Source: Embleya scabrispora
GTDB taxonomy: Bacteria; Actinomycetota; Actinomycetes; Streptomycetales; Streptomycetaceae
Length of the DNA: 64,000 nt
Direction of reading: 5' to 3'
NCBI RefSeq assembly: GCF_002024165.1
Contig: NZ_MWQN01000002.1
Span: forward strand, 930,001-994,000
This document shows positions 1 to 64,000 of this stretch, one piece after another (within the stretch, counting starts at the first letter, position 1; the number at the start of each line of letters is the position of its first letter). A model generated the notes under the pieces. That model was not told where the DNA came from, made no database searches, and saw only the letters and a list, made by a program, of their open reading frames with translations. A program made the position numbers and the translations under genes.

Positions 1-210
1 GGTCACCCGGTGGCCGTACGCGGTGAGCCCGTCGGCCAGCCGGTCGACCAGCAGTTCGGAGCCGCCGGCGGCGGGATTGGCCAGGTCGCGGCGGGCCAGG
101 AAGACGATGCGACGAGGGTGCGGGGAACGGTCGCACGAGCGGATGGGCGGGACGGGTCGGCGTGGCGATACGGGCGTCGGCGCACGCAACACGGGCACGT
201 GCCGGGGCAT
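1..210 (-). CDS. Glycosyltransferase family 4, N-terminal part (cut by window edge)
   Basis: Reading leftwards from the ATG at 210, the frame stays open for 70 codons to the window edge. An Arg/Pro-rich leader of about 30 residues is followed by RRIVFLARRDLANPAAGGSE and then LLVDRLADGLTAYGHRVT. A hydrophobic beta-strand, a loop of the AAGGSE type and an amphipathic helix ending in GHxVT is the usual first Rossmann element of retaining GT4/GT-B glycosyltransferases, where the loop sits near the acceptor. GGAG lies five bases before the ATG, which supports the start. Such enzymes transfer a sugar from a nucleotide donor at the inner face of the membrane. The sugar-donor site lies outside the window, so the substrate cannot be judged. 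Confidence 0.7.
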   Translation of the reverse strand, partial: MPRHVPVLRAPTPVSPRRPVPPIRSCDRSPHPRRIVFLARRDLANPAAGGSELLVDRLADGLTAYGHRVT

Positions 211-449
211 GTGAGCTCCAACTCGGTCTCGGTCTCGTTCTCGGTCCTGGAGCGAGCGAGCGTTCGGTGCGCGGGTCGGGCCGGATCCGGGGCAGGGATG
301 GGCTGAACGGTTGCCGCGACGGGGACGGCGGTGCCGGTACTGCGGGACGGGCGGGATGTGCGGGGTGAGTTCGTAGTTTTCGCCACCGCGTGACCGGTCG
401 GCTACTCACCGAGGTGACAACTTTGGTCCCGGATGAGGCCGGCGAACCG

Positions 450-1514
450 TCAATGTGGTGTCGGTTCCGCGTGCCGTTCGGGCAGCGGGCGGGTGTCGCC
501 CCCGGGGTCGCGGTCGTCGCCCGGGTCGTCGCCCGGGGCGCCGCCGGAGGCACGGCGCGGGCCTCGGACCAGGAATACCACCCCGAGTGCCGCCGGCACG
601 GCCCCGAGGCCGGCCGCCGAGAGCGGTACGATCCGCCCGATGGCGATCAGCTTGCGGTCGTCCCGCTTCGCCGAGTCGACCTGGTGACGCCGGGTTTGCG
701 GGGTGAAGGCGATCCGCTCGCTGTTCAGCAGGACCACCGAGGCGGTCGTCGCGCCGGGCGCGCGCAGGGTCTTGCGCGGGGCGATCTTCGCGTCGATCAC
801 CCGGCCCGTGCGCTGATCCACGACCAATTCGACGCCCGCGTTGGCGTACCACTCCTCGGCGAGCACCTGCGGCTGCGCGTCCAGGCCGACCAGTGCGCCC
901 GGGACCTGGCGTACGCCGATCCGGGTGTCCGGCACCGTGCCGGTGAAGCGATAGCCGCGATGCCCCAGGACCTTGGTGGTGCCGCCGTAGTCCAGCGGGA
1001 TCGCCGCCCCCAACGTCTCGTCCCACCAGCGGTATTGGCGCTTCTCCAGGTCGAACGGGAACTTCAGGAACGCCTCGCCCTCGATCCGCGGCGTCTCGCC
1101 GCAGCAGTGCACGGGCGCGTTGGTGCGGCGGTCGCTCACCCAGCGGGCCACCGTCCACTGGTAGGACCGGCGCGGGTCCCCCCAGGCCAGCGTCTCGGGG
1201 GTGTCGATGGTCGTCGACACGTCCCACACCGCGCGGCCGCTGCGTTTCGCCTCCGCCACGTCGCCGAGCACGCGGCGGGTCACGGTGATCGTCTTTCCGT
1301 CCACCGGCTTCAGCGTGGTGGTGTCGAAGTAGCTTCCGCTCCCGGCGAAGACCACGGTGTCGTCGATGTCGACGGGGGTGCGCTCGGCCCGCGGTTCGAC
1401 GTACCAGGCCAGCATCGCGGCCAGCACGAGCAGGAACACTCCCGCGCCGAGCAGGAGCAGGGACGGGATCGAGGGGCGGGACGGGGTGGGGCGGGGCGAA
1501 GTGGGGCGGCGCAT
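450..1514 (-). CDS. DUF3068 (PorA-like) membrane-anchored protein
   Basis: 354 residues. A hydrophobic segment near residues 13-35 (LLLLGAGVFLLVLAAMLAWY) is followed by a long non-membrane region of about 260 residues, then a second membrane segment near residues 300-325 (PLSAAGLGAVPAALGVVFLV) and a charged Asp/Gly/Arg tail. This two-anchor layout with a large exported middle is the DUF3068 family of actinobacteria, whose function is unknown. Two cysteines (HCCGE) lie in the exported part. AGGAG six bases before the ATG at 1514 fixes the start. It reads towards the glycosyltransferase, 240 bp away. Envelope role is inferred only from topology. Confidence 0.75.
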   Translation of the reverse strand: MRRPTSPRPTPSRPSIPSLLLLGAGVFLLVLAAMLAWYVEPRAERTPVDIDDTVVFAGSGSYFDTTTLKPVDGKTITVTRRVLGDVAEAKRSGRAVWDVSTTIDTPETLAWGDPRRSYQWTVARWVSDRRTNAPVHCCGETPRIEGEAFLKFPFDLEKRQYRWWDETLGAAIPLDYGGTTKVLGHRGYRFTGTVPDTRIGVRQVPGALVGLDAQPQVLAEEWYANAGVELVVDQRTGRVIDAKIAPRKTLRAPGATTASVVLLNSERIAFTPQTRRHQVDSAKRDDRKLIAIGRIVPLSAAGLGAVPAALGVVFLVRGPRRASGGAPGDDPGDDRDPGGDTRPLPERHAEPTPH

Positions 1515-1738
1515 CCGGCACTCCTGACGGCGTTCGGCCTCGGGCACGTGCACGTCTGTCTCGGGTCGGGCGCGGCTCCGGCATGGGTTCCGACGCAGGT
1601 CGGGCTCGGGTCCGTCCCAGGCCGGGAACCGTAGGCGCACCCTTGACGGAGTGTCAATACACCTCGCACACTGTGCTGATACCGAGCCGGTGCATGGGAA
1701 TGGGCGGGGTGCCCTCCGATCGAGAGGCTCGTCGAAGC

Positions 1739-1906
1739 ATGCACAGACTGCTCGCCGCCGGGTCGACCGTGATCCTCGCCGCCGCACTCGCCGTGGGTGC
1801 CGGGCTCGGGATCGTCGCCGCGTTGAACGCCACTCCCGAGCAACCCAATGCGCCGCTCGTCTCGTTCCGTACCGACCCGACGCCGACGCCGACCGCGCAG
1901 CCCTGA
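1739..1906 (+). CDS. Small DUF2613-like membrane protein
   Basis: 55 residues: a short basic start (MHRLLAAGS), one long hydrophobic helix of Ala/Leu/Gly/Val to about residue 29, then a short Pro/Thr-rich tail (PTPTPTAQP). Size and layout resemble DUF2613, a single-span actinobacterial family of unknown role. GAGAGG stands about 10 bases before the ATG; a longer reading from 1583 would add a basic, low-quality leader. It is divergent from the DUF3068 gene and lies upstream of the PucR-like regulator gene on the same strand. The DUF2613 match is by pattern only. Confidence 0.55.
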   Translation: MHRLLAAGSTVILAAALAVGAGLGIVAALNATPEQPNAPLVSFRTDPTPTPTAQP

Positions 1907-2000
1907 TGCCGAGCCCGCATGCCGGGAGACGGGTCCGGCTCGGCCGCGGCCGGCGGTCCCCGAAGACGGCGCCGGCCGGCCGGCGCGAGGGAGGGGCGAG

Positions 2001-3200
2001 GTGATCGTGCGCACTGCCTGGCGGGACGTACCCCGGCCGCAATTGCGGCGATTCGCCGATCTGGCCATGGCCGAGGTGCCCGAACTCGCGCAGGGAATCC
2101 TGCGCGACATCCGGATCGAATACCCCGGGGTGCCGCTGGTGCCGGACGAATCGGGGGAGCCGATGGCGCTGGTCGCCATCCGGCGCGCCCTCGTCGACTT
2201 CGTCGAGCACCTCGCCGCGACCGGGAATCGGCGGCACGAACGTTTGGAGATCTTCGAGCTGTTCGGCCGCGCCGAGGTGCTTCAGGGGCGCAGCCTCGAC
2301 TCGTTGCAGGCGATGTACCGGCTCGGCGTGCGACTGGCCTGGCGGCGGCTGGCCGAGATCGGCCAGCGGGTGGAGATCCCACCGCCCGCGATGTACGAAC
2401 TCGCCGAGGCGGGATTCGAGTTCCTCGACGGCCTGGTCGCGCAGTCCGTACACGGCTACGCCGAGGCCGCGGCCCGCCAGGTCGGCGAACGGCTGTGGGC
2501 GCAGAAGCGGTTGATCAAACTGCTGCTCACCGAATACGGCACCGAACCCGCGAGCGCGCTGGCCGAACACGCCGCCCGCATCGGCTGGCCGGTGCCCGAA
2601 CAGGTCGCCGTGGGCGTGTTGTTGCGGCCCGCGCCCGACGCGGTGGCACCGGCGGTGGGGCGGGACGTGCTCCTGGACATGGAGTGCGAGCGCCCCCGGA
2701 TGATCCTGCCCGACCCGGACACCGCCGGGCGCCCCGAACTGGTGCGGCGCGCGATGGCGGGCTGGTCGGGCGCGATCGGCCCGTCGGTGCCGATCGCCGA
2801 CGCCGCGAAGTCGCTGCACTGGGCCTGTACGGCGCTGCGCCTGGTGGAGCGCGGACACCTGCCCGAGGGGCGGCTGATCCGATGTACGGAGCACACCGAG
2901 GCGCTGGTGCTGCTGCCGCCCGAGGAATTGATCGAGGACCTGGCCCGCCGCTGCCTGGCCCCCCTGGACACCTGCTCCCCGGCGCATGCCCGCCGGCTGG
3001 AGGAGACCCTGCTGGCGTGGCTGGAAACCCGGGGCGGCGCACCGGAGATCGCGGCCCGATTGGGCGTGCATGCCCAGACGGTCCGCTACCGGCTGCGCCA
3101 GATCCGGGATCTGCTCGGCGACGAGATGAACGAGCCGGACCGCCGCTTCGAACTGGAACTGGTGCTGCGCGCCCGGCGGTTGCGGGAGGAGGGGGACTGA
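2001..3200 (+). CDS. PucR-type helix-turn-helix transcriptional regulator
   Basis: 399 residues from a GTG preceded by GGGAGGGG. The N-terminal 150 residues are helical (RALVDFVEHLAATG, EVLQGRSLDSLQAMYRLG), as in the RsbR-like/PucR-associated domain of streptomycete regulators. The middle resembles the degenerate GGDEF-like part. The C-terminus carries the family helix-turn-helix: LLAWLETRGGAPEIAARLGV followed by HAQTVRYRLRQIRDLLGD. In this family the C-terminal domain binds DNA and the N-terminal part senses an unknown signal. No obvious target adjoins it: the neighbours are two small membrane proteins and a phosphoesterase. A longer reading from 1848 gives an Arg-rich leader and is rejected. 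Confidence 0.8.
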   Translation: MIVRTAWRDVPRPQLRRFADLAMAEVPELAQGILRDIRIEYPGVPLVPDESGEPMALVAIRRALVDFVEHLAATGNRRHERLEIFELFGRAEVLQGRSLDSLQAMYRLGVRLAWRRLAEIGQRVEIPPPAMYELAEAGFEFLDGLVAQSVHGYAEAAARQVGERLWAQKRLIKLLLTEYGTEPASALAEHAARIGWPVPEQVAVGVLLRPAPDAVAPAVGRDVLLDMECERPRMILPDPDTAGRPELVRRAMAGWSGAIGPSVPIADAAKSLHWACTALRLVERGHLPEGRLIRCTEHTEALVLLPPEELIEDLARRCLAPLDTCSPAHARRLEETLLAWLETRGGAPEIAARLGVHAQTVRYRLRQIRDLLGDEMNEPDRRFELELVLRARRLREEGD

Positions 3201-3206
3201 TCGGGC

Positions 3207-3443
3207 TCAGGGGGCCGGCGTCGGCGCGTACGACCCGCTCCGCGGGAGCGTCGGCTCGGGCCGGGCGGGGGAGTCGGCGAAGAGCCCGGTGTGGGTGGCC
3301 ATCAGGAGCATGAAGACGCCGGTGACGGTCGACGCGAGCACGGCCAGGACTCGGCCCACGGGGTTGTGGAGGTTGTAGACGTAGCGGCCTCCCCCGAGGC
3401 GACTGCGTCGGAATACCGGCTCGTATCCGTCGTCGTTCGGCAT
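3207..3443 (-). CDS. Small membrane protein, conserved-looking, unknown function
   Basis: 78 residues. A polar start (MPNDDGYEPVFRRSRLGGGR) is followed by an aromatic stretch (YVYNLHNPVG), one membrane helix (VLAVLASTVTGVFMLLMA) and a Pro-rich tail. It is convergent with the PucR-like gene, six bases apart. No ribosome site precedes the ATG at 3443. Instead, on the minus strand, a -10-like TACGCT (3451-3456) ends seven bases before the ATG, so the message is probably leaderless. I do not recognise a family with certainty. Confidence 0.55.
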   Translation of the reverse strand: MPNDDGYEPVFRRSRLGGGRYVYNLHNPVGRVLAVLASTVTGVFMLLMATHTGLFADSPARPEPTLPRSGSYAPTPAP

Positions 3444-3506
3444 GTCCGACAGCGTAGATGGGCGCTGCCGTGCCCTCGATGCCGCCCGGGGAACTACCGT
3501 GCCGGG

Positions 3507-4301
3507 ATGCGGATCGTGGGTGGTGGGGTGGAGGCGGTGACCGAGGTCGGGTATCGCCGGGCGCGGGTCGGGGGCGGGAGCGAGGCGGCGCGGTTGCCGG
3601 TGGGGCGGTTGCGGGTGGATCGGCTGCCGGCGGGATGTGACGCGGTGTTGGTCGCCGGTGACCTCCAGGGGGTCGCGCCCTCGCCCTGGGGTGGGCCGCC
3701 GGTGTTGTTGGGTGTCGCGCTCGCCGACTTCCTGACGGTGTGGGCGCAGGAGGGGTCGGTGCCGGTGCCGGAGCGGGTGGGTGTGGTGTTGGCGGGCGAC
3801 CTGTACGCGGCGCCGGCGGCGGATCGGCGCGGCGCGACCGGGGCGGTCCGGGACGTGTGGTGGGCGTTCGCGGCGGCCGGCTGCCCGTTCGTGGTCGGCG
3901 TGGCCGGCAACCACGACGAGGTGTCGACGGCGGACCTGGCCGAGGCGGGCCCGCACGTCGCGCTGCTCGACGGCACACACGTCGACGTGGGCGGGGTCCG
4001 CTTCGCCGGCGTGGGCCGGATCATCGGCGATCCGAAGCGGCCGGGCCGCCGGGCCGAGGAGGCGCAGACCGCCCTCATCGACCGCGTCCTCGGCGCCGGC
4101 CCCGACGTGCTGATCCTGCACGAGGGCCCCTGCGGCCCCGCGCCCAGCCAACCGGGCCGCGCCGAGCCGGCCGCCCGCATCCGGGCCGCCCCGCCGGCCC
4201 TGACCGTCTGCGGCCACGTCCACTGGCCGGTCCCGGTCGCCACCGCCCCCGGCGGTCACACCCTCAACACCGACGCCCGCGCGATCCTGCTGACCGTCTG
4301 A
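3507..4301 (+). CDS. Metallophosphoesterase
   Basis: 264 residues. Motifs of the calcineurin-like fold appear in order: VLVAGDL (near residue 49), VVGVAGNHDE (near 130), LILHEGP (near 205) and VCGHVHW (near 233). These are the GD, GNHD and GHxH metal-binding blocks of phosphoesterases that use two divalent metals. The first canonical D-x-H block is not visible at the N-terminus, which starts MRIVGGGVEAVTEV, so this is a divergent member or the first ligand is supplied differently. The ATG at 3507 is preceded by GCCGGG only. The frame is also open upstream to 3291, but that part overlaps the divergent small gene. Substrate unknown. Confidence 0.8.
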   Translation: MRIVGGGVEAVTEVGYRRARVGGGSEAARLPVGRLRVDRLPAGCDAVLVAGDLQGVAPSPWGGPPVLLGVALADFLTVWAQEGSVPVPERVGVVLAGDLYAAPAADRRGATGAVRDVWWAFAAAGCPFVVGVAGNHDEVSTADLAEAGPHVALLDGTHVDVGGVRFAGVGRIIGDPKRPGRRAEEAQTALIDRVLGAGPDVLILHEGPCGPAPSQPGRAEPAARIRAAPPALTVCGHVHWPVPVATAPGGHTLNTDARAILLTV

Positions 4302-4405
4302 CCCCGACACGGTCCTGCGGGCCGTCGGGGATGGGCCGATCCCGCCGGTGCTTGCCCGCGACCGCGCGGCGGTGCGACGCTGCGAGCGACGAGAGGACGG
4401 CATCG

Positions 4406-5203
4406 ATGGTGGATCTCGCGGCCATGCTGGACGATCTGCGCGCGGAGGGCGCCGAGTCGGACCGGCTCGTCGCTTCGCTGTCGGCGGCCGACTGGGCGCT
4501 GCCGACCCCCGCGCCCGGGTGGACCATCGCGCACCAGATCGCCCATCTGGCCTGGACCGACGACCAGGTCCGGCTCGCCGCGACCGACCCCACCGCCTTC
4601 GCGGGCGCACTCGCGGTGGCCGCCGCCGATCCCGACGGCTTCGTCGACCGAGGCGCGGAAGCCGGCGCGACGGCACCGCCCAGGGACCTCCTGGCCCGAT
4701 GGCGGGACGGCCGGCACGCGGTCCCGGAACTGCTGTCGGCGCTCCCGGCGGGGGCCCGACTGCCGTGGTACGGGCCGCCGATGAGCGCCGCGTCGATGGC
4801 CGGCGCCCGGATCATGGAGACCTGGGCGCACACCCAGGACATCGCCGACACGCTGGGCGTGCTCCGTACCCCCACCACCCGCCTCCGCCACATCGCCCGA
4901 CTCGGCGTCCGGGCCCGGGACTACGCCTACACCGTGCACGGACTGCGGCCACCCGAGGGGGAGTTCCGGGTGGAACTGATCGACCCTGACGAGCCGGGCG
5001 GCACCTGGACCCACGGCCCGGAGGGCGCCGCAGAGCGGGTGACCGGCCCCCTGCTCGACTTCTGCCTCCTGGTCACCCGCCGCCGGCATCCCGCCGACCT
5101 CGCGGTGCGCGCCGAGGGCGCCGAGGCGACCCGTTGGCTGACGATCACCCAGGCCTACGCCGGACCGCCCGGAGCGGGCCGTACGCCCGGCCGATCCGAC
5201 TGA
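4406..5203 (+). CDS. TIGR03084/DinB-fold metal-binding protein
   Basis: 265 residues. The first 170 residues form the mycothiol-dependent/DinB-like four-helix fold: VASLSAADWALPTPAPGWTI, then AHQIAHLAWTD and METWAHTQDIADTL. The histidines in the second and third of these are the expected metal ligands. The C-terminal part (FRVELIDPDEPGGTW, then LLVTRRRHPADLAV) is the extra domain of the TIGR03084 subfamily. Such proteins are thought to be thiol- or metal-dependent transferases or isomerases, with no fixed substrate. AGAGGA stands before the ATG at 4406. It lies about 100 bp downstream of the phosphoesterase on the same strand. Confidence 0.8.
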   Translation: MVDLAAMLDDLRAEGAESDRLVASLSAADWALPTPAPGWTIAHQIAHLAWTDDQVRLAATDPTAFAGALAVAAADPDGFVDRGAEAGATAPPRDLLARWRDGRHAVPELLSALPAGARLPWYGPPMSAASMAGARIMETWAHTQDIADTLGVLRTPTTRLRHIARLGVRARDYAYTVHGLRPPEGEFRVELIDPDEPGGTWTHGPEGAAERVTGPLLDFCLLVTRRRHPADLAVRAEGAEATRWLTITQAYAGPPGAGRTPGRSD

Positions 5204-5248
5204 TTCGCACGCGCCTTCGCCCCCGTATCCAGGCGTCCGCCCGATCCG

Positions 5249-5270
5249 AATTGGTCCAGACCTATTGACA
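5249..5270 (+). promoter_or_regulatory. DasR-type dre site overlapping a -35 box upstream of the chitinase
   Basis: The interrupted palindrome AATTGGTCCAGACCTATT (5249-5266) matches the DasR-responsive element family (TGGTCTAGACCA core) that represses chitin and N-acetylglucosamine genes in streptomycetes. It runs straight into TTGACA (5265-5270), a consensus -35 hexamer. No good -10 is visible 17-18 bases on. The site lies 199 bases before the chitinase start, so the transcript would have a long leader. Regulation by DasR is inference from the match. Confidence 0.65.
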
Positions 5271-5468
5271 GTTCCGCCGTCGCGGCGGTCAACTCGTCCT
5301 GCACACAGGCACCCCGGCACCTCCGGGTGCGCCCGGACGGCCTGCGCACGTCCCGCACCGAGGGAGCCTGACGTCCCATCAGGCGACGCGGTGTCGATCC
5401 GGGTTCACCTTCCACGCACACCCACGCCCGCAGGCAACCGCCCGGGCCGGTACGGGAGGCACACCACC

Positions 5469-7220
5469 ATGGCACCACCACGTCCCCCCAACACTGCAGC
5501 CGATACCTCGACTTCGCGCCGACCCCGGCCCGGACCGCGCCGCTGGGCCGCGCTCCTCGCCGCGGCCGCCACGACGGCCGCGGCGAGCCTGCTCGTCCTC
5601 GCCCCGTCCGCGCCCGCCGCCGGCACCGCCGAACTCGTGGTGAACGGCGGCTTCGAGACCGGCCTGTCCGGCTGGACCTGTTCCGGCGGCAGCGGTCGCG
5701 CCACCACCACCCCCGTACACACCGGAACCGGCGCCCTCCAGGCCACCCCGGCCGGCGGCGACAACGCCCGCTGCAGCCAGACCGTGGCCGTGCAACCCGA
5801 CTCCGACTACACCCAATCCGCCTGGGTCCAGGGCGCCTACGTCTACCTCGGCGCGAGCGGCACCGGCACCACCGACGTGTCCACCTGGACCTCCGCGGCC
5901 ACCACCTGGCAAAAACTCACCACCACCTTCCACACCGGCGCGCGCACCACGAGCGTCACGATCCACCTCAACGGCTGGTACGGGCAGCCCGCCTACTACG
6001 CCGACGACGTCTCGCTCGTCGGCCCGGGCGGATCCACCACGATCCCGGGCGTACCCACCGGCCTGACCGTCGCCGGCACCACCGCACGCAGCGCCTCGCT
6101 GTCCTGGACCGCGGTGCCCGGCGCGACCTCGTACGACGTCTTCCGCGCCGACACCAAGGTGGCCACGGTCGCCGGAACCTCCGCCGAGATCCCGGGACTC
6201 ACCCCGCAGACGAGCTACACCTTCTCCGTCGCGGCGACCAACAGCGCCGGATCGTCCGCGCGTTCCGCCCCCGTCACCGCCACCACCGCGCCGGACGGCC
6301 CCACCGGGCAGGACCCCACCGGACTGCCCAAGCGGGTGATGACCGGCTACTGGCACAACTTCGTCAACGGCTCCACGAACCTGCGCCTGCGGGACGTGCC
6401 CACGTCCTACAACCTGGTCGCGGTGGCCTTCGCCGAGGCCGACCGCACCCGCTGGGGCGCGATCACGTTCGGCGTGGACCCGGGCCTGTCCACCGCGCTC
6501 GGCGGCTACACCAACGCCGACCTCAAGGCGGACATCGTCGCGATGCATGCCCGAGGACAGAAGGTCATCCTGTCCGTCGGCGGCGAGTTGGGCGCGGTCT
6601 GGGTCGGCGACAACGCCTCCGCCGACATGTTCGCGAGCACCGCCACGGCGCTGCTGCGCGAATACGGCTTCGACGGCGTGGACATCGACCTGGAGAACGG
6701 GGTCAGTCCCACCTACATGGCCACGGCGCTGCGCGCCATCCGGGCCCAGGTCGGCACCTCGCTGATCATCACGATGGCCCCGCAGACCCTGGACATGCAG
6801 ACCACCCAGACCGCCTACTTCCAACTCGCCCTGAGCATCAAGGACATCCTGACCATCGTCCACATGCAGTACTACAACTCCGGCACCATGTTCGGCTGCG
6901 ACCAGAAGTTGTACGCCCAGGGCGGCGTCGACTTCCTCACCGCGCAGGCGTGCATCCAACTCCAGGGCGGCCTGCGCCCGGACCAGGTCGCCCTCGGCGT
7001 ACCGGCCACCGGACGCGCGGCCGGCAGCGGATACGTCTCGCCCGGCGTGGTGAACAACGCGCTGGACTGCCTGGAGTCGGGCACCGGTTGCGGCGGCTAC
7101 CGGCCCGCGACCACCTGGCGCGGCATCCGGGGCGCGATGACGTGGTCCGTCAACTGGGACGCGACCGCCGGGTACGCGCTGGCCAACACCATCTCGGCCC
7201 ACCTGCGCACGATGCCCTGA
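5469..7220 (+). CDS. Secreted GH18 chitinase with carbohydrate-binding and FnIII domains
   Basis: 583 residues. The start is fixed by GGGAGG eight bases before the ATG. Residues 1-50 are an export signal with Arg pairs, a long hydrophobic run and a PSAPAAG end. Next comes a beta-sandwich carbohydrate-binding domain (LVVNGGFETGLSGW to YYADDVSLV, about 50-195). A fibronectin type III domain follows (VPTGLTVAGTTARSASLSW, about 195-285), then the GH18 barrel (about 295-583). The catalytic motif FDGVDIDLEN (about 401-410) contains the DxxDxDxE signature, the last Glu being the acid/base. The enzyme cleaves chitin outside the cell. Likely DasR control comes from the dre-like site upstream. Confidence 0.93.
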   Translation: MAPPRPPNTAADTSTSRRPRPGPRRWAALLAAAATTAAASLLVLAPSAPAAGTAELVVNGGFETGLSGWTCSGGSGRATTTPVHTGTGALQATPAGGDNARCSQTVAVQPDSDYTQSAWVQGAYVYLGASGTGTTDVSTWTSAATTWQKLTTTFHTGARTTSVTIHLNGWYGQPAYYADDVSLVGPGGSTTIPGVPTGLTVAGTTARSASLSWTAVPGATSYDVFRADTKVATVAGTSAEIPGLTPQTSYTFSVAATNSAGSSARSAPVTATTAPDGPTGQDPTGLPKRVMTGYWHNFVNGSTNLRLRDVPTSYNLVAVAFAEADRTRWGAITFGVDPGLSTALGGYTNADLKADIVAMHARGQKVILSVGGELGAVWVGDNASADMFASTATALLREYGFDGVDIDLENGVSPTYMATALRAIRAQVGTSLIITMAPQTLDMQTTQTAYFQLALSIKDILTIVHMQYYNSGTMFGCDQKLYAQGGVDFLTAQACIQLQGGLRPDQVALGVPATGRAAGSGYVSPGVVNNALDCLESGTGCGGYRPATTWRGIRGAMTWSVNWDATAGYALANTISAHLRTMP

Positions 7221-7264
7221 TCGTCGGGCACGGATGACGGATGACGGATGACGGGCGAGGGGCG

Positions 7265-7873
7265 CTACACCGGGCGGATGTCCGCCCACAGCGCCACCGA
7301 GCCGGGTTCGAGCGGCGCCGCGTGGTCGGCGGCGCCGCTCGTCCACCACCGGCCCCGCCCCGGTCGCAGCGCCGGGCCGGGGCCGGTGTTCGTTCCGCGC
7401 CCGGACAGCAGGTACAGCACACCGGCGTGCCCGGCGGGCAGCGGCACGGGAGCGTCGACGCGCCGGACGTCGGCGGTCCATCGGCCGCGCCGGGTCATGA
7501 TGTTGAGCACCAGGACCGGGCCGCCGTCGCCGAGCAGGCGGGCGCGGAGCGCGTGATCGCCGGAGAAGGCGAACGGCACGGCGGGATGGTCGAGCCGATG
7601 ATCGAGTGCCGCCGCGCCGGCCGTACCGGCGCCGTCCGCGATCAGGTGCACGCCCTCGCCCGCCAGGAGGGTGATGGTGCGGTCGACCCCCGGGAACGGC
7701 GAGAACGGCCCGTCGGCGGCGATCGTCGCGATGCTCGCCCGCCAGCCGAAGTCCGCCGAGCCGCCGTCCGGGCCCGCCGATCCCTCGCACGCGATCTCCC
7801 GCGTGTCACCGCCCCCGTTGCGCCACGGGCCGACGGGCAGCGTCTCGACGTCGAAGAGGTGCGTCAGCGTCAC
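7265..7873 (-). CDS. HutD/Ves family protein
   Basis: 202 residues from a GTG at 7873. HutD-family marks are the start LTHLFDVETLPVGPWRNGGG, then DTREIACEG, FGWRASIATIAADGPFSPFP, GVDRTITLLAGEGV and LNIMTRRGRW. The family has a bicupin fold. It occurs with histidine-utilisation genes in proteobacteria but often stands alone, as here, and its activity is not established. It is convergent with the chitinase, 44 bp apart, and lies downstream of the cupin gene on the same strand. Confidence 0.85.
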   Translation of the reverse strand: MTLTHLFDVETLPVGPWRNGGGDTREIACEGSAGPDGGSADFGWRASIATIAADGPFSPFPGVDRTITLLAGEGVHLIADGAGTAGAAALDHRLDHPAVPFAFSGDHALRARLLGDGGPVLVLNIMTRRGRWTADVRRVDAPVPLPAGHAGVLYLLSGRGTNTGPGPALRPGRGRWWTSGAADHAAPLEPGSVALWADIRPV

Positions 7874-7994
7874 GTGCGGGCCTGCTTCCAGGGGAATCGG
7901 GGCGGTGGGCTCGGGGCGACCGGGCCCGCCATCATGCCGGCCGCCGCGCGGGCATGTACGGGCATGTCCGCGCCGTGATCCCGACGCCGTCGCT

Positions 7995-8327
7995 TCACCC
8001 GTGCTTGGCGACGGTGAGCAGGACCGCCGAGTCCTCCAGGGCGTCCAAGCTGTGCCGGGACTGCGGTACGACCAGGAAGTCGCCCGTCCGCCCCTCCCAC
8101 GACGTCTCGCCGTCGATCAGAAGCACCCGCCCCCGCAACACGAGCAGGGTCGCCTCGCCGGGATTCTCGTGCTCGGACAGTGAGGTCCCCGCGTTCAGCG
8201 CGATCAGCGTCTGCCGCAACACATGTTCGTGGCCCCCGTACACGGTGTGCGCGCTGCGCCCCGTAGAGGCGGTGGCGGCCAGCTTGAGCAGTTCGCGGAC
8301 CTGGGCTTCCAACGAGAGCTTTTCCAT
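7995..8327 (-). CDS. Small cupin-domain protein
   Basis: 110 residues, a single cupin barrel: HTVYGGHEHVLRQTLIAL, then SEHENPGEATLLVLRGRVLL and TGDFLVVPQSRHSLDALED. The H-x-N-P-G-E and PQSRHSL blocks correspond to cupin motifs 1 and 2 with His/Glu ligands. Such proteins often buffer stress metabolites or act as small sensors, but no specific function can be assigned. The ATG at 8327 has only a weak ribosome site; a GTG 12 bases upstream would add four residues. Confidence 0.75.
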   Translation of the reverse strand: MEKLSLEAQVRELLKLAATASTGRSAHTVYGGHEHVLRQTLIALNAGTSLSEHENPGEATLLVLRGRVLLIDGETSWEGRTGDFLVVPQSRHSLDALEDSAVLLTVAKHG

Positions 8328-8545
8328 AGCCACAGTGTGCACACGAGCGCTCACAAAACCCCGGACGACCGCACCCGCGTCACACCGGAAGCCGCGCCGC
8401 CGCACCGGGCCGCACCCGGCCAGGCTCAGCCGCGGCACCGTCCATCGCGCGAAATGTCGGTAAATATTGGGGTTTGAGCGGGTTAGTCACAGACCGGAGG
8501 GCTATCAACCAGGGGACTGCGATTCTCGGAAAGAGGGTGGTGGAC

Positions 8546-8995
8546 GTGTCCACGTCGACATCGACATCGACAGCGCCATCGATTGAAGAGCACCCCGACA
8601 TAGTCACCATGCGGCTTCGTTCCGAACGCGCCACCACCGGCGCGGTCGCGCAGGCCGCGGAAGCGTTGGGCGTGCTGTGCGGTGTGTACCTGGCGGCCTC
8701 CCCCTGGATCGTCGGGTTCAACGGCTTCACGACCTTGACCACGAACAACCTGATCACCGGCGTGGCGCTTGCGCTGCTGATGATGGGCGCCTTCGGGTCC
8801 GCCTACGAGCGCACGCACGCGATGAGCTGGGCCGCGTTCGCCATCGGTGTGTGGACGATCATCGCCCCCTGGGCCGTGAGCGGCTCCTTCGACACCACGC
8901 GCACCATCACCAACAACGTGATCGTCGGTGGGGTGGCGTGCCTGATGGCGCTGGTTCTCGCGCTCAAGGGTGTCATCGGGATTCGCCGTTTGTGA
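8546..8995 (+). CDS. SPW-repeat membrane protein
   Basis: 149 residues from a GTG nine bases after AGAGG. A Ser/Thr-rich cytoplasmic start (MSTSTSTSTAPS) precedes about four membrane helices. The SPW signature is present twice in loose form: LAASPWIVGFNGFTT and TIIAPWAVSGSFDTT, each followed by N-rich NNLITG/NNVIVGG. This duplicated two-helix unit defines the SPW family of actinobacterial membrane proteins of unknown role. An earlier TTG at 8474 keeps the frame open but lacks a ribosome site. Confidence 0.8.
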   Translation: MSTSTSTSTAPSIEEHPDIVTMRLRSERATTGAVAQAAEALGVLCGVYLAASPWIVGFNGFTTLTTNNLITGVALALLMMGAFGSAYERTHAMSWAAFAIGVWTIIAPWAVSGSFDTTRTITNNVIVGGVACLMALVLALKGVIGIRRL

Positions 8996-9138
8996 GTGAT
9001 CCCGTCTGTGAGTGATCCGAGTCCGAGACCGGGCCGCCGGCGGGTCCCGCCGGCGCACGGTTCGCCCCGGCGACCATCGCCCGGGCGTGCCCGCACCGGC
9101 AGGTCCCGCCCCGCAGCTCCGGCTGGGAGGTGGATGTG

Positions 9139-9633
9139 GTGAGCGGACCTTCGCTTTCGGGCCGGGAACGGCGCACGCTCGCGCGCATGGAGGAATCCCT
9201 GGCGCACGACGAGCGGTTGATCGAACTGCTGCGCGTCTTCGACGACCCGCCCTCCGTACCGGCTCCGCGCCGCCGTCGGAAAGGCATCGGTATGCGCATC
9301 GGCACGCCGAATCGGCCGACGATCCTGAAGTGGGCGGCGCTGCTGCTGTCCGGCACCTCGATCGGGTTGTTGATCGCCGCGATTCTCACGGGTGGGCCCG
9401 TGGGAGTCCTGGTGGCGGTGGCCGTGTCGATGGCGGCGTTGCTCCTGATCGGAGTCTTCGCCTACCTGAGACGGCACGCGGAGGCCCCGGCGGGCGTCCA
9501 CGCGATACGGCGCGGCCGGCGTGCCCGTACGCACGGGTGGCTGCGGGCGCATGGCGCCGATCGTGTCGACGGCACCGGTGGTACGGACGGCCCGGAGCGT
9601 CGCGGCAGCGACGGCACGCGCCGCGAACCTTGA
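9139..9633 (+). CDS. DUF3040 membrane protein
   Basis: 164 residues. The N-terminus LSGRERRTLARMEESLAHDE is the DUF3040 signature of a short amphipathic helix. Two membrane helices follow (KWAALLLSGTSIGLLIAAIL, about 72-92, and VGVLVAVAVSMAALLLIGVF, about 96-115), then a basic tail of about 50 residues. The family is common in actinobacteria and uncharacterised. GGGAGG eight bases before the GTG at 9139 favours this start over the GTG at 9130. Confidence 0.8.
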   Translation: MSGPSLSGRERRTLARMEESLAHDERLIELLRVFDDPPSVPAPRRRRKGIGMRIGTPNRPTILKWAALLLSGTSIGLLIAAILTGGPVGVLVAVAVSMAALLLIGVFAYLRRHAEAPAGVHAIRRGRRARTHGWLRAHGADRVDGTGGTDGPERRGSDGTRREP

Positions 9634-9840
9634 CGGCTGCGGCGCCGATGCGTGCGGCGGTGTGACCCGGCGGGCGCGACCCCGGGGGGTTCGGTGCGCT
9701 CCCGTCGGTTCGGCGTGCCCGGTTTCGCGAGCGCGGTTCGCCCTGCGATCCGCGCTCTGTCGAGCTGTTCGGGCGCCACCTTGTCACATCCGGGTGGGGT
9801 GGGCCATGCGTCGGGGTCGAGCCGCGCGGCGCCCTGGGGC

Positions 9841-9903
9841 GTCCCCATATACGCCGCCGTATACGTGGGTCGTATGCTCGTGTACGGTGGCGTATATGGG
9901 GAC
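9841..9903 (+). promoter_or_regulatory. Paired inverted operator sites and promoter region of the DUF2867 gene
   Basis: A perfect 15-bp inverted repeat, GTCCCCATATACGCC (9841-9855) and its complement (9889-9903), encloses 33 bp. Each arm is the outer half of a smaller palindrome, ATATACGCCGCCGTATAC on the left and the related GTGTACGGTGGCGTATAT on the right. Together they form two TetR/MarR-like operators facing each other. The rest of the 309-bp gap (9634-9942) holds nothing else recognisable. No regulator gene adjoins, so the binding protein is unknown. Confidence 0.6.
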
Positions 9904-9942
9904 GGCGCACGGCGTCCCGACGCCGGAAAGGTGGCAGCGGCC

Positions 9943-10620
9943 ATGAGACTTCCCCGCACGGCATATACCGAACAGCCTTGGCGGCTGCACGAGTTCGCCC
10001 ACGGCTTCCGCGTCGAGGACGTGTGGTCCTACCGCACTCCGGGCGCCGGGCCGGACGACTTTCCCGTGATGCTCGCGGCGATGCGGGCGAGCAAGGCGTA
10101 CGCCCGGCAGGCGCCGCCGACGCGGTTCCTGCTCGCGGTGCGACGGAAGCTCGGCGCCCTGCTCGGCTGGGACCGGCCCGGGGCGGGGCTCGGAGAGCGC
10201 GTGGCGTCGCTGCGCGATCGCCTGCCGGACGAACTCCGCGACACCGTCGACCCCGCCGACTCCGGCGGCATGCCGCTCACTCCCGTGTACGAGCTCGACC
10301 GCGAGTTCGTCGGCGAACTGGGGAACAAGACCGCGCACGCGCTCATGCACCTGGGCTGGATGCCCACCGGGGACGGCGGCCACGAGCTGCGGATGGCGGT
10401 CCTGGTCAAGCCCAACGGCCGGTTCGGCCGGCTGTACATGGCCGGCATCGCACCGTTTCGCCACCGGATCGTCTACCCGGCGCTGACCCGCCAGTGGGAG
10501 GGCATCTGGCGGGACCGCGCGCAACTGCTCGCCGCGGCCGAGGCGAAGGGAGCCGGCGCGGCCGCCGGGCCCGCCACGCCCACCGGCCACACCGCTGCCG
10601 GGGCGCCCGTCACCTCATGA
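9943..10620 (+). CDS. DUF2867 domain protein
   Basis: 225 residues. Recognised from the DUF2867-type core: FRVEDVWSYRTPGAGPDDFP near the start, TPVYELDREFVGELGNKTAH, ALMHLGWMPTGDG, and the closing FRHRIVYPALTRQWEGIW. The fold is START-like. Members often stand beside stress or drug-response regulators, and the paired operator directly upstream fits tight control. GGAAAGG lies upstream of the ATG at 9943. Its last 11 bases overlap the end of the convergent dehydrogenase gene. Function is otherwise unknown. Confidence 0.7.
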   Translation: MRLPRTAYTEQPWRLHEFAHGFRVEDVWSYRTPGAGPDDFPVMLAAMRASKAYARQAPPTRFLLAVRRKLGALLGWDRPGAGLGERVASLRDRLPDELRDTVDPADSGGMPLTPVYELDREFVGELGNKTAHALMHLGWMPTGDGGHELRMAVLVKPNGRFGRLYMAGIAPFRHRIVYPALTRQWEGIWRDRAQLLAAAEAKGAGAAAGPATPTGHTAAGAPVTS

Positions 10621-11551
10621 CCCGGATCGGATCGCCGGTGAGGTAGGCGGCGATGTCCTCCACCGCATCGCGGTAGAAGGTCTCGTAGAGCTCGCGCGTG
10701 ACGTAGCCGATGTGCGGGGTGAGCACGACGTTGTCCAGCGTGCGCAGCGGATGGTCGGCCGGCAGCGGTTCGACGTCGTACACGTCCAGCGCCGCAGCGG
10801 CGATGGCCCTGCGGCGCAGGACGTCCAGGAGGGCGGACTCCTCGACGATGGGGCCGCGCGAGGTGTTGACCAGGATCGCGGACGGCTTCATGCGGGCCAG
10901 TTGGGCGGCGCCGACCAGGCCCCGGGTGCGGGAGCCGAGGACGAGGTGGATGGACAGTACGTCGGACCGGGCGAACAACGTCTCCTCGGTCACCGCCCTC
11001 ACGCCGTGCGCCGCGGCCCGCTCCGGGGTCAGGTGCGGGCTCCAGGCCACACACTCCATGCCGAACGCATGGCCGATCCGGGCCACTTCGCTGCCGAGCC
11101 GGCCCAGGCCCAGCACGCCGAGCACCTTGCCGCGCAGACCGACACCGAGCCCGACCTGCCAGCCGCCGGCCCGCATCGAGCGCTCCTCGGCCGGCAGGTT
11201 GCGGGCGGCGGCCAGGATCAACGCCCAGGTCAGCTCGGCGGTCGGATGGGCGACATAGCCCGTTCCGCAGACCACCACACCACGCGCACGCGCCGCCGCC
11301 ACATCGATCGCCGCGTTCACCGGCCCGGTACTCACCAGCAGCCGCAGCCCGGTCAACCGGGCCAACACCTCCGCCGGGAACCGGGTGCGCTCGCGCATCG
11401 CGACGATCACCTCGAACCCGGCGAGCGCGGCGACCACCGCATCGCCATCGGCGAACGGCTCGGTGAACACGTGCAACTCGGCGTCGAGCGAGCCCCAGTC
11501 GGCCAGCCCCGAAGCCACGCCCTGATAGTCGTCGATGATGGCGATCCTCAT
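10610..11551 (-). CDS. D-2-hydroxyacid dehydrogenase (NAD-dependent)
   Basis: 313 residues. The nucleotide-binding loop is GKVLGVLGLGRLGSEVARIG (about 145-165). The catalytic set is visible in order: Arg in ILVNTSRGPIVEESALL (about 230-246), Glu in LDVYDVEPLPADHPL (about 262), and His in VVLTPHIGYVTREL (about 285). The N-terminal catalytic domain begins MRIAIIDDYQGVASGLADW. The family reduces 2-keto acids or oxidises D-2-hydroxyacids in the cytoplasm; the substrate cannot be told. The start is the ATG of MRIAII; an upstream ATG at 11572 would add seven residues. It overlaps the DUF2867 gene tail to tail. Confidence 0.88.
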   Translation of the reverse strand: MRIAIIDDYQGVASGLADWGSLDAELHVFTEPFADGDAVVAALAGFEVIVAMRERTRFPAEVLARLTGLRLLVSTGPVNAAIDVAAARARGVVVCGTGYVAHPTAELTWALILAAARNLPAEERSMRAGGWQVGLGVGLRGKVLGVLGLGRLGSEVARIGHAFGMECVAWSPHLTPERAAAHGVRAVTEETLFARSDVLSIHLVLGSRTRGLVGAAQLARMKPSAILVNTSRGPIVEESALLDVLRRRAIAAAALDVYDVEPLPADHPLRTLDNVVLTPHIGYVTRELYETFYRDAVEDIAAYLTGDPIRVMR

Positions 11552-11638
11552 GATCCCCGAGGCTAGTACCACCCCGATCCCCCGACCCGCCGACGCGCCC
11601 CGGCCGAATCCGCCGGCCGGCCCGTGCGGGTCCGAGGG

Positions 11639-12487
11639 TCAGTCCGGGAGGCGGCCGATTCCGCCCACGGACAGGTGGCCCTCGGGGGTGAGCGGGCGAG
11701 TCACCGGCTCGTCCGGGTGCCACAGGGGGAGCAGGACCACGCCGGGGTCGACGAGTTCGAGGCCGTCGAAGTAGCTCTCGATCTCCTTCAGGGGGCGGAA
11801 ACGGCCGCTGCCCAACTGGGTCAGGAAGATCTTCTCCAGCGCGCGGCCCTCCGGCGTGGAGTCGCAGAAGTGCGTGATGAAGATGTAGCTGCCCGGCGGG
11901 AGTGCGTCGCGGTAGGCGCGGACCACGCCCGCCGGGTCCTCGTCGTCGGCGAGATGGTGCAGGACGGCCACCAGGAGCAGGCCGACCGGGCGGGTGAAGT
12001 CGATGAGTTCGCGCAGCTCGGGACGCGCCAGCACGTCGGCCGGATCGCGCAGGTCGGCGGTCACCACGCGGGTGCGGGAGTTGTCCGCGAGCAGCGCCCG
12101 CCCGTGCGCGAGCACGATCGGATCGTTGTCCACGTAGACGACGGCCGCGTCGGGGTTCACCTCCTGGGCGACCTCGTGCGTGTTCTGCACGGTCGGCAGG
12201 CCCGATCCCAGGTCGACGAACTGGTCGATGCCCCGGGCCGCCAGGTAGCGCACGCCCCGGGCCAGGATGTGCCGGTTGTGCCAGGCGCCTTCGTTGGACA
12301 GGTTCGCAAGCGCCTCGTCGGCGATCCTGCGGTCGACCGCGAAGTTGTTCTTGCCACCGAGAATGGCGTCGTAGACCCGCGCGACGCTGGGTATGGTGAC
12401 GTCGATCCCGGTCGGCGCCCAGTCCTCGGGCGACTCCCCCTCCGGCAGGGCGTCGTAGCCCCACTCGTCCTGCTCCCGCTCGACCAC
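11639..12487 (-). CDS. DUF574-family SAM-dependent methyltransferase
   Basis: 282 residues from the GTG at 12487, preceded by GAGGAGAG. An in-frame ATG at 12523 would add 12 residues but has no ribosome site. Family marks are IPSVARVYDAILGGKNNFAV near residue 35, GVRYLAARGIDQFVDLGSGL (SAM-binding motif I), VNPDAAVVYVDNDPIVLAHG (motif II), LLLVAVLHHLADDEDP and FITHFCDS. The family is greatly expanded in streptomycetes and usually annotated only as SAM-dependent methyltransferase. No substrate is suggested by the neighbours. Confidence 0.88.
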   Translation of the reverse strand: MVEREQDEWGYDALPEGESPEDWAPTGIDVTIPSVARVYDAILGGKNNFAVDRRIADEALANLSNEGAWHNRHILARGVRYLAARGIDQFVDLGSGLPTVQNTHEVAQEVNPDAAVVYVDNDPIVLAHGRALLADNSRTRVVTADLRDPADVLARPELRELIDFTRPVGLLLVAVLHHLADDEDPAGVVRAYRDALPPGSYIFITHFCDSTPEGRALEKIFLTQLGSGRFRPLKEIESYFDGLELVDPGVVLLPLWHPDEPVTRPLTPEGHLSVGGIGRLPD

Positions 12488-12620
12488 GGTCTCTCCTCGT
12501 CGGTGTTGCGCATACTCACCCATGGCGTGGTACGGGCCTGTGGAGCCTATCCGAATCCCCGCCTTCGACCCGGCAACTTCCTTCACATGCCCGGGAATTG
12601 GAGCCCGGTGAGGTGGGTGC

Positions 12621-14189
12621 TCAGGGGCGGGTCGGTGTGCCGGTCAGCAGGGCCCGGGCCCGGTCGAAGGCGCTGTCACGATCGTTGGCGAATTCGTCGT
12701 CGGTGAACACCGGGGTGCGGATGTCGGGTGGGATGCCCGGGCCCTCGAAGGAGCGGCCGGTGCGGGTGAGAAATCGTTCGTTGGAGAGGCTGAACTGCCA
12801 GCCGTTGGGGAGCAGGCGGCCCAGCAGATCGGAGAAGATTCCCTGGGTGTTGTCGCCGATGCGGGTCGTCGTGGTGGGTCGACCGATCAGGGCCTGGGCG
12901 AAGGTCTCACCGGCGCTGACCGTGGAGCCGGCGGTGAGCAGGGCGACCGGCCCGGTGTAGCGCGGTACGTGTACGGCCGGCTCGACCCGGAACGGTTGCG
13001 GGCGGGTGAACGCGCGCGCATCGTCGGGGTCGTTGCGGGCCTGCTTGATGTAGGCGAGATACGGCCGGTCGGTGAGCCGGGCGGCGATTTGGAGGCCCAA
13101 CGGGTCGGCGCCACCGCTGTTGACCCGGTCATCCACGATCAGGCCGCGCCAGGCGGTCGGGCCGGACACCCGCGCGGAGGTGATGATGTCGTCCAGGGCG
13201 CAGGCCAGTTCGGCCGCGTCCGCCGGGTAGCCGCCGGCGCCGGTCGTGTAGCCGTCGAAGCGGGTGATGCGCAGATAGCCGAGCCCACCGGGCAGGTCCG
13301 CGTATCCGATCGCGCCGTTGGCGAACATCCGCAACGGGACTCCGCCGAGGTCGCGGCGCTCGACCAACGCCTGCACCTTGGCGTCCAGTTCCGAACTCGG
13401 CCCCAGGGTGTCGGGCCGAAGCCAATGCGCGACGCGGTTGATCGTCGCGGTCTCGGCGCGCAGGCCGACGTGCGCGTCGTGGAGGGGTTCGATCATCGCG
13501 GCCAGGATGTCGAAGAGTTGGTTCTCGGTGGTGGCCGCCGTGATCTTGGGGCGCTGCTCGGCGCGCATCGCCTCCCAGTCGACACCCCGCGTGCCGAAGA
13601 ACGCGTAGTTTTCCCGGAACGTTTCCCAGAACACGTCGAACGTGGTCAGCGGATCGGCCGCCGTCGGCACCCGGCAGGTCGCGGGCGGCGCACCGAGTCG
13701 GCGCAGCGCGTGGGTGCCCAACGAGCCCTCGAAACGCAGCGACGCGGCGCCGCCGTGTCGGACGGCCGGTCGGACCAGGTAGACGCCTCCGTCCATGTCC
13801 GCGAAGTGGATCGTGCCGTCCGGATCGGCCCCGCCGACCCGATGGGCGGGCGCGGATCTCAGGCAGCCGGCCTTCGTCGTCTCGTAGGGCTGGAGTTCGC
13901 CGCCGGCGATCCCGAGTACGAGTCCGTAGCCGTCCACGCGCCAGAAGCCGTCAAGGGAACGACGGTTGGCGTCGGCCGTCGCCTCGCGGTCGCCGGGGCC
14001 GGGTGGCCCGGACGACCCGGTGAGCGCGCCGGCCGGGGTGCCGGTCACCGTGAGAAGCACGCCTGCCAGCGCGAGCACGGCACTTACGGAAACTCGTCTG
14101 CCGAGCGTGCCGTTGCCACGGCGGGCTCGGAGACGGAACGGGAGGCCGGGATGGGGGAGTCGAACCGGGTGATCGCTGTGTGAGGTCAT
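12621..14189 (-). CDS. Secreted S41 family peptidase (tricorn/C-terminal processing type)
   Basis: 522 residues. Residues 1-57 form an export signal with twin arginines (RRVSVSAVLALAGVLLTV) and a Gly/Ala cleavage region. The body contains the tricorn-core-like helical start FWETFRENYAFFGTRGVDWE (about 190). The S41 fold follows with LGYLRITRFDGY, GLIVDDRVNSGGADPLGLQI and the nucleophile block TAGSTVSAGETFAQALIG (about 417-434), where Ser of GSTVSAGE is the expected catalytic residue. RIGDNTQGIFSD is the usual following strand. It should degrade peptides outside the cell. The gene is single, flanked by 131 bp and 169 bp gaps. Confidence 0.85.
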   Translation of the reverse strand: MTSHSDHPVRLPHPGLPFRLRARRGNGTLGRRVSVSAVLALAGVLLTVTGTPAGALTGSSGPPGPGDREATADANRRSLDGFWRVDGYGLVLGIAGGELQPYETTKAGCLRSAPAHRVGGADPDGTIHFADMDGGVYLVRPAVRHGGAASLRFEGSLGTHALRRLGAPPATCRVPTAADPLTTFDVFWETFRENYAFFGTRGVDWEAMRAEQRPKITAATTENQLFDILAAMIEPLHDAHVGLRAETATINRVAHWLRPDTLGPSSELDAKVQALVERRDLGGVPLRMFANGAIGYADLPGGLGYLRITRFDGYTTGAGGYPADAAELACALDDIITSARVSGPTAWRGLIVDDRVNSGGADPLGLQIAARLTDRPYLAYIKQARNDPDDARAFTRPQPFRVEPAVHVPRYTGPVALLTAGSTVSAGETFAQALIGRPTTTTRIGDNTQGIFSDLLGRLLPNGWQFSLSNERFLTRTGRSFEGPGIPPDIRTPVFTDDEFANDRDSAFDRARALLTGTPTRP

Positions 14190-14292
14190 GCGATCACACT
14201 GTCAGCGGCGAGGGTTTATCGACAGCCCCCGAAAGTTGCGGATCGCTCCTCGAAAGACGTCGAAGTCCGACAATTTCCGCGGCATCCACGCG

Positions 14293-14332
14293 CCGACGGC
14301 CACCGCCCGGAACGGGGAGCGGTGGCCGTCGG
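14293..14332 (-). terminator. Stem-loop terminator after the barbiturase-family gene
   Basis: A perfect 14-bp stem, CCGACGGCCACCGC with its complement, closes a 12-nt loop (14307-14318). It lies 27 bases beyond the stop of the gene at 14359 and before the convergent end of nothing else, so it most likely ends the minus-strand catabolic operon. No U-tract follows, which is usual in actinobacteria. Confidence 0.7.
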
Positions 14333-14358
14333 TGTGTTGTGTCGCGAGCGCGGGCGGG

Positions 14359-15483
14359 TCAGTCCATCCGGACGATGGCCGCGACCGGGCCGCCGCCCGA
14401 GGGGCCCTGGTGCACGGCGGCGACCGAGACGAACACGGCCGGGTCGCCGGTGACGGCCGCGGTCACGCCGCCGACGGTGGCCTTGATCTGGCGGTGCCAG
14501 TGCACGTCCGAGTCGTCCAGCATGATGTTGCGCCGGCCGCGCACGCTGCCGCTCGGGTCGGCCTCGCACTTGAGGAACACGTTGACCAGGCGGTCGCCGA
14601 GGTCGGAGGTGTGCGGACGCTCCGGCAGGTCGATCCCGGCCGAGCGGATCGCCGACCAGATGCCGTCCGCGTCGAGCGCGTCCTTCATCACGCCGTGACC
14701 GACCCGGAACGGGCCGCCGACGCCGCGCACGTTGCCGACCACCACGATCTGCGCGCAGTCGAGTTCCACGCCGGAGGAGCAGGACGCCACCGACGAGTAC
14801 AGCGACAGGTCGCGGTGGATCTGCTCGGCCGTGGGCAGCTCGATCTCGCCCAGCGCGACGGCGATGCCCAGCGCGGTGGTCGAGTTGGAGACGTCCATGG
14901 ACTTGAGGGTGTCCTCGGTCCACACGTCGAACCCGCGCGACTTGGCGTCATTGATCGTGTCCAGGACCAGGAGCGGGGTCTTGGTCTGTACGTAGTGCAC
15001 GTCGGCCGGGTCGGTGATGCCCGCGACGGCCATCGCCGCACGCACGCCGGCGGCGACCTTCTCCACCATCGGCACCCGGCCGATGTCCTCGGGCAGGATC
15101 GTCTCGCTCATCGCCACGCCGACCGACACGCGCGGCTCGTCGGTGGGCTCGTACCGGTTCTCCGGCGCGTAGGCGAAGACGGTCGCGTGGGGGGAGATCA
15201 CGCCGTCGGTGCCGCCGGACCAGACCAGCGGTACCTTGCCGGCCTCCTCGACCGAACGCTTGCCCTTGGCGACCAGCACCTCGCGGAAGGCGCGGTCGGC
15301 CAGGATGCGGGTGTAGTCGTTGACCCCGCCGTTGCCCTCGGTCTTGCCGATGACGGCGAGCACGTCGTCCGCGGCGAACACGCCGTCGTCGATCAGCTTG
15401 GCCAATCCGGACGCGTCGGTGACGCTCTCGATGGCGACCTTGTGAACCTCGATCGGCCTGGGCACTCGTTCCACCTCGTTCAT
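14359..15483 (-). CDS. Ring-opening amidohydrolase: barbiturase/cyanuric acid hydrolase family
   Basis: 374 residues, the family's normal length. Three homologous blocks each contribute a Ser and a Lys: [17 protein letters not shown] with [11 protein letters not shown] (first third), [18 protein letters not shown] with [10 protein letters not shown] (second), and [15 protein letters not shown] with [11 protein letters not shown] (third). These are the three Ser-Lys dyads of the AtzD/barbiturase fold. The family hydrolyses cyanuric acid (to carboxybiuret) or barbiturate (to ureidomalonate). Cytosine permease and deaminase genes in the same locus favour barbiturase, but motifs alone do not separate the two. 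The AGG-containing start region leads into [11 protein letters not shown]. Last gene of the minus-strand operon. Confidence 0.85.
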
Positions 15484-15652
15484 TGGAGTTCGCTGAATTA
15501 CCGATACTGACCGATATTGCGACCGTTGCGACCGTTGCGGCTGGTTGCACCGCTTCGGCCGCGTCGGACGCCGTGGCCGATCCGGACGCGTCGACGGGGT
15601 CGCCCGCCCGCGTCGTACGCCCGCGCGTCGGGGCGCGCGGGCCGGCCGGACG

Positions 15653-16693
15653 CTACCCGGCGTCCGCTGCCGCCGCCGCCACCGCCGGTGCCGCTGCCGC
15701 GACCGCCGCCGCGTTCGCCTCCACCACCGTGCCCGCCTCGCCGGCGACCGCGGCGGTGATCCGGTCCAGGGACGTGATCACCGAGCGCCGGCCGCCCGCC
15801 TCGACGAAGCGCACCGCCGCCTCGACCTTGGGCCCCATGCTGCCGCCGGCGAACTGCCCGGCCGCGGCGTGCTCGCGCAGCTCTTGCGGAGAGACCCGGC
15901 CCAGCTCGCGCTGGTTCGCGGTGCCGTAGTCGAGCATCGCGTTGGGTACGTCGGTGGCGATCACCAGCACGTCCGCGCCGACCGACGCGGCGAGCAGGGC
16001 CGCGGTGAGGTCCTTGTCCAGGACCGCCTCCACGCCGCGCTCGGCGCCGTCCGCGTCGCGCACCACCGGGATGCCGCCGCCACCGGCCGCGACCGTGGTG
16101 AAGCCCGCCGCGACCAGGGTGCGGATGGCCGGCGCGTCGACCACCTCCAGTGGATCCGGCGACGGGACCACCCGACGCCAACCCTTGGCGCCCCGGTCCT
16201 CCCAGTGCTGGCCGAGCGCGATGAAGCGCTCCGCCTCGGCCCGCGGCAGATGCCGGCCGACCGGCTTGGTGGGGCGCTCGAACGCCGGGTCGGCGGCGTC
16301 CACCAGGGTCCGGGTGACCACGGCCGCCACCCGGGCCGGCTGCCCGCGGCGGCGCAGCGCGGCCTCCAGGGCGGAGACGACGGTGAAGCCGAGGGTGCCC
16401 TGCGTCTGCGCACCGCACCAGTCCAGCGTCACCGGGGGCACGACGTGCGCGGTCAACTCGTTCTTGACCAGCAGGTTGCCCACCTGGGGACCGTTGCCGT
16501 GGGTGAGTACGACGTCGACGCCGGAGACGATCAGGTCGGCCACCGCCTCCATCGCCACCGCGACGGCCGCCCGCTGGGCGTCGGGGGTGGCGCTCCCGTC
16601 CGGCCCCGTCATGGCGTTGCCGCCGAGGGCGATGAGCACTCTCCCGGTGCCGTTCGCGCTCCGGGTGCCGTTCGCGGTGCGGGGAGTTGTCAT
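15653..16693 (-). CDS. arcC: Carbamate kinase
   Basis: 346 residues. Amino-acid kinase motifs in order: LIALGGNAM (about 20-28), [17 protein letters not shown] (about 63-79), [10 protein letters not shown], the substrate-side loop [20 protein letters not shown] (about 170-190), [30 protein letters not shown] and [13 protein letters not shown]. These match carbamate kinase, which makes ATP from carbamoyl phosphate and ADP, releasing carbamate that decays to ammonia and CO2. A 25-residue Ala-rich tail is unusual. Placed between the ring-opening enzyme and the carboxyltransferase, it may recover energy from a carbamoyl group released in the pathway. No arginine deiminase genes are nearby. Confidence 0.9.
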
Positions 16694-16909
16694 GTGTCGA
16701 ACTCTCCTGTCCTGTCGTACGCGGGAGTCCCGATGCACCCGTCACGGTTCGGCCCGTGGGGCCGTCGTCCGTCCGGGAATTGGGACTCTAGGTGGGGAAC
16801 CGGGTCGATGGCTTGAGAGTCATTTGACTACAAACACCGATCGATCTGGCAGAAATTGCCGAGTGGCGCGCGCCCGGGTTCGGGGGTCCACGCCGGGCGC
16901 GCGCCGGTT

Positions 16910-18460
16910 TCAGCAGCCGAGGCGGGCGTAGCGCTCCAGCCGGGCCGCGCGGCGTTCCTCGGTCGGCCGGCGCAGCAGGCCGACCAGTTCGTACTCCAGG
17001 ACCTGTGCGAGCCGGGCCAGGAACGCCATCGGCTCGTCGGCCGCGTCGGGCCGCTCCGCGACGATCCGGTCCACCACGCCGTCGCGCAGCAGGTCGAGCG
17101 AGCGGATGCCCTGCGCCGCGGCGATCTCGGCGCCGCGGGTGGGCGTGCGGTAGCGCAGCGCCGAGGCGCCCTCGGGCGGGAGCGGCGACAACCAGCCGTG
17201 CTGGGCGCACAGCACCCGGTCGGCGGGCAGCAGGGCGAGCGCTCCGCCGCCCGCGCCCTGGCCGAGCAGCAGGCACAGCGTCGGCGTGGGCAGGGTGACC
17301 AGTTCGGCCAGACAGCGGGCGATCTCACCGGCGAGGCCGCCCTCCTCGGCCTCCGGGCTGAGCGCCGCGCCGCCGGTGTCCACGACGCTGACCAGCGGCA
17401 GGTCGAGTTCGGCGGCCAGGCGCATGCCGCGGCGGGCCACCCGCAGGCCGGCCGGGCCGAACGGGCCGTGGCTGGACTGGCGGGCGCGGTCCTGGGCGAG
17501 CACCACGCAGGGCGCGCCGCCGAACCTGGCCAGGGCGAGCAGCAGGCCGGGGTCGCTCTCCCCCTGGCCGGTGCCGTGCAGGGGCACCACGGCGCTCGCG
17601 GCGTGCCGCAACAGGGCCCGCGCGCCGGGGCGTTCGGGGCGCCGGGAGAGTTCGACCGAGGTCCACGCGGGTACGTCCGCCAGGTCCTCGACGGGCAGCG
17701 GGGCCACGTCGGGCAGGTTCTCGCGCGGCGCGGTGACGATGTCCAGGACCCGGGCGGCCACGTCGCCGAGCCGGTCGGGCTCGACGACGGCGTCCACCAG
17801 GCCGTGCGCGTACAGGTTCTCCGCGACCTGGACGCCCTCGGGGAACGGCCGGCCGTACAGCGCCTCGTAGACGCGCGGGCCGAGGAAGCCGATCAGCGCG
17901 CCGGGTTCGGCGGCGGTGACGTGGCCGAGCGAACCCCAGGAGGCGAGTACGCCGCCGGTGGTCGGGCCGCGCAGGTAGACGAGGTAGGGCAGTCCGGCGC
18001 TCTTGTGCGCGGCGACGGCGGCGCTGATCCGGACCATCTGGAGGAAGGCGACCGTGCCCTCCTGCATCCGGGTGCCGCCGGAGGTCGGCGAGGCGACCAG
18101 GGGCAGGCCCTCGGCGGTGGCGCGTTCGATCGCGGCGACCAGGCGCGAGGACGAGGCCACCCCGATCGACCCGGCCAGGAAGCCGAACTCGCAGGCCACC
18201 ACGGCCACCCGGCGGCCCCGGATCCGGCCCTCGCCGGTGACCACGGACTCGTCCACGCCGCTCTTGGCCTCGGCGGCGCGCAACTCGTCGCGGTAGCCGG
18301 GGTCCAGGCGCTCGGGGCGGTGCGGCGGAGCGTCCCAGCTCGTCCAGGTGTCGGGGTCCAGGACGAGGCGGATGAGGTCGTGCGCGCCGACGCGGGGGCG
18401 GCGGGGCGGCGGGGCGGGATCGGGGGTCACCGCCTCCGCCCCCACCGGTTCGGCCCTCAC
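16910..18460 (-). CDS. Fused AccD/AccA-type carboxyltransferase (malonyl-CoA decarboxylase- or transcarboxylase-like)
   Basis: 516 residues. The start GTG overlaps the upstream stop as GTGA, so translation is coupled to the CoA-transferase. The first half is a crotonase-fold beta-subunit domain: GRIRGRRVAVVACEFGFLAG (about 70-90), SPTSGGTRMQEGTVAFLQ, RGPTTGGVLASWGSLGHV. The second half is alpha-subunit-like: VSVVDTGGAALSPEAEEGG and LLLGQGAGGGALALLPAD, oxyanion-hole glycines included. The AccD zinc finger is absent, and no biotin carboxylase or biotin carrier gene is in the window. Malonate decarboxylase subunits (MdcD/MdcE) share this fold, so decarboxylation of malonyl thioester to acetyl thioester is a plausible role. 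A second GTG at 18430 is an alternative start. Confidence 0.75.
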   Translation of the reverse strand: MRAEPVGAEAVTPDPAPPPRRPRVGAHDLIRLVLDPDTWTSWDAPPHRPERLDPGYRDELRAAEAKSGVDESVVTGEGRIRGRRVAVVACEFGFLAGSIGVASSSRLVAAIERATAEGLPLVASPTSGGTRMQEGTVAFLQMVRISAAVAAHKSAGLPYLVYLRGPTTGGVLASWGSLGHVTAAEPGALIGFLGPRVYEALYGRPFPEGVQVAENLYAHGLVDAVVEPDRLGDVAARVLDIVTAPRENLPDVAPLPVEDLADVPAWTSVELSRRPERPGARALLRHAASAVVPLHGTGQGESDPGLLLALARFGGAPCVVLAQDRARQSSHGPFGPAGLRVARRGMRLAAELDLPLVSVVDTGGAALSPEAEEGGLAGEIARCLAELVTLPTPTLCLLLGQGAGGGALALLPADRVLCAQHGWLSPLPPEGASALRYRTPTRGAEIAAAQGIRSLDLLRDGVVDRIVAERPDAADEPMAFLARLAQVLEYELVGLLRRPTEERRAARLERYARLGC

Positions 18461-19662
18461 GCGCGCCGCGCGGCGTGCAGGGCGCGGGCGTCCTCGGCGT
18501 CGAGCCAGGCCTGCACGCTGTCCGTGTGCTGACCGAGCGTCGGCGGCGCGTCGTGGCGCCGGCGCCCGTCGTCGCTCGTACCGTCCACGCCGTCGAGGCG
18601 GATCGGCGGTCCGGGCAGCGTGATCGGGCCGAGCGTGCTGTGCATGACGTCGAGCAGCAGGCCCTGCGACTTCGTCTGATCCCAGTCGTAGACCCGGTCG
18701 ATGGTGCGTACCTCGCCGGCCGGAATGCCGGCGGCGGCCAGTTCCGGCAGCAGGTCGTCCACCTCGCGCGCGGCGAACGCGGCGTTGATCGCCTTCGCGA
18801 GCTCCGCCCGGTTGACCACGCGGTCGGCGTTGACCGCGAACCGGGGGTCGTCCACCGCGAGGCCGACCATGGGGGCGAACTTGGCCCACAACTTCTCGCT
18901 GCCCACCGCGACCTGGATGATCGCGTCCTTGCAGCGGTAGGAGCCGTAGGGCTGGAGCGAGGGGTGCAGATTGCCCTGCGCGCGACCGACCTGGCCGGCG
19001 ACGGTGTAGTTGGTGCCCTGGAAGGCGTGTACGCCGACGATCGCGGACAGCAGCGAGGTGCGTACGACCCGGCCCAGGCCGGTGCGCTCGCGCTCGTGCA
19101 GCGCGGCGACCACGCCGTAGGCGCCGTACATCCCGGCCAGCAGGTCGCCGATCGGTACGCCGATGCGGGTGGGGTCGTCGGGGCCGGGGCCGGTCAGGCT
19201 CATCAGGCCCGCCTCGCCCTGGGCGATCTGGTCGTAGCCGGGCCGGCCGCCCTGCGGACCGTCGTGGCCGAAGCCGGTGATGGACAGCACCACCAGGCGC
19301 GGGTTGAGCCGGGTCAGCTCCTCCATCGGGAAGCCGAGCCGGTCGAGCACGCCGGTGCGGAAGTTCTCCACGAGCACGTCGCTGTGCCGGATCAGCCGGG
19401 CGAGGGTGGCCCGGCCCTCGTCGGTCTTCAGGTCGAGGACTATCGACTCCTTGTTGCGGTTGCAGGAGAGGAAGTAGGTCGACTCGCGGGCGTCCTCGGC
19501 GCCGACGAACGGCGGACCCCAGCCCCGGGTGTCGTCGCCGCCGTCGGGGTTCTCCACCTTGATCACCCGGGCGCCCATGTCGCCGAGCATCATCGCGGCG
19601 TGCGGGCCGGCGAGGGCGCGGGAGAGGTCGAGCACGACGAGATCGCAGAGCGGTCCGCTCAC
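18457..19662 (-). CDS. CoA-transferase, family III (CaiB/BaiF type)
   Basis: 401 residues from the GTG at 19662, with AAAGGGG eight bases before it; in-frame ATGs upstream (19683, 19689) lack such a site. Family III marks: VVLDLSRALAGPHAAMMLGD, GARVIKVENPDGGDDTRGWG, LVENFRTGVLDRLGF, LSITGFGHDGPQGGRPGYD. The Asp of PGYDQIAQGEAGLMSLTG is the residue that forms the acyl-CoA anhydride. The enzyme exchanges CoA between a donor thioester and a carboxylic acid; here a malonate-type product of ring opening is the inferred acceptor. Translationally coupled to the carboxyltransferase by a 4-base overlap. Confidence 0.88.
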   Translation of the reverse strand: MSGPLCDLVVLDLSRALAGPHAAMMLGDMGARVIKVENPDGGDDTRGWGPPFVGAEDARESTYFLSCNRNKESIVLDLKTDEGRATLARLIRHSDVLVENFRTGVLDRLGFPMEELTRLNPRLVVLSITGFGHDGPQGGRPGYDQIAQGEAGLMSLTGPGPDDPTRIGVPIGDLLAGMYGAYGVVAALHERERTGLGRVVRTSLLSAIVGVHAFQGTNYTVAGQVGRAQGNLHPSLQPYGSYRCKDAIIQVAVGSEKLWAKFAPMVGLAVDDPRFAVNADRVVNRAELAKAINAAFAAREVDDLLPELAAAGIPAGEVRTIDRVYDWDQTKSQGLLLDVMHSTLGPITLPGPPIRLDGVDGTSDDGRRRHDAPPTLGQHTDSVQAWLDAEDARALHAARRA

Positions 19663-19759
19663 GTCGAACACCCCTTTCTGCATGTGCATGTGTGTGCGAC
19701 GGTGCGCAGTCCGGCGTCGAATGCGTCCAAGCTAGGCGGCGACGCGGCGTTGCTCGCCG

Positions 19760-20686
19760 TCAGTTACTGCCCAAGGAATCGCGCTCACTTGGCAATACTT
19801 GGTGTTGGAAGCCCGGGGCGTAGTGGGCGTCGTCGGGGGCGAACACCCGTCGCGCGAAATCCTCGAAGCGGGTCGGCGCCCGGCCGAGCAGCATCGCCAG
19901 GGTGCGCGGATTGCCGGTCAGGCCGTGCCGGTCGTAGAACGCGAACATCGCGGTCAGCGTGTCCAGCGCGTAGCCGGACAGACCGCCGGCGCGGGCGTTC
20001 TCGCACCACTCGCGCGGGTCGATCCGGCGCGCGGTGACGGGGCGGTCGAGTACGGCGGCCAGGTGCGCGGCCATCGAACGGGGCGTCAGCGCCTCCGGGC
20101 CGGCCAGTTCGTACACCGCGTTCTCGTGGCCGCCCTCGCACAACACGACGGCCGCGGCCTGGGCCACGTCGCGCAGGTCGACGGCGGCGAACGGGGCGTC
20201 CACCCGATACGGCACCACGTAGTCGCCGATCCGCACGATCGTGTCGCGGGCGTCGAGGATGTTCTGCTGGTACGGCCCGGGCTGGAGCACGGTCACCGCG
20301 AGGCCCGACTCGAACAGCGCCTCCTCGACGCGCGCCTTGGCCTCGTGATGCGGCATCGCCCGCAGTTGGGGCCGCAGCACGGAATGGAACACGAACCGGC
20401 CCACCCCGGCCCGCTCGGCGGCGGCGATCACGGCGCGCCCGATGGCCGGCTCGTCCGGGTGCACGTTCGGAGCGATGTGATAGACCGCCTCGCACCCGGC
20501 CAGCGCCTCGGCGAGGTCGGACGGCTCGGTGACGTCGCCCACCACCGCCTCGCTTGCCCCGGCCGCGACCGCCACCGCGACCTGCTCGGGCCGCCGCACC
20601 AACGCCCGCACCCGCACCCCACGCTCGGCCAACGCCCAGGTCAACGCCCGCCCGGTCTTCCCCGCCGCCCCGGTGATAACGATCAT
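19760..20686 (-). CDS. NmrA-like NAD(P)H-binding protein
   Basis: 308 residues. Starts MIVITGAAGKTGRALTWALA, the GxxGxxG dinucleotide loop of atypical short-chain dehydrogenases. It continues with VRALVRRPEQVAVAVAAGAS, VVGDVTEPSDLAEALAGCEA and the NmrA-type middle FVFHSVLRPQLRAMPHHEAK. The catalytic Tyr-x-x-x-Lys is replaced by HxxxK, as is common in NmrA/HSCARG proteins, which sense redox state or act as reductases. It reads in the same direction as the CoA-transferase, 97 bp upstream, so it may belong to the same transcript. Role in nucleobase metabolism is not evident. Confidence 0.85.
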   Translation of the reverse strand: MIVITGAAGKTGRALTWALAERGVRVRALVRRPEQVAVAVAAGASEAVVGDVTEPSDLAEALAGCEAVYHIAPNVHPDEPAIGRAVIAAAERAGVGRFVFHSVLRPQLRAMPHHEAKARVEEALFESGLAVTVLQPGPYQQNILDARDTIVRIGDYVVPYRVDAPFAAVDLRDVAQAAAVVLCEGGHENAVYELAGPEALTPRSMAAHLAAVLDRPVTARRIDPREWCENARAGGLSGYALDTLTAMFAFYDRHGLTGNPRTLAMLLGRAPTRFEDFARRVFAPDDAHYAPGFQHQVLPSERDSLGSN

Positions 20687-20890
20687 GCCCCCACGCTAGG
20701 CAGCGGCGACCCGGGGTTCACGGTGCGCCCTCGCCAACCCGGACCCGGTGAATCGGGCACATAGTGCCGAAGCCGGGGCGGGTGAGGGTGGGGGCGGCGG
20801 CTCGACGCATCCGGGGCCGGCGGGTCCATCCGCTTGTCTGCGGGCGTCCGCCGGCCGGTCCGGGACCGCCGACACCGGAGGGACTTCGCC

Positions 20891-23221
20891 CTACGTCGGG
20901 TTGGGGCCCCGGGTGGTGAGGAGGTCGCGGGCGGTGAGGGCGGCGCGTAGGGGGCCCTGGCGGTCGGGGGCGTCGGGGCTTACGTGGAGCAGGGATTCGA
21001 TCAGGGCGAGGCGCTGGTGGACCGATTGGCGGCGGAGGAACAGGACGCCGGCGGTCTCGGTCTTGGAGCAGCCGCAGCGCAGGTACGCCTCGAGGGTGTC
21101 CACCAGGCCGGTGCCGCGGGTGGCGTCGGCGGCCAGCAGCGGGCCGAGTTGGTCCTCGACCAGGTCGGCCAGTTCCTCCGGGGGCAGCCCGTCCAGGAGG
21201 CGTTCGAGGGCCCAGTCGTCGGCGAGTACGGTTTCGGCGACGCCGGTGGGCCGGATCGGGTGCACCCGGCGGGCCAGGCGCAGTGTGTCCCGCGCGGCGC
21301 GCAGGCTGTGTCCGACCCGGGCCACGTCCCGCACGAGCGGGCCGAGGGCGGCGGTCGGCTCGGGGCCGGCGGCTGTGGGCAGGCCGAGGCGGTCGGCGAG
21401 TTCGGCGATGTGGGTGGGGCGGTCCAGGGCGATCAGGGCGTACGCGCCGCCGGGGCCGTCGCTGACCAGGCCGCGGCCGCCGCACGCGCGCAGGCCCTCG
21501 TACAGGGTGGTCACCGCCTGCACCGGGTCTGGCCGGCTCAGGGCGACGGTCGCCCACACGGCGGTGCCGGCCGGGACGAGGCCGCACACCGTCAGCCGCG
21601 CGGCCACCTCGCGCGGGGGCAGCGCGTCGCCGAGCAGCCCTTCGACGAGCTCCCGCCGCTCACGTCCCACCCAGCCACCACGGTCGGCGAGCCGCAACAG
21701 GGCGGGCGCGAACACCTGGGCAGCATGCTCGGCCACCTCCCGAGCGATCGCCGCTCCCGCGGTCGACCAGGGGCCGTCGGCGGGGGCGACATGGGGCGCG
21801 GCCACACCTGGCGTGGCCGGTCTGCGCGCGGTCTCGGTTGCGCCGGGCGTGGTGTCGGCCGCCAGGGGGTCGGCCGCGCCCGGCATGTGGGTGGCGTCGG
21901 TCGTGCGGGCGGTGCCCGGTGGCTGGGTTGCGGGTGTCGTGGTGTTGGCCGCGCTTGCCGCGCCGGGCATGTGGGTGGCGTTGGTCGTGCGGGCCGTGCC
22001 TGCTGTCCTGGTTGCGCCCGTCGTGGTGTTGGCTCTGTTGTGGTTGGCCGCGCTTGCCGCGCCCGGCATGTGGGTGGCGTCGGTCGTGCCGGCGGTGCCC
22101 GGTGGCTGGGTTGCGGGTGTCGTGGTGTTGGCCGCGCTTGCCGCGCCGGGCATGTGGGTGGCGTTGGTCGTGCGGGCCGTGCCTGCTGTCCTGGTTGCGC
22201 CCGTCGTGGTGTTGGCTCTGTTGTGGTTGGCCGCGCTTGCCGCGCCCGGCATGTGGGTGGCGTCGGTCGTGCCGGCGGTGCCTGGTGGCTGGGTTGCGGG
22301 TGTCGTGGTGTTGGCCGCCTGGGGGTTGGCCGCGCCTGCCGCGCCCGGAGATGGGTTGGTGTCCCAGGCGCCGGACGTGCCCGCTGTCCTGGTTCCCCCG
22401 GTCGCGGCGCCGGCCGCGTTGACGCCTGCCGCGCCCGGCGATGGGTTGGCGTCCGACCTCCTCGGGGTGCCCGCTGTTCGCGTGGTGTCGGTCGCGCTCG
22501 GCGTGGTCGGCGGGTGGTTGGCGTTTGTTGTGTTTTTTGCCGTTGTTGCGTCGGGCGCGCTTGGCTTGGTTGCGCCCAGTAGTAGCCGCCCCCACAGCGC
22601 GCCCCTGAGTTCGACGCCGGCTTCGGCTGTCGGGGACCTTACGACCGAGGTCGGGTCGTCCGTGCCCGCGTACGCGGTGAGCGTTCCGTCCAGGGCTGCC
22701 AGGACTACCGGGCGGCCGGTGAGCGTGGACAGTGTGGTGGTGAGTTCCTCGACGCCGGCGCCTTTCGCCAGCACGCCGGACAGGGTTCGCACGATTCGGT
22801 TGACGTGGCGCAGCCGTGTCACCGCCGAGTCGAGGATGGCCGCGTTGACCGCCTCGGCGATCTCGACGAACGGGACGACGCCGCGCAGGACGACCAGCGG
22901 CAGACCCGCGTCCGCCGCCGCGCGAACCACGTCGTCCGGGACCTCGCGGAACGTACGCCCGACCTCCAGGGCCACCCCCGCCACGCCCGCCGCCGCCAAC
23001 TCCGTGACATAGCGTCGCCGCTCGCCCGCGTCCCGTCCGGCCAGACCCAGACCCGTCGTGAGCAGCAGTTCGTCGCCGCGCAGCAGCGGGGCGATCTCGT
23101 AGATCTCGCTGGAGTGCACCCAGCGCACCGGGCGATCCAGGTCCGCGTGCGGATCCGGTACCGCCGGGTCGGCTCCGCGCATCAGTGGATGGTCGAGGAC
23201 CGCGCGCAGGGACAGCGTCAT
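20891..23221 (-). CDS. PucR family regulator with a long Ala/Thr-rich tandem-repeat insertion
   Basis: 776 residues, about 260 more than usual. The N-terminal PucR sensor domain is clear: MTLSLRAVLDHPLMRGADP, VRWVHSSEIYEIAPLLRGDE, LLLTTGLGLAG, then LVVLRGVVPFVEIAEAVN. The C-terminus has the PucR helix-turn-helix LVDTLEAYLRCGCSKTETAG followed by RRQSVHQRLALIESLL. Between them, about residues 215-480 are low-complexity A/T/G/P/N sequence built partly from 61-residue repeats. ACGGAG five bases before the ATG fixes the start. The gene diverges from cytosine permease, 162 bp away, and is colinear with the catabolic genes. PucR proteins activate purine or pyrimidine use, so it is the likely local regulator. 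Confidence 0.88.
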   Translation of the reverse strand: MTLSLRAVLDHPLMRGADPAVPDPHADLDRPVRWVHSSEIYEIAPLLRGDELLLTTGLGLAGRDAGERRRYVTELAAAGVAGVALEVGRTFREVPDDVVRAAADAGLPLVVLRGVVPFVEIAEAVNAAILDSAVTRLRHVNRIVRTLSGVLAKGAGVEELTTTLSTLTGRPVVLAALDGTLTAYAGTDDPTSVVRSPTAEAGVELRGALWGRLLLGATKPSAPDATTAKNTTNANHPPTTPSATDTTRTAGTPRRSDANPSPGAAGVNAAGAATGGTRTAGTSGAWDTNPSPGAAGAANPQAANTTTPATQPPGTAGTTDATHMPGAASAANHNRANTTTGATRTAGTARTTNATHMPGAASAANTTTPATQPPGTAGTTDATHMPGAASAANHNRANTTTGATRTAGTARTTNATHMPGAASAANTTTPATQPPGTARTTDATHMPGAADPLAADTTPGATETARRPATPGVAAPHVAPADGPWSTAGAAIAREVAEHAAQVFAPALLRLADRGGWVGRERRELVEGLLGDALPPREVAARLTVCGLVPAGTAVWATVALSRPDPVQAVTTLYEGLRACGGRGLVSDGPGGAYALIALDRPTHIAELADRLGLPTAAGPEPTAALGPLVRDVARVGHSLRAARDTLRLARRVHPIRPTGVAETVLADDWALERLLDGLPPEELADLVEDQLGPLLAADATRGTGLVDTLEAYLRCGCSKTETAGVLFLRRQSVHQRLALIESLLHVSPDAPDRQGPLRAALTARDLLTTRGPNPT
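21881..22318. repeat. 183-bp in-frame tandem repeat inside the PucR gene
   Basis: Units begin at 21881, 22064 and 22247, exactly 183 bp apart. The first two are full length and differ at about one base; the third matches for about 70 bp and then diverges. Each unit is itself made of two related sub-units starting at GGCATGTGGGTGGCG. 183 is 61 codons, so copy-number change keeps the reading frame. On the plus strand the unit is strongly G/T-rich. Confidence 0.9.
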
Positions 23222-23383
23222 GGACACTCCGTCCGGAAGATCCGTCAGTATGGCGGTCACGGTGTCCGTTGTCACGACCCGCCCGGCCGAGGAACCTTCG
23301 GTGATCACCCCACCGTAGCTCCCACCGCAGCCCCCACCGCATTCCCCACAGCAGTGCTCCGCTCCGTCCCACCGGAGGTCTCC

Positions 23384-24796
23384 GTGGCAACCCTCGACCA
23401 ATCCGCGCAGCCCGCCCGCCCCGAGCGCGCGGTCGACCACACCCAGTCCCTCGAACCGGTACCCGACGACGCCCGCGACTCGACGCCCGCGCACCAGTTC
23501 TGGATCTGGGCCGGCGCCAACATCGCGCCGATCAACTGGGTCCTGGGCGCCCTCGGCATCGTGCTCGGCCTGGGACTGGTCGACACCGTACTGGTCCTGA
23601 TCGTCGGCAACCTGATCGGGATGGGCGTCTTCGGCCTGTTCGTACTGATGGGCCAGCGCACCGGCGTGACCCAGATGGTGCTGGCGCGGGCCGCGTTCGG
23701 TCGGCGCGGCGCGTACCTGCCCGCCGCCGTCCAGGGCGTGATCTCCGCCGGGTGGTGCGCCATCAACACCTGGATCGTGCTCGACCTCGTGATGGCCCTC
23801 CTCGACAGCGTCGGCTACGAGGGCGGCAACGGCACCAAGGTCGTGGTCGTCCTGGTGGTGATGGCCGTCCAGATCGCGATCGCCGCGTCCGGCTTCGCCG
23901 CCATCGCCGGCTTCGAGCGCTGGACCGTACCCGCCACCCTGGTCGTACTCGCCGCGATGACCGCGGTGGCCTGGACCCGGCTCGACATCGACTGGGGCCA
24001 CGCGAGCACGTTGAGCGGCGGCGACCGCTGGTCGGCGATGAGCACGGTGATGACCGCGATCGGCGTCGGCTGGGGCATCACCTGGTTCGCCTACGCCTCC
24101 GACTACTCCCGCTTCGTCCCGCGCACCACCTCCCGCCGCAAGCTGTACGCGGCCAGCGTGCTGGGCCAGTTCGTCCCCGTGGTCTGGCTCGGAGTGCTCG
24201 GCGCGTCACTGGCCACGGTGAACGCGAAGGCCGACCCGGGCCGGCTGATCGTCGACTCGTTCGGCCCGCTCGCCATCCCCGTGCTGCTGCTCGTACTGCA
24301 CGGGCCGATCGCCACCAACATCCTCAACCTGTACAGCTGTTCGCTCTGTGCGCAGACCCTCGACATCAAGGTCTCGCGGCGCGTGTTGTCCTGCCTGGTG
24401 GGCGCGTTCGCCACCGTGTTCACGCTGTTCCTGATCTTCCGGGCGAGCCTGGCACACACCCTGGACACCTGGCTCGCGGGCATGGTCACCTGGGTCGCGC
24501 CGTGGGCTGCGGTGATGCTGGTGCACTTCTACGTGTTCGCCCGACAGCGCGTGGACGTCGCCGCGCTCTACGCCGCGCCGCGTCGCGGCCTGCTCGCCGA
24601 CGTGCGCTGGTCGGCGATCGTCGCGCTGCTGTGCGGCATGGTCGCCACCTGGTGCTTCGAGTACGGCGTCCCCGAGGCGCTGCGCGGCCCGGGCGCCCGG
24701 GCGATCGGCAACGTGGACCTGTCGTGGCTGGCCGGCGCGTTGGTCGCGGGCGGCCTGTACCTCCTGCTCGGCCGCCGCGAGCGCGTTACCCGCTGA
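23384..24796 (+). CDS. codB: Cytosine permease (NCS1 family)
   Basis: 470 residues from a GTG with GGAGG five bases upstream. A polar start of about 40 residues is followed by about 12 membrane helices. NCS1 features: FWIWAGANIAPINWVLGALG in helix 1, GVTQMVLARAAFGRRGAYLP, INTWIVLDLVMALLDS, and the periplasmic-face block WGITWFAYASDYSRFVPRTT. This family takes up cytosine, purines, hydantoins or allantoin with a cation. Cytosine is inferred from the cytosine deaminase gene 35 bp downstream. Divergent from the PucR regulator, which likely controls it. Confidence 0.85.
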   Translation: MATLDQSAQPARPERAVDHTQSLEPVPDDARDSTPAHQFWIWAGANIAPINWVLGALGIVLGLGLVDTVLVLIVGNLIGMGVFGLFVLMGQRTGVTQMVLARAAFGRRGAYLPAAVQGVISAGWCAINTWIVLDLVMALLDSVGYEGGNGTKVVVVLVVMAVQIAIAASGFAAIAGFERWTVPATLVVLAAMTAVAWTRLDIDWGHASTLSGGDRWSAMSTVMTAIGVGWGITWFAYASDYSRFVPRTTSRRKLYAASVLGQFVPVVWLGVLGASLATVNAKADPGRLIVDSFGPLAIPVLLLVLHGPIATNILNLYSCSLCAQTLDIKVSRRVLSCLVGAFATVFTLFLIFRASLAHTLDTWLAGMVTWVAPWAAVMLVHFYVFARQRVDVAALYAAPRRGLLADVRWSAIVALLCGMVATWCFEYGVPEALRGPGARAIGNVDLSWLAGALVAGGLYLLLGRRERVTR

Positions 24797-24831
24797 CCAG
24801 CCTTTCCCGCCGACCCCTGGAGCCCTCCGCC

Positions 24832-26127
24832 ATGCCGGACGACAACACCCTCACCGTGACCGACTGCCGCCTCCCGGGCCGCCACGAACCCGTGGACGTC
24901 GCGGTCGAGGCGGGCGTGATCACCGCCATCACCCCCACCTCGGCCGGCACCGCGCACGCCGGCCCGCACCTCGACGCCGCCGGCGCCCTCCTCACCCCGC
25001 CCTACGTCGAACCGCACATCCACCTCGACACGGCCCTGACCGCCGGCCAACCCCGCTGGAACACCTCCGGCACGCTGTGGGAGGGCATCGAGCGCTGGAG
25101 CGAGCGCAAGGCGACGCTGACCCGCGAGGACGTACTGGCCCGCGCCGAACAGGTGTTGCGCTGGCAGGTCGCCCACGGCGTACTGCACGTACGCAGCCAC
25201 TGCGACGTCACCGACCCCGAACTCACCGCGCTGCACGCGCTGATCGAACTGCGCGAGCGGGTGCGCGACGTGCTCGACCTCCAAGTGGTGGCCTTTCCCC
25301 AGGAGGGCATCGTCTCCTTCCCCGACGGCGAACGCCTGATGGCCCGCGCCGCCGAGGCGGGTGCCGATGTGCTGGGCGCCATCCCGCACTTCGAGGACAC
25401 CCGCGAGGACGGCGTCGAATCGTTGCGCATCCTCTTCGAACTGGCCGAGCGCCACGGCCGATCCATCGACGTGCACTGCGACGAGATCGACGACGAACAG
25501 TCCCGCTTCGTCGAGGTGGTCGCCACGTTGGCGCACCGGACGGGCCTGGGCTCTCGGGTGACGGCCAGCCACACCACCGCGATGGGTTCGTACAACGGCG
25601 CCTACAGCCGCAAACTCCGCCGCATCGTGGCCCGTTCGGGCATCCACCTGGTCTGCAACCCGATGGTGAACCTGACCCTCCAGGGCCGCTTCGACGACTA
25701 CCCGAAGCGACGCGGCCTGACCCAGGTCAAGGAGATGCTGGCGGCCGGCGTCAACGTCGCGTTCGGCCACGACGACGTGATGGACCCGTGGTTCCCGCTC
25801 GGCACGGCCAACCCGATCCAGGTGGCCCACGCGGGGGTGTTGGCCGCGCAACTGTCCGGCCAGACCGAGATGGACGAGGCCTTCGCGATGGTCACGGAAC
25901 GGGCGGCGCGCGTGCTGGATCTGGGCGAGCGGTACGGGATCGCGGTCGGCCGCCCGGCCAACTTCCTGCTGCTGCCCGCCGATTCCCCGTTCGACGTACT
26001 GCGCCGGCAGGTACGACCGAGCCACGTGATCTCGCGGGGGCGGCTGGTGGCCGAAACCGCCGCCGCACCGACGCGCCTGACGTGGCCGGGACGGGAGGCG
26101 GAGGAGGTGGATTTCCGGCGGCGATGA
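24832..26127 (+). CDS. codA: Cytosine deaminase
   Basis: 431 residues, matching CodA length. All metal and active-site blocks are present: VEPHIHLDTAL (near 62), VHCDEIDDEQSRFVEVV (near 213), RVTASHTTAMGSYNGAYSRK (near 241) and VAFGHDDVMDPWFPLGTAN (near 310). NPMVNLTLQGRFDDYPKRRG is also closely CodA-like. The enzyme deaminates cytosine to uracil with a single divalent metal in the cytoplasm, releasing ammonia. GGAG lies about nine bases before the ATG. It forms an operon with codB and supplies uracil; the enzyme that would oxidise uracil to barbiturate is not in this window. Confidence 0.93.
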   Translation: MPDDNTLTVTDCRLPGRHEPVDVAVEAGVITAITPTSAGTAHAGPHLDAAGALLTPPYVEPHIHLDTALTAGQPRWNTSGTLWEGIERWSERKATLTREDVLARAEQVLRWQVAHGVLHVRSHCDVTDPELTALHALIELRERVRDVLDLQVVAFPQEGIVSFPDGERLMARAAEAGADVLGAIPHFEDTREDGVESLRILFELAERHGRSIDVHCDEIDDEQSRFVEVVATLAHRTGLGSRVTASHTTAMGSYNGAYSRKLRRIVARSGIHLVCNPMVNLTLQGRFDDYPKRRGLTQVKEMLAAGVNVAFGHDDVMDPWFPLGTANPIQVAHAGVLAAQLSGQTEMDEAFAMVTERAARVLDLGERYGIAVGRPANFLLLPADSPFDVLRRQVRPSHVISRGRLVAETAAAPTRLTWPGREAEEVDFRRR

Positions 26128-26168
26128 GGCGTGGCCGAGGGGAATTGCCCCATGGCAACCCCATGTCC

Positions 26169-26354
26169 ATGATCACCCAATGCGTTGATTCAACCGCGAC
26201 ACGTGAGTTTCGGCCACTAGCATGACGACGGGATTGCCGGCCGAAATGAGCCGAAAATGCACTCGGGCACGGTAATTCCCACTGTGACGCAGAACGTTCT
26301 TGCCGGGGCGGGACGTTCGCCGGGACACTGAAACCGTGCGCGGAGGAACGAAGA
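26169..26354 (+). promoter_or_regulatory. Conserved 186-nt leader of the first WhiJ-like gene
   Basis: The 186 bases before the regulator start closely match the 186 bases before its paralogue at 57213. Shared blocks include ATGATCACCC, GTGAGTTTCGGCCACTAGCA, GACGCAGAACGTTCTTGCCG and GGACGTTCGCCG. AGAACGTTCT (26291-26300) is a perfect 10-bp palindrome and a likely operator; TAGCAT (in GGCCACTAGCAT) is a -10 candidate. The leader contains a short in-frame peptide, MITQCVDS..., closed by TGA. The stretch 26128-26168 shows nothing. Confidence 0.6.
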
Positions 26355-27236
26355 ATGATGGAAGACATCGAGTCGGCCACGCCTGCCCTGTGCCGTCTGC
26401 AACTCGGCGCGGAACTGCGCCGGTTGCGCCGTGAAGCCGGTCTGAAGTCGAGTCAGGTGGCGAAGCGACTCCTGTGGAGCCCGTCGAAGGTGACCCGACT
26501 GGAGTACGGGGACAACGTCGTCGTCGAACCGGACGACACGGCGATGCTGTGTGGCCTCTACAAGGCCGACGCCGAGACGAGGTCGTTGCTGATCGACTAT
26601 GCCACGGTGACCAGGACCAAGCAGGACCGATGGGCGTCGACCGGGGCGCACCCCTCGGTTGGGCCGACCGTCCATGCCTTCCTCGGGCTGGAGGCCTCGG
26701 CGACCGTAGTGCGTGACTACGAATCGGACTACGTGCCCGGTTTGCTGCAAACGGAAGCCTACGCAAGGGCGATTCATCGGACCGAGTTGAGGAATTACAG
26801 CTCGGAAGAGATCGAGATGCGCGTCGCCGCCCGGATGGCCCGACAGGCAGCTCTGTACCGAGCGGAAGGGCCCCTGGAACTCTTCGTCATCCTCAGCGAG
26901 TCGGTATTGCGTCGCCGTGGAGGGGATTCGACGGTGACGGTTGAGCAGCTCAAACACATTGCCGAGATCTCGACCATGCGGAACGTCCACGTGCAGGTGG
27001 TGCCGTTCAGCCTGGGGATTCACATCGGTATGAGCGGCCCATTCACCATCATCCGGTTCGCCAGGGCATCGCTTGCGAAGCCGATCGTCTACTTGGAGAG
27101 CATGGCCGCAAGTTGGGTCGTCGCCCGGGACAGCACCATCGACACCTACGAGCACAACTTCCGCGAGCTCCAAGTTCTTGCTCCGGGCCCCCAAGAAGCC
27201 CGGAACATGATCCACGAGGCGATCAAGGAGATCTGA
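26355..27236 (+). CDS. WhiJ-like XRE regulator with DUF5753 domain (copy 1)
   Basis: 293 residues. The helix-turn-helix is LGAELRRLRREAGLKSSQVA plus KRLLWSPSKVTRLEYGDN (about 14-52). The DUF5753 region follows, with YVPGLLQTEAYARAIHR (about 120-136) and the C-terminal IVYLESMAASWVVARD. These proteins pair with small DUF397 proteins in streptomycetes (the WhiJ and Scr1/Scr2 type), where they influence development or act like toxin-antitoxin regulators. GGAGG eight bases before the ATG fixes the start. The DUF397 gene begins four bases after the stop. A close paralogue of the same length lies at 56332-57213 in inverse orientation. Confidence 0.9.
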   Translation: MMEDIESATPALCRLQLGAELRRLRREAGLKSSQVAKRLLWSPSKVTRLEYGDNVVVEPDDTAMLCGLYKADAETRSLLIDYATVTRTKQDRWASTGAHPSVGPTVHAFLGLEASATVVRDYESDYVPGLLQTEAYARAIHRTELRNYSSEEIEMRVAARMARQAALYRAEGPLELFVILSESVLRRRGGDSTVTVEQLKHIAEISTMRNVHVQVVPFSLGIHIGMSGPFTIIRFARASLAKPIVYLESMAASWVVARDSTIDTYEHNFRELQVLAPGPQEARNMIHEAIKEI

Positions 27237-27239
27237 TTC

Positions 27240-27437
27240 ATGACCACGAGCGAATGGTTCAAGTCCAGTTACAGCAACCCGGACGTCAACTGCGTCGAGG
27301 GCGCCCGTTCTCCCGGCCACGCCATCGCCATACGCGACTCCCAGGAACCCACCAAGGGCACCTGCCTCTTCCGCGAAGCCACTTGGACCCCTTTCCTGAC
27401 CGCCCTGAAGACCACCGAGCCGCCGGCCCACACCTGA
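27240..27437 (+). CDS. DUF397 protein (copy 1)
   Basis: 65 residues. The family core is WFKSSYSNPDVNCVEGARS, then AIAIRDSQEP, and LFREATWTPFLTALKT. DUF397 proteins are partners or antagonists of the adjacent WhiJ-like regulator. The four-base spacing from the regulator stop indicates one transcript and coupled translation, since GGAG lies at the end of the regulator gene. Its paralogue at 56137-56328 differs mainly in the middle (LAPDDAISIRDSKAP), so partner specificity may reside there. Confidence 0.92.
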   Translation: MTTSEWFKSSYSNPDVNCVEGARSPGHAIAIRDSQEPTKGTCLFREATWTPFLTALKTTEPPAHT

Positions 27438-27590
27438 GAGCAGGGGTCGGGGGTGCGGCGGGGGTCGCGTCTGGGTGGGGAAGTACCCGACCGCCGGTGG
27501 TTACCCTGCGGCGTTTTCGGTGGGGTTGTTGCACCTGCCGTAGCGGCATGTGGTGTCGTCGAGGCACCACAGTACGAAAGGCTCGGTCCG

Positions 27591-28445
27591 ATGTACCCCT
27601 CCATCACGCCTCCCCGCCGGGTCAGGATCGGTGACGCCGCCGCGTTCGCCGGGACGACCCCGCGTGCCGTCCGCCACTACCACGGGATCGGCCTGCTGCC
27701 GGAGCCGGAACGAGGCGCAGACGGCCGCCGCCGCTACGGCTACGACGACATGATCCGCCTGCTGTGGATCCGCAGGATGGCGGCGGTCGGTGTCGGCCTG
27801 GACGACATGCGGACCGCCTTCGACGAAGCCCGGGACGAGGCCCGGGACATCCAGGAGATCCTGAGCAGCCTGGAGGAGACCCTGGCGGCGCGGGAGGCCG
27901 AAATCAAACGTCAGCGCGCGGCCGTCCAGCGCCTGCGAGCGCTGGGCAGCCCGCTGGGGCTGCTCTCCGAATTGGTCACGGACCGGCTCGGCCACCTGCC
28001 CCCGGGCGCACTGCGCCCCACCGACCTGAACACCCTGCTGGTCACGGAGCGAGTCTTCGGCCCGTTGGGCGCCGCCATCCAGGCCGGCGTGTTTATCGTG
28101 CTTGCCACCCACCCCGATCTGAGGGCCGAGGACGACCGTCTCGACGCCGCCGAGGCCGCCCTCGACGACGGCGTCGACCCCCACGACCCACGCGTCGAAG
28201 AACTCGCCGCCCAGCGATGCGCGCAACAAGTCGCCCTGGAACAGGCCATGGAGGCAGCCGGGCTCGACGCGGCGGAAGAAAAGCGCTTCGAGATCTACGA
28301 CGCCGACCTGACAGGAGAGGAGGACACAGGGATGAGCCCCTTCCAAGCGATCACCAAAATGCCCTACGACTTCTCTCCCGCCCGGATGCGCTGCATGGAA
28401 CTCACGGCACAACTCCTCGCCGACACCCACTCCGCAGACCACTGA
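27591..28445 (+). CDS. MerR family transcriptional regulator
   Basis: 284 residues from the ATG at 27591. The winged helix-turn-helix is RIGDAAAFAGTTPRAVRHYH plus GIGLLPEPERGADGRRRYGY (about 10-50). A dimer coiled coil follows (ILSSLEETLAAREAEIKRQR, about 92-112). The C-terminal 160 residues form a long helical effector domain with VFGPLGAAIQAGVFIVLAT, and no Cys metal site is apparent. It resembles streptomycete MerR proteins with organic-ligand C-termini. The frame is open further upstream to 27453, but that stretch is an Arg/Gly-rich run with no ribosome site. It stands alone, next to the large repeat array. Confidence 0.82.
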   Translation: MYPSITPPRRVRIGDAAAFAGTTPRAVRHYHGIGLLPEPERGADGRRRYGYDDMIRLLWIRRMAAVGVGLDDMRTAFDEARDEARDIQEILSSLEETLAAREAEIKRQRAAVQRLRALGSPLGLLSELVTDRLGHLPPGALRPTDLNTLLVTERVFGPLGAAIQAGVFIVLATHPDLRAEDDRLDAAEAALDDGVDPHDPRVEELAAQRCAQQVALEQAMEAAGLDAAEEKRFEIYDADLTGEEDTGMSPFQAITKMPYDFSPARMRCMELTAQLLADTHSADH

Positions 28446-28569
28446 TCGCCCGCGCCCGGAACCGAAGCACCCCGGCAGCCGGTCACGTCCATAAGACGCC
28501 TGTCCGGCCTGAACCAAGAGCGACGACACCACTGGCCTACGGGGGGATTCCGAACTGACCGCTCACACC

Positions 28570-31080
28570 CCAGCGAGACGCGCGCTGAGCTCGGCGAAAT
28601 CCGCGTGGCAGCGGCAGGGGCACGGTCGGTTCGCCGAGGGGCCTTCCGGAGTGGGTCGGGTGCGCGCGGCGGGGTTGCGTCTTGATCGGGGGCGCCGGTG
28701 CGGGTGGGGTCAGAGTTGCAGGGCCGGCCGCCCCCGGCGTTCGGGGCCCGGAGACCCGGGCGTTCCGGCGAGACGCGCGCGTTGGTCGGCGAAAACCGGC
28801 TGGCAGCGCTGGGTAGAGGGGCGAGCCGGGTCGAGTCCCCTGGCCGACCTTCCCGAGTGGGTCGAGTGCTCTCGGCGCGCGCCGCGCTTGTGGTTGCGGG
28901 TGGCCGGTGCGGGGCCGGTCCGAGTCGGTGATGGGCCGCCGCCAGCGTTCGGGGCTCCAAGACCCGAAGCCCCCGACGAGATCGGCGCGTTGCTCACCGA
29001 AAACCGGCTGGCAGCGGGGGGCAGGGGGGCGGGTCGGGTCGTGTTCCCCGGCCGGCCTTTTCGAGGCGGCCGGGTGTTTCCGGCGGGCGTTGCGCTCGCG
29101 GTTGCGGGTGGCCGGTGCGGGGCCGGTCCGAGTCGATGGTGGGCCGCCGCCAGCGTTCGGGGCTCCAAGACTCGGGAGTTCCGGCGAGATGGGCGCGTTG
29201 GTCGGCGAAAACCGGCTGGCAGCGGGGGGCAGGGGGGCGGGTCGGGTCGTGTTCCCCGGCCGGCCTTTTCGAGGCGGCCGGGTGTTTCCGGCGGGCGTTG
29301 CGCTCGCGGTTGCGGGTGGCCGGTGCGGGGCTGGTCCGAGTCGATGGTGGGCCGCCGCCAGCGTTCGGGGCTCCAAGACTCGGGAGTTCCGGCGAGATGG
29401 GCGCGTTGGTCGGCGAAAACCGGCTGGCAGCGGGGGGCAGGGGGGCGGGTCGGGTCGTGTTCCCCGGCCGGCCTTTTCGAGGCGGCCGGGTGTTTCCGGC
29501 GGGCGGTGCGCTCGCGGTTGCGGGTGGCCGGTGCGGGGCCGGTCCGAGTCGATGGTGGGCCGCCGCCAGCGTTCGGGGCTCCAAGACCTGGGAGTTCCGG
29601 CGAGACGCACGCTTTGCTCAGCGAAAACCGGCTGGCAGCGGCGGGCAGGGGAGCGGTCGAGTCGGTCTGCCGGGAAGCCTTCCCGAGGGGGCCGGGCGTT
29701 TTTGGCGGGCGGTGGGCGAGTGAGTGACGAAGGTTCACGAACCCGGATCGCGTGGGGTGTTGTTGCCTCAATGTGTAAGAAAACCGCAGGTCGGCGCGAA
29801 GGGGAAGCTGTTTCGGGTGCCTCGGGATCCGGTTTCGGTCCCGCCGGCGCCCGCCTGGCAGTTTCGGTCGTCCTCAACGGTCTGCGGGAGGCCGAAGCGC
29901 ACGCAACCGACTCGACCGGGCAGTTTCGGCCGCTCTGACCGGCGTCGAGAAGACGAGGCACACGAAACCGGCACTCGGCACCCGATCTTCCGTACCGACC
30001 ACGCGAAACCGCAGGTCACCAGACCTCAAGGCTGTGCACCACCCATCGCGATCCGGTTTCGAACCCCAACTCCTGCCGAAACACTCGGAATCCACTCGAG
30101 AACGCGCCTCGGGAGACCAACCCGACCCCTCCTCCGCTGCCAGCCGGTTTTCGCTGAGCAAAGCGTGCGTCTCGCCGGAGCTCCCGGGTCTCGGAGCCCC
30201 GAACGCTGGCGGCGGCCCATCACCGACTCGGACCAACCCCGCACCAGCCACCCGCAACCCAAAGCGCGGCGCGCGCCGAAACGCCCGGCCCACTCGGGAA
30301 GGCACCCCGGCGGACTCGACTGCACCGCCCTCCCTGCCCGCCGCTGCCAGCCGGTTTTCGCCGACCAACGCGCCCATCTCGCCGGAACTCCCGGGGCTTG
30401 GAGCCCCGAACGCTGGCGGCGGCCCACCATCGACTCGGACCGGCCCCGCACCGGCCACCCGCAACCGCGAGCGCAACGCCCGCCGGAAACACCCGGCCGC
30501 CTCGAAAAGGCCGGCCGGGGAACACGACCCGACCCGCCCCCCTGCCCCCCCGCTGCCAGCCGGTTTTCGGTGAGCAACGCGCCCATCTCGCCGGAGCTCC
30601 CGGGGCTTGGAGCCCCGAACGCTGGCGGCGGCCCATCACCGACTCGGACCAGCCCCGCACCGGCCACCCGCAATCACAAGCGCGGCGCGCGCCGAGAGCA
30701 CCCGACCCACTCGACAAGGCCGGCCGGGGAACACGACCCGACCCGCCCCCCTGCTCCCCGCTGCCAGCCGGTTTTCGGTGAGCAACGCGCCGATCTCGCC
30801 GGAGCTCCCGGGTCTTGGAGCCCCGAACGCTGGCGGCGGCCCATCACCGACTCGGACCAACCCCGCACCAGCCACCCGCAACCCAAGGCGCAACGCCCGC
30901 CGAGAACGCCCGGCCCACTCGGGAAGGCACCTCGGCGGACTCGACCCGACACCCGGTGCCAGCCTGTTTCGCCGACCAACGCGCGCGTCTCGCCGGAACT
31001 CCCGGGCCTCGGAGTCCCGAACGCCGGCGGCGGCCGAGCCACCGACTCTGACCGGCCCCATACCGGCCCCGTCCGGCCGA
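28570..31080. repeat. Mirror-symmetric array of about 11 copies of a 208-bp repeat
   Basis: The anchor GAAAACCGGCTGGCAGCGG occurs on the plus strand at 28791, 28999, 29207, 29415 and 29623, exactly 208 bp apart, with a degenerate copy at 28596. Its complement has matching anchor bases at 30152, 30359, 30568 and 30776 (207, 209, 208 bp apart), plus a degenerate copy at 30970. The arms face each other around about 29.89 kb. Variants appear in mirror order. Because 208 is not a multiple of three, reading frames rotate from unit to unit, so the long open frames here are not repeat proteins. No gene is supported anywhere in 28446-31342; 28446-28569 and 31081-31342 show nothing recognisable. Confidence 0.92.
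29728..30110. repeat. Central spacer of the mirror array, with its own short repeats
   Basis: The segment between the two arms is not the 208-bp unit. It holds a degenerate direct repeat with an offset of about 224 bp: AAACCGCAGGTC near 29782 and 30006, and GATCCGGTTTCG near 29826 and 30050. CAGTTTCGG occurs near 29859 and 29921. GAAACCG or its complement recurs several times. No open frame here has ribosome site, codon pattern or recognisable protein. Confidence 0.6.
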
Positions 31081-31342
31081 GGTGCAACGCCCACCGCAGG
31101 CACCCCGGCCCACTCGGTGCGGTGGCCCGGCCCGCCCCCGCCGCTCTTGGCGGCCTTGGCCTGTCGGTCGGGGTGCGGTCGGGTGCCCCGTTGGCCGACC
31201 GTGACGTCCACCGCCGACGCGCTGCGGAGGAGCGCTGTGTCCTTACCGGTTGCGGTGGTTGCGCGGTGCGGTGTGGCCATGTGTGGGGCCGGCCTTACGA
31301 ACCACCGGGTCGCCCGCGGCGTTGCTGCCGTGTTTCTTTGGG

Positions 31343-31735
31343 CTATCGGGTGAGTTGGGCTTGGAAGATGGCGGGGTTGAAGTATGCCTTGGCCTCGCGG
31401 ATCAAGCCGGTGGTGTCGTCGAGGTCGTAGATGTTGATGCCGGACCAGTTGACGGGTTTGCCGTCCGAGGTGACGGCGGCGCCGTACCAGGTGACGGCGA
31501 CGTGGTTGCCGACGGTGTGGGCTTGGGTGGGGGTCAGGCCCAGGAAGGGGTGGAAGTTGGGTATGACGGAGGCGATGAAGGCGTGGATGGCGGGGCGTCC
31601 GGTGATCGGCGGAGTGCCGATGGGGTCGTGGAAGACGCCGTCTTCGGCGAAGGCGGCGGCCCAGGTGTCGGCGTCGCCGTCCTGGGAGGCGCGGAAGAAC
31701 CGGAGGACGGCTGGGGGCATTGCCGGGAAGGTCAT
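31343..31735 (-). CDS. SnoaL/NTF2-like protein
   Basis: 130 residues, one cone-shaped NTF2-like domain: AVLRFFRASQDGDADTWAAA, FAEDGVFHDPIGTPPITGRP, AIHAFIASVIPNF, then VGNHVAVTWYGAAVTSDGKP and GINIYDLDDTTGLIREAKAY. Members act as small isomerases or cyclases, or as ligand-binding units. The gene lies 106 bp downstream of the MFS transporter in the same direction and may share its transcript, so a link to the TetR/MFS pair is possible. No catalytic residue can be assigned with confidence. Confidence 0.82.
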   Translation of the reverse strand: MTFPAMPPAVLRFFRASQDGDADTWAAAFAEDGVFHDPIGTPPITGRPAIHAFIASVIPNFHPFLGLTPTQAHTVGNHVAVTWYGAAVTSDGKPVNWSGINIYDLDDTTGLIREAKAYFNPAIFQAQLTR

Positions 31736-31841
31736 GAGGAATCCTTGTTGGTTGTTGGTTTTTGGTTGTGGCTTGCGGGTTGTAGGTCGTGTGGCGATGG
31801 GCGCGCGGGCGATGGGCGCGCGGGCGGTGGTGTCGGGGTCC

Positions 31842-33095
31842 TCACCGCGTTGCCGTTGTCGGTTGGGGAGCCGGCGGCTTTGCCGGTGCGCGGTTTCTGC
31901 CAGGGCGGTGTGAGGCGATGTGGATGGCCAGCACGATGGCGGCGGCGAGGGCGGCGAGGGTGCAGACGCCTGGCCAGCCCAGTCGGGTGTAGGTGTGGAC
32001 GCCCAGCCAACTGCCCGCGCTGCCGCCGAGGAACGAGCAGGTCATGTACGCGGTGTTGAGCCGGCTGCGTGCCTCTGGGCGCAGCGCGAAGATGCGGGCC
32101 TGGTTGGCGACTTGGCCGCATTGGATGGCGACGTCCAGCAGGAGCAGGCCGACCGCCAGGGCGGTGAGTCCGATGATGCCGGCGAGGGTTCCGAGGGTCA
32201 GGATCGAAGCGGCGGCGAGGGTGGCCAGGGCGCAGGCCAGGTTTACCCGGGCGGGGCCGTGGTGGTCGACCAGGCGTCCGGCGGCCGGGGCGTAGAACAT
32301 GCCGGCCGCGCCGATCAGGGCCAGTAGTCCGACCGTCTGGGTGTCCAGGTCGTAGCGGGGGCCGGTGATCAGCAGCGCGAGTGCGGTCCAGACGGCGCTG
32401 AAGGCGCCGAAGAGGATGGCCTGGTAGAGCGCGGAGCGGCGCAGAGCGGGCTCGGTGCGCAGCATGCGCAGGGTGTCCGCGAGCAGCGTCGGGTAGCGCT
32501 CGTGTCCGGACGCGGTGGTGGCCGGGAGGGCGCGGGCGAGGACGACTGCCAGGAGCGCGGTGAGTGCGGCGGCGATCAGGTACGGCGCGCGCCAGCCCAG
32601 GTGTTCGCCGGCGATGCCGCCGAAGGTGCGGGCCAGCAGGATTCCGCCGATCAGGCCGCCTTGCAGGGTGCCGATGATGCGGCCCCGGTGCTCGGGGGCG
32701 ACCAGGCCCGCGGCCATCGGCAGCAGCACCTGGGGGACGACGGTGGCGATGCCGACCGCGGTGCCCGCGGCGAGGAGTACGCCGAACGCGGGGGCGAGGC
32801 CCGCGACGAGCAGCGCGCACGCGGTCACCGCGAGCAAGGTGGTGATCAGCGGCCGGCGCGGCAGCCGGTCGCCGAGGGGGACCAGCAAGAAGATCCCGAG
32901 CGCGTAGCCGAGCTGGGTCAGTGTCGCCACCGCCGCCGCCGCGCCGGGGGTGAGGTCGAGGCCGTCCGCGACGAGCGGGCCGAGGGCCTGCGGGAAGTAC
33001 ACGTTGGCCACCGAGACGCCGCACGCCAGAGCCATCAGCAGGGACACTCGCCGGCGCGGCTCGCCGGCTGGTGAGGACCGATCGGTCGGGGACAT
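31842..33095 (-). CDS. MFS efflux transporter
   Basis: 417 residues and about 12 membrane helices. MFS marks: VSVANVYFPQALGPLVADGL in helix 1, LVPLGDRLPRRPLI (the loop 2-3 motif A), GIATVVPQVLLPMAAGLVAP, and the repeat in the second half PAAGRLVDHHGPARVNLACA. The ATG at 33095 has GGAGG six bases upstream; a GTG one codon earlier is less well placed. It diverges from a TetR gene with two inverted repeats between them, the usual layout of a repressed drug or metabolite exporter. Substrate unknown. Confidence 0.88.
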   Translation of the reverse strand: MSPTDRSSPAGEPRRRVSLLMALACGVSVANVYFPQALGPLVADGLDLTPGAAAAVATLTQLGYALGIFLLVPLGDRLPRRPLITTLLAVTACALLVAGLAPAFGVLLAAGTAVGIATVVPQVLLPMAAGLVAPEHRGRIIGTLQGGLIGGILLARTFGGIAGEHLGWRAPYLIAAALTALLAVVLARALPATTASGHERYPTLLADTLRMLRTEPALRRSALYQAILFGAFSAVWTALALLITGPRYDLDTQTVGLLALIGAAGMFYAPAAGRLVDHHGPARVNLACALATLAAASILTLGTLAGIIGLTALAVGLLLLDVAIQCGQVANQARIFALRPEARSRLNTAYMTCSFLGGSAGSWLGVHTYTRLGWPGVCTLAALAAAIVLAIHIASHRPGRNRAPAKPPAPQPTTATR

Positions 33096-33108
33096 CACAT
33101 TCCTCCAA

Positions 33109-33192
33109 TCGAACGAACCAGATAGTTCGAAAGCTGGTAAGAGAGCCTGGCACGCCGTCGCGCGCTCGTCAAACGAACCGGTTCCTTACAAT
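33109..33192. promoter_or_regulatory. Divergent operator/promoter region of the MFS and TetR genes
   Basis: Two inverted repeats share half-sites: GAAC-N6-GTTC (33115-33128), close to the MFS start, and the perfect GAACCGGTTC (33175-33184), close to the TetR start. TACAAT (33187-33192) is a -10 box ending seven bases before the TetR ATG, so that message is probably leaderless and the second palindrome overlaps its core promoter. Autorepression by the TetR protein is inferred. Confidence 0.6.
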
Positions 33193-33198
33193 CGCTCC

Positions 33199-33774
33199 AT
33201 GGCCTACGACTCTGCGGCAACCAAGGAACGCATCCTCGCGGCGGCGACCGCCGAATTCGCCGCGTACGGCGTCGCCGGCGCCCGGGTGGATCGCATCGCA
33301 GCCCAGGCCGAGGCCAACAAGCGGGCCATCTACGAGTACTTCGGCGACAAGCAGCAGCTCTTCGCAGCCGTCCTCGAACGGCTCATGGCCGACCTCGCCC
33401 GAGACGTCCCGCCCGGCGACGACGACCTGCCCGCCTACGCGGAACGCCTCTTCGACCACCACCGCGCCCACCCCGAGGCCCTGCGCCTGCTCATGTGGGA
33501 AGCCCTCGAACTCGGCGACCGGCCCGTCCCCGCCGAGGACGTCCGCACCCGTCACTACCAGGACAAGGCCCGGGCCGCCGCTACCGCACACCCCGACGAC
33601 GACCCGCGCAGCCGCCTCTTCTTCACCCTCGGCCTCGTGGCCTGGACGCTGACCATGCCGCACCTGCGGCGCATGATCCTCGGCCCCGACACGACCCTCG
33701 ACCAGCTCCGCCCCGCCATCGCCCACGCGGTCGAGGCGCTGCCCACCGAACGCACGCCGGACGAACCGGCGTAG
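33199..33774 (+). CDS. TetR family repressor
   Basis: 191 residues. The DNA-binding domain is KERILAAATAEFAAYGVAGA followed by RVDRIAAQAEANKRAIYEYF and GDKQQLFAAVLERL (about 8-60). The ligand domain is helical with a TetR_C type ending (FTLGLVAWTLTMPHLRRMIL). There is no ribosome site; a -10 box seven bases upstream indicates leaderless translation. It should repress itself and the divergent MFS gene, lifting repression when it binds the exported compound. Confidence 0.88.
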   Translation: MAYDSAATKERILAAATAEFAAYGVAGARVDRIAAQAEANKRAIYEYFGDKQQLFAAVLERLMADLARDVPPGDDDLPAYAERLFDHHRAHPEALRLLMWEALELGDRPVPAEDVRTRHYQDKARAAATAHPDDDPRSRLFFTLGLVAWTLTMPHLRRMILGPDTTLDQLRPAIAHAVEALPTERTPDEPA

Positions 33775-33912
33775 GGCTGCTCACGAATCCCGGCGGGCCG
33801 CCTCGCGATGCCGGGTGGTGCGGTGCGGTGCGGTGTGATGCGCCGCCTGAATCCCGGGTCGTCCCGCCCGAGTGGGGGGCGCTGGATGGGTGTACGCCAA
33901 CGCCAACGCCAA

Positions 33913-33952
33913 CGCCCCGGCCCCGACCGTCGAGACGGTCGGGGCCGGGGCG
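33913..33952. terminator. Bidirectional terminator between TetR and hyuB
   Basis: Two perfectly complementary 19-base arms (33913-33931 and 33934-33952; core CCCCGGCCCCGACCGTC) are separated by GA, giving a very stable hairpin between two convergent genes. The surrounding gap 33775-34146 otherwise holds only simple direct repeats, such as AACGCC three times just before the hairpin and CTCAAGTCCCAG twice near 34078-34100. Confidence 0.8.
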
Positions 33953-34146
33953 GGTTGCGGTTGTGGCCGGGCGGGGCCGTGCCGCGCCTCCCGATCGCGG
34001 AGAGAGGCGCGGCTGTTCGGGTTGCTCCTTCGGCATCGGCGGAGGGGCCGGGGCGGGCCAAGCGTGGATCCCAGCGACTCAAGTCCCAGCGGCTCAAGTC
34101 CCAGCCCCAGCCCCCGCCCCAGCCCCCGCAGCCCTCGACGCGCCGC

Positions 34147-36027
34147 TTACAGCAGGTCCACCGCCGCGTACGCCTGCCCACCCGACAGCAGCGCGTACCC
34201 CGGGCCGCGGTCGAAGAACGGCTCGACCTCCGGCCGTGCCGTGCGGATCGACTCCCGCAGCGCCTCCGTCGCCGCCTCGTCGACCGCCAACTCGTCGCCC
34301 TCGCCCGTCAGGACCACGCCGTAGTCGTCCGCCGCCGCCGCGCGGGAGACCTTGCCCCACCGGACGTCGCGCAGGACCGACTCGGTCTTGCGGTTGAGCG
34401 GGTCGCCCCACCCGCCGCCGCCGGTGGTGCGGATCCGGATCACCTCGCCGGCCTTGACCGGCTCGTCGTCGACCAGGCCCTCCATCTCGCGCTCGTTCGG
34501 GCCGCCCGGGTCGATCACGACCTGGAAGGGCCGGCCGGCCTTGCCGCCCTTGACGCCCCAGCAGGACAGGATCGAGCGGTCGGCGATCGACATGAACGAC
34601 GCGTCGAGCAACATCCGGATGTGCTTCTCGTAGCCGAGGCCGCCGCGGAACTCGCCCGGGCCGCCCGAGTCGGCCGCCAGGCCCAGGCGTTCGACCAGGA
34701 ACGGGAAGCGCGACTCGGTGAACTCGGTCGGCAGGTTGCGCGAGTCCGGCACGACGTGGATCGTGTCCTCGCCGTCCGCGTAGTAGCGCCCGCCCGAGCC
34801 GCCGCCGAGCACCTCGCGCATCAGGTACGAACGGCCGTCCGCGTCGTGCCCGTAGACGCCGGTGTAGCGGATCGTCTCCTGGTCGGCCGGCATCCGGCCG
34901 TCGACCGCCTTGGCCAGCACGCCGGAGAGCACGCCGAGCAGGCGCAGGATGACGAAGGTGCGTGCGTTGGTCGGCGCCGGGAAGATCGGCGTGAGCAGCG
35001 TGCCCTTCTCCGGGAACTTCATCTCGATCAGCGGCACCACGCCCTCGTTGACGTCGAGTTCGGCCATCCGCTCGGGGGTGTCCGCGAGGTTGCGCAGGAT
35101 CGGGGCGAGCCACTTCTTGAGGAAGTTGCCGTCCGCGTAGTCGCCGCAGTGGTTGATCGGGCCCTTGGCCTGCTTCGACGTTCCCGTGAAGTCGATCAGG
35201 ATCTTGTCGGGCGTCTTCGTCAGGGTGATCCGCTGCGTGTGCAGCATCGGCTCGTCCACGCCGTCGTGTTCGGCGTAGTCCTCCCAGACGTACTCGCCGT
35301 CGGGGATCTTGGACAGGATCTCGCGACGGTAGGTCTCGGTGGTCTTGTCCAGGATCGCGTCGAAGCACGCCTCGACCGTCTCGCGGCCGTAGCGCTCGAA
35401 GAGTTCGCCGAGCCGGCGCGAACCCATCAGGCACGCCGAGCACTCGGCGTCCAGGTCGGCGGCGAGCGAGTCGGGCATGCGCGAGTTGCGGGTCATGATG
35501 CGCAGCGCGGCCTGGTTCGGCACGCCCTGGTCCCACAGCTTGATCGGCGGGACCATCAGGCCCTCTTCGTACACCGTGGTCGCGCCCGAGGGCATCGACC
35601 CGGGGCAGCAGCCGCCGATGTCGTCGTGGTGCCCGAACGCCTGGACGAACGCGACCACTTGGCCGTCCGCGAAGACCGGGACGGTGACGCACAGGTCGGG
35701 CAGGTGGCCGATGCCGCCCTCCGACTCGTAGACGTCGTTGTGGAAGAACACATCGCCCGGACGCATCGTCTCCAGCGGGAAGTCCCGGGCGATGGGGTGC
35801 ACCAGCGCGGAGTACGAACGACCCGTGAGCTTGCGCAACTTGCGGTCGTGGATGCCCGCCCGGAAGTCGTGCGCGTCGCGGATCATCGGCGAGCGCGAGG
35901 TGCGCCCGATCGCGGTCTCGACCTCCATCTCGACCGAGGCGAGGGTGCCTTCGACGATCTCCAGGAGCACGGGGTCGACGCCGTGCAGCGCGTCCTGCGG
36001 GGTGGTGGCGGTGGTGCCGGCGCTCAT
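34147..36027 (-). CDS. hyuB: Hydantoinase/5-oxoprolinase B-type subunit
   Basis: 626 residues. HyuB features: LEIVEGTLASVEMEVETAIG near the start, MRPGDVFFHNDVYESEGGIG with HLPDLCVTVPVF, FGHHDDIGGCCPGSMPSGAT (probable metal-binding His/Asp/Cys block, about 130-150), INHCGDYADGNF, and the C-terminal IRTTGGGGWGDPLNRKTE. The subunit works with HyuA to hydrolyse cyclic amides (hydantoins, 5-oxoproline) with ATP. GGGAG lies before the ATG at 36027, only two bases beyond the hyuA stop, so the two are made together. A much longer in-frame reading to 38724 runs antisense through hyuA and is not real. Confidence 0.9.
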   Translation of the reverse strand: MSAGTTATTPQDALHGVDPVLLEIVEGTLASVEMEVETAIGRTSRSPMIRDAHDFRAGIHDRKLRKLTGRSYSALVHPIARDFPLETMRPGDVFFHNDVYESEGGIGHLPDLCVTVPVFADGQVVAFVQAFGHHDDIGGCCPGSMPSGATTVYEEGLMVPPIKLWDQGVPNQAALRIMTRNSRMPDSLAADLDAECSACLMGSRRLGELFERYGRETVEACFDAILDKTTETYRREILSKIPDGEYVWEDYAEHDGVDEPMLHTQRITLTKTPDKILIDFTGTSKQAKGPINHCGDYADGNFLKKWLAPILRNLADTPERMAELDVNEGVVPLIEMKFPEKGTLLTPIFPAPTNARTFVILRLLGVLSGVLAKAVDGRMPADQETIRYTGVYGHDADGRSYLMREVLGGGSGGRYYADGEDTIHVVPDSRNLPTEFTESRFPFLVERLGLAADSGGPGEFRGGLGYEKHIRMLLDASFMSIADRSILSCWGVKGGKAGRPFQVVIDPGGPNEREMEGLVDDEPVKAGEVIRIRTTGGGGWGDPLNRKTESVLRDVRWGKVSRAAAADDYGVVLTGEGDELAVDEAATEALRESIRTARPEVEPFFDRGPGYALLSGGQAYAAVDLL

Positions 36028-36029
36028 GT

Positions 36030-38174
36030 TCAGGCTCCCTTCGAAGCGGTCGAGGTGGTGTCGGTGTCGCGGGTGACCACGACGTTGCCGTAGGCGTCCA
36101 CGCGGGCGGCGAAGCCCGGGTGGATCGGGATGGTGGAGCCGAACTCCTCGATGATCGCCGGACCGACGACCAGGTCGCCCGGGGCGAGTTCGGGCCGCGC
36201 GTACACGGCGGTGTCCACGTAGCCGTCGCGGTCGGCGAAGCAGACCGCGCGGGTGCCGGTGCGGGCACGCTCGACATCGCCCTCGCGGCCCGGGAGTTCG
36301 CGCAGTTCGGGGCGGCGGATCGGGCCGACGCCGGTGACGCGCAGGTTGACCCACTCCACGGGCTGGCTCGTGTCGCCGCGGAAGTTGTACCCGTAGAGCT
36401 GCTCGTGCGCGGTGTGGAAGGACTCGGCGACGGTGTCGGCGAGTTCGGCGGTGAACGGGCCGTCCGGCACCGGCACCCGGACCTCGAACGCCTGGCCGAA
36501 GTAGCGCAGGTCCGCGGTGCGCACGTAGCGGTGGTCCTCGGCCGCGAAGCCCTCCTTGTCGAGGGCGTCGCCCGCCTTGCCCGCCAGCTCGTCGAAGATG
36601 CCCGCCACCTTGGGGTGATCGAGCTCGGGGTGGCTGCCGACCGCGGTCTGCACGTAGTCGCAGCGCACGTCGACGGTGAGCAGGCCGAACGCGGAGACGT
36701 TGCCCGGGTCGCGCGGCACGATGACGCCGGCGAGGCCGAGGATGTCGATGAGGCGGCACAGCAGCAGCGAGCCGGAGCCGCCGAAGGTGGCCATGGTGAA
36801 GTCGCGGACGTCCAGGCCGCGCTTGACGGTGATCTGGCGCAGTGCGTTGGCCTGGTTCCAGGCCGAGATCTCCAGGATGCCGTTGGCCAACTGCTCGATG
36901 CCCATGCCCAGTTCGGCGGCCATCTTGGTCAGGCCCTCGCGGGCGGCGTCCACGTCCAGCGGGATCTCGCCGCCGAGCAGGTGCGGGGGGATGCGGCCGA
37001 GCAGGACGTGCGCGTCGGTGATGGTCGGCTCGGTGCCGCCCTTGCCGTAGCACAGCGGGCCCGGGTCGGCGCCGGCCGAGCGGGGGCCGACCTTGAGCGT
37101 GCCCTCGGGGGAGATCCAGGCGATCGAGCCGCCGCCGGCGCCGACGGTGACCACGTCGATCATCGGGATCTTGGACGGGAAACGCCCGACCGTGCCCTCG
37201 GTGGTCAGCGTCGGCTCGCCGCCGAGCACCACCGACACGTCGGTGGAGGTGCCGCCGCCGTCGCAGGTCAGGACCTTGTCGAAGCCGGCCTTCTCGGCGA
37301 TCAGCGCGGCGCCCAGGGCGCCGGCGGCCGGGCCGGAGAGCACGGTGGTGATCGGCTGGTGCACGACCTCCTCGGCGGAGAGCACGCCGCCGTTGGACTT
37401 CATGATCGCGAACGGCACGCGGCGGGGCGCCTCGCCGGCGGTGGTGAACGCGTCCAGGCGCTGCCGGATGCCGCCGACGTAGCGGGCCACGCGCGGCTTG
37501 ACCGCGGCGTCGACGAGGGTGGTCATCGAGCGCTCGTACTCGCGGTACTCGCGCAGCACCTCGGAGCTGATCGACACGATCGCCTCGGGGTGCTCCTCGC
37601 GCAGGATCTCGCGCATGCGCTCCTCGTGCGCCGAGTTGGCGTAGGAGTGCAGGAAGCAGACGCCGATGGTGAGGATGCCCTGCTCGCGCAGCCGACGGGC
37701 GGCGCCGCGGGCGCCCTCCTCGTCGAAGGGGCGGACCTCGTTGCCCTTGTGGTCGAACCGGCCGCCCACGGTGTGCACGAGGTCGACGGGGACGATCCGG
37801 TCCGGCTTGACCCAGAAGTAGGAGTTGCCGTAGCCGTCCGGGACCGCCTGGCGGGCGATCTCCAGGATGTACTCGTAGCCCTCGGTGGTGATGAACCCGA
37901 GGCGGTCGATCTTGTCTTCCAGGAGCTGGTTGGTGGCCACCGTGGTGCCGTGCGCGACGGCGGTGACGTCGGCGCCGGTGCATCCGAGCAGGCCCAGCAC
38001 CTTGTCGATGCCGTTCATGAAGCCGTCGGCGGGGTCGCTCGGCGTGGACGGCGTCTTGGTGGTGACCAGCTCGCCGGACTCCTCGTCCAGCGCGACCACG
38101 TCGGTGAAGGTACCGCCGGTGTCGATGCCGATCCGGATCCGTCGGCGGGGTCCCGCCGCTGCGGCAGGCGTCAT
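36030..38174 (-). CDS. hyuA: Hydantoinase/5-oxoprolinase A-type subunit (ATP-binding)
   Basis: 714 residues. The N-terminal actin-like phosphate loop is IRIGIDTGGTFTDVVALDEE (about 13-32). Further HyuA blocks are TAVAHGTTVATNQLLEDKID, VSISSEVLREYREYERSMTT, FAIMKSNGGVLSAEEVVHQP, IDVVTVGAGGGSIAWIS and ADPGPLCYGKGGTEPTITDA. The subunit phosphorylates the lactam carbonyl so that HyuB can open the ring. Substrate could be 5-oxoproline, given the gamma-glutamyltransferase-like gene that diverges from it, or a hydantoin related to the nucleobase locus. The start ATG follows GGAGCGCGCTG. Confidence 0.92.
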   Translation of the reverse strand: MTPAAAAGPRRRIRIGIDTGGTFTDVVALDEESGELVTTKTPSTPSDPADGFMNGIDKVLGLLGCTGADVTAVAHGTTVATNQLLEDKIDRLGFITTEGYEYILEIARQAVPDGYGNSYFWVKPDRIVPVDLVHTVGGRFDHKGNEVRPFDEEGARGAARRLREQGILTIGVCFLHSYANSAHEERMREILREEHPEAIVSISSEVLREYREYERSMTTLVDAAVKPRVARYVGGIRQRLDAFTTAGEAPRRVPFAIMKSNGGVLSAEEVVHQPITTVLSGPAAGALGAALIAEKAGFDKVLTCDGGGTSTDVSVVLGGEPTLTTEGTVGRFPSKIPMIDVVTVGAGGGSIAWISPEGTLKVGPRSAGADPGPLCYGKGGTEPTITDAHVLLGRIPPHLLGGEIPLDVDAAREGLTKMAAELGMGIEQLANGILEISAWNQANALRQITVKRGLDVRDFTMATFGGSGSLLLCRLIDILGLAGVIVPRDPGNVSAFGLLTVDVRCDYVQTAVGSHPELDHPKVAGIFDELAGKAGDALDKEGFAAEDHRYVRTADLRYFGQAFEVRVPVPDGPFTAELADTVAESFHTAHEQLYGYNFRGDTSQPVEWVNLRVTGVGPIRRPELRELPGREGDVERARTGTRAVCFADRDGYVDTAVYARPELAPGDLVVGPAIIEEFGSTIPIHPGFAARVDAYGNVVVTRDTDTTSTASKGA

Positions 38175-38309
38175 CAGCGCGCTCCAATCGGAGGGGAGGT
38201 GATTCGATCACATTCGTGGAGGGCTGTTCGCCCGGCTGCTGAGAGCGATTCAACTCGCCGGGCGATCCTGCGGAATCGGCAACATCTGCCAAGCAGCTCG
38301 GCAACAGTT

Positions 38310-38323
38310 GGGAAATCGTTCCC
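38310..38323. promoter_or_regulatory. Inverted repeat in the hyuA/GGT divergent promoter region
   Basis: GGGAA-ATCG-TTCCC lies in the middle of the 284-bp divergent gap (38175-38458), followed by a second TCGTTCCCG nine bases on. This is the only compact symmetric element in the gap, and the regulator is unknown. Assignment as an operator is tentative. Confidence 0.35.
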
Positions 38324-38458
38324 GGTCGTTCCCGTTTGCCGAAGCGTGCGCAACCCCGACGAATCCTTTCGGTAGCCGCACGACCACGCGAGACTGGCCG
38401 GATCGTGCTCGGCGGTGCCCCAGGGCGGGGCCGGGGCGCCCGGCACGGAGGAGGCGCG

Positions 38459-40222
38459 ATGAGCGACTGGACGAGCCGGCCGACCGTGCGGGGGACCTTC
38501 GGGGTCGTATCCACCACCCACTGGCTCGCGTCGCAGTCGGCGATGGCGGTCCTCGAGGACGGCGGCAACGCGTTCGACGCGGCGGTGGCGGCCGGCTTCG
38601 TGCTCCAGGTCGTACAGCCGCACCTGAACGGGCCGGCCGGGGAGGTGCCGATCATCCTCGCTCCGGTGGGCGGCGCGGTCCGGGTGTTGTGCGGCCAGGG
38701 GCCCGCGCCGCAGGGGGCCACCATCGAGCACTACCGCTCGCTCGGCCTCGACCTCGTGCCCGGGACCGGGCCGCTGGCCGCCGCCGTGCCGGGCTCCTTC
38801 GACGCGTGGCTGACGCTCCTGCGCGACCACGGGACGAAGCCGCTCGCCGAGGTGCTGACGTACGCGATCGGCTACGCCGAGTCGGGACACCCCGTCTCGC
38901 CGCTGCTCGCCGCGACCGTGGCGCGGATGCGCGAGCAGTTCGAGACCGAGTGGACGACCTCGGCCGAGGTGTACCTGCCCGCGCCCGAGACCGGGACACT
39001 CTTTCGCAATCCCGCCCTGGCCCGCACGTGGCGCACGCTGCTGCGCGCGTGCGCGGGCGGTACGCGCGAGGCGGAGATCGAGGCGGCCCGGCGGATCTGG
39101 CGCGAGGGCTTCATCGGCGAGGCCGTCGCCGACTTCGCCGCGAAGCCCGCGATGGACACCTCGGGACGGCGCCACGCGTCCACCCTCGTGGGCGACGACC
39201 TCGTCCGCTATGCGGCCTCCTACGAGGAGCCGGCCGGCCACGACTGGCGGGGCTGGACCGTGTACAAGCCCGGCGCGTGGAGCCAGGGCCCGGTCTTCCT
39301 CCAGCAACTCGCCCTGCTGTCCGACGAGTTCGGGTACGACGACCCCGAGTACGTGCACATCCTGGTCGAGGGCACCAAGCTCGCCATGGCCGACCGGGAG
39401 GCCTGGTACGGCGACGCCGCGCCGGTGCCGCTCGACGACCTGCTGTCGGGCGGGTACAACGCCGGCCGGCGAGCGATGATCGACGCGCGGGCGTCCCACG
39501 AGCTGCGCCCCGGCACCCCCGGCGGCCGGATCCCGCTCCTGCCCGGCCTGCCGGTCGCCCAGGGCGAGGCGCCGGCCGCGTCGATCCGGCCGCCCGGCAC
39601 CGGCGAGCCGACCGTCCGCGCCGACGGGGTCACCCGGGGCGACACCTGCCACCTCGACGTCGCCGACCGCTGGGGCAACCTGGTCTCCGCGACGCCCAGC
39701 GGCGGCTGGCTCCAGTCCAGCCCGGCCATCCCCGGACTCGGCTTCCCGCTCGGCACCCGGCTCCAGATGGCCTGGCTGGAGCCCGACCTGCCCAACTCGC
39801 TCACCCCGGGCCGCCGCCCCCGGACCACGCTGTCCCCGTCGATCGCCGCGCGCGACGGCGTGCCGGTGCTGGCCTTCGGCACCCCGGGCGGCGACCAACA
39901 GGACCAGTGGTCCCTGCACTTCTTCCTTGCCGTGGCGCTGGGCGGCCTCGACCTCCAGGCCGCGATCGACGCCCCCAACTGGCACACCGCGAGCTTCCCC
40001 GGCTCGTTCCACCCCCGCACGATGAGCCCCGGCAGCCTCACGGTCGAATCCCGCCTCGGCGACCGGGCGATCACCGCGCTGCGCGAGCGGGGCCACCTGG
40101 TCACGGTCGACGAACCGTGGTCCCAGGGCCGCCTGTGCGCGGTCGCGCGGGACCCCCACACGGGCGTCCTGTCGGCCGCGGCGGATTCACGCGGTGTACA
40201 GGGCTACGCCGTCGGGCGCTGA
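38459..40222 (+). CDS. Gamma-glutamyltransferase family protein (Ntn hydrolase)
   Basis: 587 residues from an ATG preceded by GGAGGAGG. Family marks: VVSTTHWLASQSAMAVLEDG, GGNAFDAAVAAGFVLQVVQP (about 34-53), and the new N-terminus after self-cleavage at GDTCHLDVADRWGN (Thr about 396). Then come SATPSGGWLQSSPAIPGLGF, RPRTTLSPSIAARDGVP and GTPGGDQQDQWSLHFFLAVA. The Thr nucleophile is kept. There is no signal peptide, so it should be cytoplasmic, unlike classic Ggt. It may hydrolyse or transfer gamma-glutamyl groups or act as a related acylase. Divergence from hyuAB suggests a shared gamma-glutamyl/5-oxoproline or amide salvage role. Confidence 0.88.
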   Translation: MSDWTSRPTVRGTFGVVSTTHWLASQSAMAVLEDGGNAFDAAVAAGFVLQVVQPHLNGPAGEVPIILAPVGGAVRVLCGQGPAPQGATIEHYRSLGLDLVPGTGPLAAAVPGSFDAWLTLLRDHGTKPLAEVLTYAIGYAESGHPVSPLLAATVARMREQFETEWTTSAEVYLPAPETGTLFRNPALARTWRTLLRACAGGTREAEIEAARRIWREGFIGEAVADFAAKPAMDTSGRRHASTLVGDDLVRYAASYEEPAGHDWRGWTVYKPGAWSQGPVFLQQLALLSDEFGYDDPEYVHILVEGTKLAMADREAWYGDAAPVPLDDLLSGGYNAGRRAMIDARASHELRPGTPGGRIPLLPGLPVAQGEAPAASIRPPGTGEPTVRADGVTRGDTCHLDVADRWGNLVSATPSGGWLQSSPAIPGLGFPLGTRLQMAWLEPDLPNSLTPGRRPRTTLSPSIAARDGVPVLAFGTPGGDQQDQWSLHFFLAVALGGLDLQAAIDAPNWHTASFPGSFHPRTMSPGSLTVESRLGDRAITALRERGHLVTVDEPWSQGRLCAVARDPHTGVLSAAADSRGVQGYAVGR

Positions 40223-40267
40223 CCGGGCGCTGACCGGGGGTGACCGGAGACCGATCACGGCCCGCCG

Positions 40268-41350
40268 TCAGCGCGCGGCCGCGCGTTCCAGCCGGATCGT
40301 CAGCAGTGTGGGCACCAGGGCCACCCAGAACAGGATCTGCGGGATCAGCCGGTCGGACCACGGGCTCAGCGCGATGACCACGGCGGTGGTGGTGATCCAC
40401 GCGGATTGCACCACCACCAGGCGGGCCCAGCCGACCCGACGCACCAGCGACCACATGCTGAGTCGGACGCCCGCGCGCAGCCGGCGATAGCGGCGCCAGG
40501 CGCCGAAGGCCCAGGCCAGGGCCATCAGGGTCAGCGCCCAGACGCGGGTGCCGAGCGGGGCGGGCAACGACGTGGCGTCGTCGCCGGTGGGGAAGACCCG
40601 GGCCGCGAGCGCGGCCAGGACCAGGCAGACCAGGGCGATCCAGCGGGTGCCGCGCAACATGCGGAACACGGCCGCGTCGATCTGCTTGCGGAAGCGTTCC
40701 GAGGACGGGTCGGCGACCAGCGCCGTGGCGGCGGCGTCGGCGGAGGCGGTGAGCTTGGCGCCGGCGCCGATCAGCGGTGCGCGGGTGGCGTCGTACTCGG
40801 CCCGGTCGGCGAGTTCGGCCAATGCCCAGGCGTTCTGCGGGTCCAGGCGCAACACTTCGCGAACGGCCTGGGCGCGTACGTCGTTGCGGCCGACCAGCAG
40901 GGACGCCTTCCACAGCGCGCGGTGGGCGTTGACCGCCTCCGGGCCGAACCGCACCGCCGTGGAGGCCGCGTCGAACGCCTCCGGCCAGCGCTCCTGCCAC
41001 GCGGTCAACGCCTCGGACAGCGCGGCGTATCCGTTCCACAGCTCGGGGGCGAGCCCGATCGCGGCCCGGGCGGTGGCCTCCGCCTCCTCGCGCCGCGTCG
41101 ACCGGCGCAGCGCGTACGCCCGCACGATCAGCGCCTCGTAGTCGTCCGGCGCGAGGGCCAACGCCGCTGCGGTGGCGGTCAGTACCTCCTCGTCCCGCCC
41201 CAACCCCTGGTGTACGTAGGCCAGTTGCACCCACGCGCGGACATCGTCCGGGTCCTCGGCCAGCCGCCGGGCGAGCAGTTCGCCCGCCTCCTCGTCACGG
41301 TCGAGCGTCAGCAGCGCCCTGGCCTGTTCGACGAGTGGGTGCTCGGTCAC
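40268..41350 (-). CDS. TPR protein with C-terminal membrane helices, partner of the AAA+ ATPase
   Basis: 360 residues. About five tetratricopeptide units fill residues 1-190 (LVEQARALLTLDRDEEAGEL, AWVQLAYVHQGLGRDEEVLT, ALIVRAYALRRSTRREEAEA, WALAELADRAEYD). About four membrane helices follow (WIALVCLVLAALAARVF, VWALTLMALAWAFGAW, then a pair at the end). The start GTG overlaps the stop of the upstream ATPase gene as GTGA, so synthesis is coupled. A membrane TPR scaffold coupled to a classical AAA+ motor suggests a complex at the inner membrane; the task is unknown. A second such module lies at 52.9-56.1 kb, but its TPR protein has no evident membrane helices. Confidence 0.8.
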   Translation of the reverse strand: MTEHPLVEQARALLTLDRDEEAGELLARRLAEDPDDVRAWVQLAYVHQGLGRDEEVLTATAAALALAPDDYEALIVRAYALRRSTRREEAEATARAAIGLAPELWNGYAALSEALTAWQERWPEAFDAASTAVRFGPEAVNAHRALWKASLLVGRNDVRAQAVREVLRLDPQNAWALAELADRAEYDATRAPLIGAGAKLTASADAAATALVADPSSERFRKQIDAAVFRMLRGTRWIALVCLVLAALAARVFPTGDDATSLPAPLGTRVWALTLMALAWAFGAWRRYRRLRAGVRLSMWSLVRRVGWARLVVVQSAWITTTAVVIALSPWSDRLIPQILFWVALVPTLLTIRLERAAAR

Positions 41351-42675
41351 AGCTTGCCGCTCTTTCGCAGGTAGGTGAGCAGGTCGTCGTAGGTGCCGCC
41401 GTCGTTGGCGAACATCGCGACGTTGCGTGCCGTGGCGAACCAGGCCTCGGTGGACGGCCGGATCGCCTTCGCCGCCGCAAGCAGGTCGGCCATGCCGATC
41501 ATCCGGACCGAGCCGGTCCGCGCGGAGTCGAGCAGGGCGGACTCGGCGGCGCTCTCGCAGACGTGCGCGAGGTCGGCGCCGGAGAAGCCGTCGGTGATCT
41601 TGACCAGCTTGCCCAGGTCGACCGAGGCGATCGGGCGCCCGCTCAGGTGGTAGCGCAGGATCGCCTGGCGCGCCGGGCGGTCGGGCGGCAGCACGAGCAG
41701 GGTGCGGTCGAGCCGGCCGGGGCGGCGCAGCGCGAGGTCGACGTCCCAGGGCACGTTGGTCGCGGCGAGCACGAACACGCCCTCGTTGACGTCGCCGACG
41801 CCGTCCAGTTCGGTGAGGAGTTGGTTGACGGTGTTGCGCAGGCCGCCGTGCTGGGTACGGCTGCGCTTGGCGCCGAGCGCGTCCAACTCGTCGAGGAAGA
41901 CCACGCACGGCGCTTTGCGGCGGGCGGTGGCGAACACCTCGTGCATGTTGCGCTCGGAGTTGCCGATCCACATGTCCAGGACGTCGCTGATGGACACCGA
42001 GATGAAGTTGGCGCCCAGTTCGCCGGCGACGGCGCGGGCGATGAACGTCTTCCCGCAACCGGGCGGCCCGTACAGGAGCAGGCCGCCGCGCAGGCTCTTG
42101 CCGTAGAGGCGGCGCAGGTCCGGGTTGCGCATCGGGGCCAGGAACGCGGCCTCCAGGCGGTCCTTGACCTCCTGCATGCCGCCGACGTCGGCGAGCCGCA
42201 GCCCCTCGGGGGCCTCGACGTCCCACGCGCTCGCGCCGCCGGGGTCGCCGGAGCCGTCGGCGGCGAGCGGCGCCTCGGGGGTGCCCGGAGTCCGCGGCGC
42301 GACGAAGCGCGGCGGGACGACGCCCTCGACCTCCTCCTCGGCGGCGACCCAGTCGAAACCGGCCGGGCGGGGCGGCTGCTGCTGCGGGGGCGCGGCCGAG
42401 GTCGTGCCGGGGGTCTCCACCGCGGCCGGTGTCGCGCCGCCCATCGCCCGCGCCATCAGCGCCCGTGCCTCCGGGTCGGCCGGCTCCTGGCTGAGCGCGA
42501 CCGCCACCTCGCCGACGGCGGCGTCCAAGCGCCCGGCGTCGAGCAGCAGTTGGGCCAGGTGCAGGCGCAGCGGCAGATCACGGGGCGCCGCGTCGAGCGC
42601 CGAACGCAGGCTCCGAATCAGCGGGGAATCCTGCACCGCCCCGGATTCGGGCGACGGGGAGAGCTCGTCGGACAT
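41347..42675 (-). CDS. AAA+ ATPase of the FtsH/CDC48-like classical clade (module 1)
   Basis: 442 residues. The N-terminal 85 residues are TPR-like (LIRSLRSALDAAPRDLPLRL, HLAQLLLDAGRLDAAVGEVA). An acidic/Pro-rich linker follows, then one AAA domain: Walker A LLLYGPPGCGKTFIARAVAG (about 208-227), Walker B APCVVFLDELDALGAKRS, the second region of homology ATNVPWDVDLALRRPGRLDR with arginine fingers, and the lid SGADLAHVCESAAES. No protease or membrane domain is present. It is likely a hexameric remodelling motor working with the coupled TPR membrane protein. Its paralogue at 52932 is about as long but frameshifted. Confidence 0.88.
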   Translation of the reverse strand: MSDELSPSPESGAVQDSPLIRSLRSALDAAPRDLPLRLHLAQLLLDAGRLDAAVGEVAVALSQEPADPEARALMARAMGGATPAAVETPGTTSAAPPQQQPPRPAGFDWVAAEEEVEGVVPPRFVAPRTPGTPEAPLAADGSGDPGGASAWDVEAPEGLRLADVGGMQEVKDRLEAAFLAPMRNPDLRRLYGKSLRGGLLLYGPPGCGKTFIARAVAGELGANFISVSISDVLDMWIGNSERNMHEVFATARRKAPCVVFLDELDALGAKRSRTQHGGLRNTVNQLLTELDGVGDVNEGVFVLAATNVPWDVDLALRRPGRLDRTLLVLPPDRPARQAILRYHLSGRPIASVDLGKLVKITDGFSGADLAHVCESAAESALLDSARTGSVRMIGMADLLAAAKAIRPSTEAWFATARNVAMFANDGGTYDDLLTYLRKSGKL

Positions 42676-42718
42676 GCGCCCAGATTACGATCTCGGACCC
42701 CGTCCACCACGACCGGGT

Positions 42719-43798
42719 TCAGGTCGCGGCCTTCTCGGTGGGACACGGGACCGGAGTGCTTTCGTCCACCCGGCGCAGCCGGCGCAGGGCCGTGAACAGG
42801 CGCACGCCGAACAGCACGAGGAAGGCCGCCAGGATCGCGGTCAGGAAGCTCAACGAGCCGGCCATACCGTCGTTGACCTGCGGATCCGTCGCGGTCTCGG
42901 CCAGTACGCCGATCAGCGCGGCGCACACGATCAGGGCGACGTGGTTGGAGGCCCAGAACACCACGGGCGTCATCCGGCGCGGGTCGTGGTCGGCGAGCGC
43001 ACCGGACCGCAGCCGAAGTACCAACCACACCGACAGCGGCGCCGTGCTCGCCATCGCCGCGCAAACCGGCCAGGGGATCCATCCGGCAAGCGCGAACACG
43101 ACCAGCGCCGCATACGCCGTGATCTGACACAGCGTGAAGATCACGATGACCCGGCGCGGCCCGAGCAGGACCGGCAGGGTGCGTTTGCCGACCCGGGTGT
43201 CGGACTCGATGTCGGCGAGGTTCATCACCATCATCCGCGCCGCCTGCAACAGCGCGGTCGGGGCCAGGATCAGCAGGATCAGCCCGGGCACGCCGCCCGC
43301 GAGCAGCGATACCGCCACGATCGGCCAGATCCCGTTCAGGCCGACGGCCACGGTCACCTCGCCCAGGCCGCGATAGTTCAGTCGCAGCGGCGGCGCGGTG
43401 TAGAACCACGCGAGCGTGATGCCGGCGGCGGCCGTCAGGCGGGTGGGCAGCGTGGGCATCGCGACGGCGACGAATACGGCGCCGGTGAGCAGTACGAAGG
43501 CGGTGGACAGCGAGACGATCGGCCGGATCAGGCCGTCGACCAGGGCACGGCTGCCGCCGGTCCAGGGGGTGTGGTAGCGGTTGGCGCGGTCCGCGTCGAG
43601 ATCGAAGTATTCGTTGCAGTAGTGCGTCATCAGATGGGTGACCCACGCGAACCCCTGGGCCAGCGCGTACCAACCGAGGTCGATCCGATGCCCCTCGTGC
43701 ACCGCCACCGCCCCGCCGAGCGCGACGGGCAGCATGTTGTAGAGCAGGAACCGCAACCGGGCCAACCGAACGAAGCCGACCCACTCGGTGCGCTCCAC
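42719..43798 (-). CDS. UbiA family prenyltransferase
   Basis: 359 residues from a GTG with GAGGGGGAG upstream, with about nine membrane helices. Both Asp-rich motifs are present: HYCNEYFDLDADRANRYHTP (about 60-80; N-x-x-x-D-x-x-x-D) and MNLADIESDTRVGKRTLPVL (about 185-204; D-x-x-x-D). They bind the prenyl diphosphate through magnesium. The family attaches a prenyl chain to aromatic acceptors at the membrane (quinones, haem O, secondary metabolites). No quinone or terpene biosynthesis genes are nearby, so the acceptor is unknown. It lies 43 bp beyond the AAA+ start region, on the same strand. Confidence 0.85.
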   Translation of the reverse strand: MERTEWVGFVRLARLRFLLYNMLPVALGGAVAVHEGHRIDLGWYALAQGFAWVTHLMTHYCNEYFDLDADRANRYHTPWTGGSRALVDGLIRPIVSLSTAFVLLTGAVFVAVAMPTLPTRLTAAAGITLAWFYTAPPLRLNYRGLGEVTVAVGLNGIWPIVAVSLLAGGVPGLILLILAPTALLQAARMMVMNLADIESDTRVGKRTLPVLLGPRRVIVIFTLCQITAYAALVVFALAGWIPWPVCAAMASTAPLSVWLVLRLRSGALADHDPRRMTPVVFWASNHVALIVCAALIGVLAETATDPQVNDGMAGSLSFLTAILAAFLVLFGVRLFTALRRLRRVDESTPVPCPTEKAAT

Positions 43799-43972
43799 GA
43801 CTCCCCCTCGACCCGGTGCGGACGGCCGGCCGAGGTCCGGCCGCGGCCGGGCGCCCGTCGGATCCGTGGCGCACCGCGCTCGGGGAATCCGTCCGTTTGC
43901 TGAACTCAACTCCTGTTGCCCCGAGTTGACCCTGGGGCAATCCCGCGGGCAGGCAAAAGGCCGGCGGTCGGG

Positions 43973-44004
43973 GGAACGCGGCGGCCGAGCGGTCGCCGCG
44001 TTCC
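43973..44004 (-). terminator. Terminator after the NADH dehydrogenase-like gene
   Basis: GGAACGCGGCG (43973-43983) and its exact complement (43994-44004) form an 11-bp stem with a 10-nt loop, seven bases beyond the stop at 44011. It should end the ECF41 sigma/oxidoreductase transcript before the UbiA gene. Confidence 0.65.
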
Positions 44005-44010
44005 GTGGGG

Positions 44011-45165
44011 TCAAGTGGCGGGTGCGGCGTCCTTCTCCGCGCGTGGGAAGAAGGGGAGTTCGATGTGGACGCGGTCGGCGGCGGCGAGAATCTCGCGTGC
44101 GTCGTCCACCGGCGGATGGATGGCCTGGTTGATCCGCGACTTGATGGCCGCGCCGTCGGCGCCTGAAGCCATCACCCGGCGATCCCAGCCCCGGGTGAAC
44201 ACCGCTCCGGCGGCGCCCAGGTCCAGGCAGGTGACGTACGGACCGGGGGTGAAGTCGCGCAGCGGCATGCCGAGCAGGTCGGCCGCCGCGTTGTACCCGG
44301 CGACCTTGCCGAGCGGAGTGGCGTGTTGGCATGCCTGCATCACCGTGTGCTCGGCGTCGAACGCCGCCGCGGCCATGTCCCCGGCGACGAACACCTCGGG
44401 CAGCGCGCGCAGTCGGTGGTCCACCGGCACTCGGCCGAGGTGGTCGAGTCGGGCGGGGATCTGCCGCGTCAGTTCGCCGGCCCGCATCCCCACGCACCAG
44501 ACCACCGCGTCCGCGTCGACCCGGGTCCCGTCGGACAGGACGGCGTGGCCCGCACCGACCCCGGTGACCGTCGTCCCGAGGCGGCGTTCGATGCCCAGCT
44601 TGTCCAGCGCCGCCTCGATCTCCGCGCGCGGACCGGGTCCGAGCGCGTCGCCGACCACCTCCGAGCGATCGACCAGCAACACCCGTCCCCGGGCGGCCAG
44701 CGCGGTCGCGGCCTCCAAACCGACGAACCCGGCGCCGACGACCACGGCGGAGTGGTCCGCGCGCCCGCGCAGATGGTCGGTGAGCCGCCGGGCGCCGGTC
44801 AGCGTGTCGATGTCGAAAAGCCGTTCGGCGCCGGGCAGATCCGTGGGCGCGACGAGTTTGCTGCCCGCCGCCAGGATCAGTCGGTCGTAGGCGACCTTCT
44901 CGCCGTCGGCCACCACCACACGGCGCGCGGTGTCGATCACGTCGACCGAGGCCCGCAGCTGCCGGACGCCGATCGGGTCGAGGATGCGGCCGAGTTCGAC
45001 CTTGGCCAGATCCGGCTCCGGCTCGTACAGTCGCGGCCGCAGCACCAGATGCTCGTTCGGCGCGATGAGGGTGATCCGCAGATCCGCGTCCCGGCGGGCC
45101 AGCGCCGCTCCCGCCGCGCTCCATACGCCCGCGAAACCGCCTCCGATGATCACGACGTGTGCCAT
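44011..45165 (-). CDS. FAD/NAD(P)-dependent oxidoreductase, NDH-2-like
   Basis: 384 residues. The FAD loop is AHVVIIGGGFAGVWSAAGAA (about 2-21). The NAD loop is HSAVVVGAGFVGLEAATALA (about 145-164), and the second FAD contact is LPEVFVAGDMAAAAF (about 285-299). HLVLRPRLYEPEPDLAKVEL resembles the substrate-side segment of type II NADH dehydrogenases and related ECF-linked reductases. The ATG follows GGGGAGG. It lies 71 bp downstream of an ECF41 sigma gene. In that sigma group the neighbouring oxidoreductase is the usual regulatory target. The electron acceptor is unknown. Confidence 0.87.
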   Translation of the reverse strand: MAHVVIIGGGFAGVWSAAGAALARRDADLRITLIAPNEHLVLRPRLYEPEPDLAKVELGRILDPIGVRQLRASVDVIDTARRVVVADGEKVAYDRLILAAGSKLVAPTDLPGAERLFDIDTLTGARRLTDHLRGRADHSAVVVGAGFVGLEAATALAARGRVLLVDRSEVVGDALGPGPRAEIEAALDKLGIERRLGTTVTGVGAGHAVLSDGTRVDADAVVWCVGMRAGELTRQIPARLDHLGRVPVDHRLRALPEVFVAGDMAAAAFDAEHTVMQACQHATPLGKVAGYNAAADLLGMPLRDFTPGPYVTCLDLGAAGAVFTRGWDRRVMASGADGAAIKSRINQAIHPPVDDAREILAAADRVHIELPFFPRAEKDAAPAT

Positions 45166-45198
45166 CGTGTCGTCCTCCCCTTCAGGCTTCTCCCCTCG

Positions 45199-45225
45199 AT
45201 CGAGAGGGGATTCGGCAGGGAGACA
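45199..45225 (-). promoter_or_regulatory. Possible ECF41-type promoter of the oxidoreductase gene
   Basis: On the minus strand, TGTCTCC (45219-45225), 16 bases, then CGAT (45199-45202) approximate the ECF41 promoter pattern TGTCACA-N16-CGTC. They lie in the 71-bp gap between sigma factor and target gene. Two mismatches in the -35 and one in the -10 leave this tentative. Confidence 0.35.
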
Positions 45226-45236
45226 AGACGGCGGAA

Positions 45237-46109
45237 TCAGATGTGACCGATGCCGGCGAGCTTTTCGGGATTGGCCAGTCGCCGGAACGTGGTGATCCGT
45301 CCGTCGGCGATGTCCACGGTGTCCAGCCAGACCGGTTCGCCGGCACGGTAGGTGGCCAGCGCCGGGTACCCGTTCACCTCGATGATCCGGAACGCGTCGG
45401 GGAGCCGGACCGCGGTCGACCTGATCGCCAGCAGGGCGATCGTCTCGGCGCCGTGCACCGGCCTGCGCGCGGCCGTCGCCTTGCCGCCGCCGTCGCCGAT
45501 GTAGACGGCGTCGGGGTGCAGCAACCCGACCAGGCCGGCCATGTCCCCCGCGTCTGCCGCGCCCTCGAACGCCCGCAGGACACGTTCGGTCTCGGCCCTG
45601 CTCGCCCGGGGCCGCTCCCGAACCGCCGCGACCCGCGCCCGCGCGCGGGAGGCGAGTTTGCGGGCGGCGGCGGGCGTGCCGCCGAGCACCTCGGCGATCC
45701 GGCCGAACGGGAAGTCGAAGACGTCGTGCAGGACGAGTGCGACGCGTTCGGCCGGGGACAGCGTCTCCATGACCACCAGCATCGCGGTGCCCACCGATTC
45801 GTCGATCAGCACCCGGACGGAGGCGTCCGGCCCGGTGGGCAGCGGTTCGGGCAGCCAGGGCCCGACGTAGCACTCGCGTCGGACCCGCGCCGATTTCAGC
45901 ACGTTGTACGAGGTACGGGCGGCCGTGGTGACCAACCAGGCCCGCAGGTTTCGTACTTCGGACAGGTCCGCGCCGGCGCAGCGCAACCAGACCTCCTGAG
46001 TGACGTCCTCGGCGTCGGCGACTGTGCCGAGGATCCGGTAGGCCGCCCCGAACACCGCCGGACGATGTGCCGCCCAGTCGGCTTCGGTCGGTGTGCCGGT
46101 CGGGTCCAT
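45237..46109 (-). CDS. ECF41 sigma factor with SnoaL-like C-terminal domain
   Basis: 290 residues. The sigma-2 domain has AYRILGTVADAEDVTQEVWL (about 23-42). The inter-domain ECF41 signature WLPEPLPTGPD is at about 84-94. The sigma-4 domain has SPAERVALVLHDVFDFPFGR with IAEVLGGTPAAARKLASRAR. A SnoaL-like C-terminal domain of about 110 residues carries the other ECF41 hallmarks DGGGKATAARRP, EVNGYPALATY and NPEKLAGIGHI. In this group no anti-sigma factor is needed; the C-terminal domain controls activity. The neighbouring oxidoreductase gene is the expected target. The start is the ATG of MDPTGTPTEADW. Confidence 0.92.
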   Translation of the reverse strand: MDPTGTPTEADWAAHRPAVFGAAYRILGTVADAEDVTQEVWLRCAGADLSEVRNLRAWLVTTAARTSYNVLKSARVRRECYVGPWLPEPLPTGPDASVRVLIDESVGTAMLVVMETLSPAERVALVLHDVFDFPFGRIAEVLGGTPAAARKLASRARARVAAVRERPRASRAETERVLRAFEGAADAGDMAGLVGLLHPDAVYIGDGGGKATAARRPVHGAETIALLAIRSTAVRLPDAFRIIEVNGYPALATYRAGEPVWLDTVDIADGRITTFRRLANPEKLAGIGHI

Positions 46110-46177
46110 CCGGTCTGTCCGTCCCTTCGACTCCGCCCGGTCCCCCCGTTCGTCGGGATCGGCGTCGATCTTCGATC

Positions 46178-47386
46178 CTAGGCAAGCGCGTCCTCGGTCA
46201 CCGCCCGGGGCCGCTCGCCGGTTCGGCGGGTGGTGAGGGTGAGGGCCAGCGCGACCGTGGTGAGGGCGACGCCGAAGCCGACGGCGCCGGCGACGCCCAC
46301 ATGGTCGGTGAGCAGGCCGCCGAACAGCGCGCCGAGGGCGATCGACGTGTTGTAGCCGAGGGTGTTGATGGACATGGCCGCTTCGAAGGTGTCCGGTGCG
46401 GCGGCCAGCGTCAGGTTGATCTGGCACAGGTTCACCGCACCGAAGCAGAGGCCCCACAGGGCCAGGGCGATGATCGCGCCGGTGCGCGAGCGACCGATGG
46501 TCAGCAGGAGTACGAGGGCCGCCACGATCCCGGCGAGGGCGACGACGAAAGTGCCGTGCAGGCGTTTGCCGACGGTGTACCCGGCGACGAAGTTGCCTGT
46601 CGCGCCGCCTATTCCGTACACGATCAGCAGCGCGGTGACGAAGCCCGGCGTGGCCGACGACTTCTCCTCCAGGAACGGCCGGACGAAGGTGTACGCCCCG
46701 AAGTGCCCGAGGACGTACAGCACGACGGTGATCATCACCAGCCGCAGCGGAACGTTCTTGACCGCCAGGCCGAAGACCTCCCGGGCAGGCACCGCGTTCT
46801 GCGACGGCAGCGACGGGACGGTGACCGCGACGGCGAGGAAGACGACCGCGCTCAGGCCGCTCCAGATCAGGAACGTGGTCCGCCAACCGGTCAGGTCCTC
46901 CAGGAAGGTGCCCAGGGGGATGCCGACCACGGTGGCGATGGAGATGCCGGACAGCGCCACGGCCGCCGCGCGGTTCGCGTGGTGTTCGGGGACCAGGCGC
47001 ATCGCCATGCTCACGCCTATGGCCCAGAAGACGCCGTTGGCGAAGCCCATGACGAGCCGAGCGGCCAGTACGAGCGGGTAGTTGGGCGCGATCGCGGTGA
47101 TCAGGTTGCCCAGCGCCAATACCGCGAGCAGCACGGTGAGCAGCGTGCGCCGGTTGACGCGGCGGGTCCAGGCGACGATGAACGGGACGCCGAGTCCGGC
47201 CGAGACGCCGTACAGGGTGACCATCAGCCCGGCGACGCCCACCGAGATGTCCAGGCTGGAGCCGATCGGGGTGAGCAGGCCGACGGGCATGAGTTCGGTG
47301 GTGACGAAGGTGAACAGGCTCGCGGTGATGACCGCGACGCCCAGCCACGACCGCAGGGCCGAGTGGGGGTGTGCGTTCGTTGACAT
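46178..47386 (-). CDS. MFS transporter, AraJ/Cmx-like
   Basis: 402 residues and 12 membrane helices. The N-terminus SLFTFVTTELMPVGLLTPIG, SLDISVGVAGLMVTLYGVSA and FIVAWTRRVNRRTLLTVLLA (motif A) are typical of the DHA1 subgroup with AraJ and chloramphenicol exporters. RLVMGFANGVFWAIGVSMAM follows. It diverges from a MarR gene with two palindromic operators between, so export of a toxic small molecule with MarR control is likely. Substrate unknown. Confidence 0.88.
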   Translation of the reverse strand: MSTNAHPHSALRSWLGVAVITASLFTFVTTELMPVGLLTPIGSSLDISVGVAGLMVTLYGVSAGLGVPFIVAWTRRVNRRTLLTVLLAVLALGNLITAIAPNYPLVLAARLVMGFANGVFWAIGVSMAMRLVPEHHANRAAAVALSGISIATVVGIPLGTFLEDLTGWRTTFLIWSGLSAVVFLAVAVTVPSLPSQNAVPAREVFGLAVKNVPLRLVMITVVLYVLGHFGAYTFVRPFLEEKSSATPGFVTALLIVYGIGGATGNFVAGYTVGKRLHGTFVVALAGIVAALVLLLTIGRSRTGAIIALALWGLCFGAVNLCQINLTLAAAPDTFEAAMSINTLGYNTSIALGALFGGLLTDHVGVAGAVGFGVALTTVALALTLTTRRTGERPRAVTEDALA

Positions 47387-47457
47387 TTCTGCTTTCCGGT
47401 GAGGCGAAGGCCGCCGATGGGGTCGCCGATTTGTGTCCAGGCGTGGCGGCCTAGATA

Positions 47458-47492
47458 CTTTCCATGGAAAGCAGATTACTTTCCATGGAAAG
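47458..47492. promoter_or_regulatory. Double palindromic MarR operator
   Basis: Two identical perfect 14-bp palindromes, CTTTCCATGGAAAG, at 47458-47471 and 47479-47492. Their centres are 21 bp apart, two helical turns, so two dimers could bind the same DNA face. They lie 12 bases before the MarR start and 72 bases before the MFS start. Confidence 0.85.
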
Positions 47493-47503
47493 GATCGTCA
47501 AGC

Positions 47504-48037
47504 ATGGCCCAGGACCCCGCCCCCACCCCGCCCGCCGGCGCCGATGTCGATGCCGACGCCCTCGATCGCATCGTCGGCCAGTGGCGACGCGAGCGGCCGG
47601 ACCTCGACCCGAGCCCGATGCATGTGATCGGCCGGATCTCGCGCCTGCACTGGGCGTTGGAGGAGCGGCTGCTCCGGGTCTTCGGCCGATACGACATGGG
47701 ACGGGGCGAGTTCGACGTCCTGGCCACGCTGCGCCGCTCCGGTGCGCCGTTCGAGCTGAACGCCGGTGAGCTGAGCGGGTCGACGATGGTCACCTCGGGT
47801 GCGGTGACCAAGCGCGTCGACCGCTTGGAACGCGCCGGACTGGTGACCCGCCGCGCCGCCGAAGGCGATGCCCGAGGCCGGTTGATCCGACTCACGGACC
47901 AGGGCCGGGAGTTGATCGACGACCTGGTCGGCGAACACCTCGACAACGAGTCCCACCTCCTCGCCGGCCTGACCCCCGACGAACAGGCCACACTCACCCA
48001 CCTGCTCCGCAAACTGGGCCGCACCCTGCCCGACTAG
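47504..48037 (+). CDS. MarR family regulator
   Basis: 177 residues. The winged helix is present: FDVLATLRRSGAPFELNAGE, LSGSTMVTSGAVTKRVDRLE and RAGLVTRRAAEGDARGRLIR (about 67-125), the last giving the wing with its conserved Asp-Arg pair. The N-terminal dimer helix contains RISRLHWALEERLLRVFGRY. The ATG at 47504 is 11 bases after the second palindrome, whose last bases GGAAAGG may also serve as the ribosome site. It should repress itself and the divergent MFS gene. Confidence 0.9.
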   Translation: MAQDPAPTPPAGADVDADALDRIVGQWRRERPDLDPSPMHVIGRISRLHWALEERLLRVFGRYDMGRGEFDVLATLRRSGAPFELNAGELSGSTMVTSGAVTKRVDRLERAGLVTRRAAEGDARGRLIRLTDQGRELIDDLVGEHLDNESHLLAGLTPDEQATLTHLLRKLGRTLPD

Positions 48038-48116
48038 CCGTTCTGTGCACGGGGGTTGGTGGCGATAGAGCTCTGGTTGGTCCCCGTTGACATCCGCGGA
48101 GTCGGGTGGCGAGGGT

Positions 48117-48995
48117 TCAGGCTGTGAGCGCAGCCGGGGGCGTGTTGCGAAGCCCGGCCGCGGCTCGGGTCAGTGCGGCGAGGGCCGATGAGTGATGGCC
48201 GGCCGGCCAAGCGAGCACGGTCGTGATGTCGGGGGCGTCGACGACGGGCACCGCGACATGGTCGGGCCACTGCCAGGCGCGGCTGGAGGCGGGGATGACG
48301 AGCAGGGTCTTGCCGAGCGCGACGAGCTGAGCGAGTTGTGACTGGGTGTGCACCTCCGGCCCGGGGCCGTCGGGATAGGAGCCGTCGAGCCGGGGCCATC
48401 GGGCGATGGGGAGGTCCGGCACGTTGCCGACGTCCGCGAGGGTGAGCCGGGGACGTGCGGCAAGCGGGTGTCCGGACGGCAGGAGGGCGACTTGGCCTTC
48501 GGTGCAGAGGTCTTCGGTATCGAACCCGGCCAGGTCGTCGACCGGCCGGTGCATGAGAGCCACATCCGCGCGCCCGGTGCGCAGGAATTGTGCCTGCTCA
48601 CCGACCTCACACAGGACAACTTCGAGCGGTGCCGAATCGCTGTCGGCTGCCGACGCGGCAAGGAGTCGTCGCAGCAGCTCGTGTGATGCGCCGGCTTTCG
48701 TCACCAGTAGCAGCGGCCGCTGGGGATCCGCTGCCCGTCGGGTCCGGCGCGCGGCAGCCGTGACCGCATCGAGGGCTACCCGGGCCTCACGTAGCAGCAC
48801 ACCGCCGGCGTCGGTGAGGGCCACCCCCCGTCGGTCCCGGTCCAGGAGTTGGACGCCGAGCCGGCGTTCCAACTGCCGGATGGCGCGCGACAGCGGGGGC
48901 TGCGCGATCCCGAGCCGCTGGGCCGCGCGCCCGAAGTGCAGTTCCTCGGCGACTGCAACGAAGTACCGCAGCTCACGGCTCTCCAGGTCGTCCAC
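48117..48995 (-). CDS. LysR family regulator
   Basis: 292 residues. The helix-turn-helix is LRYFVAVAEELHFGRAAQRL then GIAQPPLSRAIRQLERRLGV (about 9-48). The effector domain has RPLLLVTKAGASHELLRRLL, DVALMHRPVDDLAGFDTEDL and LGKTLLVIPASSR. It diverges from a short-chain dehydrogenase with a LysR-type palindrome in the gap, so that gene is the likely target. Confidence 0.9.
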   Translation of the reverse strand: MDDLESRELRYFVAVAEELHFGRAAQRLGIAQPPLSRAIRQLERRLGVQLLDRDRRGVALTDAGGVLLREARVALDAVTAAARRTRRAADPQRPLLLVTKAGASHELLRRLLAASAADSDSAPLEVVLCEVGEQAQFLRTGRADVALMHRPVDDLAGFDTEDLCTEGQVALLPSGHPLAARPRLTLADVGNVPDLPIARWPRLDGSYPDGPGPEVHTQSQLAQLVALGKTLLVIPASSRAWQWPDHVAVPVVDAPDITTVLAWPAGHHSSALAALTRAAAGLRNTPPAALTA

Positions 48996-49014
48996 GCACC
49001 TACACCATCCACCT

Positions 49015-49037
49015 TGTGATACCCGCCGGGTATCACA
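49015..49037. promoter_or_regulatory. LysR-type operator between the LysR and SDR genes
   Basis: A 23-bp palindrome with arms TGTGATACCCG and CGGGTATCACA around a single central base. It contains the T-N11-A LysR box in its centre (ATAC-N7-GTAT). It lies 20 bases from the LysR start and 46 bases from the SDR start. Confidence 0.75.
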
Positions 49038-49082
49038 GCGTACTTGATCGATATTGGACGATACGGAAGTCCCGCGCTGAGC

Positions 49083-49808
49083 ATGGGCAGCATGAACAAC
49101 ACCAAGACAGCCCTGGTCACCGGCGCCAACAAGGGAATCGGCTTCGCCATCGCTCAGGGCCTCGGAACCCTCGGCTTCACTGTCGCCGTGGGGGCGCGTG
49201 ACGACACCCGCCGCAAGGAGGCCGTGGAGCGGTTGCGTGCCGCAGGCATCGAGACATTCGGAGTCGCCCTCGACGTCACCTCCGACGACAGCGTCGCCGC
49301 CGCGGCGGCGAGCATCGAGAAGGAAGCCGGGCGACTCGACGTCCTCGTCAACAACGCGGGAATCTCCGGCCGCTTCGAAAACGGGGCGCAGGACCCCACG
49401 ACCCTCGACCTCGACGTCCTACGCACGGTCCTGGAAACGAACGTGTTCGGGGTCGTGCGGGTGACGAACGCGATGCTCTCGCTGCTCAGCCGCGCCGCAT
49501 CGCCCCGGATCGTCAACATGTCCAGCAACATGGGCTCGCTGACGCTGCAGACCGGCCCCGTCATGGCCGCCTACGCACCCTCCAAGTCGATGCTCAACAG
49601 CGTCACAGCACAGTACGCCCGCCGTTTTGCCGACACGAACATCATCGTGAACGTGGCATGCCCCGGGTATGTCGCAACCGACTTCACCGGATTCGCCGGG
49701 GAACGCACACCGGAGCAGGGCGCCGCGATCGCCCTTCACCTCGCCACCCTGCCCGACGACGGCCCCCGAGGCGGCTTCTTCGACGACCAAGGAGCCATCG
49801 CATGGTAA
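49083..49808 (+). CDS. Short-chain dehydrogenase/reductase (classical SDR)
   Basis: 241 residues. The cofactor loop is ALVTGANKGIGFAIAQGLGT, followed by VLVNNAGISGRFENG. The catalytic set is Ser in RIVNMSSNMGSLT and Tyr-x-x-x-Lys in MAAYAPSKSMLNSVTAQYAR, and the family PG motif is VNVACPGYVATDFTG. It probably uses NADP to reduce a carbonyl compound. Starts at 49083 and 49092 are both possible; neither has a good ribosome site. Control by the divergent LysR protein is likely from the shared palindrome. Confidence 0.88.
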   Translation: MGSMNNTKTALVTGANKGIGFAIAQGLGTLGFTVAVGARDDTRRKEAVERLRAAGIETFGVALDVTSDDSVAAAAASIEKEAGRLDVLVNNAGISGRFENGAQDPTTLDLDVLRTVLETNVFGVVRVTNAMLSLLSRAASPRIVNMSSNMGSLTLQTGPVMAAYAPSKSMLNSVTAQYARRFADTNIIVNVACPGYVATDFTGFAGERTPEQGAAIALHLATLPDDGPRGGFFDDQGAIAW

Positions 49809-49887
49809 CCATGCGCGCGAGAGCGCCGAGGTGGCAGTGGGCGCACCACGCACTCGCCACGGCGCCGTGATGGATCGGCCCGTCGGA

Positions 49888-52750
<2,863 letters not shown>

Positions 52751-52931
52751 GGAAGGGGCGGCATGTGGATCCGCATCGACGCCGACAACCTCCCCGGCCG
52801 CACCTGCCCGCCCGCCCGTCCGCCGTACGTCGAGCGCGGAATTCGCCGCACCGATCGGCCGGAACGCGCGGGAACATCGTGTCGGACCGGCGGTGCGGAT
52901 AGGTTTCTGCGGAGTCCACGGAGGGAAGTGC

Positions 52932-54199
52932 ATGTCGGTGCCGGGCTCGCCCGAAAATCCCCTGATCCAGGCGCTGCGGCAAGCGGTGGCGGCGGCGCCC
53001 GATCGGCCCGGATACCGGCTGCATCTTGCGGAAGCCCTATCGCCGCCGGCGCGGCGGTCGACGCCGTCATGGAGATCACCGAGGCGCTGAAACTGGATCC
53101 GGATTCGGCCGCCGCCCGTGAGCTGATGGCCGTGGCGGTCGGTCGGGCCGCCGGCTCCGCGCCGGCCGAGGCCGCGGGGCCCGCCGCCGAACCGTCCGGG
53201 ACCCCGGCCGACGCCGGGACGGGGTCCTTCGACTGGTCGGCCGCCGAGAACGATCTGGGCGATACTCCGCAGCCCGAGCGCTTCCGGGTCGCCAACCACG
53301 ACGCGCAGGGCCCCGCCGACACGTTCGAGACAGAGCGCCCCACCGTCACGCTCGCCGACGTGGGCGGCCTCCAACACGTCAAGGACCGCCTCCACAGCGC
53401 GTTCCTCGCCCCCATGCGCAACCCCGAACTACGCCGCCTGTACGGCAAGTCGCTGCGCGGCGGCCTCCTGCTGTACGGCCCGCCGGGTTGCGGCAAGACG
53501 TTCATCGCGCGGGCGGTGGCCGGCGAACTCGGCGCGTCGTTCGTCTCGGTCGGCATCTCGGACGTGCTGGAAATGTGGATCGGCAACTCCGAACGGAACA
53601 TGCACGAGATCTTCGTGGCCGCACGCCGCCAAGCCCCCTGCGTGCTGTTCTTCGACGAGATCGACGCCCTGGGCCGACGCCGGAGCCAACTGAACAGCAG
53701 CGCCATGCGCACCACCGTCAACCAGTTCCTCCAGGAACTGGATTCCGTCGACGCCGGGAACGAGGGCGTGTTCGTCCTCGGCGCCACCAACAGCCCGTGG
53801 GACGTCGACCCCGCGCTGCGCCGCCCCGGCCGCTTCGATCGCACCCTGCTGGTCCTGCCACCGGACGCGCCCGCGCGCGAGCAGATCCTGCGCTTCCACC
53901 TGCAGGACCGTCCGATCTGCGAGATCGACGTACCCGCGCTCGCCGGGCGCACCGATGGCTATTCGGGAGCGGACCTGGCGCACCTGTGCGAGTCGGCCGC
54001 CGAGAAGGCGCTCGTCGACTCGATCCGCACCGGTGGGGTGCGGCTCATCGGCATGCCCGATTTCGCCGCCGCCCCGGGCGAGTTGCGGCCCTCGGTCTCC
54101 TCCTGGTTCGAGGCGGCCAAGTCGGTGGCGCTGTTCGCGAACGAAGGCGGCGCATACGACGATCTGGTTGCCTACCTCCGCGAGAAGAAGCTGCTCTGA
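52932..54199 (+). pseudogene. AAA+ ATPase (module 2) with a one-base frameshift near 53040
   Basis: The start ATG (GGAGGGAAGTGC before it) opens with MSVPGSPENPLIQALRQAVA and PDRPGYRLHLAEAL, matching the N-terminus of the intact paralogue at 41347-42675. At about 53036-53044 the family sequence jumps to another frame: IAAGAAVDAVMEITEALKLD. One missing base between CCCT and ATCG explains it. From there everything is intact: Walker A LLLYGPPGCGKTFIARAVAG, Walker B APCVLFFDEIDALGRRRS, ATNSPWDVDPALRRPGRFDR, and the lid SGADLAHLCESAAEK. Either a sequencing error, a real mutation, or translation from the ATG at 53068 lacking the N-terminal TPR-like part. The stop overlaps the TPR gene start. Confidence 0.75.
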
Positions 54200-56091
54200 T
54201 GCCGGGCGGCGGGACGAAGGACGCACGGGGCAAGGACGTCGAACGGGCGCGAAACCTGATCGACATCCGCAGGTACCCCGAAGCCGAGGCCGCACTGCGC
54301 CGCGTCCTCGCAGCCGATCCCGACCACTTCGGCGGCCTGTCACATCTCGCGTGGTTGTTGTATCTCGACGACCGCATGAAAGAGGCCGCCGAGGTCGCCT
54401 CCCTCCTGGTCACCCGTTACCCCAACGCCAGGGAAGGCCATCGGCGCCTCGCGTGGATTCACCTTCGCCGGCGACGACTGGTCGAAGCCGAGTCGCACGC
54501 CCGCCGCACCGTCGAAGTCACCCCCGACGCCGCCGACTCATGGACGTTGTTGGGCCGGGTTTTGGCCAGGCTTCCGGGCCGCACGGGCGAAGCGCTCGCG
54601 GCCGCCGACGAGGCCATTCGGCTGGATCCGCACAGCGGCATCGGGTATGAGGTCCGCGCTCGCACTCACAGCCGGAGCAAGCGCTGGTCGGACGCGGAGG
54701 TCGCGTTGGCCGAGGCCCTCGCCCGCGCCCCGCACAGCACCGACAACCTGGCGGACATGGCGTTGGTCAAGATGCGGCTGGGGAAGGTCGAGGAGGCGCG
54801 TGGCCTGCTGACGAACTGCCTGCGTTTGGATCCGTCGCCGAGGGCCGTCCGCGGTGTGATCAGAGACATCGAGACCAACGGCTTCTGCGAGCAGTTGGCC
54901 GATGTCCACGCACTGGCGTGCCGCGCCGTCGGGCGTCCCCACCTCAACGAACCGGGAGCGGCCGGCGAAGATGCCCGACTCCTCACCGAGCAGGCATGGT
55001 TGGCCCGGACCCTGTGGCGGGAGGCGAAGCGGTCGGAACACACCTGGCCCAGGGCGGCGGCCGAGCAGGCCCGCGTGTTGGTCACCGCGATCCTGGCCGC
55101 CGACCCGACGCACCGCGTGGGCCGCGAAGCGGCGATGGCCATCGCCGCCGAGGACGAGGACCACGTCGCCGCATACGATCTGGCGACCGGCCTGCTCGCC
55201 GACGGGTACGACGACATCCCCCACATGTACCTCGTTGCCATCGACGCCGGTGTGAAACTCGCCCGGGCCGCCGATGCCCTGGACCTCGCGCGGGCCGCCG
55301 CGTCCCGGTTTCCGGACCACCTCGAACTCGCCTGTTGGCATTGGCGCATGCTGCTCGCCACAGGGCACCGCACGGAGGCGGTGCCGGCGGCCGAGCGCGC
55401 GGCTCTGCTCGCGATCGAGAGCCCCCACCGCCCGCTTCTCGAACACGCCCGCAAGGAAACCGAGTCGGGCTCGGAAGATGAGGCGATGCGGGTCCTGGAC
55501 GCGGTCCTGACGCTGACCTCGGGCGCCTACGTCGGTCGGTTGCACCGCGCGGGACTGCTCATTCGGGCCTTCAACTTCGTGGACGCCGAGACGTTGTTGA
55601 CCTCGACGGGTGCGCCGTCGGACGACGGGCCGACATGCGCGATGCTTGCCACGACTCGTCTCGCGCAGGGCAGGTGGACACGGGCACTCGCCGACCTGGA
55701 GAGGGCATTCGCCGCGCCTGCACGGGACTTGACAGTGCCTCGGCTGATTCGGGACCACCTGCTGGCTTGGGGAGTGCCGCACGCGCTTCGCGGGGTCTAC
55801 CTCGAAGCGCTGACCCTGTTGGGCGAGGAGGATTCCTCGGCCGCGATGGCTGCGGCGGACAGGGCGAACCTCTTCTATGGACTCGTGGGTCTGTTGATGA
55901 TCGCGGCGACAGCGGACAACCCGGAGGCACTGCGGTGGGCCCGAGCCGTCGCGGCGGATGCGCGCGCGCTCGACCCGAAGCACGCGGCCGGTTCCACGAT
56001 CGAGGCGATTGTCGCCGACCCGGAATCCGCGGACGCGCGCACGTTCGTGGAGACGGTACGCACGCGCTTGGCCGCCGCCGCGACCGGGTGA
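54199..56091 (+). CDS. Large TPR-repeat protein, partner of AAA+ module 2
   Basis: 630 residues. The start ATG shares a base with the ATPase stop (TGATG), so translation is coupled. At least five TPR units are visible in residues 1-215 (LIDIRRYPEAEAALRRVLAA, GLSHLAWLLYLDDRMKEAAE, GHRRLAWIHLRRRRLVEAES, GYEVRARTHSRSKRWSDAEV, NLADMALVKMRLGKVEEARG). More degenerate helical repeats run to the end. No membrane helix stands out, unlike the TPR partner of module 1, and it is nearly twice as long. A scaffold for the AAA+ motor is inferred. It ends 45 bp before a convergent DUF397 gene. Confidence 0.8.
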   Translation: MPGGGTKDARGKDVERARNLIDIRRYPEAEAALRRVLAADPDHFGGLSHLAWLLYLDDRMKEAAEVASLLVTRYPNAREGHRRLAWIHLRRRRLVEAESHARRTVEVTPDAADSWTLLGRVLARLPGRTGEALAAADEAIRLDPHSGIGYEVRARTHSRSKRWSDAEVALAEALARAPHSTDNLADMALVKMRLGKVEEARGLLTNCLRLDPSPRAVRGVIRDIETNGFCEQLADVHALACRAVGRPHLNEPGAAGEDARLLTEQAWLARTLWREAKRSEHTWPRAAAEQARVLVTAILAADPTHRVGREAAMAIAAEDEDHVAAYDLATGLLADGYDDIPHMYLVAIDAGVKLARAADALDLARAAASRFPDHLELACWHWRMLLATGHRTEAVPAAERAALLAIESPHRPLLEHARKETESGSEDEAMRVLDAVLTLTSGAYVGRLHRAGLLIRAFNFVDAETLLTSTGAPSDDGPTCAMLATTRLAQGRWTRALADLERAFAAPARDLTVPRLIRDHLLAWGVPHALRGVYLEALTLLGEEDSSAAMAAADRANLFYGLVGLLMIAATADNPEALRWARAVAADARALDPKHAAGSTIEAIVADPESADARTFVETVRTRLAAAATG

Positions 56092-56096
56092 GTTGG

Positions 56097-56129
56097 GACC
56101 GGCGACGCCCCCCGGGGGGGTCGCCGGTC
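56097..56129. terminator. Bidirectional terminator between the TPR gene and DUF397 copy 2
   Basis: GACCGGCGAC (56097-56106) and its exact complement (56120-56129) flank a C6/G6-rich centre that can extend the stem. It lies six bases after the TPR stop and eight before the DUF397 stop, in a 45-bp gap between convergent genes. Confidence 0.8.
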
Positions 56130-56136
56130 AGCGCAT

Positions 56137-56328
56137 TCAGGGAGTCGGCCGTTCGTTCTTGAGGGCGGTCAGGAACGGGGCCCAAGTGGCTTCACGGAAG
56201 AGGAAGGTGCCCTGGGCGGGGGCCTTGGAGTCGCGTATCGAGATTGCGTCGTCGGGGGCTAGGGACCCTTCGATGCAATCGTTGTCCGGAATGCTGTAGC
56301 TGGACTTGAACCACTTTCTCGTAGCCAC
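56137..56328 (-). CDS. DUF397 protein (copy 2)
   Basis: 63 residues: WFKSSYSIPDNDCIEGSLAP, AISIRDSKAPAQGTFLFREA and TWAPFLTALKN. The ends match the copy at 27240, while the middle differs (LAPDD for RSPGH). It starts four bases after the regulator stop, the same spacing as in copy 1. It is expected to bind and modulate its own WhiJ-like partner. Confidence 0.92.
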   Translation of the reverse strand: MATRKWFKSSYSIPDNDCIEGSLAPDDAISIRDSKAPAQGTFLFREATWAPFLTALKNERPTP

Positions 56329-56331
56329 GGA

Positions 56332-57213
56332 TCACATCTCCCTGATTGCCTCGTGGATCATCTCGCGCGCTTCCTGTGGGCCCGGGGCGAGCGCTTGGAG
56401 ATCGCTGAAAGCGCGCTCATAACCGTCGATCACGGTTGCTTGGCCGACGACCCAGCTCGCGGCCATGTTTTCCAAGTAGACGATCGGCCTCAATGTAGAA
56501 TTTTTGGCAAATCGGATCAGGGTGAACGGCCCGCTCATGCCCGCGTGGATCCCCAGGCTGAACGGCAGCACCTGCACCTGCACGTTGTCGAGAGTCGAGA
56601 CCTCGGCGATGTGCTCGAGTTGCTTACGTGCCACGGCCGACCCTCCTGCGTGGCGAAGCAGTACGGACTCGCTCAGGATGACGCGGAGGTCCAAGGGAGC
56701 TTCCGCTCGGTGCAGCACCTCTTTTCGGGCCATCCGAGTCGCGACTCGTGCCTCGATCTCCTCGGTGCTGAACATCCCCGGCACCGCCTTGTGGGTGGCC
56801 CGAGCGTATGCCTCGGTTTGCAGCAAACCCGGCACGTAGTCGGACGCGTAGCAGCGGAGTGCGACTGCCGAGGCTTCCAGTCCGATGAAGGCGTGGAGGG
56901 TCGGGCGGACGAGGGCGTCATCCCCGCCGGATGCCCACCGGTCCTCTTTCGTCTTGGTTACCACGGCATAGTCCCTCAGCAGCGTCCGCGTTGCCGGATC
57001 CGCCCGGTACAACTCGCACAACATGACCGCATCTTCCGGCTCGACCACCACGTTGTCCCCGTACTCTAGCCGCGTCACCTTCGACGGGCTCCACAGGAGC
57101 CTTTTCGCCACCTGGCTCGACTTCAGATCGGCTCGGTGTCGCAACCGGCGCAACTCTGCGCCCAGTTGCAGGCGGCACAGGGCGGGTGTGGCCGACTCGA
57201 TATCCTCGATCAT
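56332..57213 (-). CDS. WhiJ-like XRE regulator with DUF5753 domain (copy 2)
   Basis: 293 residues, the same length as copy 1. Helix-turn-helix: LGAELRRLRHRADLKSSQVA plus KRLLWSPSKVTRLEYGDN. DUF5753 part: YVPGLLQTEAYARATHKA and IVYLENMAASWVVGQ. The frame stays open for 62 more codons upstream to an ATG at 57399, but copy 1 has a stop in the same stretch. GGAGG lies eight bases before the ATG at 57213, so that start is chosen. The ligand domain differs more than the DNA-binding domain, so the two copies may share operators while sensing different partners. Confidence 0.9.
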   Translation of the reverse strand: MIEDIESATPALCRLQLGAELRRLRHRADLKSSQVAKRLLWSPSKVTRLEYGDNVVVEPEDAVMLCELYRADPATRTLLRDYAVVTKTKEDRWASGGDDALVRPTLHAFIGLEASAVALRCYASDYVPGLLQTEAYARATHKAVPGMFSTEEIEARVATRMARKEVLHRAEAPLDLRVILSESVLLRHAGGSAVARKQLEHIAEVSTLDNVQVQVLPFSLGIHAGMSGPFTLIRFAKNSTLRPIVYLENMAASWVVGQATVIDGYERAFSDLQALAPGPQEAREMIHEAIREM

Positions 57214-57399
57214 CTTTCGTTCCTCCGCACACGATTTCAGTGTCTCGGCGAACGTCCCACCCCGGCAAGAACGTTCTGCGTCCCAGCGAAAAACACCGTG
57301 CGCGAGTGCAATTAGGAGCATTCTCGCTCGGTGATTCCGACGCCATGCTAGTGGCCGAAACTCACCGAATGTCGCCGAATCAGCGCATCGGGTGATCAT
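57214..57399 (-). promoter_or_regulatory. Conserved 186-nt leader of the second WhiJ-like gene
   Basis: It is equivalent to 26169-26354 with no net length change. It carries the same AGAACGTTCT palindrome (57268-57277), the same GTGAGTTTCGGCCACTAGCA block and the same GGAGGAACGAA ribosome site. Unlike copy 1, the short MITRCADS... frame has no stop before the gene. Confidence 0.6.
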
Positions 57400-57426
57400 G
57401 GGATTCGTGTGCGTGGAGCCCCGGAA

Positions 57427-58128
57427 CTACCAGGGCACCACCTCGCCATTCAGGTCCAGGAACTGGAGGCCGGGGGCGCCCGCTTGTGCCTCCAGGACGT
57501 CGACCACCGACGGGATGCTCTCCTCGGGGGCCAAGGGGGCGTCGAAGCCGCCCAGCCTGGTCCGGTTGTGGCCCGGGTCGATGAGGAGCTTGGTGTGGGC
57601 GTCGTCGGCGTGGCGGGTCGTGTAACTGCGCATCAGCTGGTTGAGGGCGGCCTTGCTGGCCTTGTACAGCTCGTAACCGCCCTCGGTGTTGCGCGAGATG
57701 CTGCCCTGGTCGGAGGACATGACCGCGACCGTGCCGCCCGGCGCGACGAGTTCGCGCAGTGCTTCGAGGGCGCGCATCGGGCTGAACGCGTTGGTGACCA
57801 TCACCTCGGTGAACATCTCCGTCGGGACCTGGTCGATCGGCAGATTGCCCCGATCGATCGCGGCGTTGACGAAGAGCAGGTCGAGTCGCGTGCCCGCCAG
57901 GTGCTTACGCAGCGACGCCAGATCCTCGGCGCTGGTCATCTCCAACGACTCGACCGTCAGCCTGCCGCCCGAGCGGCGGGCCATCGCGCGCAGTTCGTCG
58001 CCGTCCGCGCGCACGGTCGCCGTGACCTGCCAGTCGCGTCGAACCAGTTCGTCGGCGAGGACGAGGCCCAGGCCTCGGGAGGCGCCGATGACGAGGGCCC
58101 GGCGCGGGGACGTGGTGGTGCTGGACAC
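57427..58128 (-). CDS. Short-chain dehydrogenase (C-factor-like SDR)
   Basis: 233 residues. The cofactor loop is RRALVIGASRGLGLVLADEL. It continues LDLLFVNAAIDRGNLPIDQV and MVTNAFSPMRALEALRELVA. The active site is Ser in VAVMSSDQGSISRNTEGG and Tyr-x-x-x-Lys in YELYKASKAALNQLMRSY. LLIDPGHNRTRLGGFDA replaces the usual PG-V-x-T, as in C-factor-like SDRs. Substrate unknown. It diverges from a TetR gene across a strong operator, so that repressor should control it. Confidence 0.88.
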   Translation of the reverse strand: MSSTTTSPRRALVIGASRGLGLVLADELVRRDWQVTATVRADGDELRAMARRSGGRLTVESLEMTSAEDLASLRKHLAGTRLDLLFVNAAIDRGNLPIDQVPTEMFTEVMVTNAFSPMRALEALRELVAPGGTVAVMSSDQGSISRNTEGGYELYKASKAALNQLMRSYTTRHADDAHTKLLIDPGHNRTRLGGFDAPLAPEESIPSVVDVLEAQAGAPGLQFLDLNGEVVPW

Positions 58129-58159
58129 ATTTGCTCCTTCGTGGGGTCGATGGCCTCAA

Positions 58160-58191
58160 TCTAGACGCGACGTCGTGTCTAGACAAGACGT
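58160..58191. promoter_or_regulatory. Overlapping TetR operators between the SDR and TetR genes
   Basis: The inverted repeat TCTAGAC-N10-GTCTAGA (58160-58183) overlaps a near-perfect 22-bp palindrome centred on the second TCTAGA (58170-58191; half ACGTCGTGTCT). The overlap could let two dimers bind side by side. TACGGT (58226-58231) is a -10 candidate seven bases before the TetR ATG. Confidence 0.75.
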
Positions 58192-58237
58192 TGCGTCAAG
58201 ACTGGATCGTGGCGGTGCCGACCGGTACGGTGTCCCC

Positions 58238-58840
58238 ATGTCCGCCGCCAGCTCTCCGCCCCCCAGGGCGCACTCCGGGAATCGGCGCGACGAGGCCGCG
58301 CGTCTGGCCGTGCTCCACGCCGCAGACGACCTGCTCGTCGAGCACGGCTTCGGTGCGCTGACCATCGAGTCCATCGCCCGCCGGGCCGGTGTCGCCAAGC
58401 AGACGATCTACCGATGGTGGCCCTCGAAGGTCGAAATCCTGCTGGACGTCCTCATCGAGGACAGCGAGAAGCGCTTTCCGGTGCCGACGGAGGAGCAGCC
58501 GACGGCCGACAGCATCCGGCGCTATCTGCGGGCCTTCGCGCGCTTCGTCACACGCGATCCGGCGGGCCGAGTCCTGCTCGCGCTCCTTGCCGAGGCCCAG
58601 CACCACTCCGCCACGGCCGCCTCGCTGCACGAGCGCTATCTCGACCCCCGCCGCGCCGCCGAACGCGACCTGCTCGCCCGCGCCACCGCCGCCGGCGAGA
58701 TCGCCCCCGACCTGGCCCCCGACGCCACGATGGACGCCCTCGTCGGCCCGATCGTGTACCGCGCGATGACCGGCTCGACCATCCCGCGCGCCCTGGTCGA
58801 CACCCTCGTCACGAACCTGCTCAAGCCCCGACCGCGCTGA
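58238..58840 (+). CDS. TetR family repressor with TetR_C-like domain
   Basis: 200 residues. The DNA-binding domain is RLAVLHAADDLLVEHGFGAL with TIESIARRAGVAKQTIYRWW and PSKVEILLDVLIEDS (about 22-72). WWPSK is typical of the AcrR/TetR_C subfamily. The ligand domain contains RYLRAFARFVTRDPAGRVLL and ALVGPIVYRAMTGSTIP. The message is probably leaderless, because no ribosome site precedes the ATG. It should repress itself and the divergent SDR. Confidence 0.9.
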   Translation: MSAASSPPPRAHSGNRRDEAARLAVLHAADDLLVEHGFGALTIESIARRAGVAKQTIYRWWPSKVEILLDVLIEDSEKRFPVPTEEQPTADSIRRYLRAFARFVTRDPAGRVLLALLAEAQHHSATAASLHERYLDPRRAAERDLLARATAAGEIAPDLAPDATMDALVGPIVYRAMTGSTIPRALVDTLVTNLLKPRPR

Positions 58841-59250
58841 CCACGGATCCCCGAGCGCAACACGCGACCGCCACCTCCCGCTGCGGCCCGGTCGAGAAGA
58901 CGCCTGTGCGGACATCGACTGTGATTCGGCTCACGCCACCTCGGAGAGTGAGTGGAGTTCGCTCCGAGGACCTGAAGGCCCGAGGGTGCGTCGCAGGGTT
59001 GTGCGCGGGCGATGCGGCCTTGATCCGGGCGGCAGTCGCGCGGCGCAGGCATCGCCACGCTGCGTGATCGCCTCGATATCCAACCCTTGACATCATTCCC
59101 GGGGCACCGATTCACTCTGCCGTGTTGCGGAATGCCATTTCCTGCGCCCCGCAAGATCGATTGATCCGCAGCACGTCGAGTACGTCGCCGAATGGAGAAT
59201 TCCGGTTTCCCGGATTCGGCGATCCGCCCATACGCAAAGGGGATATACGC
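58841..59250 (+). other. 410-bp gap upstream of the secreted-protein gene
   Basis: No gene is supported here. TTGACA at 59087-59092 is a consensus -35 hexamer, followed 18 bases later by the weak -10 candidate TTCACT. This could serve the gene at 59251 with a leader of about 130 bases. The last 60 bases are relatively AT-rich and end in AAAGGGG, the ribosome site of that gene. Confidence 0.45.
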
Positions 59251-59793
59251 ATGCCCGTCACCAGGCTCGCCGCACGATCCATGCTCGCCGTCGCGGTCGT
59301 TGCCGCGATGGGTCTGGGCGCACCGCAGGCCCAGGCCGACGAGACCGGCGAGGGTGCTGCCGTCGAGATCTCCGCAGGGGCCGATGCCGCAACGCGATCC
59401 GTCGCGGCGGCCGATCCGGCTGCGGTCAAGGCCGCCGCCGTGGTATGCGGCAACGGCTACATCCTGGAGAACGCGTTCCGTTTACCAGACGCATCCAATC
59501 GCCTCGGTACGCTGTTCACGTATCGGATTCCAAGCCCGGACAATATCCCCGACAACGACCCCACGTGTGCCATTTTCGACAACAACACGAGCGGGTCGAA
59601 GTGGATGAAACTCAAACTGTGCTCGAACTGGATCGCCGACGGGTGTGCGGAGGACTCCGGTAATTTCTCCAGCTACGCCGGGCCCGTCTATCGCGCCCGA
59701 GGCGGCTGCGGAAAGGTATACGCGATCATGCGCACCTCCGCAGGCGGCACGGTCCTCATCGATGCGATCCGCAACGCGACCAACTGCGACTGA
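59251..59793 (+). CDS. Small secreted cysteine-rich protein, unknown function
   Basis: 180 residues. A Sec signal peptide (MPVTRLAARSMLAVAVVAAM, ending PQAQADE) is followed by an Ala-rich stretch and a mature domain of about 120 residues. That domain has six cysteines (VVCGNG, PTCAIF, KLCSNW, DGCAED, GGCGKV, TNCD), enough for three disulfides. AAAGGGG before the ATG fixes the start. I do not recognise a family. It lies 141 bp upstream of the giant secreted nuclease-like protein in the same direction, and spacing allows a common transcript. Confidence 0.75.
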   Translation: MPVTRLAARSMLAVAVVAAMGLGAPQAQADETGEGAAVEISAGADAATRSVAAADPAAVKAAAVVCGNGYILENAFRLPDASNRLGTLFTYRIPSPDNIPDNDPTCAIFDNNTSGSKWMKLKLCSNWIADGCAEDSGNFSSYAGPVYRARGGCGKVYAIMRTSAGGTVLIDAIRNATNCD

Positions 59794-59934
59794 ACCGGCT
59801 TCTCCACGAGGCATCCGCATGTCCGCCGGTCGATGCGACCCCGAACTCCACCCGCGTCCACGACGGTTCACGCCGTCTGTACGCGGGTGGTCGTGCGCGT
59901 CGATCGGCGCGTGCTCCCCATGTGAGAGGCCCCC

Positions 59935-62900
59935 ATGCGAAGTACCAGAAAACGAAGGCAGGTCCGCACGCCGCATCGTCGAACCGCCCTGGGTGCGGCG
60001 ACGCTTGTGGCGTTGACGTCCTTCGCGGGCAGCGCGGGCGCCGGCGAACGCCGCGATTCGACCCCGGCGGCCCCGGTGGTCTCGCGGGATCGGGCGTGGA
60101 CGACCACCGGTGACGCGGACGGGTTCCACGTCATGGTCGCCGACGCCAGGGACGGGTACGGGTGGCGTACCGCGGCCAGTCTGTCCGAACCGGGCTTCGA
60201 TTCCGACACGTGGATCGGTAATGCCTGTGTGACCGGGTCGGGGGAGCGGGCGGTGGTGGTCTACGCGCCGCGCACGTTCACGAACAAGCCCCGACTGATG
60301 GCCCGGGGCGGGTTCACGGCGGTCGTCGACCTGGCTTCCGGGCAGGTCACCAAGCTCGACCTGCAGGCGTCGCTGTCGTACTACAACCCCGGCTGCGGAG
60401 TCGACGAGAGCGCGGTCCTGACGCAGTCCCCGGGCGAGGACAAGACCTCCACCCGGCTCGTGCGCGTCGACGCCGTCACCGGTGCCCTGGCTCCCGCGGT
60501 CGAGACCAAGGGGCAGGTCACCTCGGCCGTGCCGGTCAAGGACGGCGGCATTGTCGCCGCCGACGGCGGGGCCCTCGTGCGGATCGAGGCCAACGGCGCG
60601 AGCACCCGGCTCGCGACGACCCGCGGCGTCCCCTTCCGGCTCACCGCCGACAAGGACGGCGGCGTGGTCTTCCTCGACAAGCTCACCGCCCCGACCGGGG
60701 CCAAGACCACCGCCGCCGCGCCCGAACGCGCGGCGGCCGAGCGCGTCACCGCCGGCCAGATCCGCGAACCCGACGCGAAGAAGACCAAACCGACCGAGCT
60801 GGCGGCCGGGCCGCTCACCGAGACCGGCCTGACCCGCGACGCCGCCGGAACGGTCTACGTCACCGGCCCCGCCAAGCAGACCACCGGGAAACTTCCCGAC
60901 ATCGCACGGCTGTTACCGGGCTCCCCGAAGGACGCCAAGGTGGGTACCCGCGGCGAGAGCGTCCTGACCCGCACCGCGTGGGCGGACGGCAAGGACACCC
61001 GCGTCGAGCCGGACGCGGCCGTCGCCGCCCGCCCGGTGAGCATCGACCTCACCATCCGCGCCACCGGCCGCACCGCCTCCGCCGTCGTCGACCCGGCAGC
61101 CAAGCCCGCCCCCCATATCGGCCAGGGCAGGGATCGTTCCCCCAGACTCCCCGCGCCCAAGGATCCGCAGGCCGCCCCGCCGGGCAGCACGCAGACCCTC
61201 ACCGACCCCCGCCCACCGGGGAGCTCGACGCAGATCGTCGAGGCGGAACGCACCTGCGCCGTGCCCCGCAACGACCCGCGCAACCAGGCCATGCAGCCCA
61301 AGCCCCGCCAGGTGGAATGGGCCGTCGACCAGGCCATCGTCGGCAACCTCGACAACAAGGTCAGCCGACCCGCCAACTGGAAGAACCTGGGCATGCCCGC
61401 CTACCGACCGCAGGCGATGTTCCCGCTCCAGGCCCTGTCCGGCGGCGGCAGCCGCGTCCCCGCCCAGGTGATGCTCGGCGTCACCGCGCAGGAATCCAAC
61501 ATGTGGCAGGCCTCGCGCACCACCGTCCCCGGCGTCACCGGCAACCCGCTGATCGGCAACTACTACGGGATCAACTACTACGACGGGATCCCCGGCAACG
61601 ACTGGGACATCGACTGGTCCAAGGCCGACTGCGGCTACGGCATCACCCAGGTCACCGACCACATGCGCCTCGCCGGCCGCGAGGACGGCAAACTCCCCGC
61701 CTGGGACTACCAGCAACAACGCGCCGTCGCCCTCGACTACACCGCCAACATCGCCGCGGGCCTGCAAATCCTCGTCGAGAAGTGGAACGTCACCCACGAC
61801 AACGGCCTGATCGTCAACAACGGCAACTCCGCGAAGATCGAGAACTGGTACTTCGCCCTGTGGGCCTACAACTCCGGCTTCTACCCCAACCCCGGTGACG
61901 GCGGCCCCTGGGGCGTGGGCTGGGCCAACAACCCCGCCAACCCCGAATGGGACGCCGGACGCCTGCCGTTCCTCGAGAAGGCCGACGGCAGCGACAACTA
62001 CCCCGACGCCGCCCACCCCCAGGACTGGCCCTACCAGGAAAAGGTCATCGGCTGGGCCGGCCACCCCCTCGAAGGACTCGAATCACCCGGCAAGATGGTC
62101 GCCGGCTACCGCCAGGCGTGGTGGAACGGCCGCGACGGCGACGCCACCACCGTCGGCAACGCCAAGTACTACCGCGCCCAGGCAAAACCCCCGGAGGGCC
62201 TCTTCTGCGCCCCCGAGAACGCCTGCGACGCCACCAAGATCACCGACGGCGCCTCCAACGACCCCGGCGTGGGCCCGTGTACCCGCGCCGACCACAAGTG
62301 CTGGTGGAACGAACCCGTCACCTACAAACTCGACTGCGACTACTCCTGCGGCAACGACCTCGTCCGGTTCAACACCACCTATCCGGAAGAAGCCGACGGC
62401 ACCGCCTACCCGCCCAACTGCGCCCTCGGAGGACTCCCCGCCGGAGCCCTGGTCATCGACGACCTTGCCGACAACGTGCCGTCGATCCGTCCCAACTGTG
62501 GACACCCGTGGACCAACGCGGGCACCTTCACCATGACCTTCGGGAACGACCCGGGCGCCACCTCGTTTCCCGCCAAGGTCGACACCCACCAACTCGGAGG
62601 CGGATTCGGGGGTCACTTCTACTTCGCGCACACGCGGGTCGACGATGCCAAGGGCCAACTGCTCAAGGTGACGGGCGCCTGGAAACTCGATCCCGGAGTC
62701 TGGCAGGCGAACAAGAAGCCGGGAGGGGAGGTCGAAGTCAAGGTCCACCTGCCCGATCACGGCGCCCAGACGACCGCGACGTACGAGGTTCGCACCGACG
62801 ACGGACCCCAATTCGTGACGGTCGACCAGAGGACGGCTGGGTCGGGCAGTGGAAATCGGTGGGTCGACATCGGCAGGTTCCGATTCGGCTCGGCCGTACC

Positions 62901-64000
62901 GGAGGTTCGACTCGCCGGCATCTCTCCCCTGGGTACGGGGGACAAGGACATCGCCTTCGACGCGATAGCCGTCGTCCCGGGCGAGTTCTCGCACATGCCC
63001 GACATCGTGGTCCCGGACGCGGACCCCGATGCCCCGGATCGCGAGGCGGTCGAGGTTCCCCAACCCGTGAACGGCACTCCGTCGGCCAAAGCGGCGGATC
63101 GCGACTGCGGTGCTCCCGACCCGGCCACCGGGATACGCACCTGCATCCGTAGCGGCCCCCTGACCTCGGCGATGCCCACCACCTCGGCCATACCGGGCGC
63201 GGGGCTCGTCCCGTGGTGCTCCACCTATCTCGACGATCGGGTGACGCGGTTCGAAGGGTGTCTGCATTCGACGGTGACCGCCGTCTTCGTGGACCAGAAC
63301 GAGGAACAGGTGGGCGCGGCTCCGTTCGCGATCCAGCAGGAGTTCAGACTGAACAAGGACCTGGCCGAATTCGACCAGGCATTGCTCATCGTGCCGATCG
63401 AGCCGATACCTCCCGTGTTCGGGCAGATCAATCTCTCCACCTTTACCGCCCGTTGCCCGGGGAACTGCGGTACGTCCGGGACCGCCTGGAACGCGTCGCG
63501 AACCTGGCTTGCCGGCGATGGACACGCGCTCATCGGAAACATACGGAATACGTGGACCAATACCCAGGCAGGGCCGGGCATCCAGGAGACGATGCAGCTC
63601 GATTGGCAGCTCATGTTCACCACGCCGAAATCCCCAAAACCGGCGTCCACCACCTGGAACAAGCCCGATCTCAGGGTTCGGTGCGACAAGTTTATCGGGG
63701 GTCGACCACCGGGCTGCGTATTTCCGGAGTACACCCCGTCCTACCTCATCAACACGGCACGGGAACCGATCGCCGCCGCGATGTATTGGGTGGCCCAGAA
63801 ACGGCTGCCGGGGCACTACGGCGACAAGGATGCGAAATCACCGCTCACCCGTGTCGACGATGCCACACGCAAGGCGAATCGCGGCGTTTTGTGCGAGCTT
63901 GCGGTTGCCGAATGGGTGAAGCATCCGCGGACGACAGGTTCCAGCTGTGACGAGTACGCGTTCGCCGTCACCAAACAGAGTGGGCGTACACAGTCCGGAG
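59935..64000 (+). CDS. Large secreted multidomain protein: lysozyme-like, golvesin-like and NucA/NucB-like regions (cut by window edge)
   Basis: Open from the ATG at 59935 (GAGAGG upstream) to the window edge, at least 1355 residues. A basic, hydrophobic signal peptide ends SAGAGE near 45. Residues about 45-500 form a repetitive beta-rich region (VDLASGQVTKLDLQASLSYY) and a Pro-rich linker. From about 440 a lytic-transglycosylase-like part has MLGVTAQESNMWQASR (Glu about 520) and CGYGITQVTDHMR. About 862-980 resembles a golvesin carbohydrate/polymer-binding domain (TFTMTFGNDPGATSFPAKVD, WVDIGRFRFG). From about 1270, AREPIAAAMYWVAQKRLPG leads to SSCDEYAFAVT (about 1336), the catalytic start of NucA/NucB secreted DNases. 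It probably acts on wall or DNA outside the cell. Confidence 0.8.
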   Translation, partial: MRSTRKRRQVRTPHRRTALGAATLVALTSFAGSAGAGERRDSTPAAPVVSRDRAWTTTGDADGFHVMVADARDGYGWRTAASLSEPGFDSDTWIGNACVTGSGERAVVVYAPRTFTNKPRLMARGGFTAVVDLASGQVTKLDLQASLSYYNPGCGVDESAVLTQSPGEDKTSTRLVRVDAVTGALAPAVETKGQVTSAVPVKDGGIVAADGGALVRIEANGASTRLATTRGVPFRLTADKDGGVVFLDKLTAPTGAKTTAAAPERAAAERVTAGQIREPDAKKTKPTELAAGPLTETGLTRDAAGTVYVTGPAKQTTGKLPDIARLLPGSPKDAKVGTRGESVLTRTAWADGKDTRVEPDAAVAARPVSIDLTIRATGRTASAVVDPAAKPAPHIGQGRDRSPRLPAPKDPQAAPPGSTQTLTDPRPPGSSTQIVEAERTCAVPRNDPRNQAMQPKPRQVEWAVDQAIVGNLDNKVSRPANWKNLGMPAYRPQAMFPLQALSGGGSRVPAQVMLGVTAQESNMWQASRTTVPGVTGNPLIGNYYGINYYDGIPGNDWDIDWSKADCGYGITQVTDHMRLAGREDGKLPAWDYQQQRAVALDYTANIAAGLQILVEKWNVTHDNGLIVNNGNSAKIENWYFALWAYNSGFYPNPGDGGPWGVGWANNPANPEWDAGRLPFLEKADGSDNYPDAAHPQDWPYQEKVIGWAGHPLEGLESPGKMVAGYRQAWWNGRDGDATTVGNAKYYRAQAKPPEGLFCAPENACDATKITDGASNDPGVGPCTRADHKCWWNEPVTYKLDCDYSCGNDLVRFNTTYPEEADGTAYPPNCALGGLPAGALVIDDLADNVPSIRPNCGHPWTNAGTFTMTFGNDPGATSFPAKVDTHQLGGGFGGHFYFAHTRVDDAKGQLLKVTGAWKLDPGVWQANKKPGGEVEVKVHLPDHGAQTTATYEVRTDDGPQFVTVDQRTAGSGSGNRWVDIGRFRFGSAVPEVRLAGISPLGTGDKDIAFDAIAVVPGEFSHMPDIVVPDADPDAPDREAVEVPQPVNGTPSAKAADRDCGAPDPATGIRTCIRSGPLTSAMPTTSAIPGAGLVPWCSTYLDDRVTRFEGCLHSTVTAVFVDQNEEQVGAAPFAIQQEFRLNKDLAEFDQALLIVPIEPIPPVFGQINLSTFTARCPGNCGTSGTAWNASRTWLAGDGHALIGNIRNTWTNTQAGPGIQETMQLDWQLMFTTPKSPKPASTTWNKPDLRVRCDKFIGGRPPGCVFPEYTPSYLINTAREPIAAAMYWVAQKRLPGHYGDKDAKSPLTRVDDATRKANRGVLCELAVAEWVKHPRTTGSSCDEYAFAVTKQSGRTQSG

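Follow-up and report, generated by a model that had tools for sequence, protein, structure and literature searches.

A dispersed family of non-coding inverted repeat arrays with foldback-like anatomy in Embleya

The inverted array in the window studied here (the whole 64-kb stretch that was analysed, DNA of the soil bacterium Embleya scabrispora) is one member of a dispersed, lineage-specific family of non-coding repeats. The copies share one layout: inward-pointing A units of about 208 bp, a centre of about 430 bp built of two tandem B modules of about 215 bp each, and again inward-pointing A units. The family has dozens of copies in this genome and a restricted distribution; it occupies sites that are shared with, or empty in, related species, leaves relics and carries conserved sequence boxes. 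Our preferred reading, with a probability of about 0.55, is that these are non-autonomous foldback-like elements, each a platform of sites for a putative protein, whose arms grow and shrink.

We compared the E. scabrispora genome itself (G000; 10.96 Mb in 8 contigs) with Embleya hyalina NBRC 13850 (G001) and two other Embleya genomes (G002 and G003, the latter assembled in about 1650 contigs). The window lies on contig C2 (1.25 Mb), and contig C1 measures 7.0 Mb. In its available text, a 2026 paper describes a 7.1-Mb chromosome and a 4.2-Mb secondary chromosome for Embleya, with no mention of dispersed foldback-like repeats (PMC13152386). C1 is probably the primary chromosome and C2 probably part of the secondary one.

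Anatomy of the window array and its family

With the A-unit profile we placed the array at 28568-31129, slightly longer than the 28570-31080 of the original prediction, which had correctly recognised the array itself. Six A units on the plus strand are followed by the centre and by six A units on the minus strand, without any gene. The features of the window copy and its neighbours are as follows.

27591-28445, plus strand: left flanking gene, a MerR-family regulator, outside the element (gene caller; Pfam MerR)
28568-28718, plus strand: outermost degenerate A unit of the left arm (unit profile, model columns partly matched; 195-bp offset to the next unit)
28727-29556, plus strand: four full A units of the left arm (28727-28932, 28935-29140, 29143-29347, 29351-29556; period 208)
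28791-29631, plus strand: five exact GAAAACCGG boxes, in five of the six left A units
29559-29722, plus strand: innermost truncated A unit of the left arm (164 model columns)
29669-30113, minus strand in family-model orientation: conserved centre of two tandem B modules of about 215 bp (centre profile 358.5 bits; B period 215)
29738-29752, plus strand: centre box 6, CGAACCCGGATCGCG, reverse complement of the ATCCGGGTTCG type
29781-29791, plus strand: centre box 5, AAACCGCAGGT, the reverse complement of ACCTGCGGTTT
29821-29838, plus strand: centre box 4, CTCGGGATCCGGTTTCGG
29963-29974, plus strand: centre box 3, CGAAACCGGCAC
30006-30016, plus strand: centre box 2, AAACCGCAGGT, 225 bp from box 5 in the window copy
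30047-30061, plus strand: centre box 1, CGCGATCCGGTTTCG
30065-30216, minus strand: innermost truncated A unit of the right arm (unit profile)
30144-30776, minus strand: four exact GAAAACCGG boxes (CCGGTTTTC on the plus strand), in four of the six right A units
30219-31034, minus strand: four A units of the right arm (30219-30423, 30426-30632, 30635-30840, 30843-31034)
31040-31129, minus strand: outermost partial A unit of the right arm (unit profile)
31343-31735, minus strand: right flanking gene, a SnoaL-like protein, outside the element (Pfam SnoaL_2)

As originally described, the five GAAAACCGG anchors of the left arm (28791, 28999, 29207, 29415 and 29623) lie exactly 208 bp apart, and the four complementary CCGGTTTTC anchors of the right arm (30144, 30351, 30560 and 30768) are spaced by 207, 209 and 208 bp. 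An inverted-repeat search of the window also recovered the predicted degenerate outer units at 195 and 194 bp, the inverted arms reaching 413 nt in length and 96% in complementarity, and TRF reported periods of 208 bp (4.7 copies, score 1440) and 209 bp (4.6 copies, score 1170). Full A units of this copy have a period of 207-209 bp, the innermost being truncated and the outermost degenerate; truncation of the innermost unit near columns 141-170 recurs in most other copies, and the window centre overlaps the ends of the innermost A units. The gene-free character of the array holds, in that a home-made codon-usage gene caller predicted no gene inside it; long ORFs are open because the DNA is about 72% GC. 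CRISPR remains excluded, since the whole 208-bp period is repeated without unique spacers. The repeat structure is far beyond chance, because CGAAACCGG occurs 2.50 times per centre, compared with 0.03 in dinucleotide shuffles. The search for a known RNA identity came back empty, with no Rfam match at the gathering threshold and no known RNA or tRNA in the 64-kb window, and no tRNA in the first 25 loci.

A DNA search with the 208-bp unit returned 161 matches in the genome; 25 clusters were retrieved, and all have the inward layout by unit profile. Profile searches added nine copies with the same layout, so that it is present in 34/34 mapped copies, three of which (L025, L031 and L152) have an interrupted or partly deleted centre. 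A search with the centre box led to 17 further places: eight hold nine copies (a centre and at least one unit; two of the copies stand side by side), four hold centre fragments, and five (L185, L187, L192, L199 and L201) have no unit or centre match. Box places on C1 at 4.93 Mb, C2 at 1.01 Mb, C3 at 0.99 Mb and on C6 were left out. The total for the genome is at least 43 copies and at least seven relics, namely three found by synteny (L176, L178 and L179) and the four centre fragments; two extra unit fragments near L022 and L156 were left out of the relic count. The picture of one giant inverted repeat at a single chromosomal site, drawn from the window, was thus too narrow, although the array it described is real.

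The first 34 copies are distributed over C1 (20), C2 (10), C3 (3) and C4 (1), with those on C1 scattered over 0.4 to 6.6 Mb. The share of C2 (10/34) is an enrichment at p=0.004, in a post hoc test on the window's own contig. Elements are 0.6-3.2 kb long, with arms of one to seven detected units and commonest unit periods of 206-209 bp. No gene was called inside 33 of the 34 copies, the exception being L031, which has one. Neither this gene nor that inside the E. hyalina copy L050 has a Pfam hit, and no recognisable transposase was found in the copies examined; the L050 gene is also found at the matching site of E. scabrispora, beside only a unit fragment.

Distribution, site histories and exchange between copies

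Using the centre model with stricter filters, we found matches in 3/150 family genomes, all of them Embleya; no other genus was matched among these 150 genomes of Streptomycetaceae, among the matches listed. Centre matches number at least 23 in E. scabrispora, at least 23 in E. hyalina, one in G002 and none in G003, and unit-model matches at least 150, 141, 0 and 1, respectively. The apparent lack of copies in G003 is weak evidence, because that assembly has about 1650 contigs and such repeats break assemblies. The single G002 copy (L150) is minimal, with one unit on each side of a degenerate centre, and adjoins the orthologue of a gene that flanks an E. scabrispora copy (L153); E. hyalina has only tandem centre pieces at this site (L175). 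A DNA search of 41 genomes (our own and 40 relatives) gave short, weak matches in 9/37 genomes outside the genus (25-109 bp, E 1.8e-5 to 6.2e-4), which we take as chance. Among 25 stretches with exact matches, 12 were in E. hyalina and 13 in unrelated bacteria, the latter with one exact hit each. A plasmid or phage origin was rejected after empty searches: blastn against 72,556 plasmid and 50,697 phage records gave nothing, and viral contigs held no exact pattern match.

Orthologous flanking genes identify 12 sites that are occupied in both E. scabrispora and E. hyalina, out of 25 distinct E. hyalina loci fetched; eight have both flanks and four, at contig ends, have one. L030 is probably a thirteenth shared site, its flanks each lying at an E. 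hyalina contig end with units (L183 and L184). The site of the window copy (L014) is not syntenic in any of the three other genomes, where only the MerR orthologue was matched among its genes. At 11 places the flanks align across gaps of 10-821 bp with no unit or centre match: four in E. hyalina (L171-L174), five in G002 (L119, L121, L180-L182), one in G003 (L124) and one in E. scabrispora (L177). Two E. scabrispora copies, L018 and L028, are absent from both E. hyalina and the more distant G002, which favours their gain in E. scabrispora; other empty sites could be losses. These counts come from two sets of loci. In a set of nine, L119, L121 and L124 were clean, L120 and L123 had other DNA between the flanks, and the rest lacked one flank; in a set of 15, eight were empty, five held relics or pieces (L170, L175, L176, L178 and L179) and two were contig ends with units (L183 and L184). 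Several of 17 loci queried for flanks had no usable flank pair in the other genome.

Relics take the form of centre-less copies (L066, L164 and L176), solo units (L178 and L179) and a degenerate copy (L170), and at five sites a copy faces a relic or pieces, or relics stand in both species (L015/L170, L153/L175, L058/L176, L164/L178 and L050/L179). We saw no target-site duplication in five filled/empty pairs or at sites A and B, where the intergenic DNA is too strongly diverged for one to be visible. Outer termini are not fixed either, the outermost units beginning at many phases in the unit profile of the copies. The neighbourhood offered no common theme. A role as terminator between convergent genes was rejected (10/33 classifiable copies vs 46/255 background pairs, p=0.10, not significant), as was a shared neighbour function, for among the 67 nearest flanking proteins the commonest Pfam families reach 4/67 (best 25 of 96 families).

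Comparison of the copies strongly indicates that they probably exchange sequence. In seven orthologous pairs the centres are 75.7-79.3% identical (mean 77.4), against a mean of 75.2% for all E. scabrispora/E. hyalina pairs, while the flanking proteins at shared sites are 88-99% identical (average per pair). Orthologous centres rank 9, 5, 7, 1, 14, 5 and 2 of 17, slightly closer than average, so the history of the sites is not fully erased by exchange. Near-identical centres occur within one genome (L016/L012, 91.9%; L029/L030, 95.5%; L054/L160, 96.1%), and since each of the six copies stands at a site that both species occupy (L030 at contig ends), transfer from one existing copy to another accounts best for their likeness. 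The centre tree covers 31 of the 34 own copies (the other three have incomplete centres) and those E. hyalina copies whose centre is near-complete; the duplicates L055 and L165 were removed. For the units (266 of 386, those with at least 140 matched columns), identity is 73.1% when orthologous copies are compared, 74.6% for non-orthologous copies from different species, 77.2% among E. scabrispora copies and 80.5-80.9% within one element. The centre is flipped relative to its flanks in three of nine orthologous pairs, as expected from recombination between inverted arms. The outermost units are less like the consensus than the others, and by eye the outer phase differs at the orthologous site L026/L054; together with the variable unit number, this indicates that the arms grow and shrink.

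Conserved boxes of the centre and the A units

The centre is the most conserved part of the element. Across 48 centres (31 from E. scabrispora and 17 from E. hyalina), five blocks, TCGAAACCGGATC, TTCGGTGACCTGCGGTTTTGTG, GTCGAGTGCCGGTTTCGTG, GCCGAAACCGGATCCCGAGGC and CTGACCTGCGGTTTTCT, have a mean conservation of 0.93-0.95, and a sixth, GATCCGGTTTCGTG, is visible in the consensus. Compared with itself, the centre consensus agrees most strongly when displaced by 215 bp (52%, vs 36% for the next shift), which identifies two tandem B modules, each with CGAAACCGG, ACCTGCGGTTTT and CCGGTTTCG in this order. An AAACCG core is common to all centre boxes and to the single box of each A unit (GAAAACCGG). 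Compared with the DNA outside the 34 elements, the density inside is about 330-fold for GAAAACCGG, about 83-fold for CGAAACCGG and 20-fold for the bare AAACCG core. The conservation of these boxes suggests that they are putative protein-binding sites: they are nearly invariant and compensatory changes are few, as expected of protein recognition more than of folding.

With up to one mismatch, AAAACCGCAGGTCA occurs 89 times in E. scabrispora, against 0 for its reversed control, and the centre box occurs 10 times in G002 (control 1) and 20 times in G003 (control 0). No element was present at three centre-box places fetched from G002 and G003, so that the box may also serve some purpose away from the elements. 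The A units are polar, with a GC skew of 0.20 on the unit strand and, in 194 units, 120 occurrences of GGGNAGGG on that strand (26.4 in shuffles) against three on the other. GGGNAGGG is the E. coli KOPS consensus. The enrichment is real, but no link to a translocase was found that would support a KOPS-like reading.

Preferred reading, alternatives and known systems

On its anatomy, the array is best described as a foldback element, with Tetris as the nearest description. Inverted tandem-repeat arms around a middle part are present in 34/34 copies (in the minimal form as a single-unit arm), and dispersed copies have empty sites in relatives at the 11 places in the four genomes. It would work like a foldback-type platform; we do not claim foldback membership, because fixed conserved outer termini were not found and no target-site duplication was visible in the pairs inspected. 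We infer that the element is a passive cis platform, that it is mobile and that a protein acts on it in trans. Such a DNA-binding protein would recognise the AAACCG-core sites, about six per centre and one per A unit, and would either be a recombinase or transposase itself or be a host protein that works together with such an enzyme; through it, copies would enter intergenic sites. After insertion, the A arrays would lengthen or shorten by unequal recombination or slippage, recombination between the two arms would invert the centre, and dispersed copies would be homogenised by gene conversion. Old copies would decay, losing their centre or their arms or ending as solo units. Ancestral copies were probably minimal, with a single A unit on either side of the B-B centre, the second one inverted.

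Several observations sit awkwardly with this model. No helper gene was found, RAYT-type being the transposase family searched, which counts against the foldback reading. The outer ends have no fixed phase, unlike those of ordinary transposons, and it is the centre and not the ends that is most conserved, unexpected if a transposase recognises the ends. Isolated boxes away from elements, at 5 of the 17 box-found places in E. scabrispora, also count against it.

An alternative that we consider unlikely, and yet serious enough to keep in view, is a host chromosome-organising site of the centromere or loading type, in which a protein would nucleate on the B-B centre and spread or load along the polar A arrays of both chromosomes. 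The polarity of GGGNAGGG, the conserved centre and the symmetric, polar arms keep such a role live; shared sites persist across two species, C2 is enriched (with the post hoc caveat given above), and the available text of the Embleya chromosome paper reports that parS-like sites were not found for the large secondary chromosome (PMC13152386). Against this, copies are scarce in G002 and G003 (0 and 1 matches to the unit model, 1 and 0 to the centre model, G003 being in about 1650 contigs), those on C1 are scattered, several sites are empty in relatives, and relics are present. Of the DNA-protein scaffold or chromosome-organising site proposed at the outset, the idea of protein binding gains from the boxes, whereas the scarcity argues against an essential role. 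Of the original proposals, that of an unknown element agrees best with the data, although what it describes is a multi-copy family that gains and loses copies and leaves relics rather than a lone remnant. It is quite unlikely, in our estimate, that the family is a recombination-born satellite without a transposase, a palindromic array that arose once, was scattered by homologous or replication-based recombination and was homogenised by gene conversion, with boxes conserved only by copying. Without an insertion enzyme it would be hard to bring symmetric copies into many unrelated intergenic positions and leave the order of the flanking genes intact, and conservation is blockwise rather than uniform, pointing to protein recognition; in favour of such an origin, fixed ends and target-site duplications were not found in the pairs inspected, and tandem growth, decay and homogenisation are visible.

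A source of long structured or double-stranded RNA, also suggested originally, is very improbable. The inverted arms would pair if transcribed through, the window centre folds slightly better than shuffles (z -2.19, 3/100 shuffles as good), and unit columns 10 and 76 are both changed in 14/38 sequences, a pattern that largely follows species (13 E. hyalina rows and L028). The A-unit fold, however, has a z-score of 0.10, double changes affect only 3/24 and 2/18 predicted pairs, no Rfam match reached the gathering threshold, and flanking-gene orientation is near background, so there is no common promoter context. The chance of an assembly artefact, which would have undone the original prediction, is close to nil. 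Such repeats do break assemblies, and several E. hyalina copies end at contig ends, but one layout recurs in 34/34 own copies, in dozens of copies overall with distinct sequences and flanks, and in the separately assembled E. hyalina genome.

Among known systems, Tetris, a foldback transposon of Drosophila virilis, resembles the Embleya element in the published excerpt in its long inverted arms with a variable number of tandem repeats of about 220 bp, its variable non-coding middle and its non-autonomy, and also in that its arms expand and some copies are homogenised; it differs in being eukaryotic, in its outer flanking domain and in its 8-10 bp target-site duplications (PMC4079207). The Embleya element has a conserved centre in place of a conserved outer end. 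From the same excerpt, Galileo-type foldback elements share tandem repeats in the arms that hold extra protein-binding sites, which are putative in Embleya, and have a transposase with a THAP domain (PMC4079207), where none is known for the Embleya element. REP/REPIN and BIME sequences are described in the available texts as dispersed, intergenic, palindromic and non-autonomous bacterial repeats, also in composite arrays (PMC3116915, PMC2817692, PMC3733652), and share these traits with the Embleya element. REPs are, per the text available, 20-40 bp long (PMC3733652), in contrast to units of about 208 bp in elements of 0.6-3.2 kb, and the RAYT-type transposase Y1_Tnp (PF01797) was found in 0/4 Embleya genomes and in 5/14 control genomes. 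REPIN/RAYT membership was rejected on both counts, the palindrome size and the lack of RAYT in every Embleya genome searched. Plasmid centromere arrays and parS/KOPS-type sites consist of repeated sequence-specific sites with polarity. The A units resemble them in their repeated polar sites and GGGNAGGG enrichment, and differ in that dozens of copies are scattered over the primary chromosome and further contigs, in one genus so far, with no link to a segregation protein.

The original statement that no element of this form had been described agrees with the literature searched. There, foldback elements with tandem-repeat arms are described from eukaryotes, and we found no bacterial counterpart. 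More speculatively, the family might represent a new class of genome component, although we think this unlikely: palindromic satellites on a two-module core, with polar arrays that would be bound and tracked by a dedicated protein, on the primary and secondary chromosome of Embleya, kept by gene conversion and acquired in one clade of the genus, where they would organise chromosomes or coordinate replicons. The bacterial family comprises dozens of kilobase-scale copies, some minimal and some expanded, along with relics, signs of sequence exchange, and sites that are shared between species or empty in relatives; it thereby opens to experiment, in a bacterium that can be cultured, how satellite-like DNA arises, grows, is homogenised and decays. 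Its B module also offers a bait for a putative DNA-binding protein, in a genus whose secondary chromosome is unusual.

Polar motif in the A units

In the copies of the element carried by the own genome, GGGNAGGG was strongly enriched and polar within the ~208-bp A units, running toward the centre from both sides. Its positions in the window array are listed here.

GGGNAGGG in the window array
29019, left side
29227, left side
29435, left side
29643, left side
30332, minus strand, right side
30540, minus strand, right side

Interrupted and partial elements

One own-genome copy (L031) has its centre split, near the right end, by ~1.7 kb of unrelated DNA (6495-8240), within which a 197-aa ORF returned no Pfam hit. 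In E. hyalina, a gene lies between two half-elements (locus L050, 6749-7606), and the same gene is found at the same site in the own genome (L179, 2490-3460), adjoined by only a 79-bp unit fragment. Another E. hyalina locus (L175, 2767-3214), corresponding to the site of own-genome copy L153, holds a tandem of three overlapping partial centre matches, with arms absent. The starts of E. hyalina contigs C57 and C58 (L054 and L055) share identical unit, centre and flank coordinates, a pattern suggesting that the assembly duplicated one stretch where it breaks at a repeat.

Tandem repeat within a long window ORF

The window also contains a 183-bp tandem repeat (21873-22425; 2.4 copies at 99% matches, 3.0 copies at 86%) inside a long ORF (20891-24001, minus strand), where its product forms a repetitive Thr/Ala/Pro/Gly-rich linker of the encoded protein, which appears PucR-like.

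Centre boxes away from elements

Two exact centre boxes, of the short conserved AAACCG-core kind, share one orientation and lie at a distance of 274 bp on own-genome contig C1 near 3.403 Mb (L187, positions 2553 and 2827), in surroundings with no unit match and no centre match. Allowing at most one mismatch, the box AAAACCGCAGGTCA was found 10 times in G002 and 20 times in G003, two other Embleya genomes (reversed control, 1 and 0), and none of three such places examined in them (L202, L203 and L204) had a unit or centre match. Since both genomes have few or no arrays, isolated AAAACCGCAGGTCA sites may serve another role.
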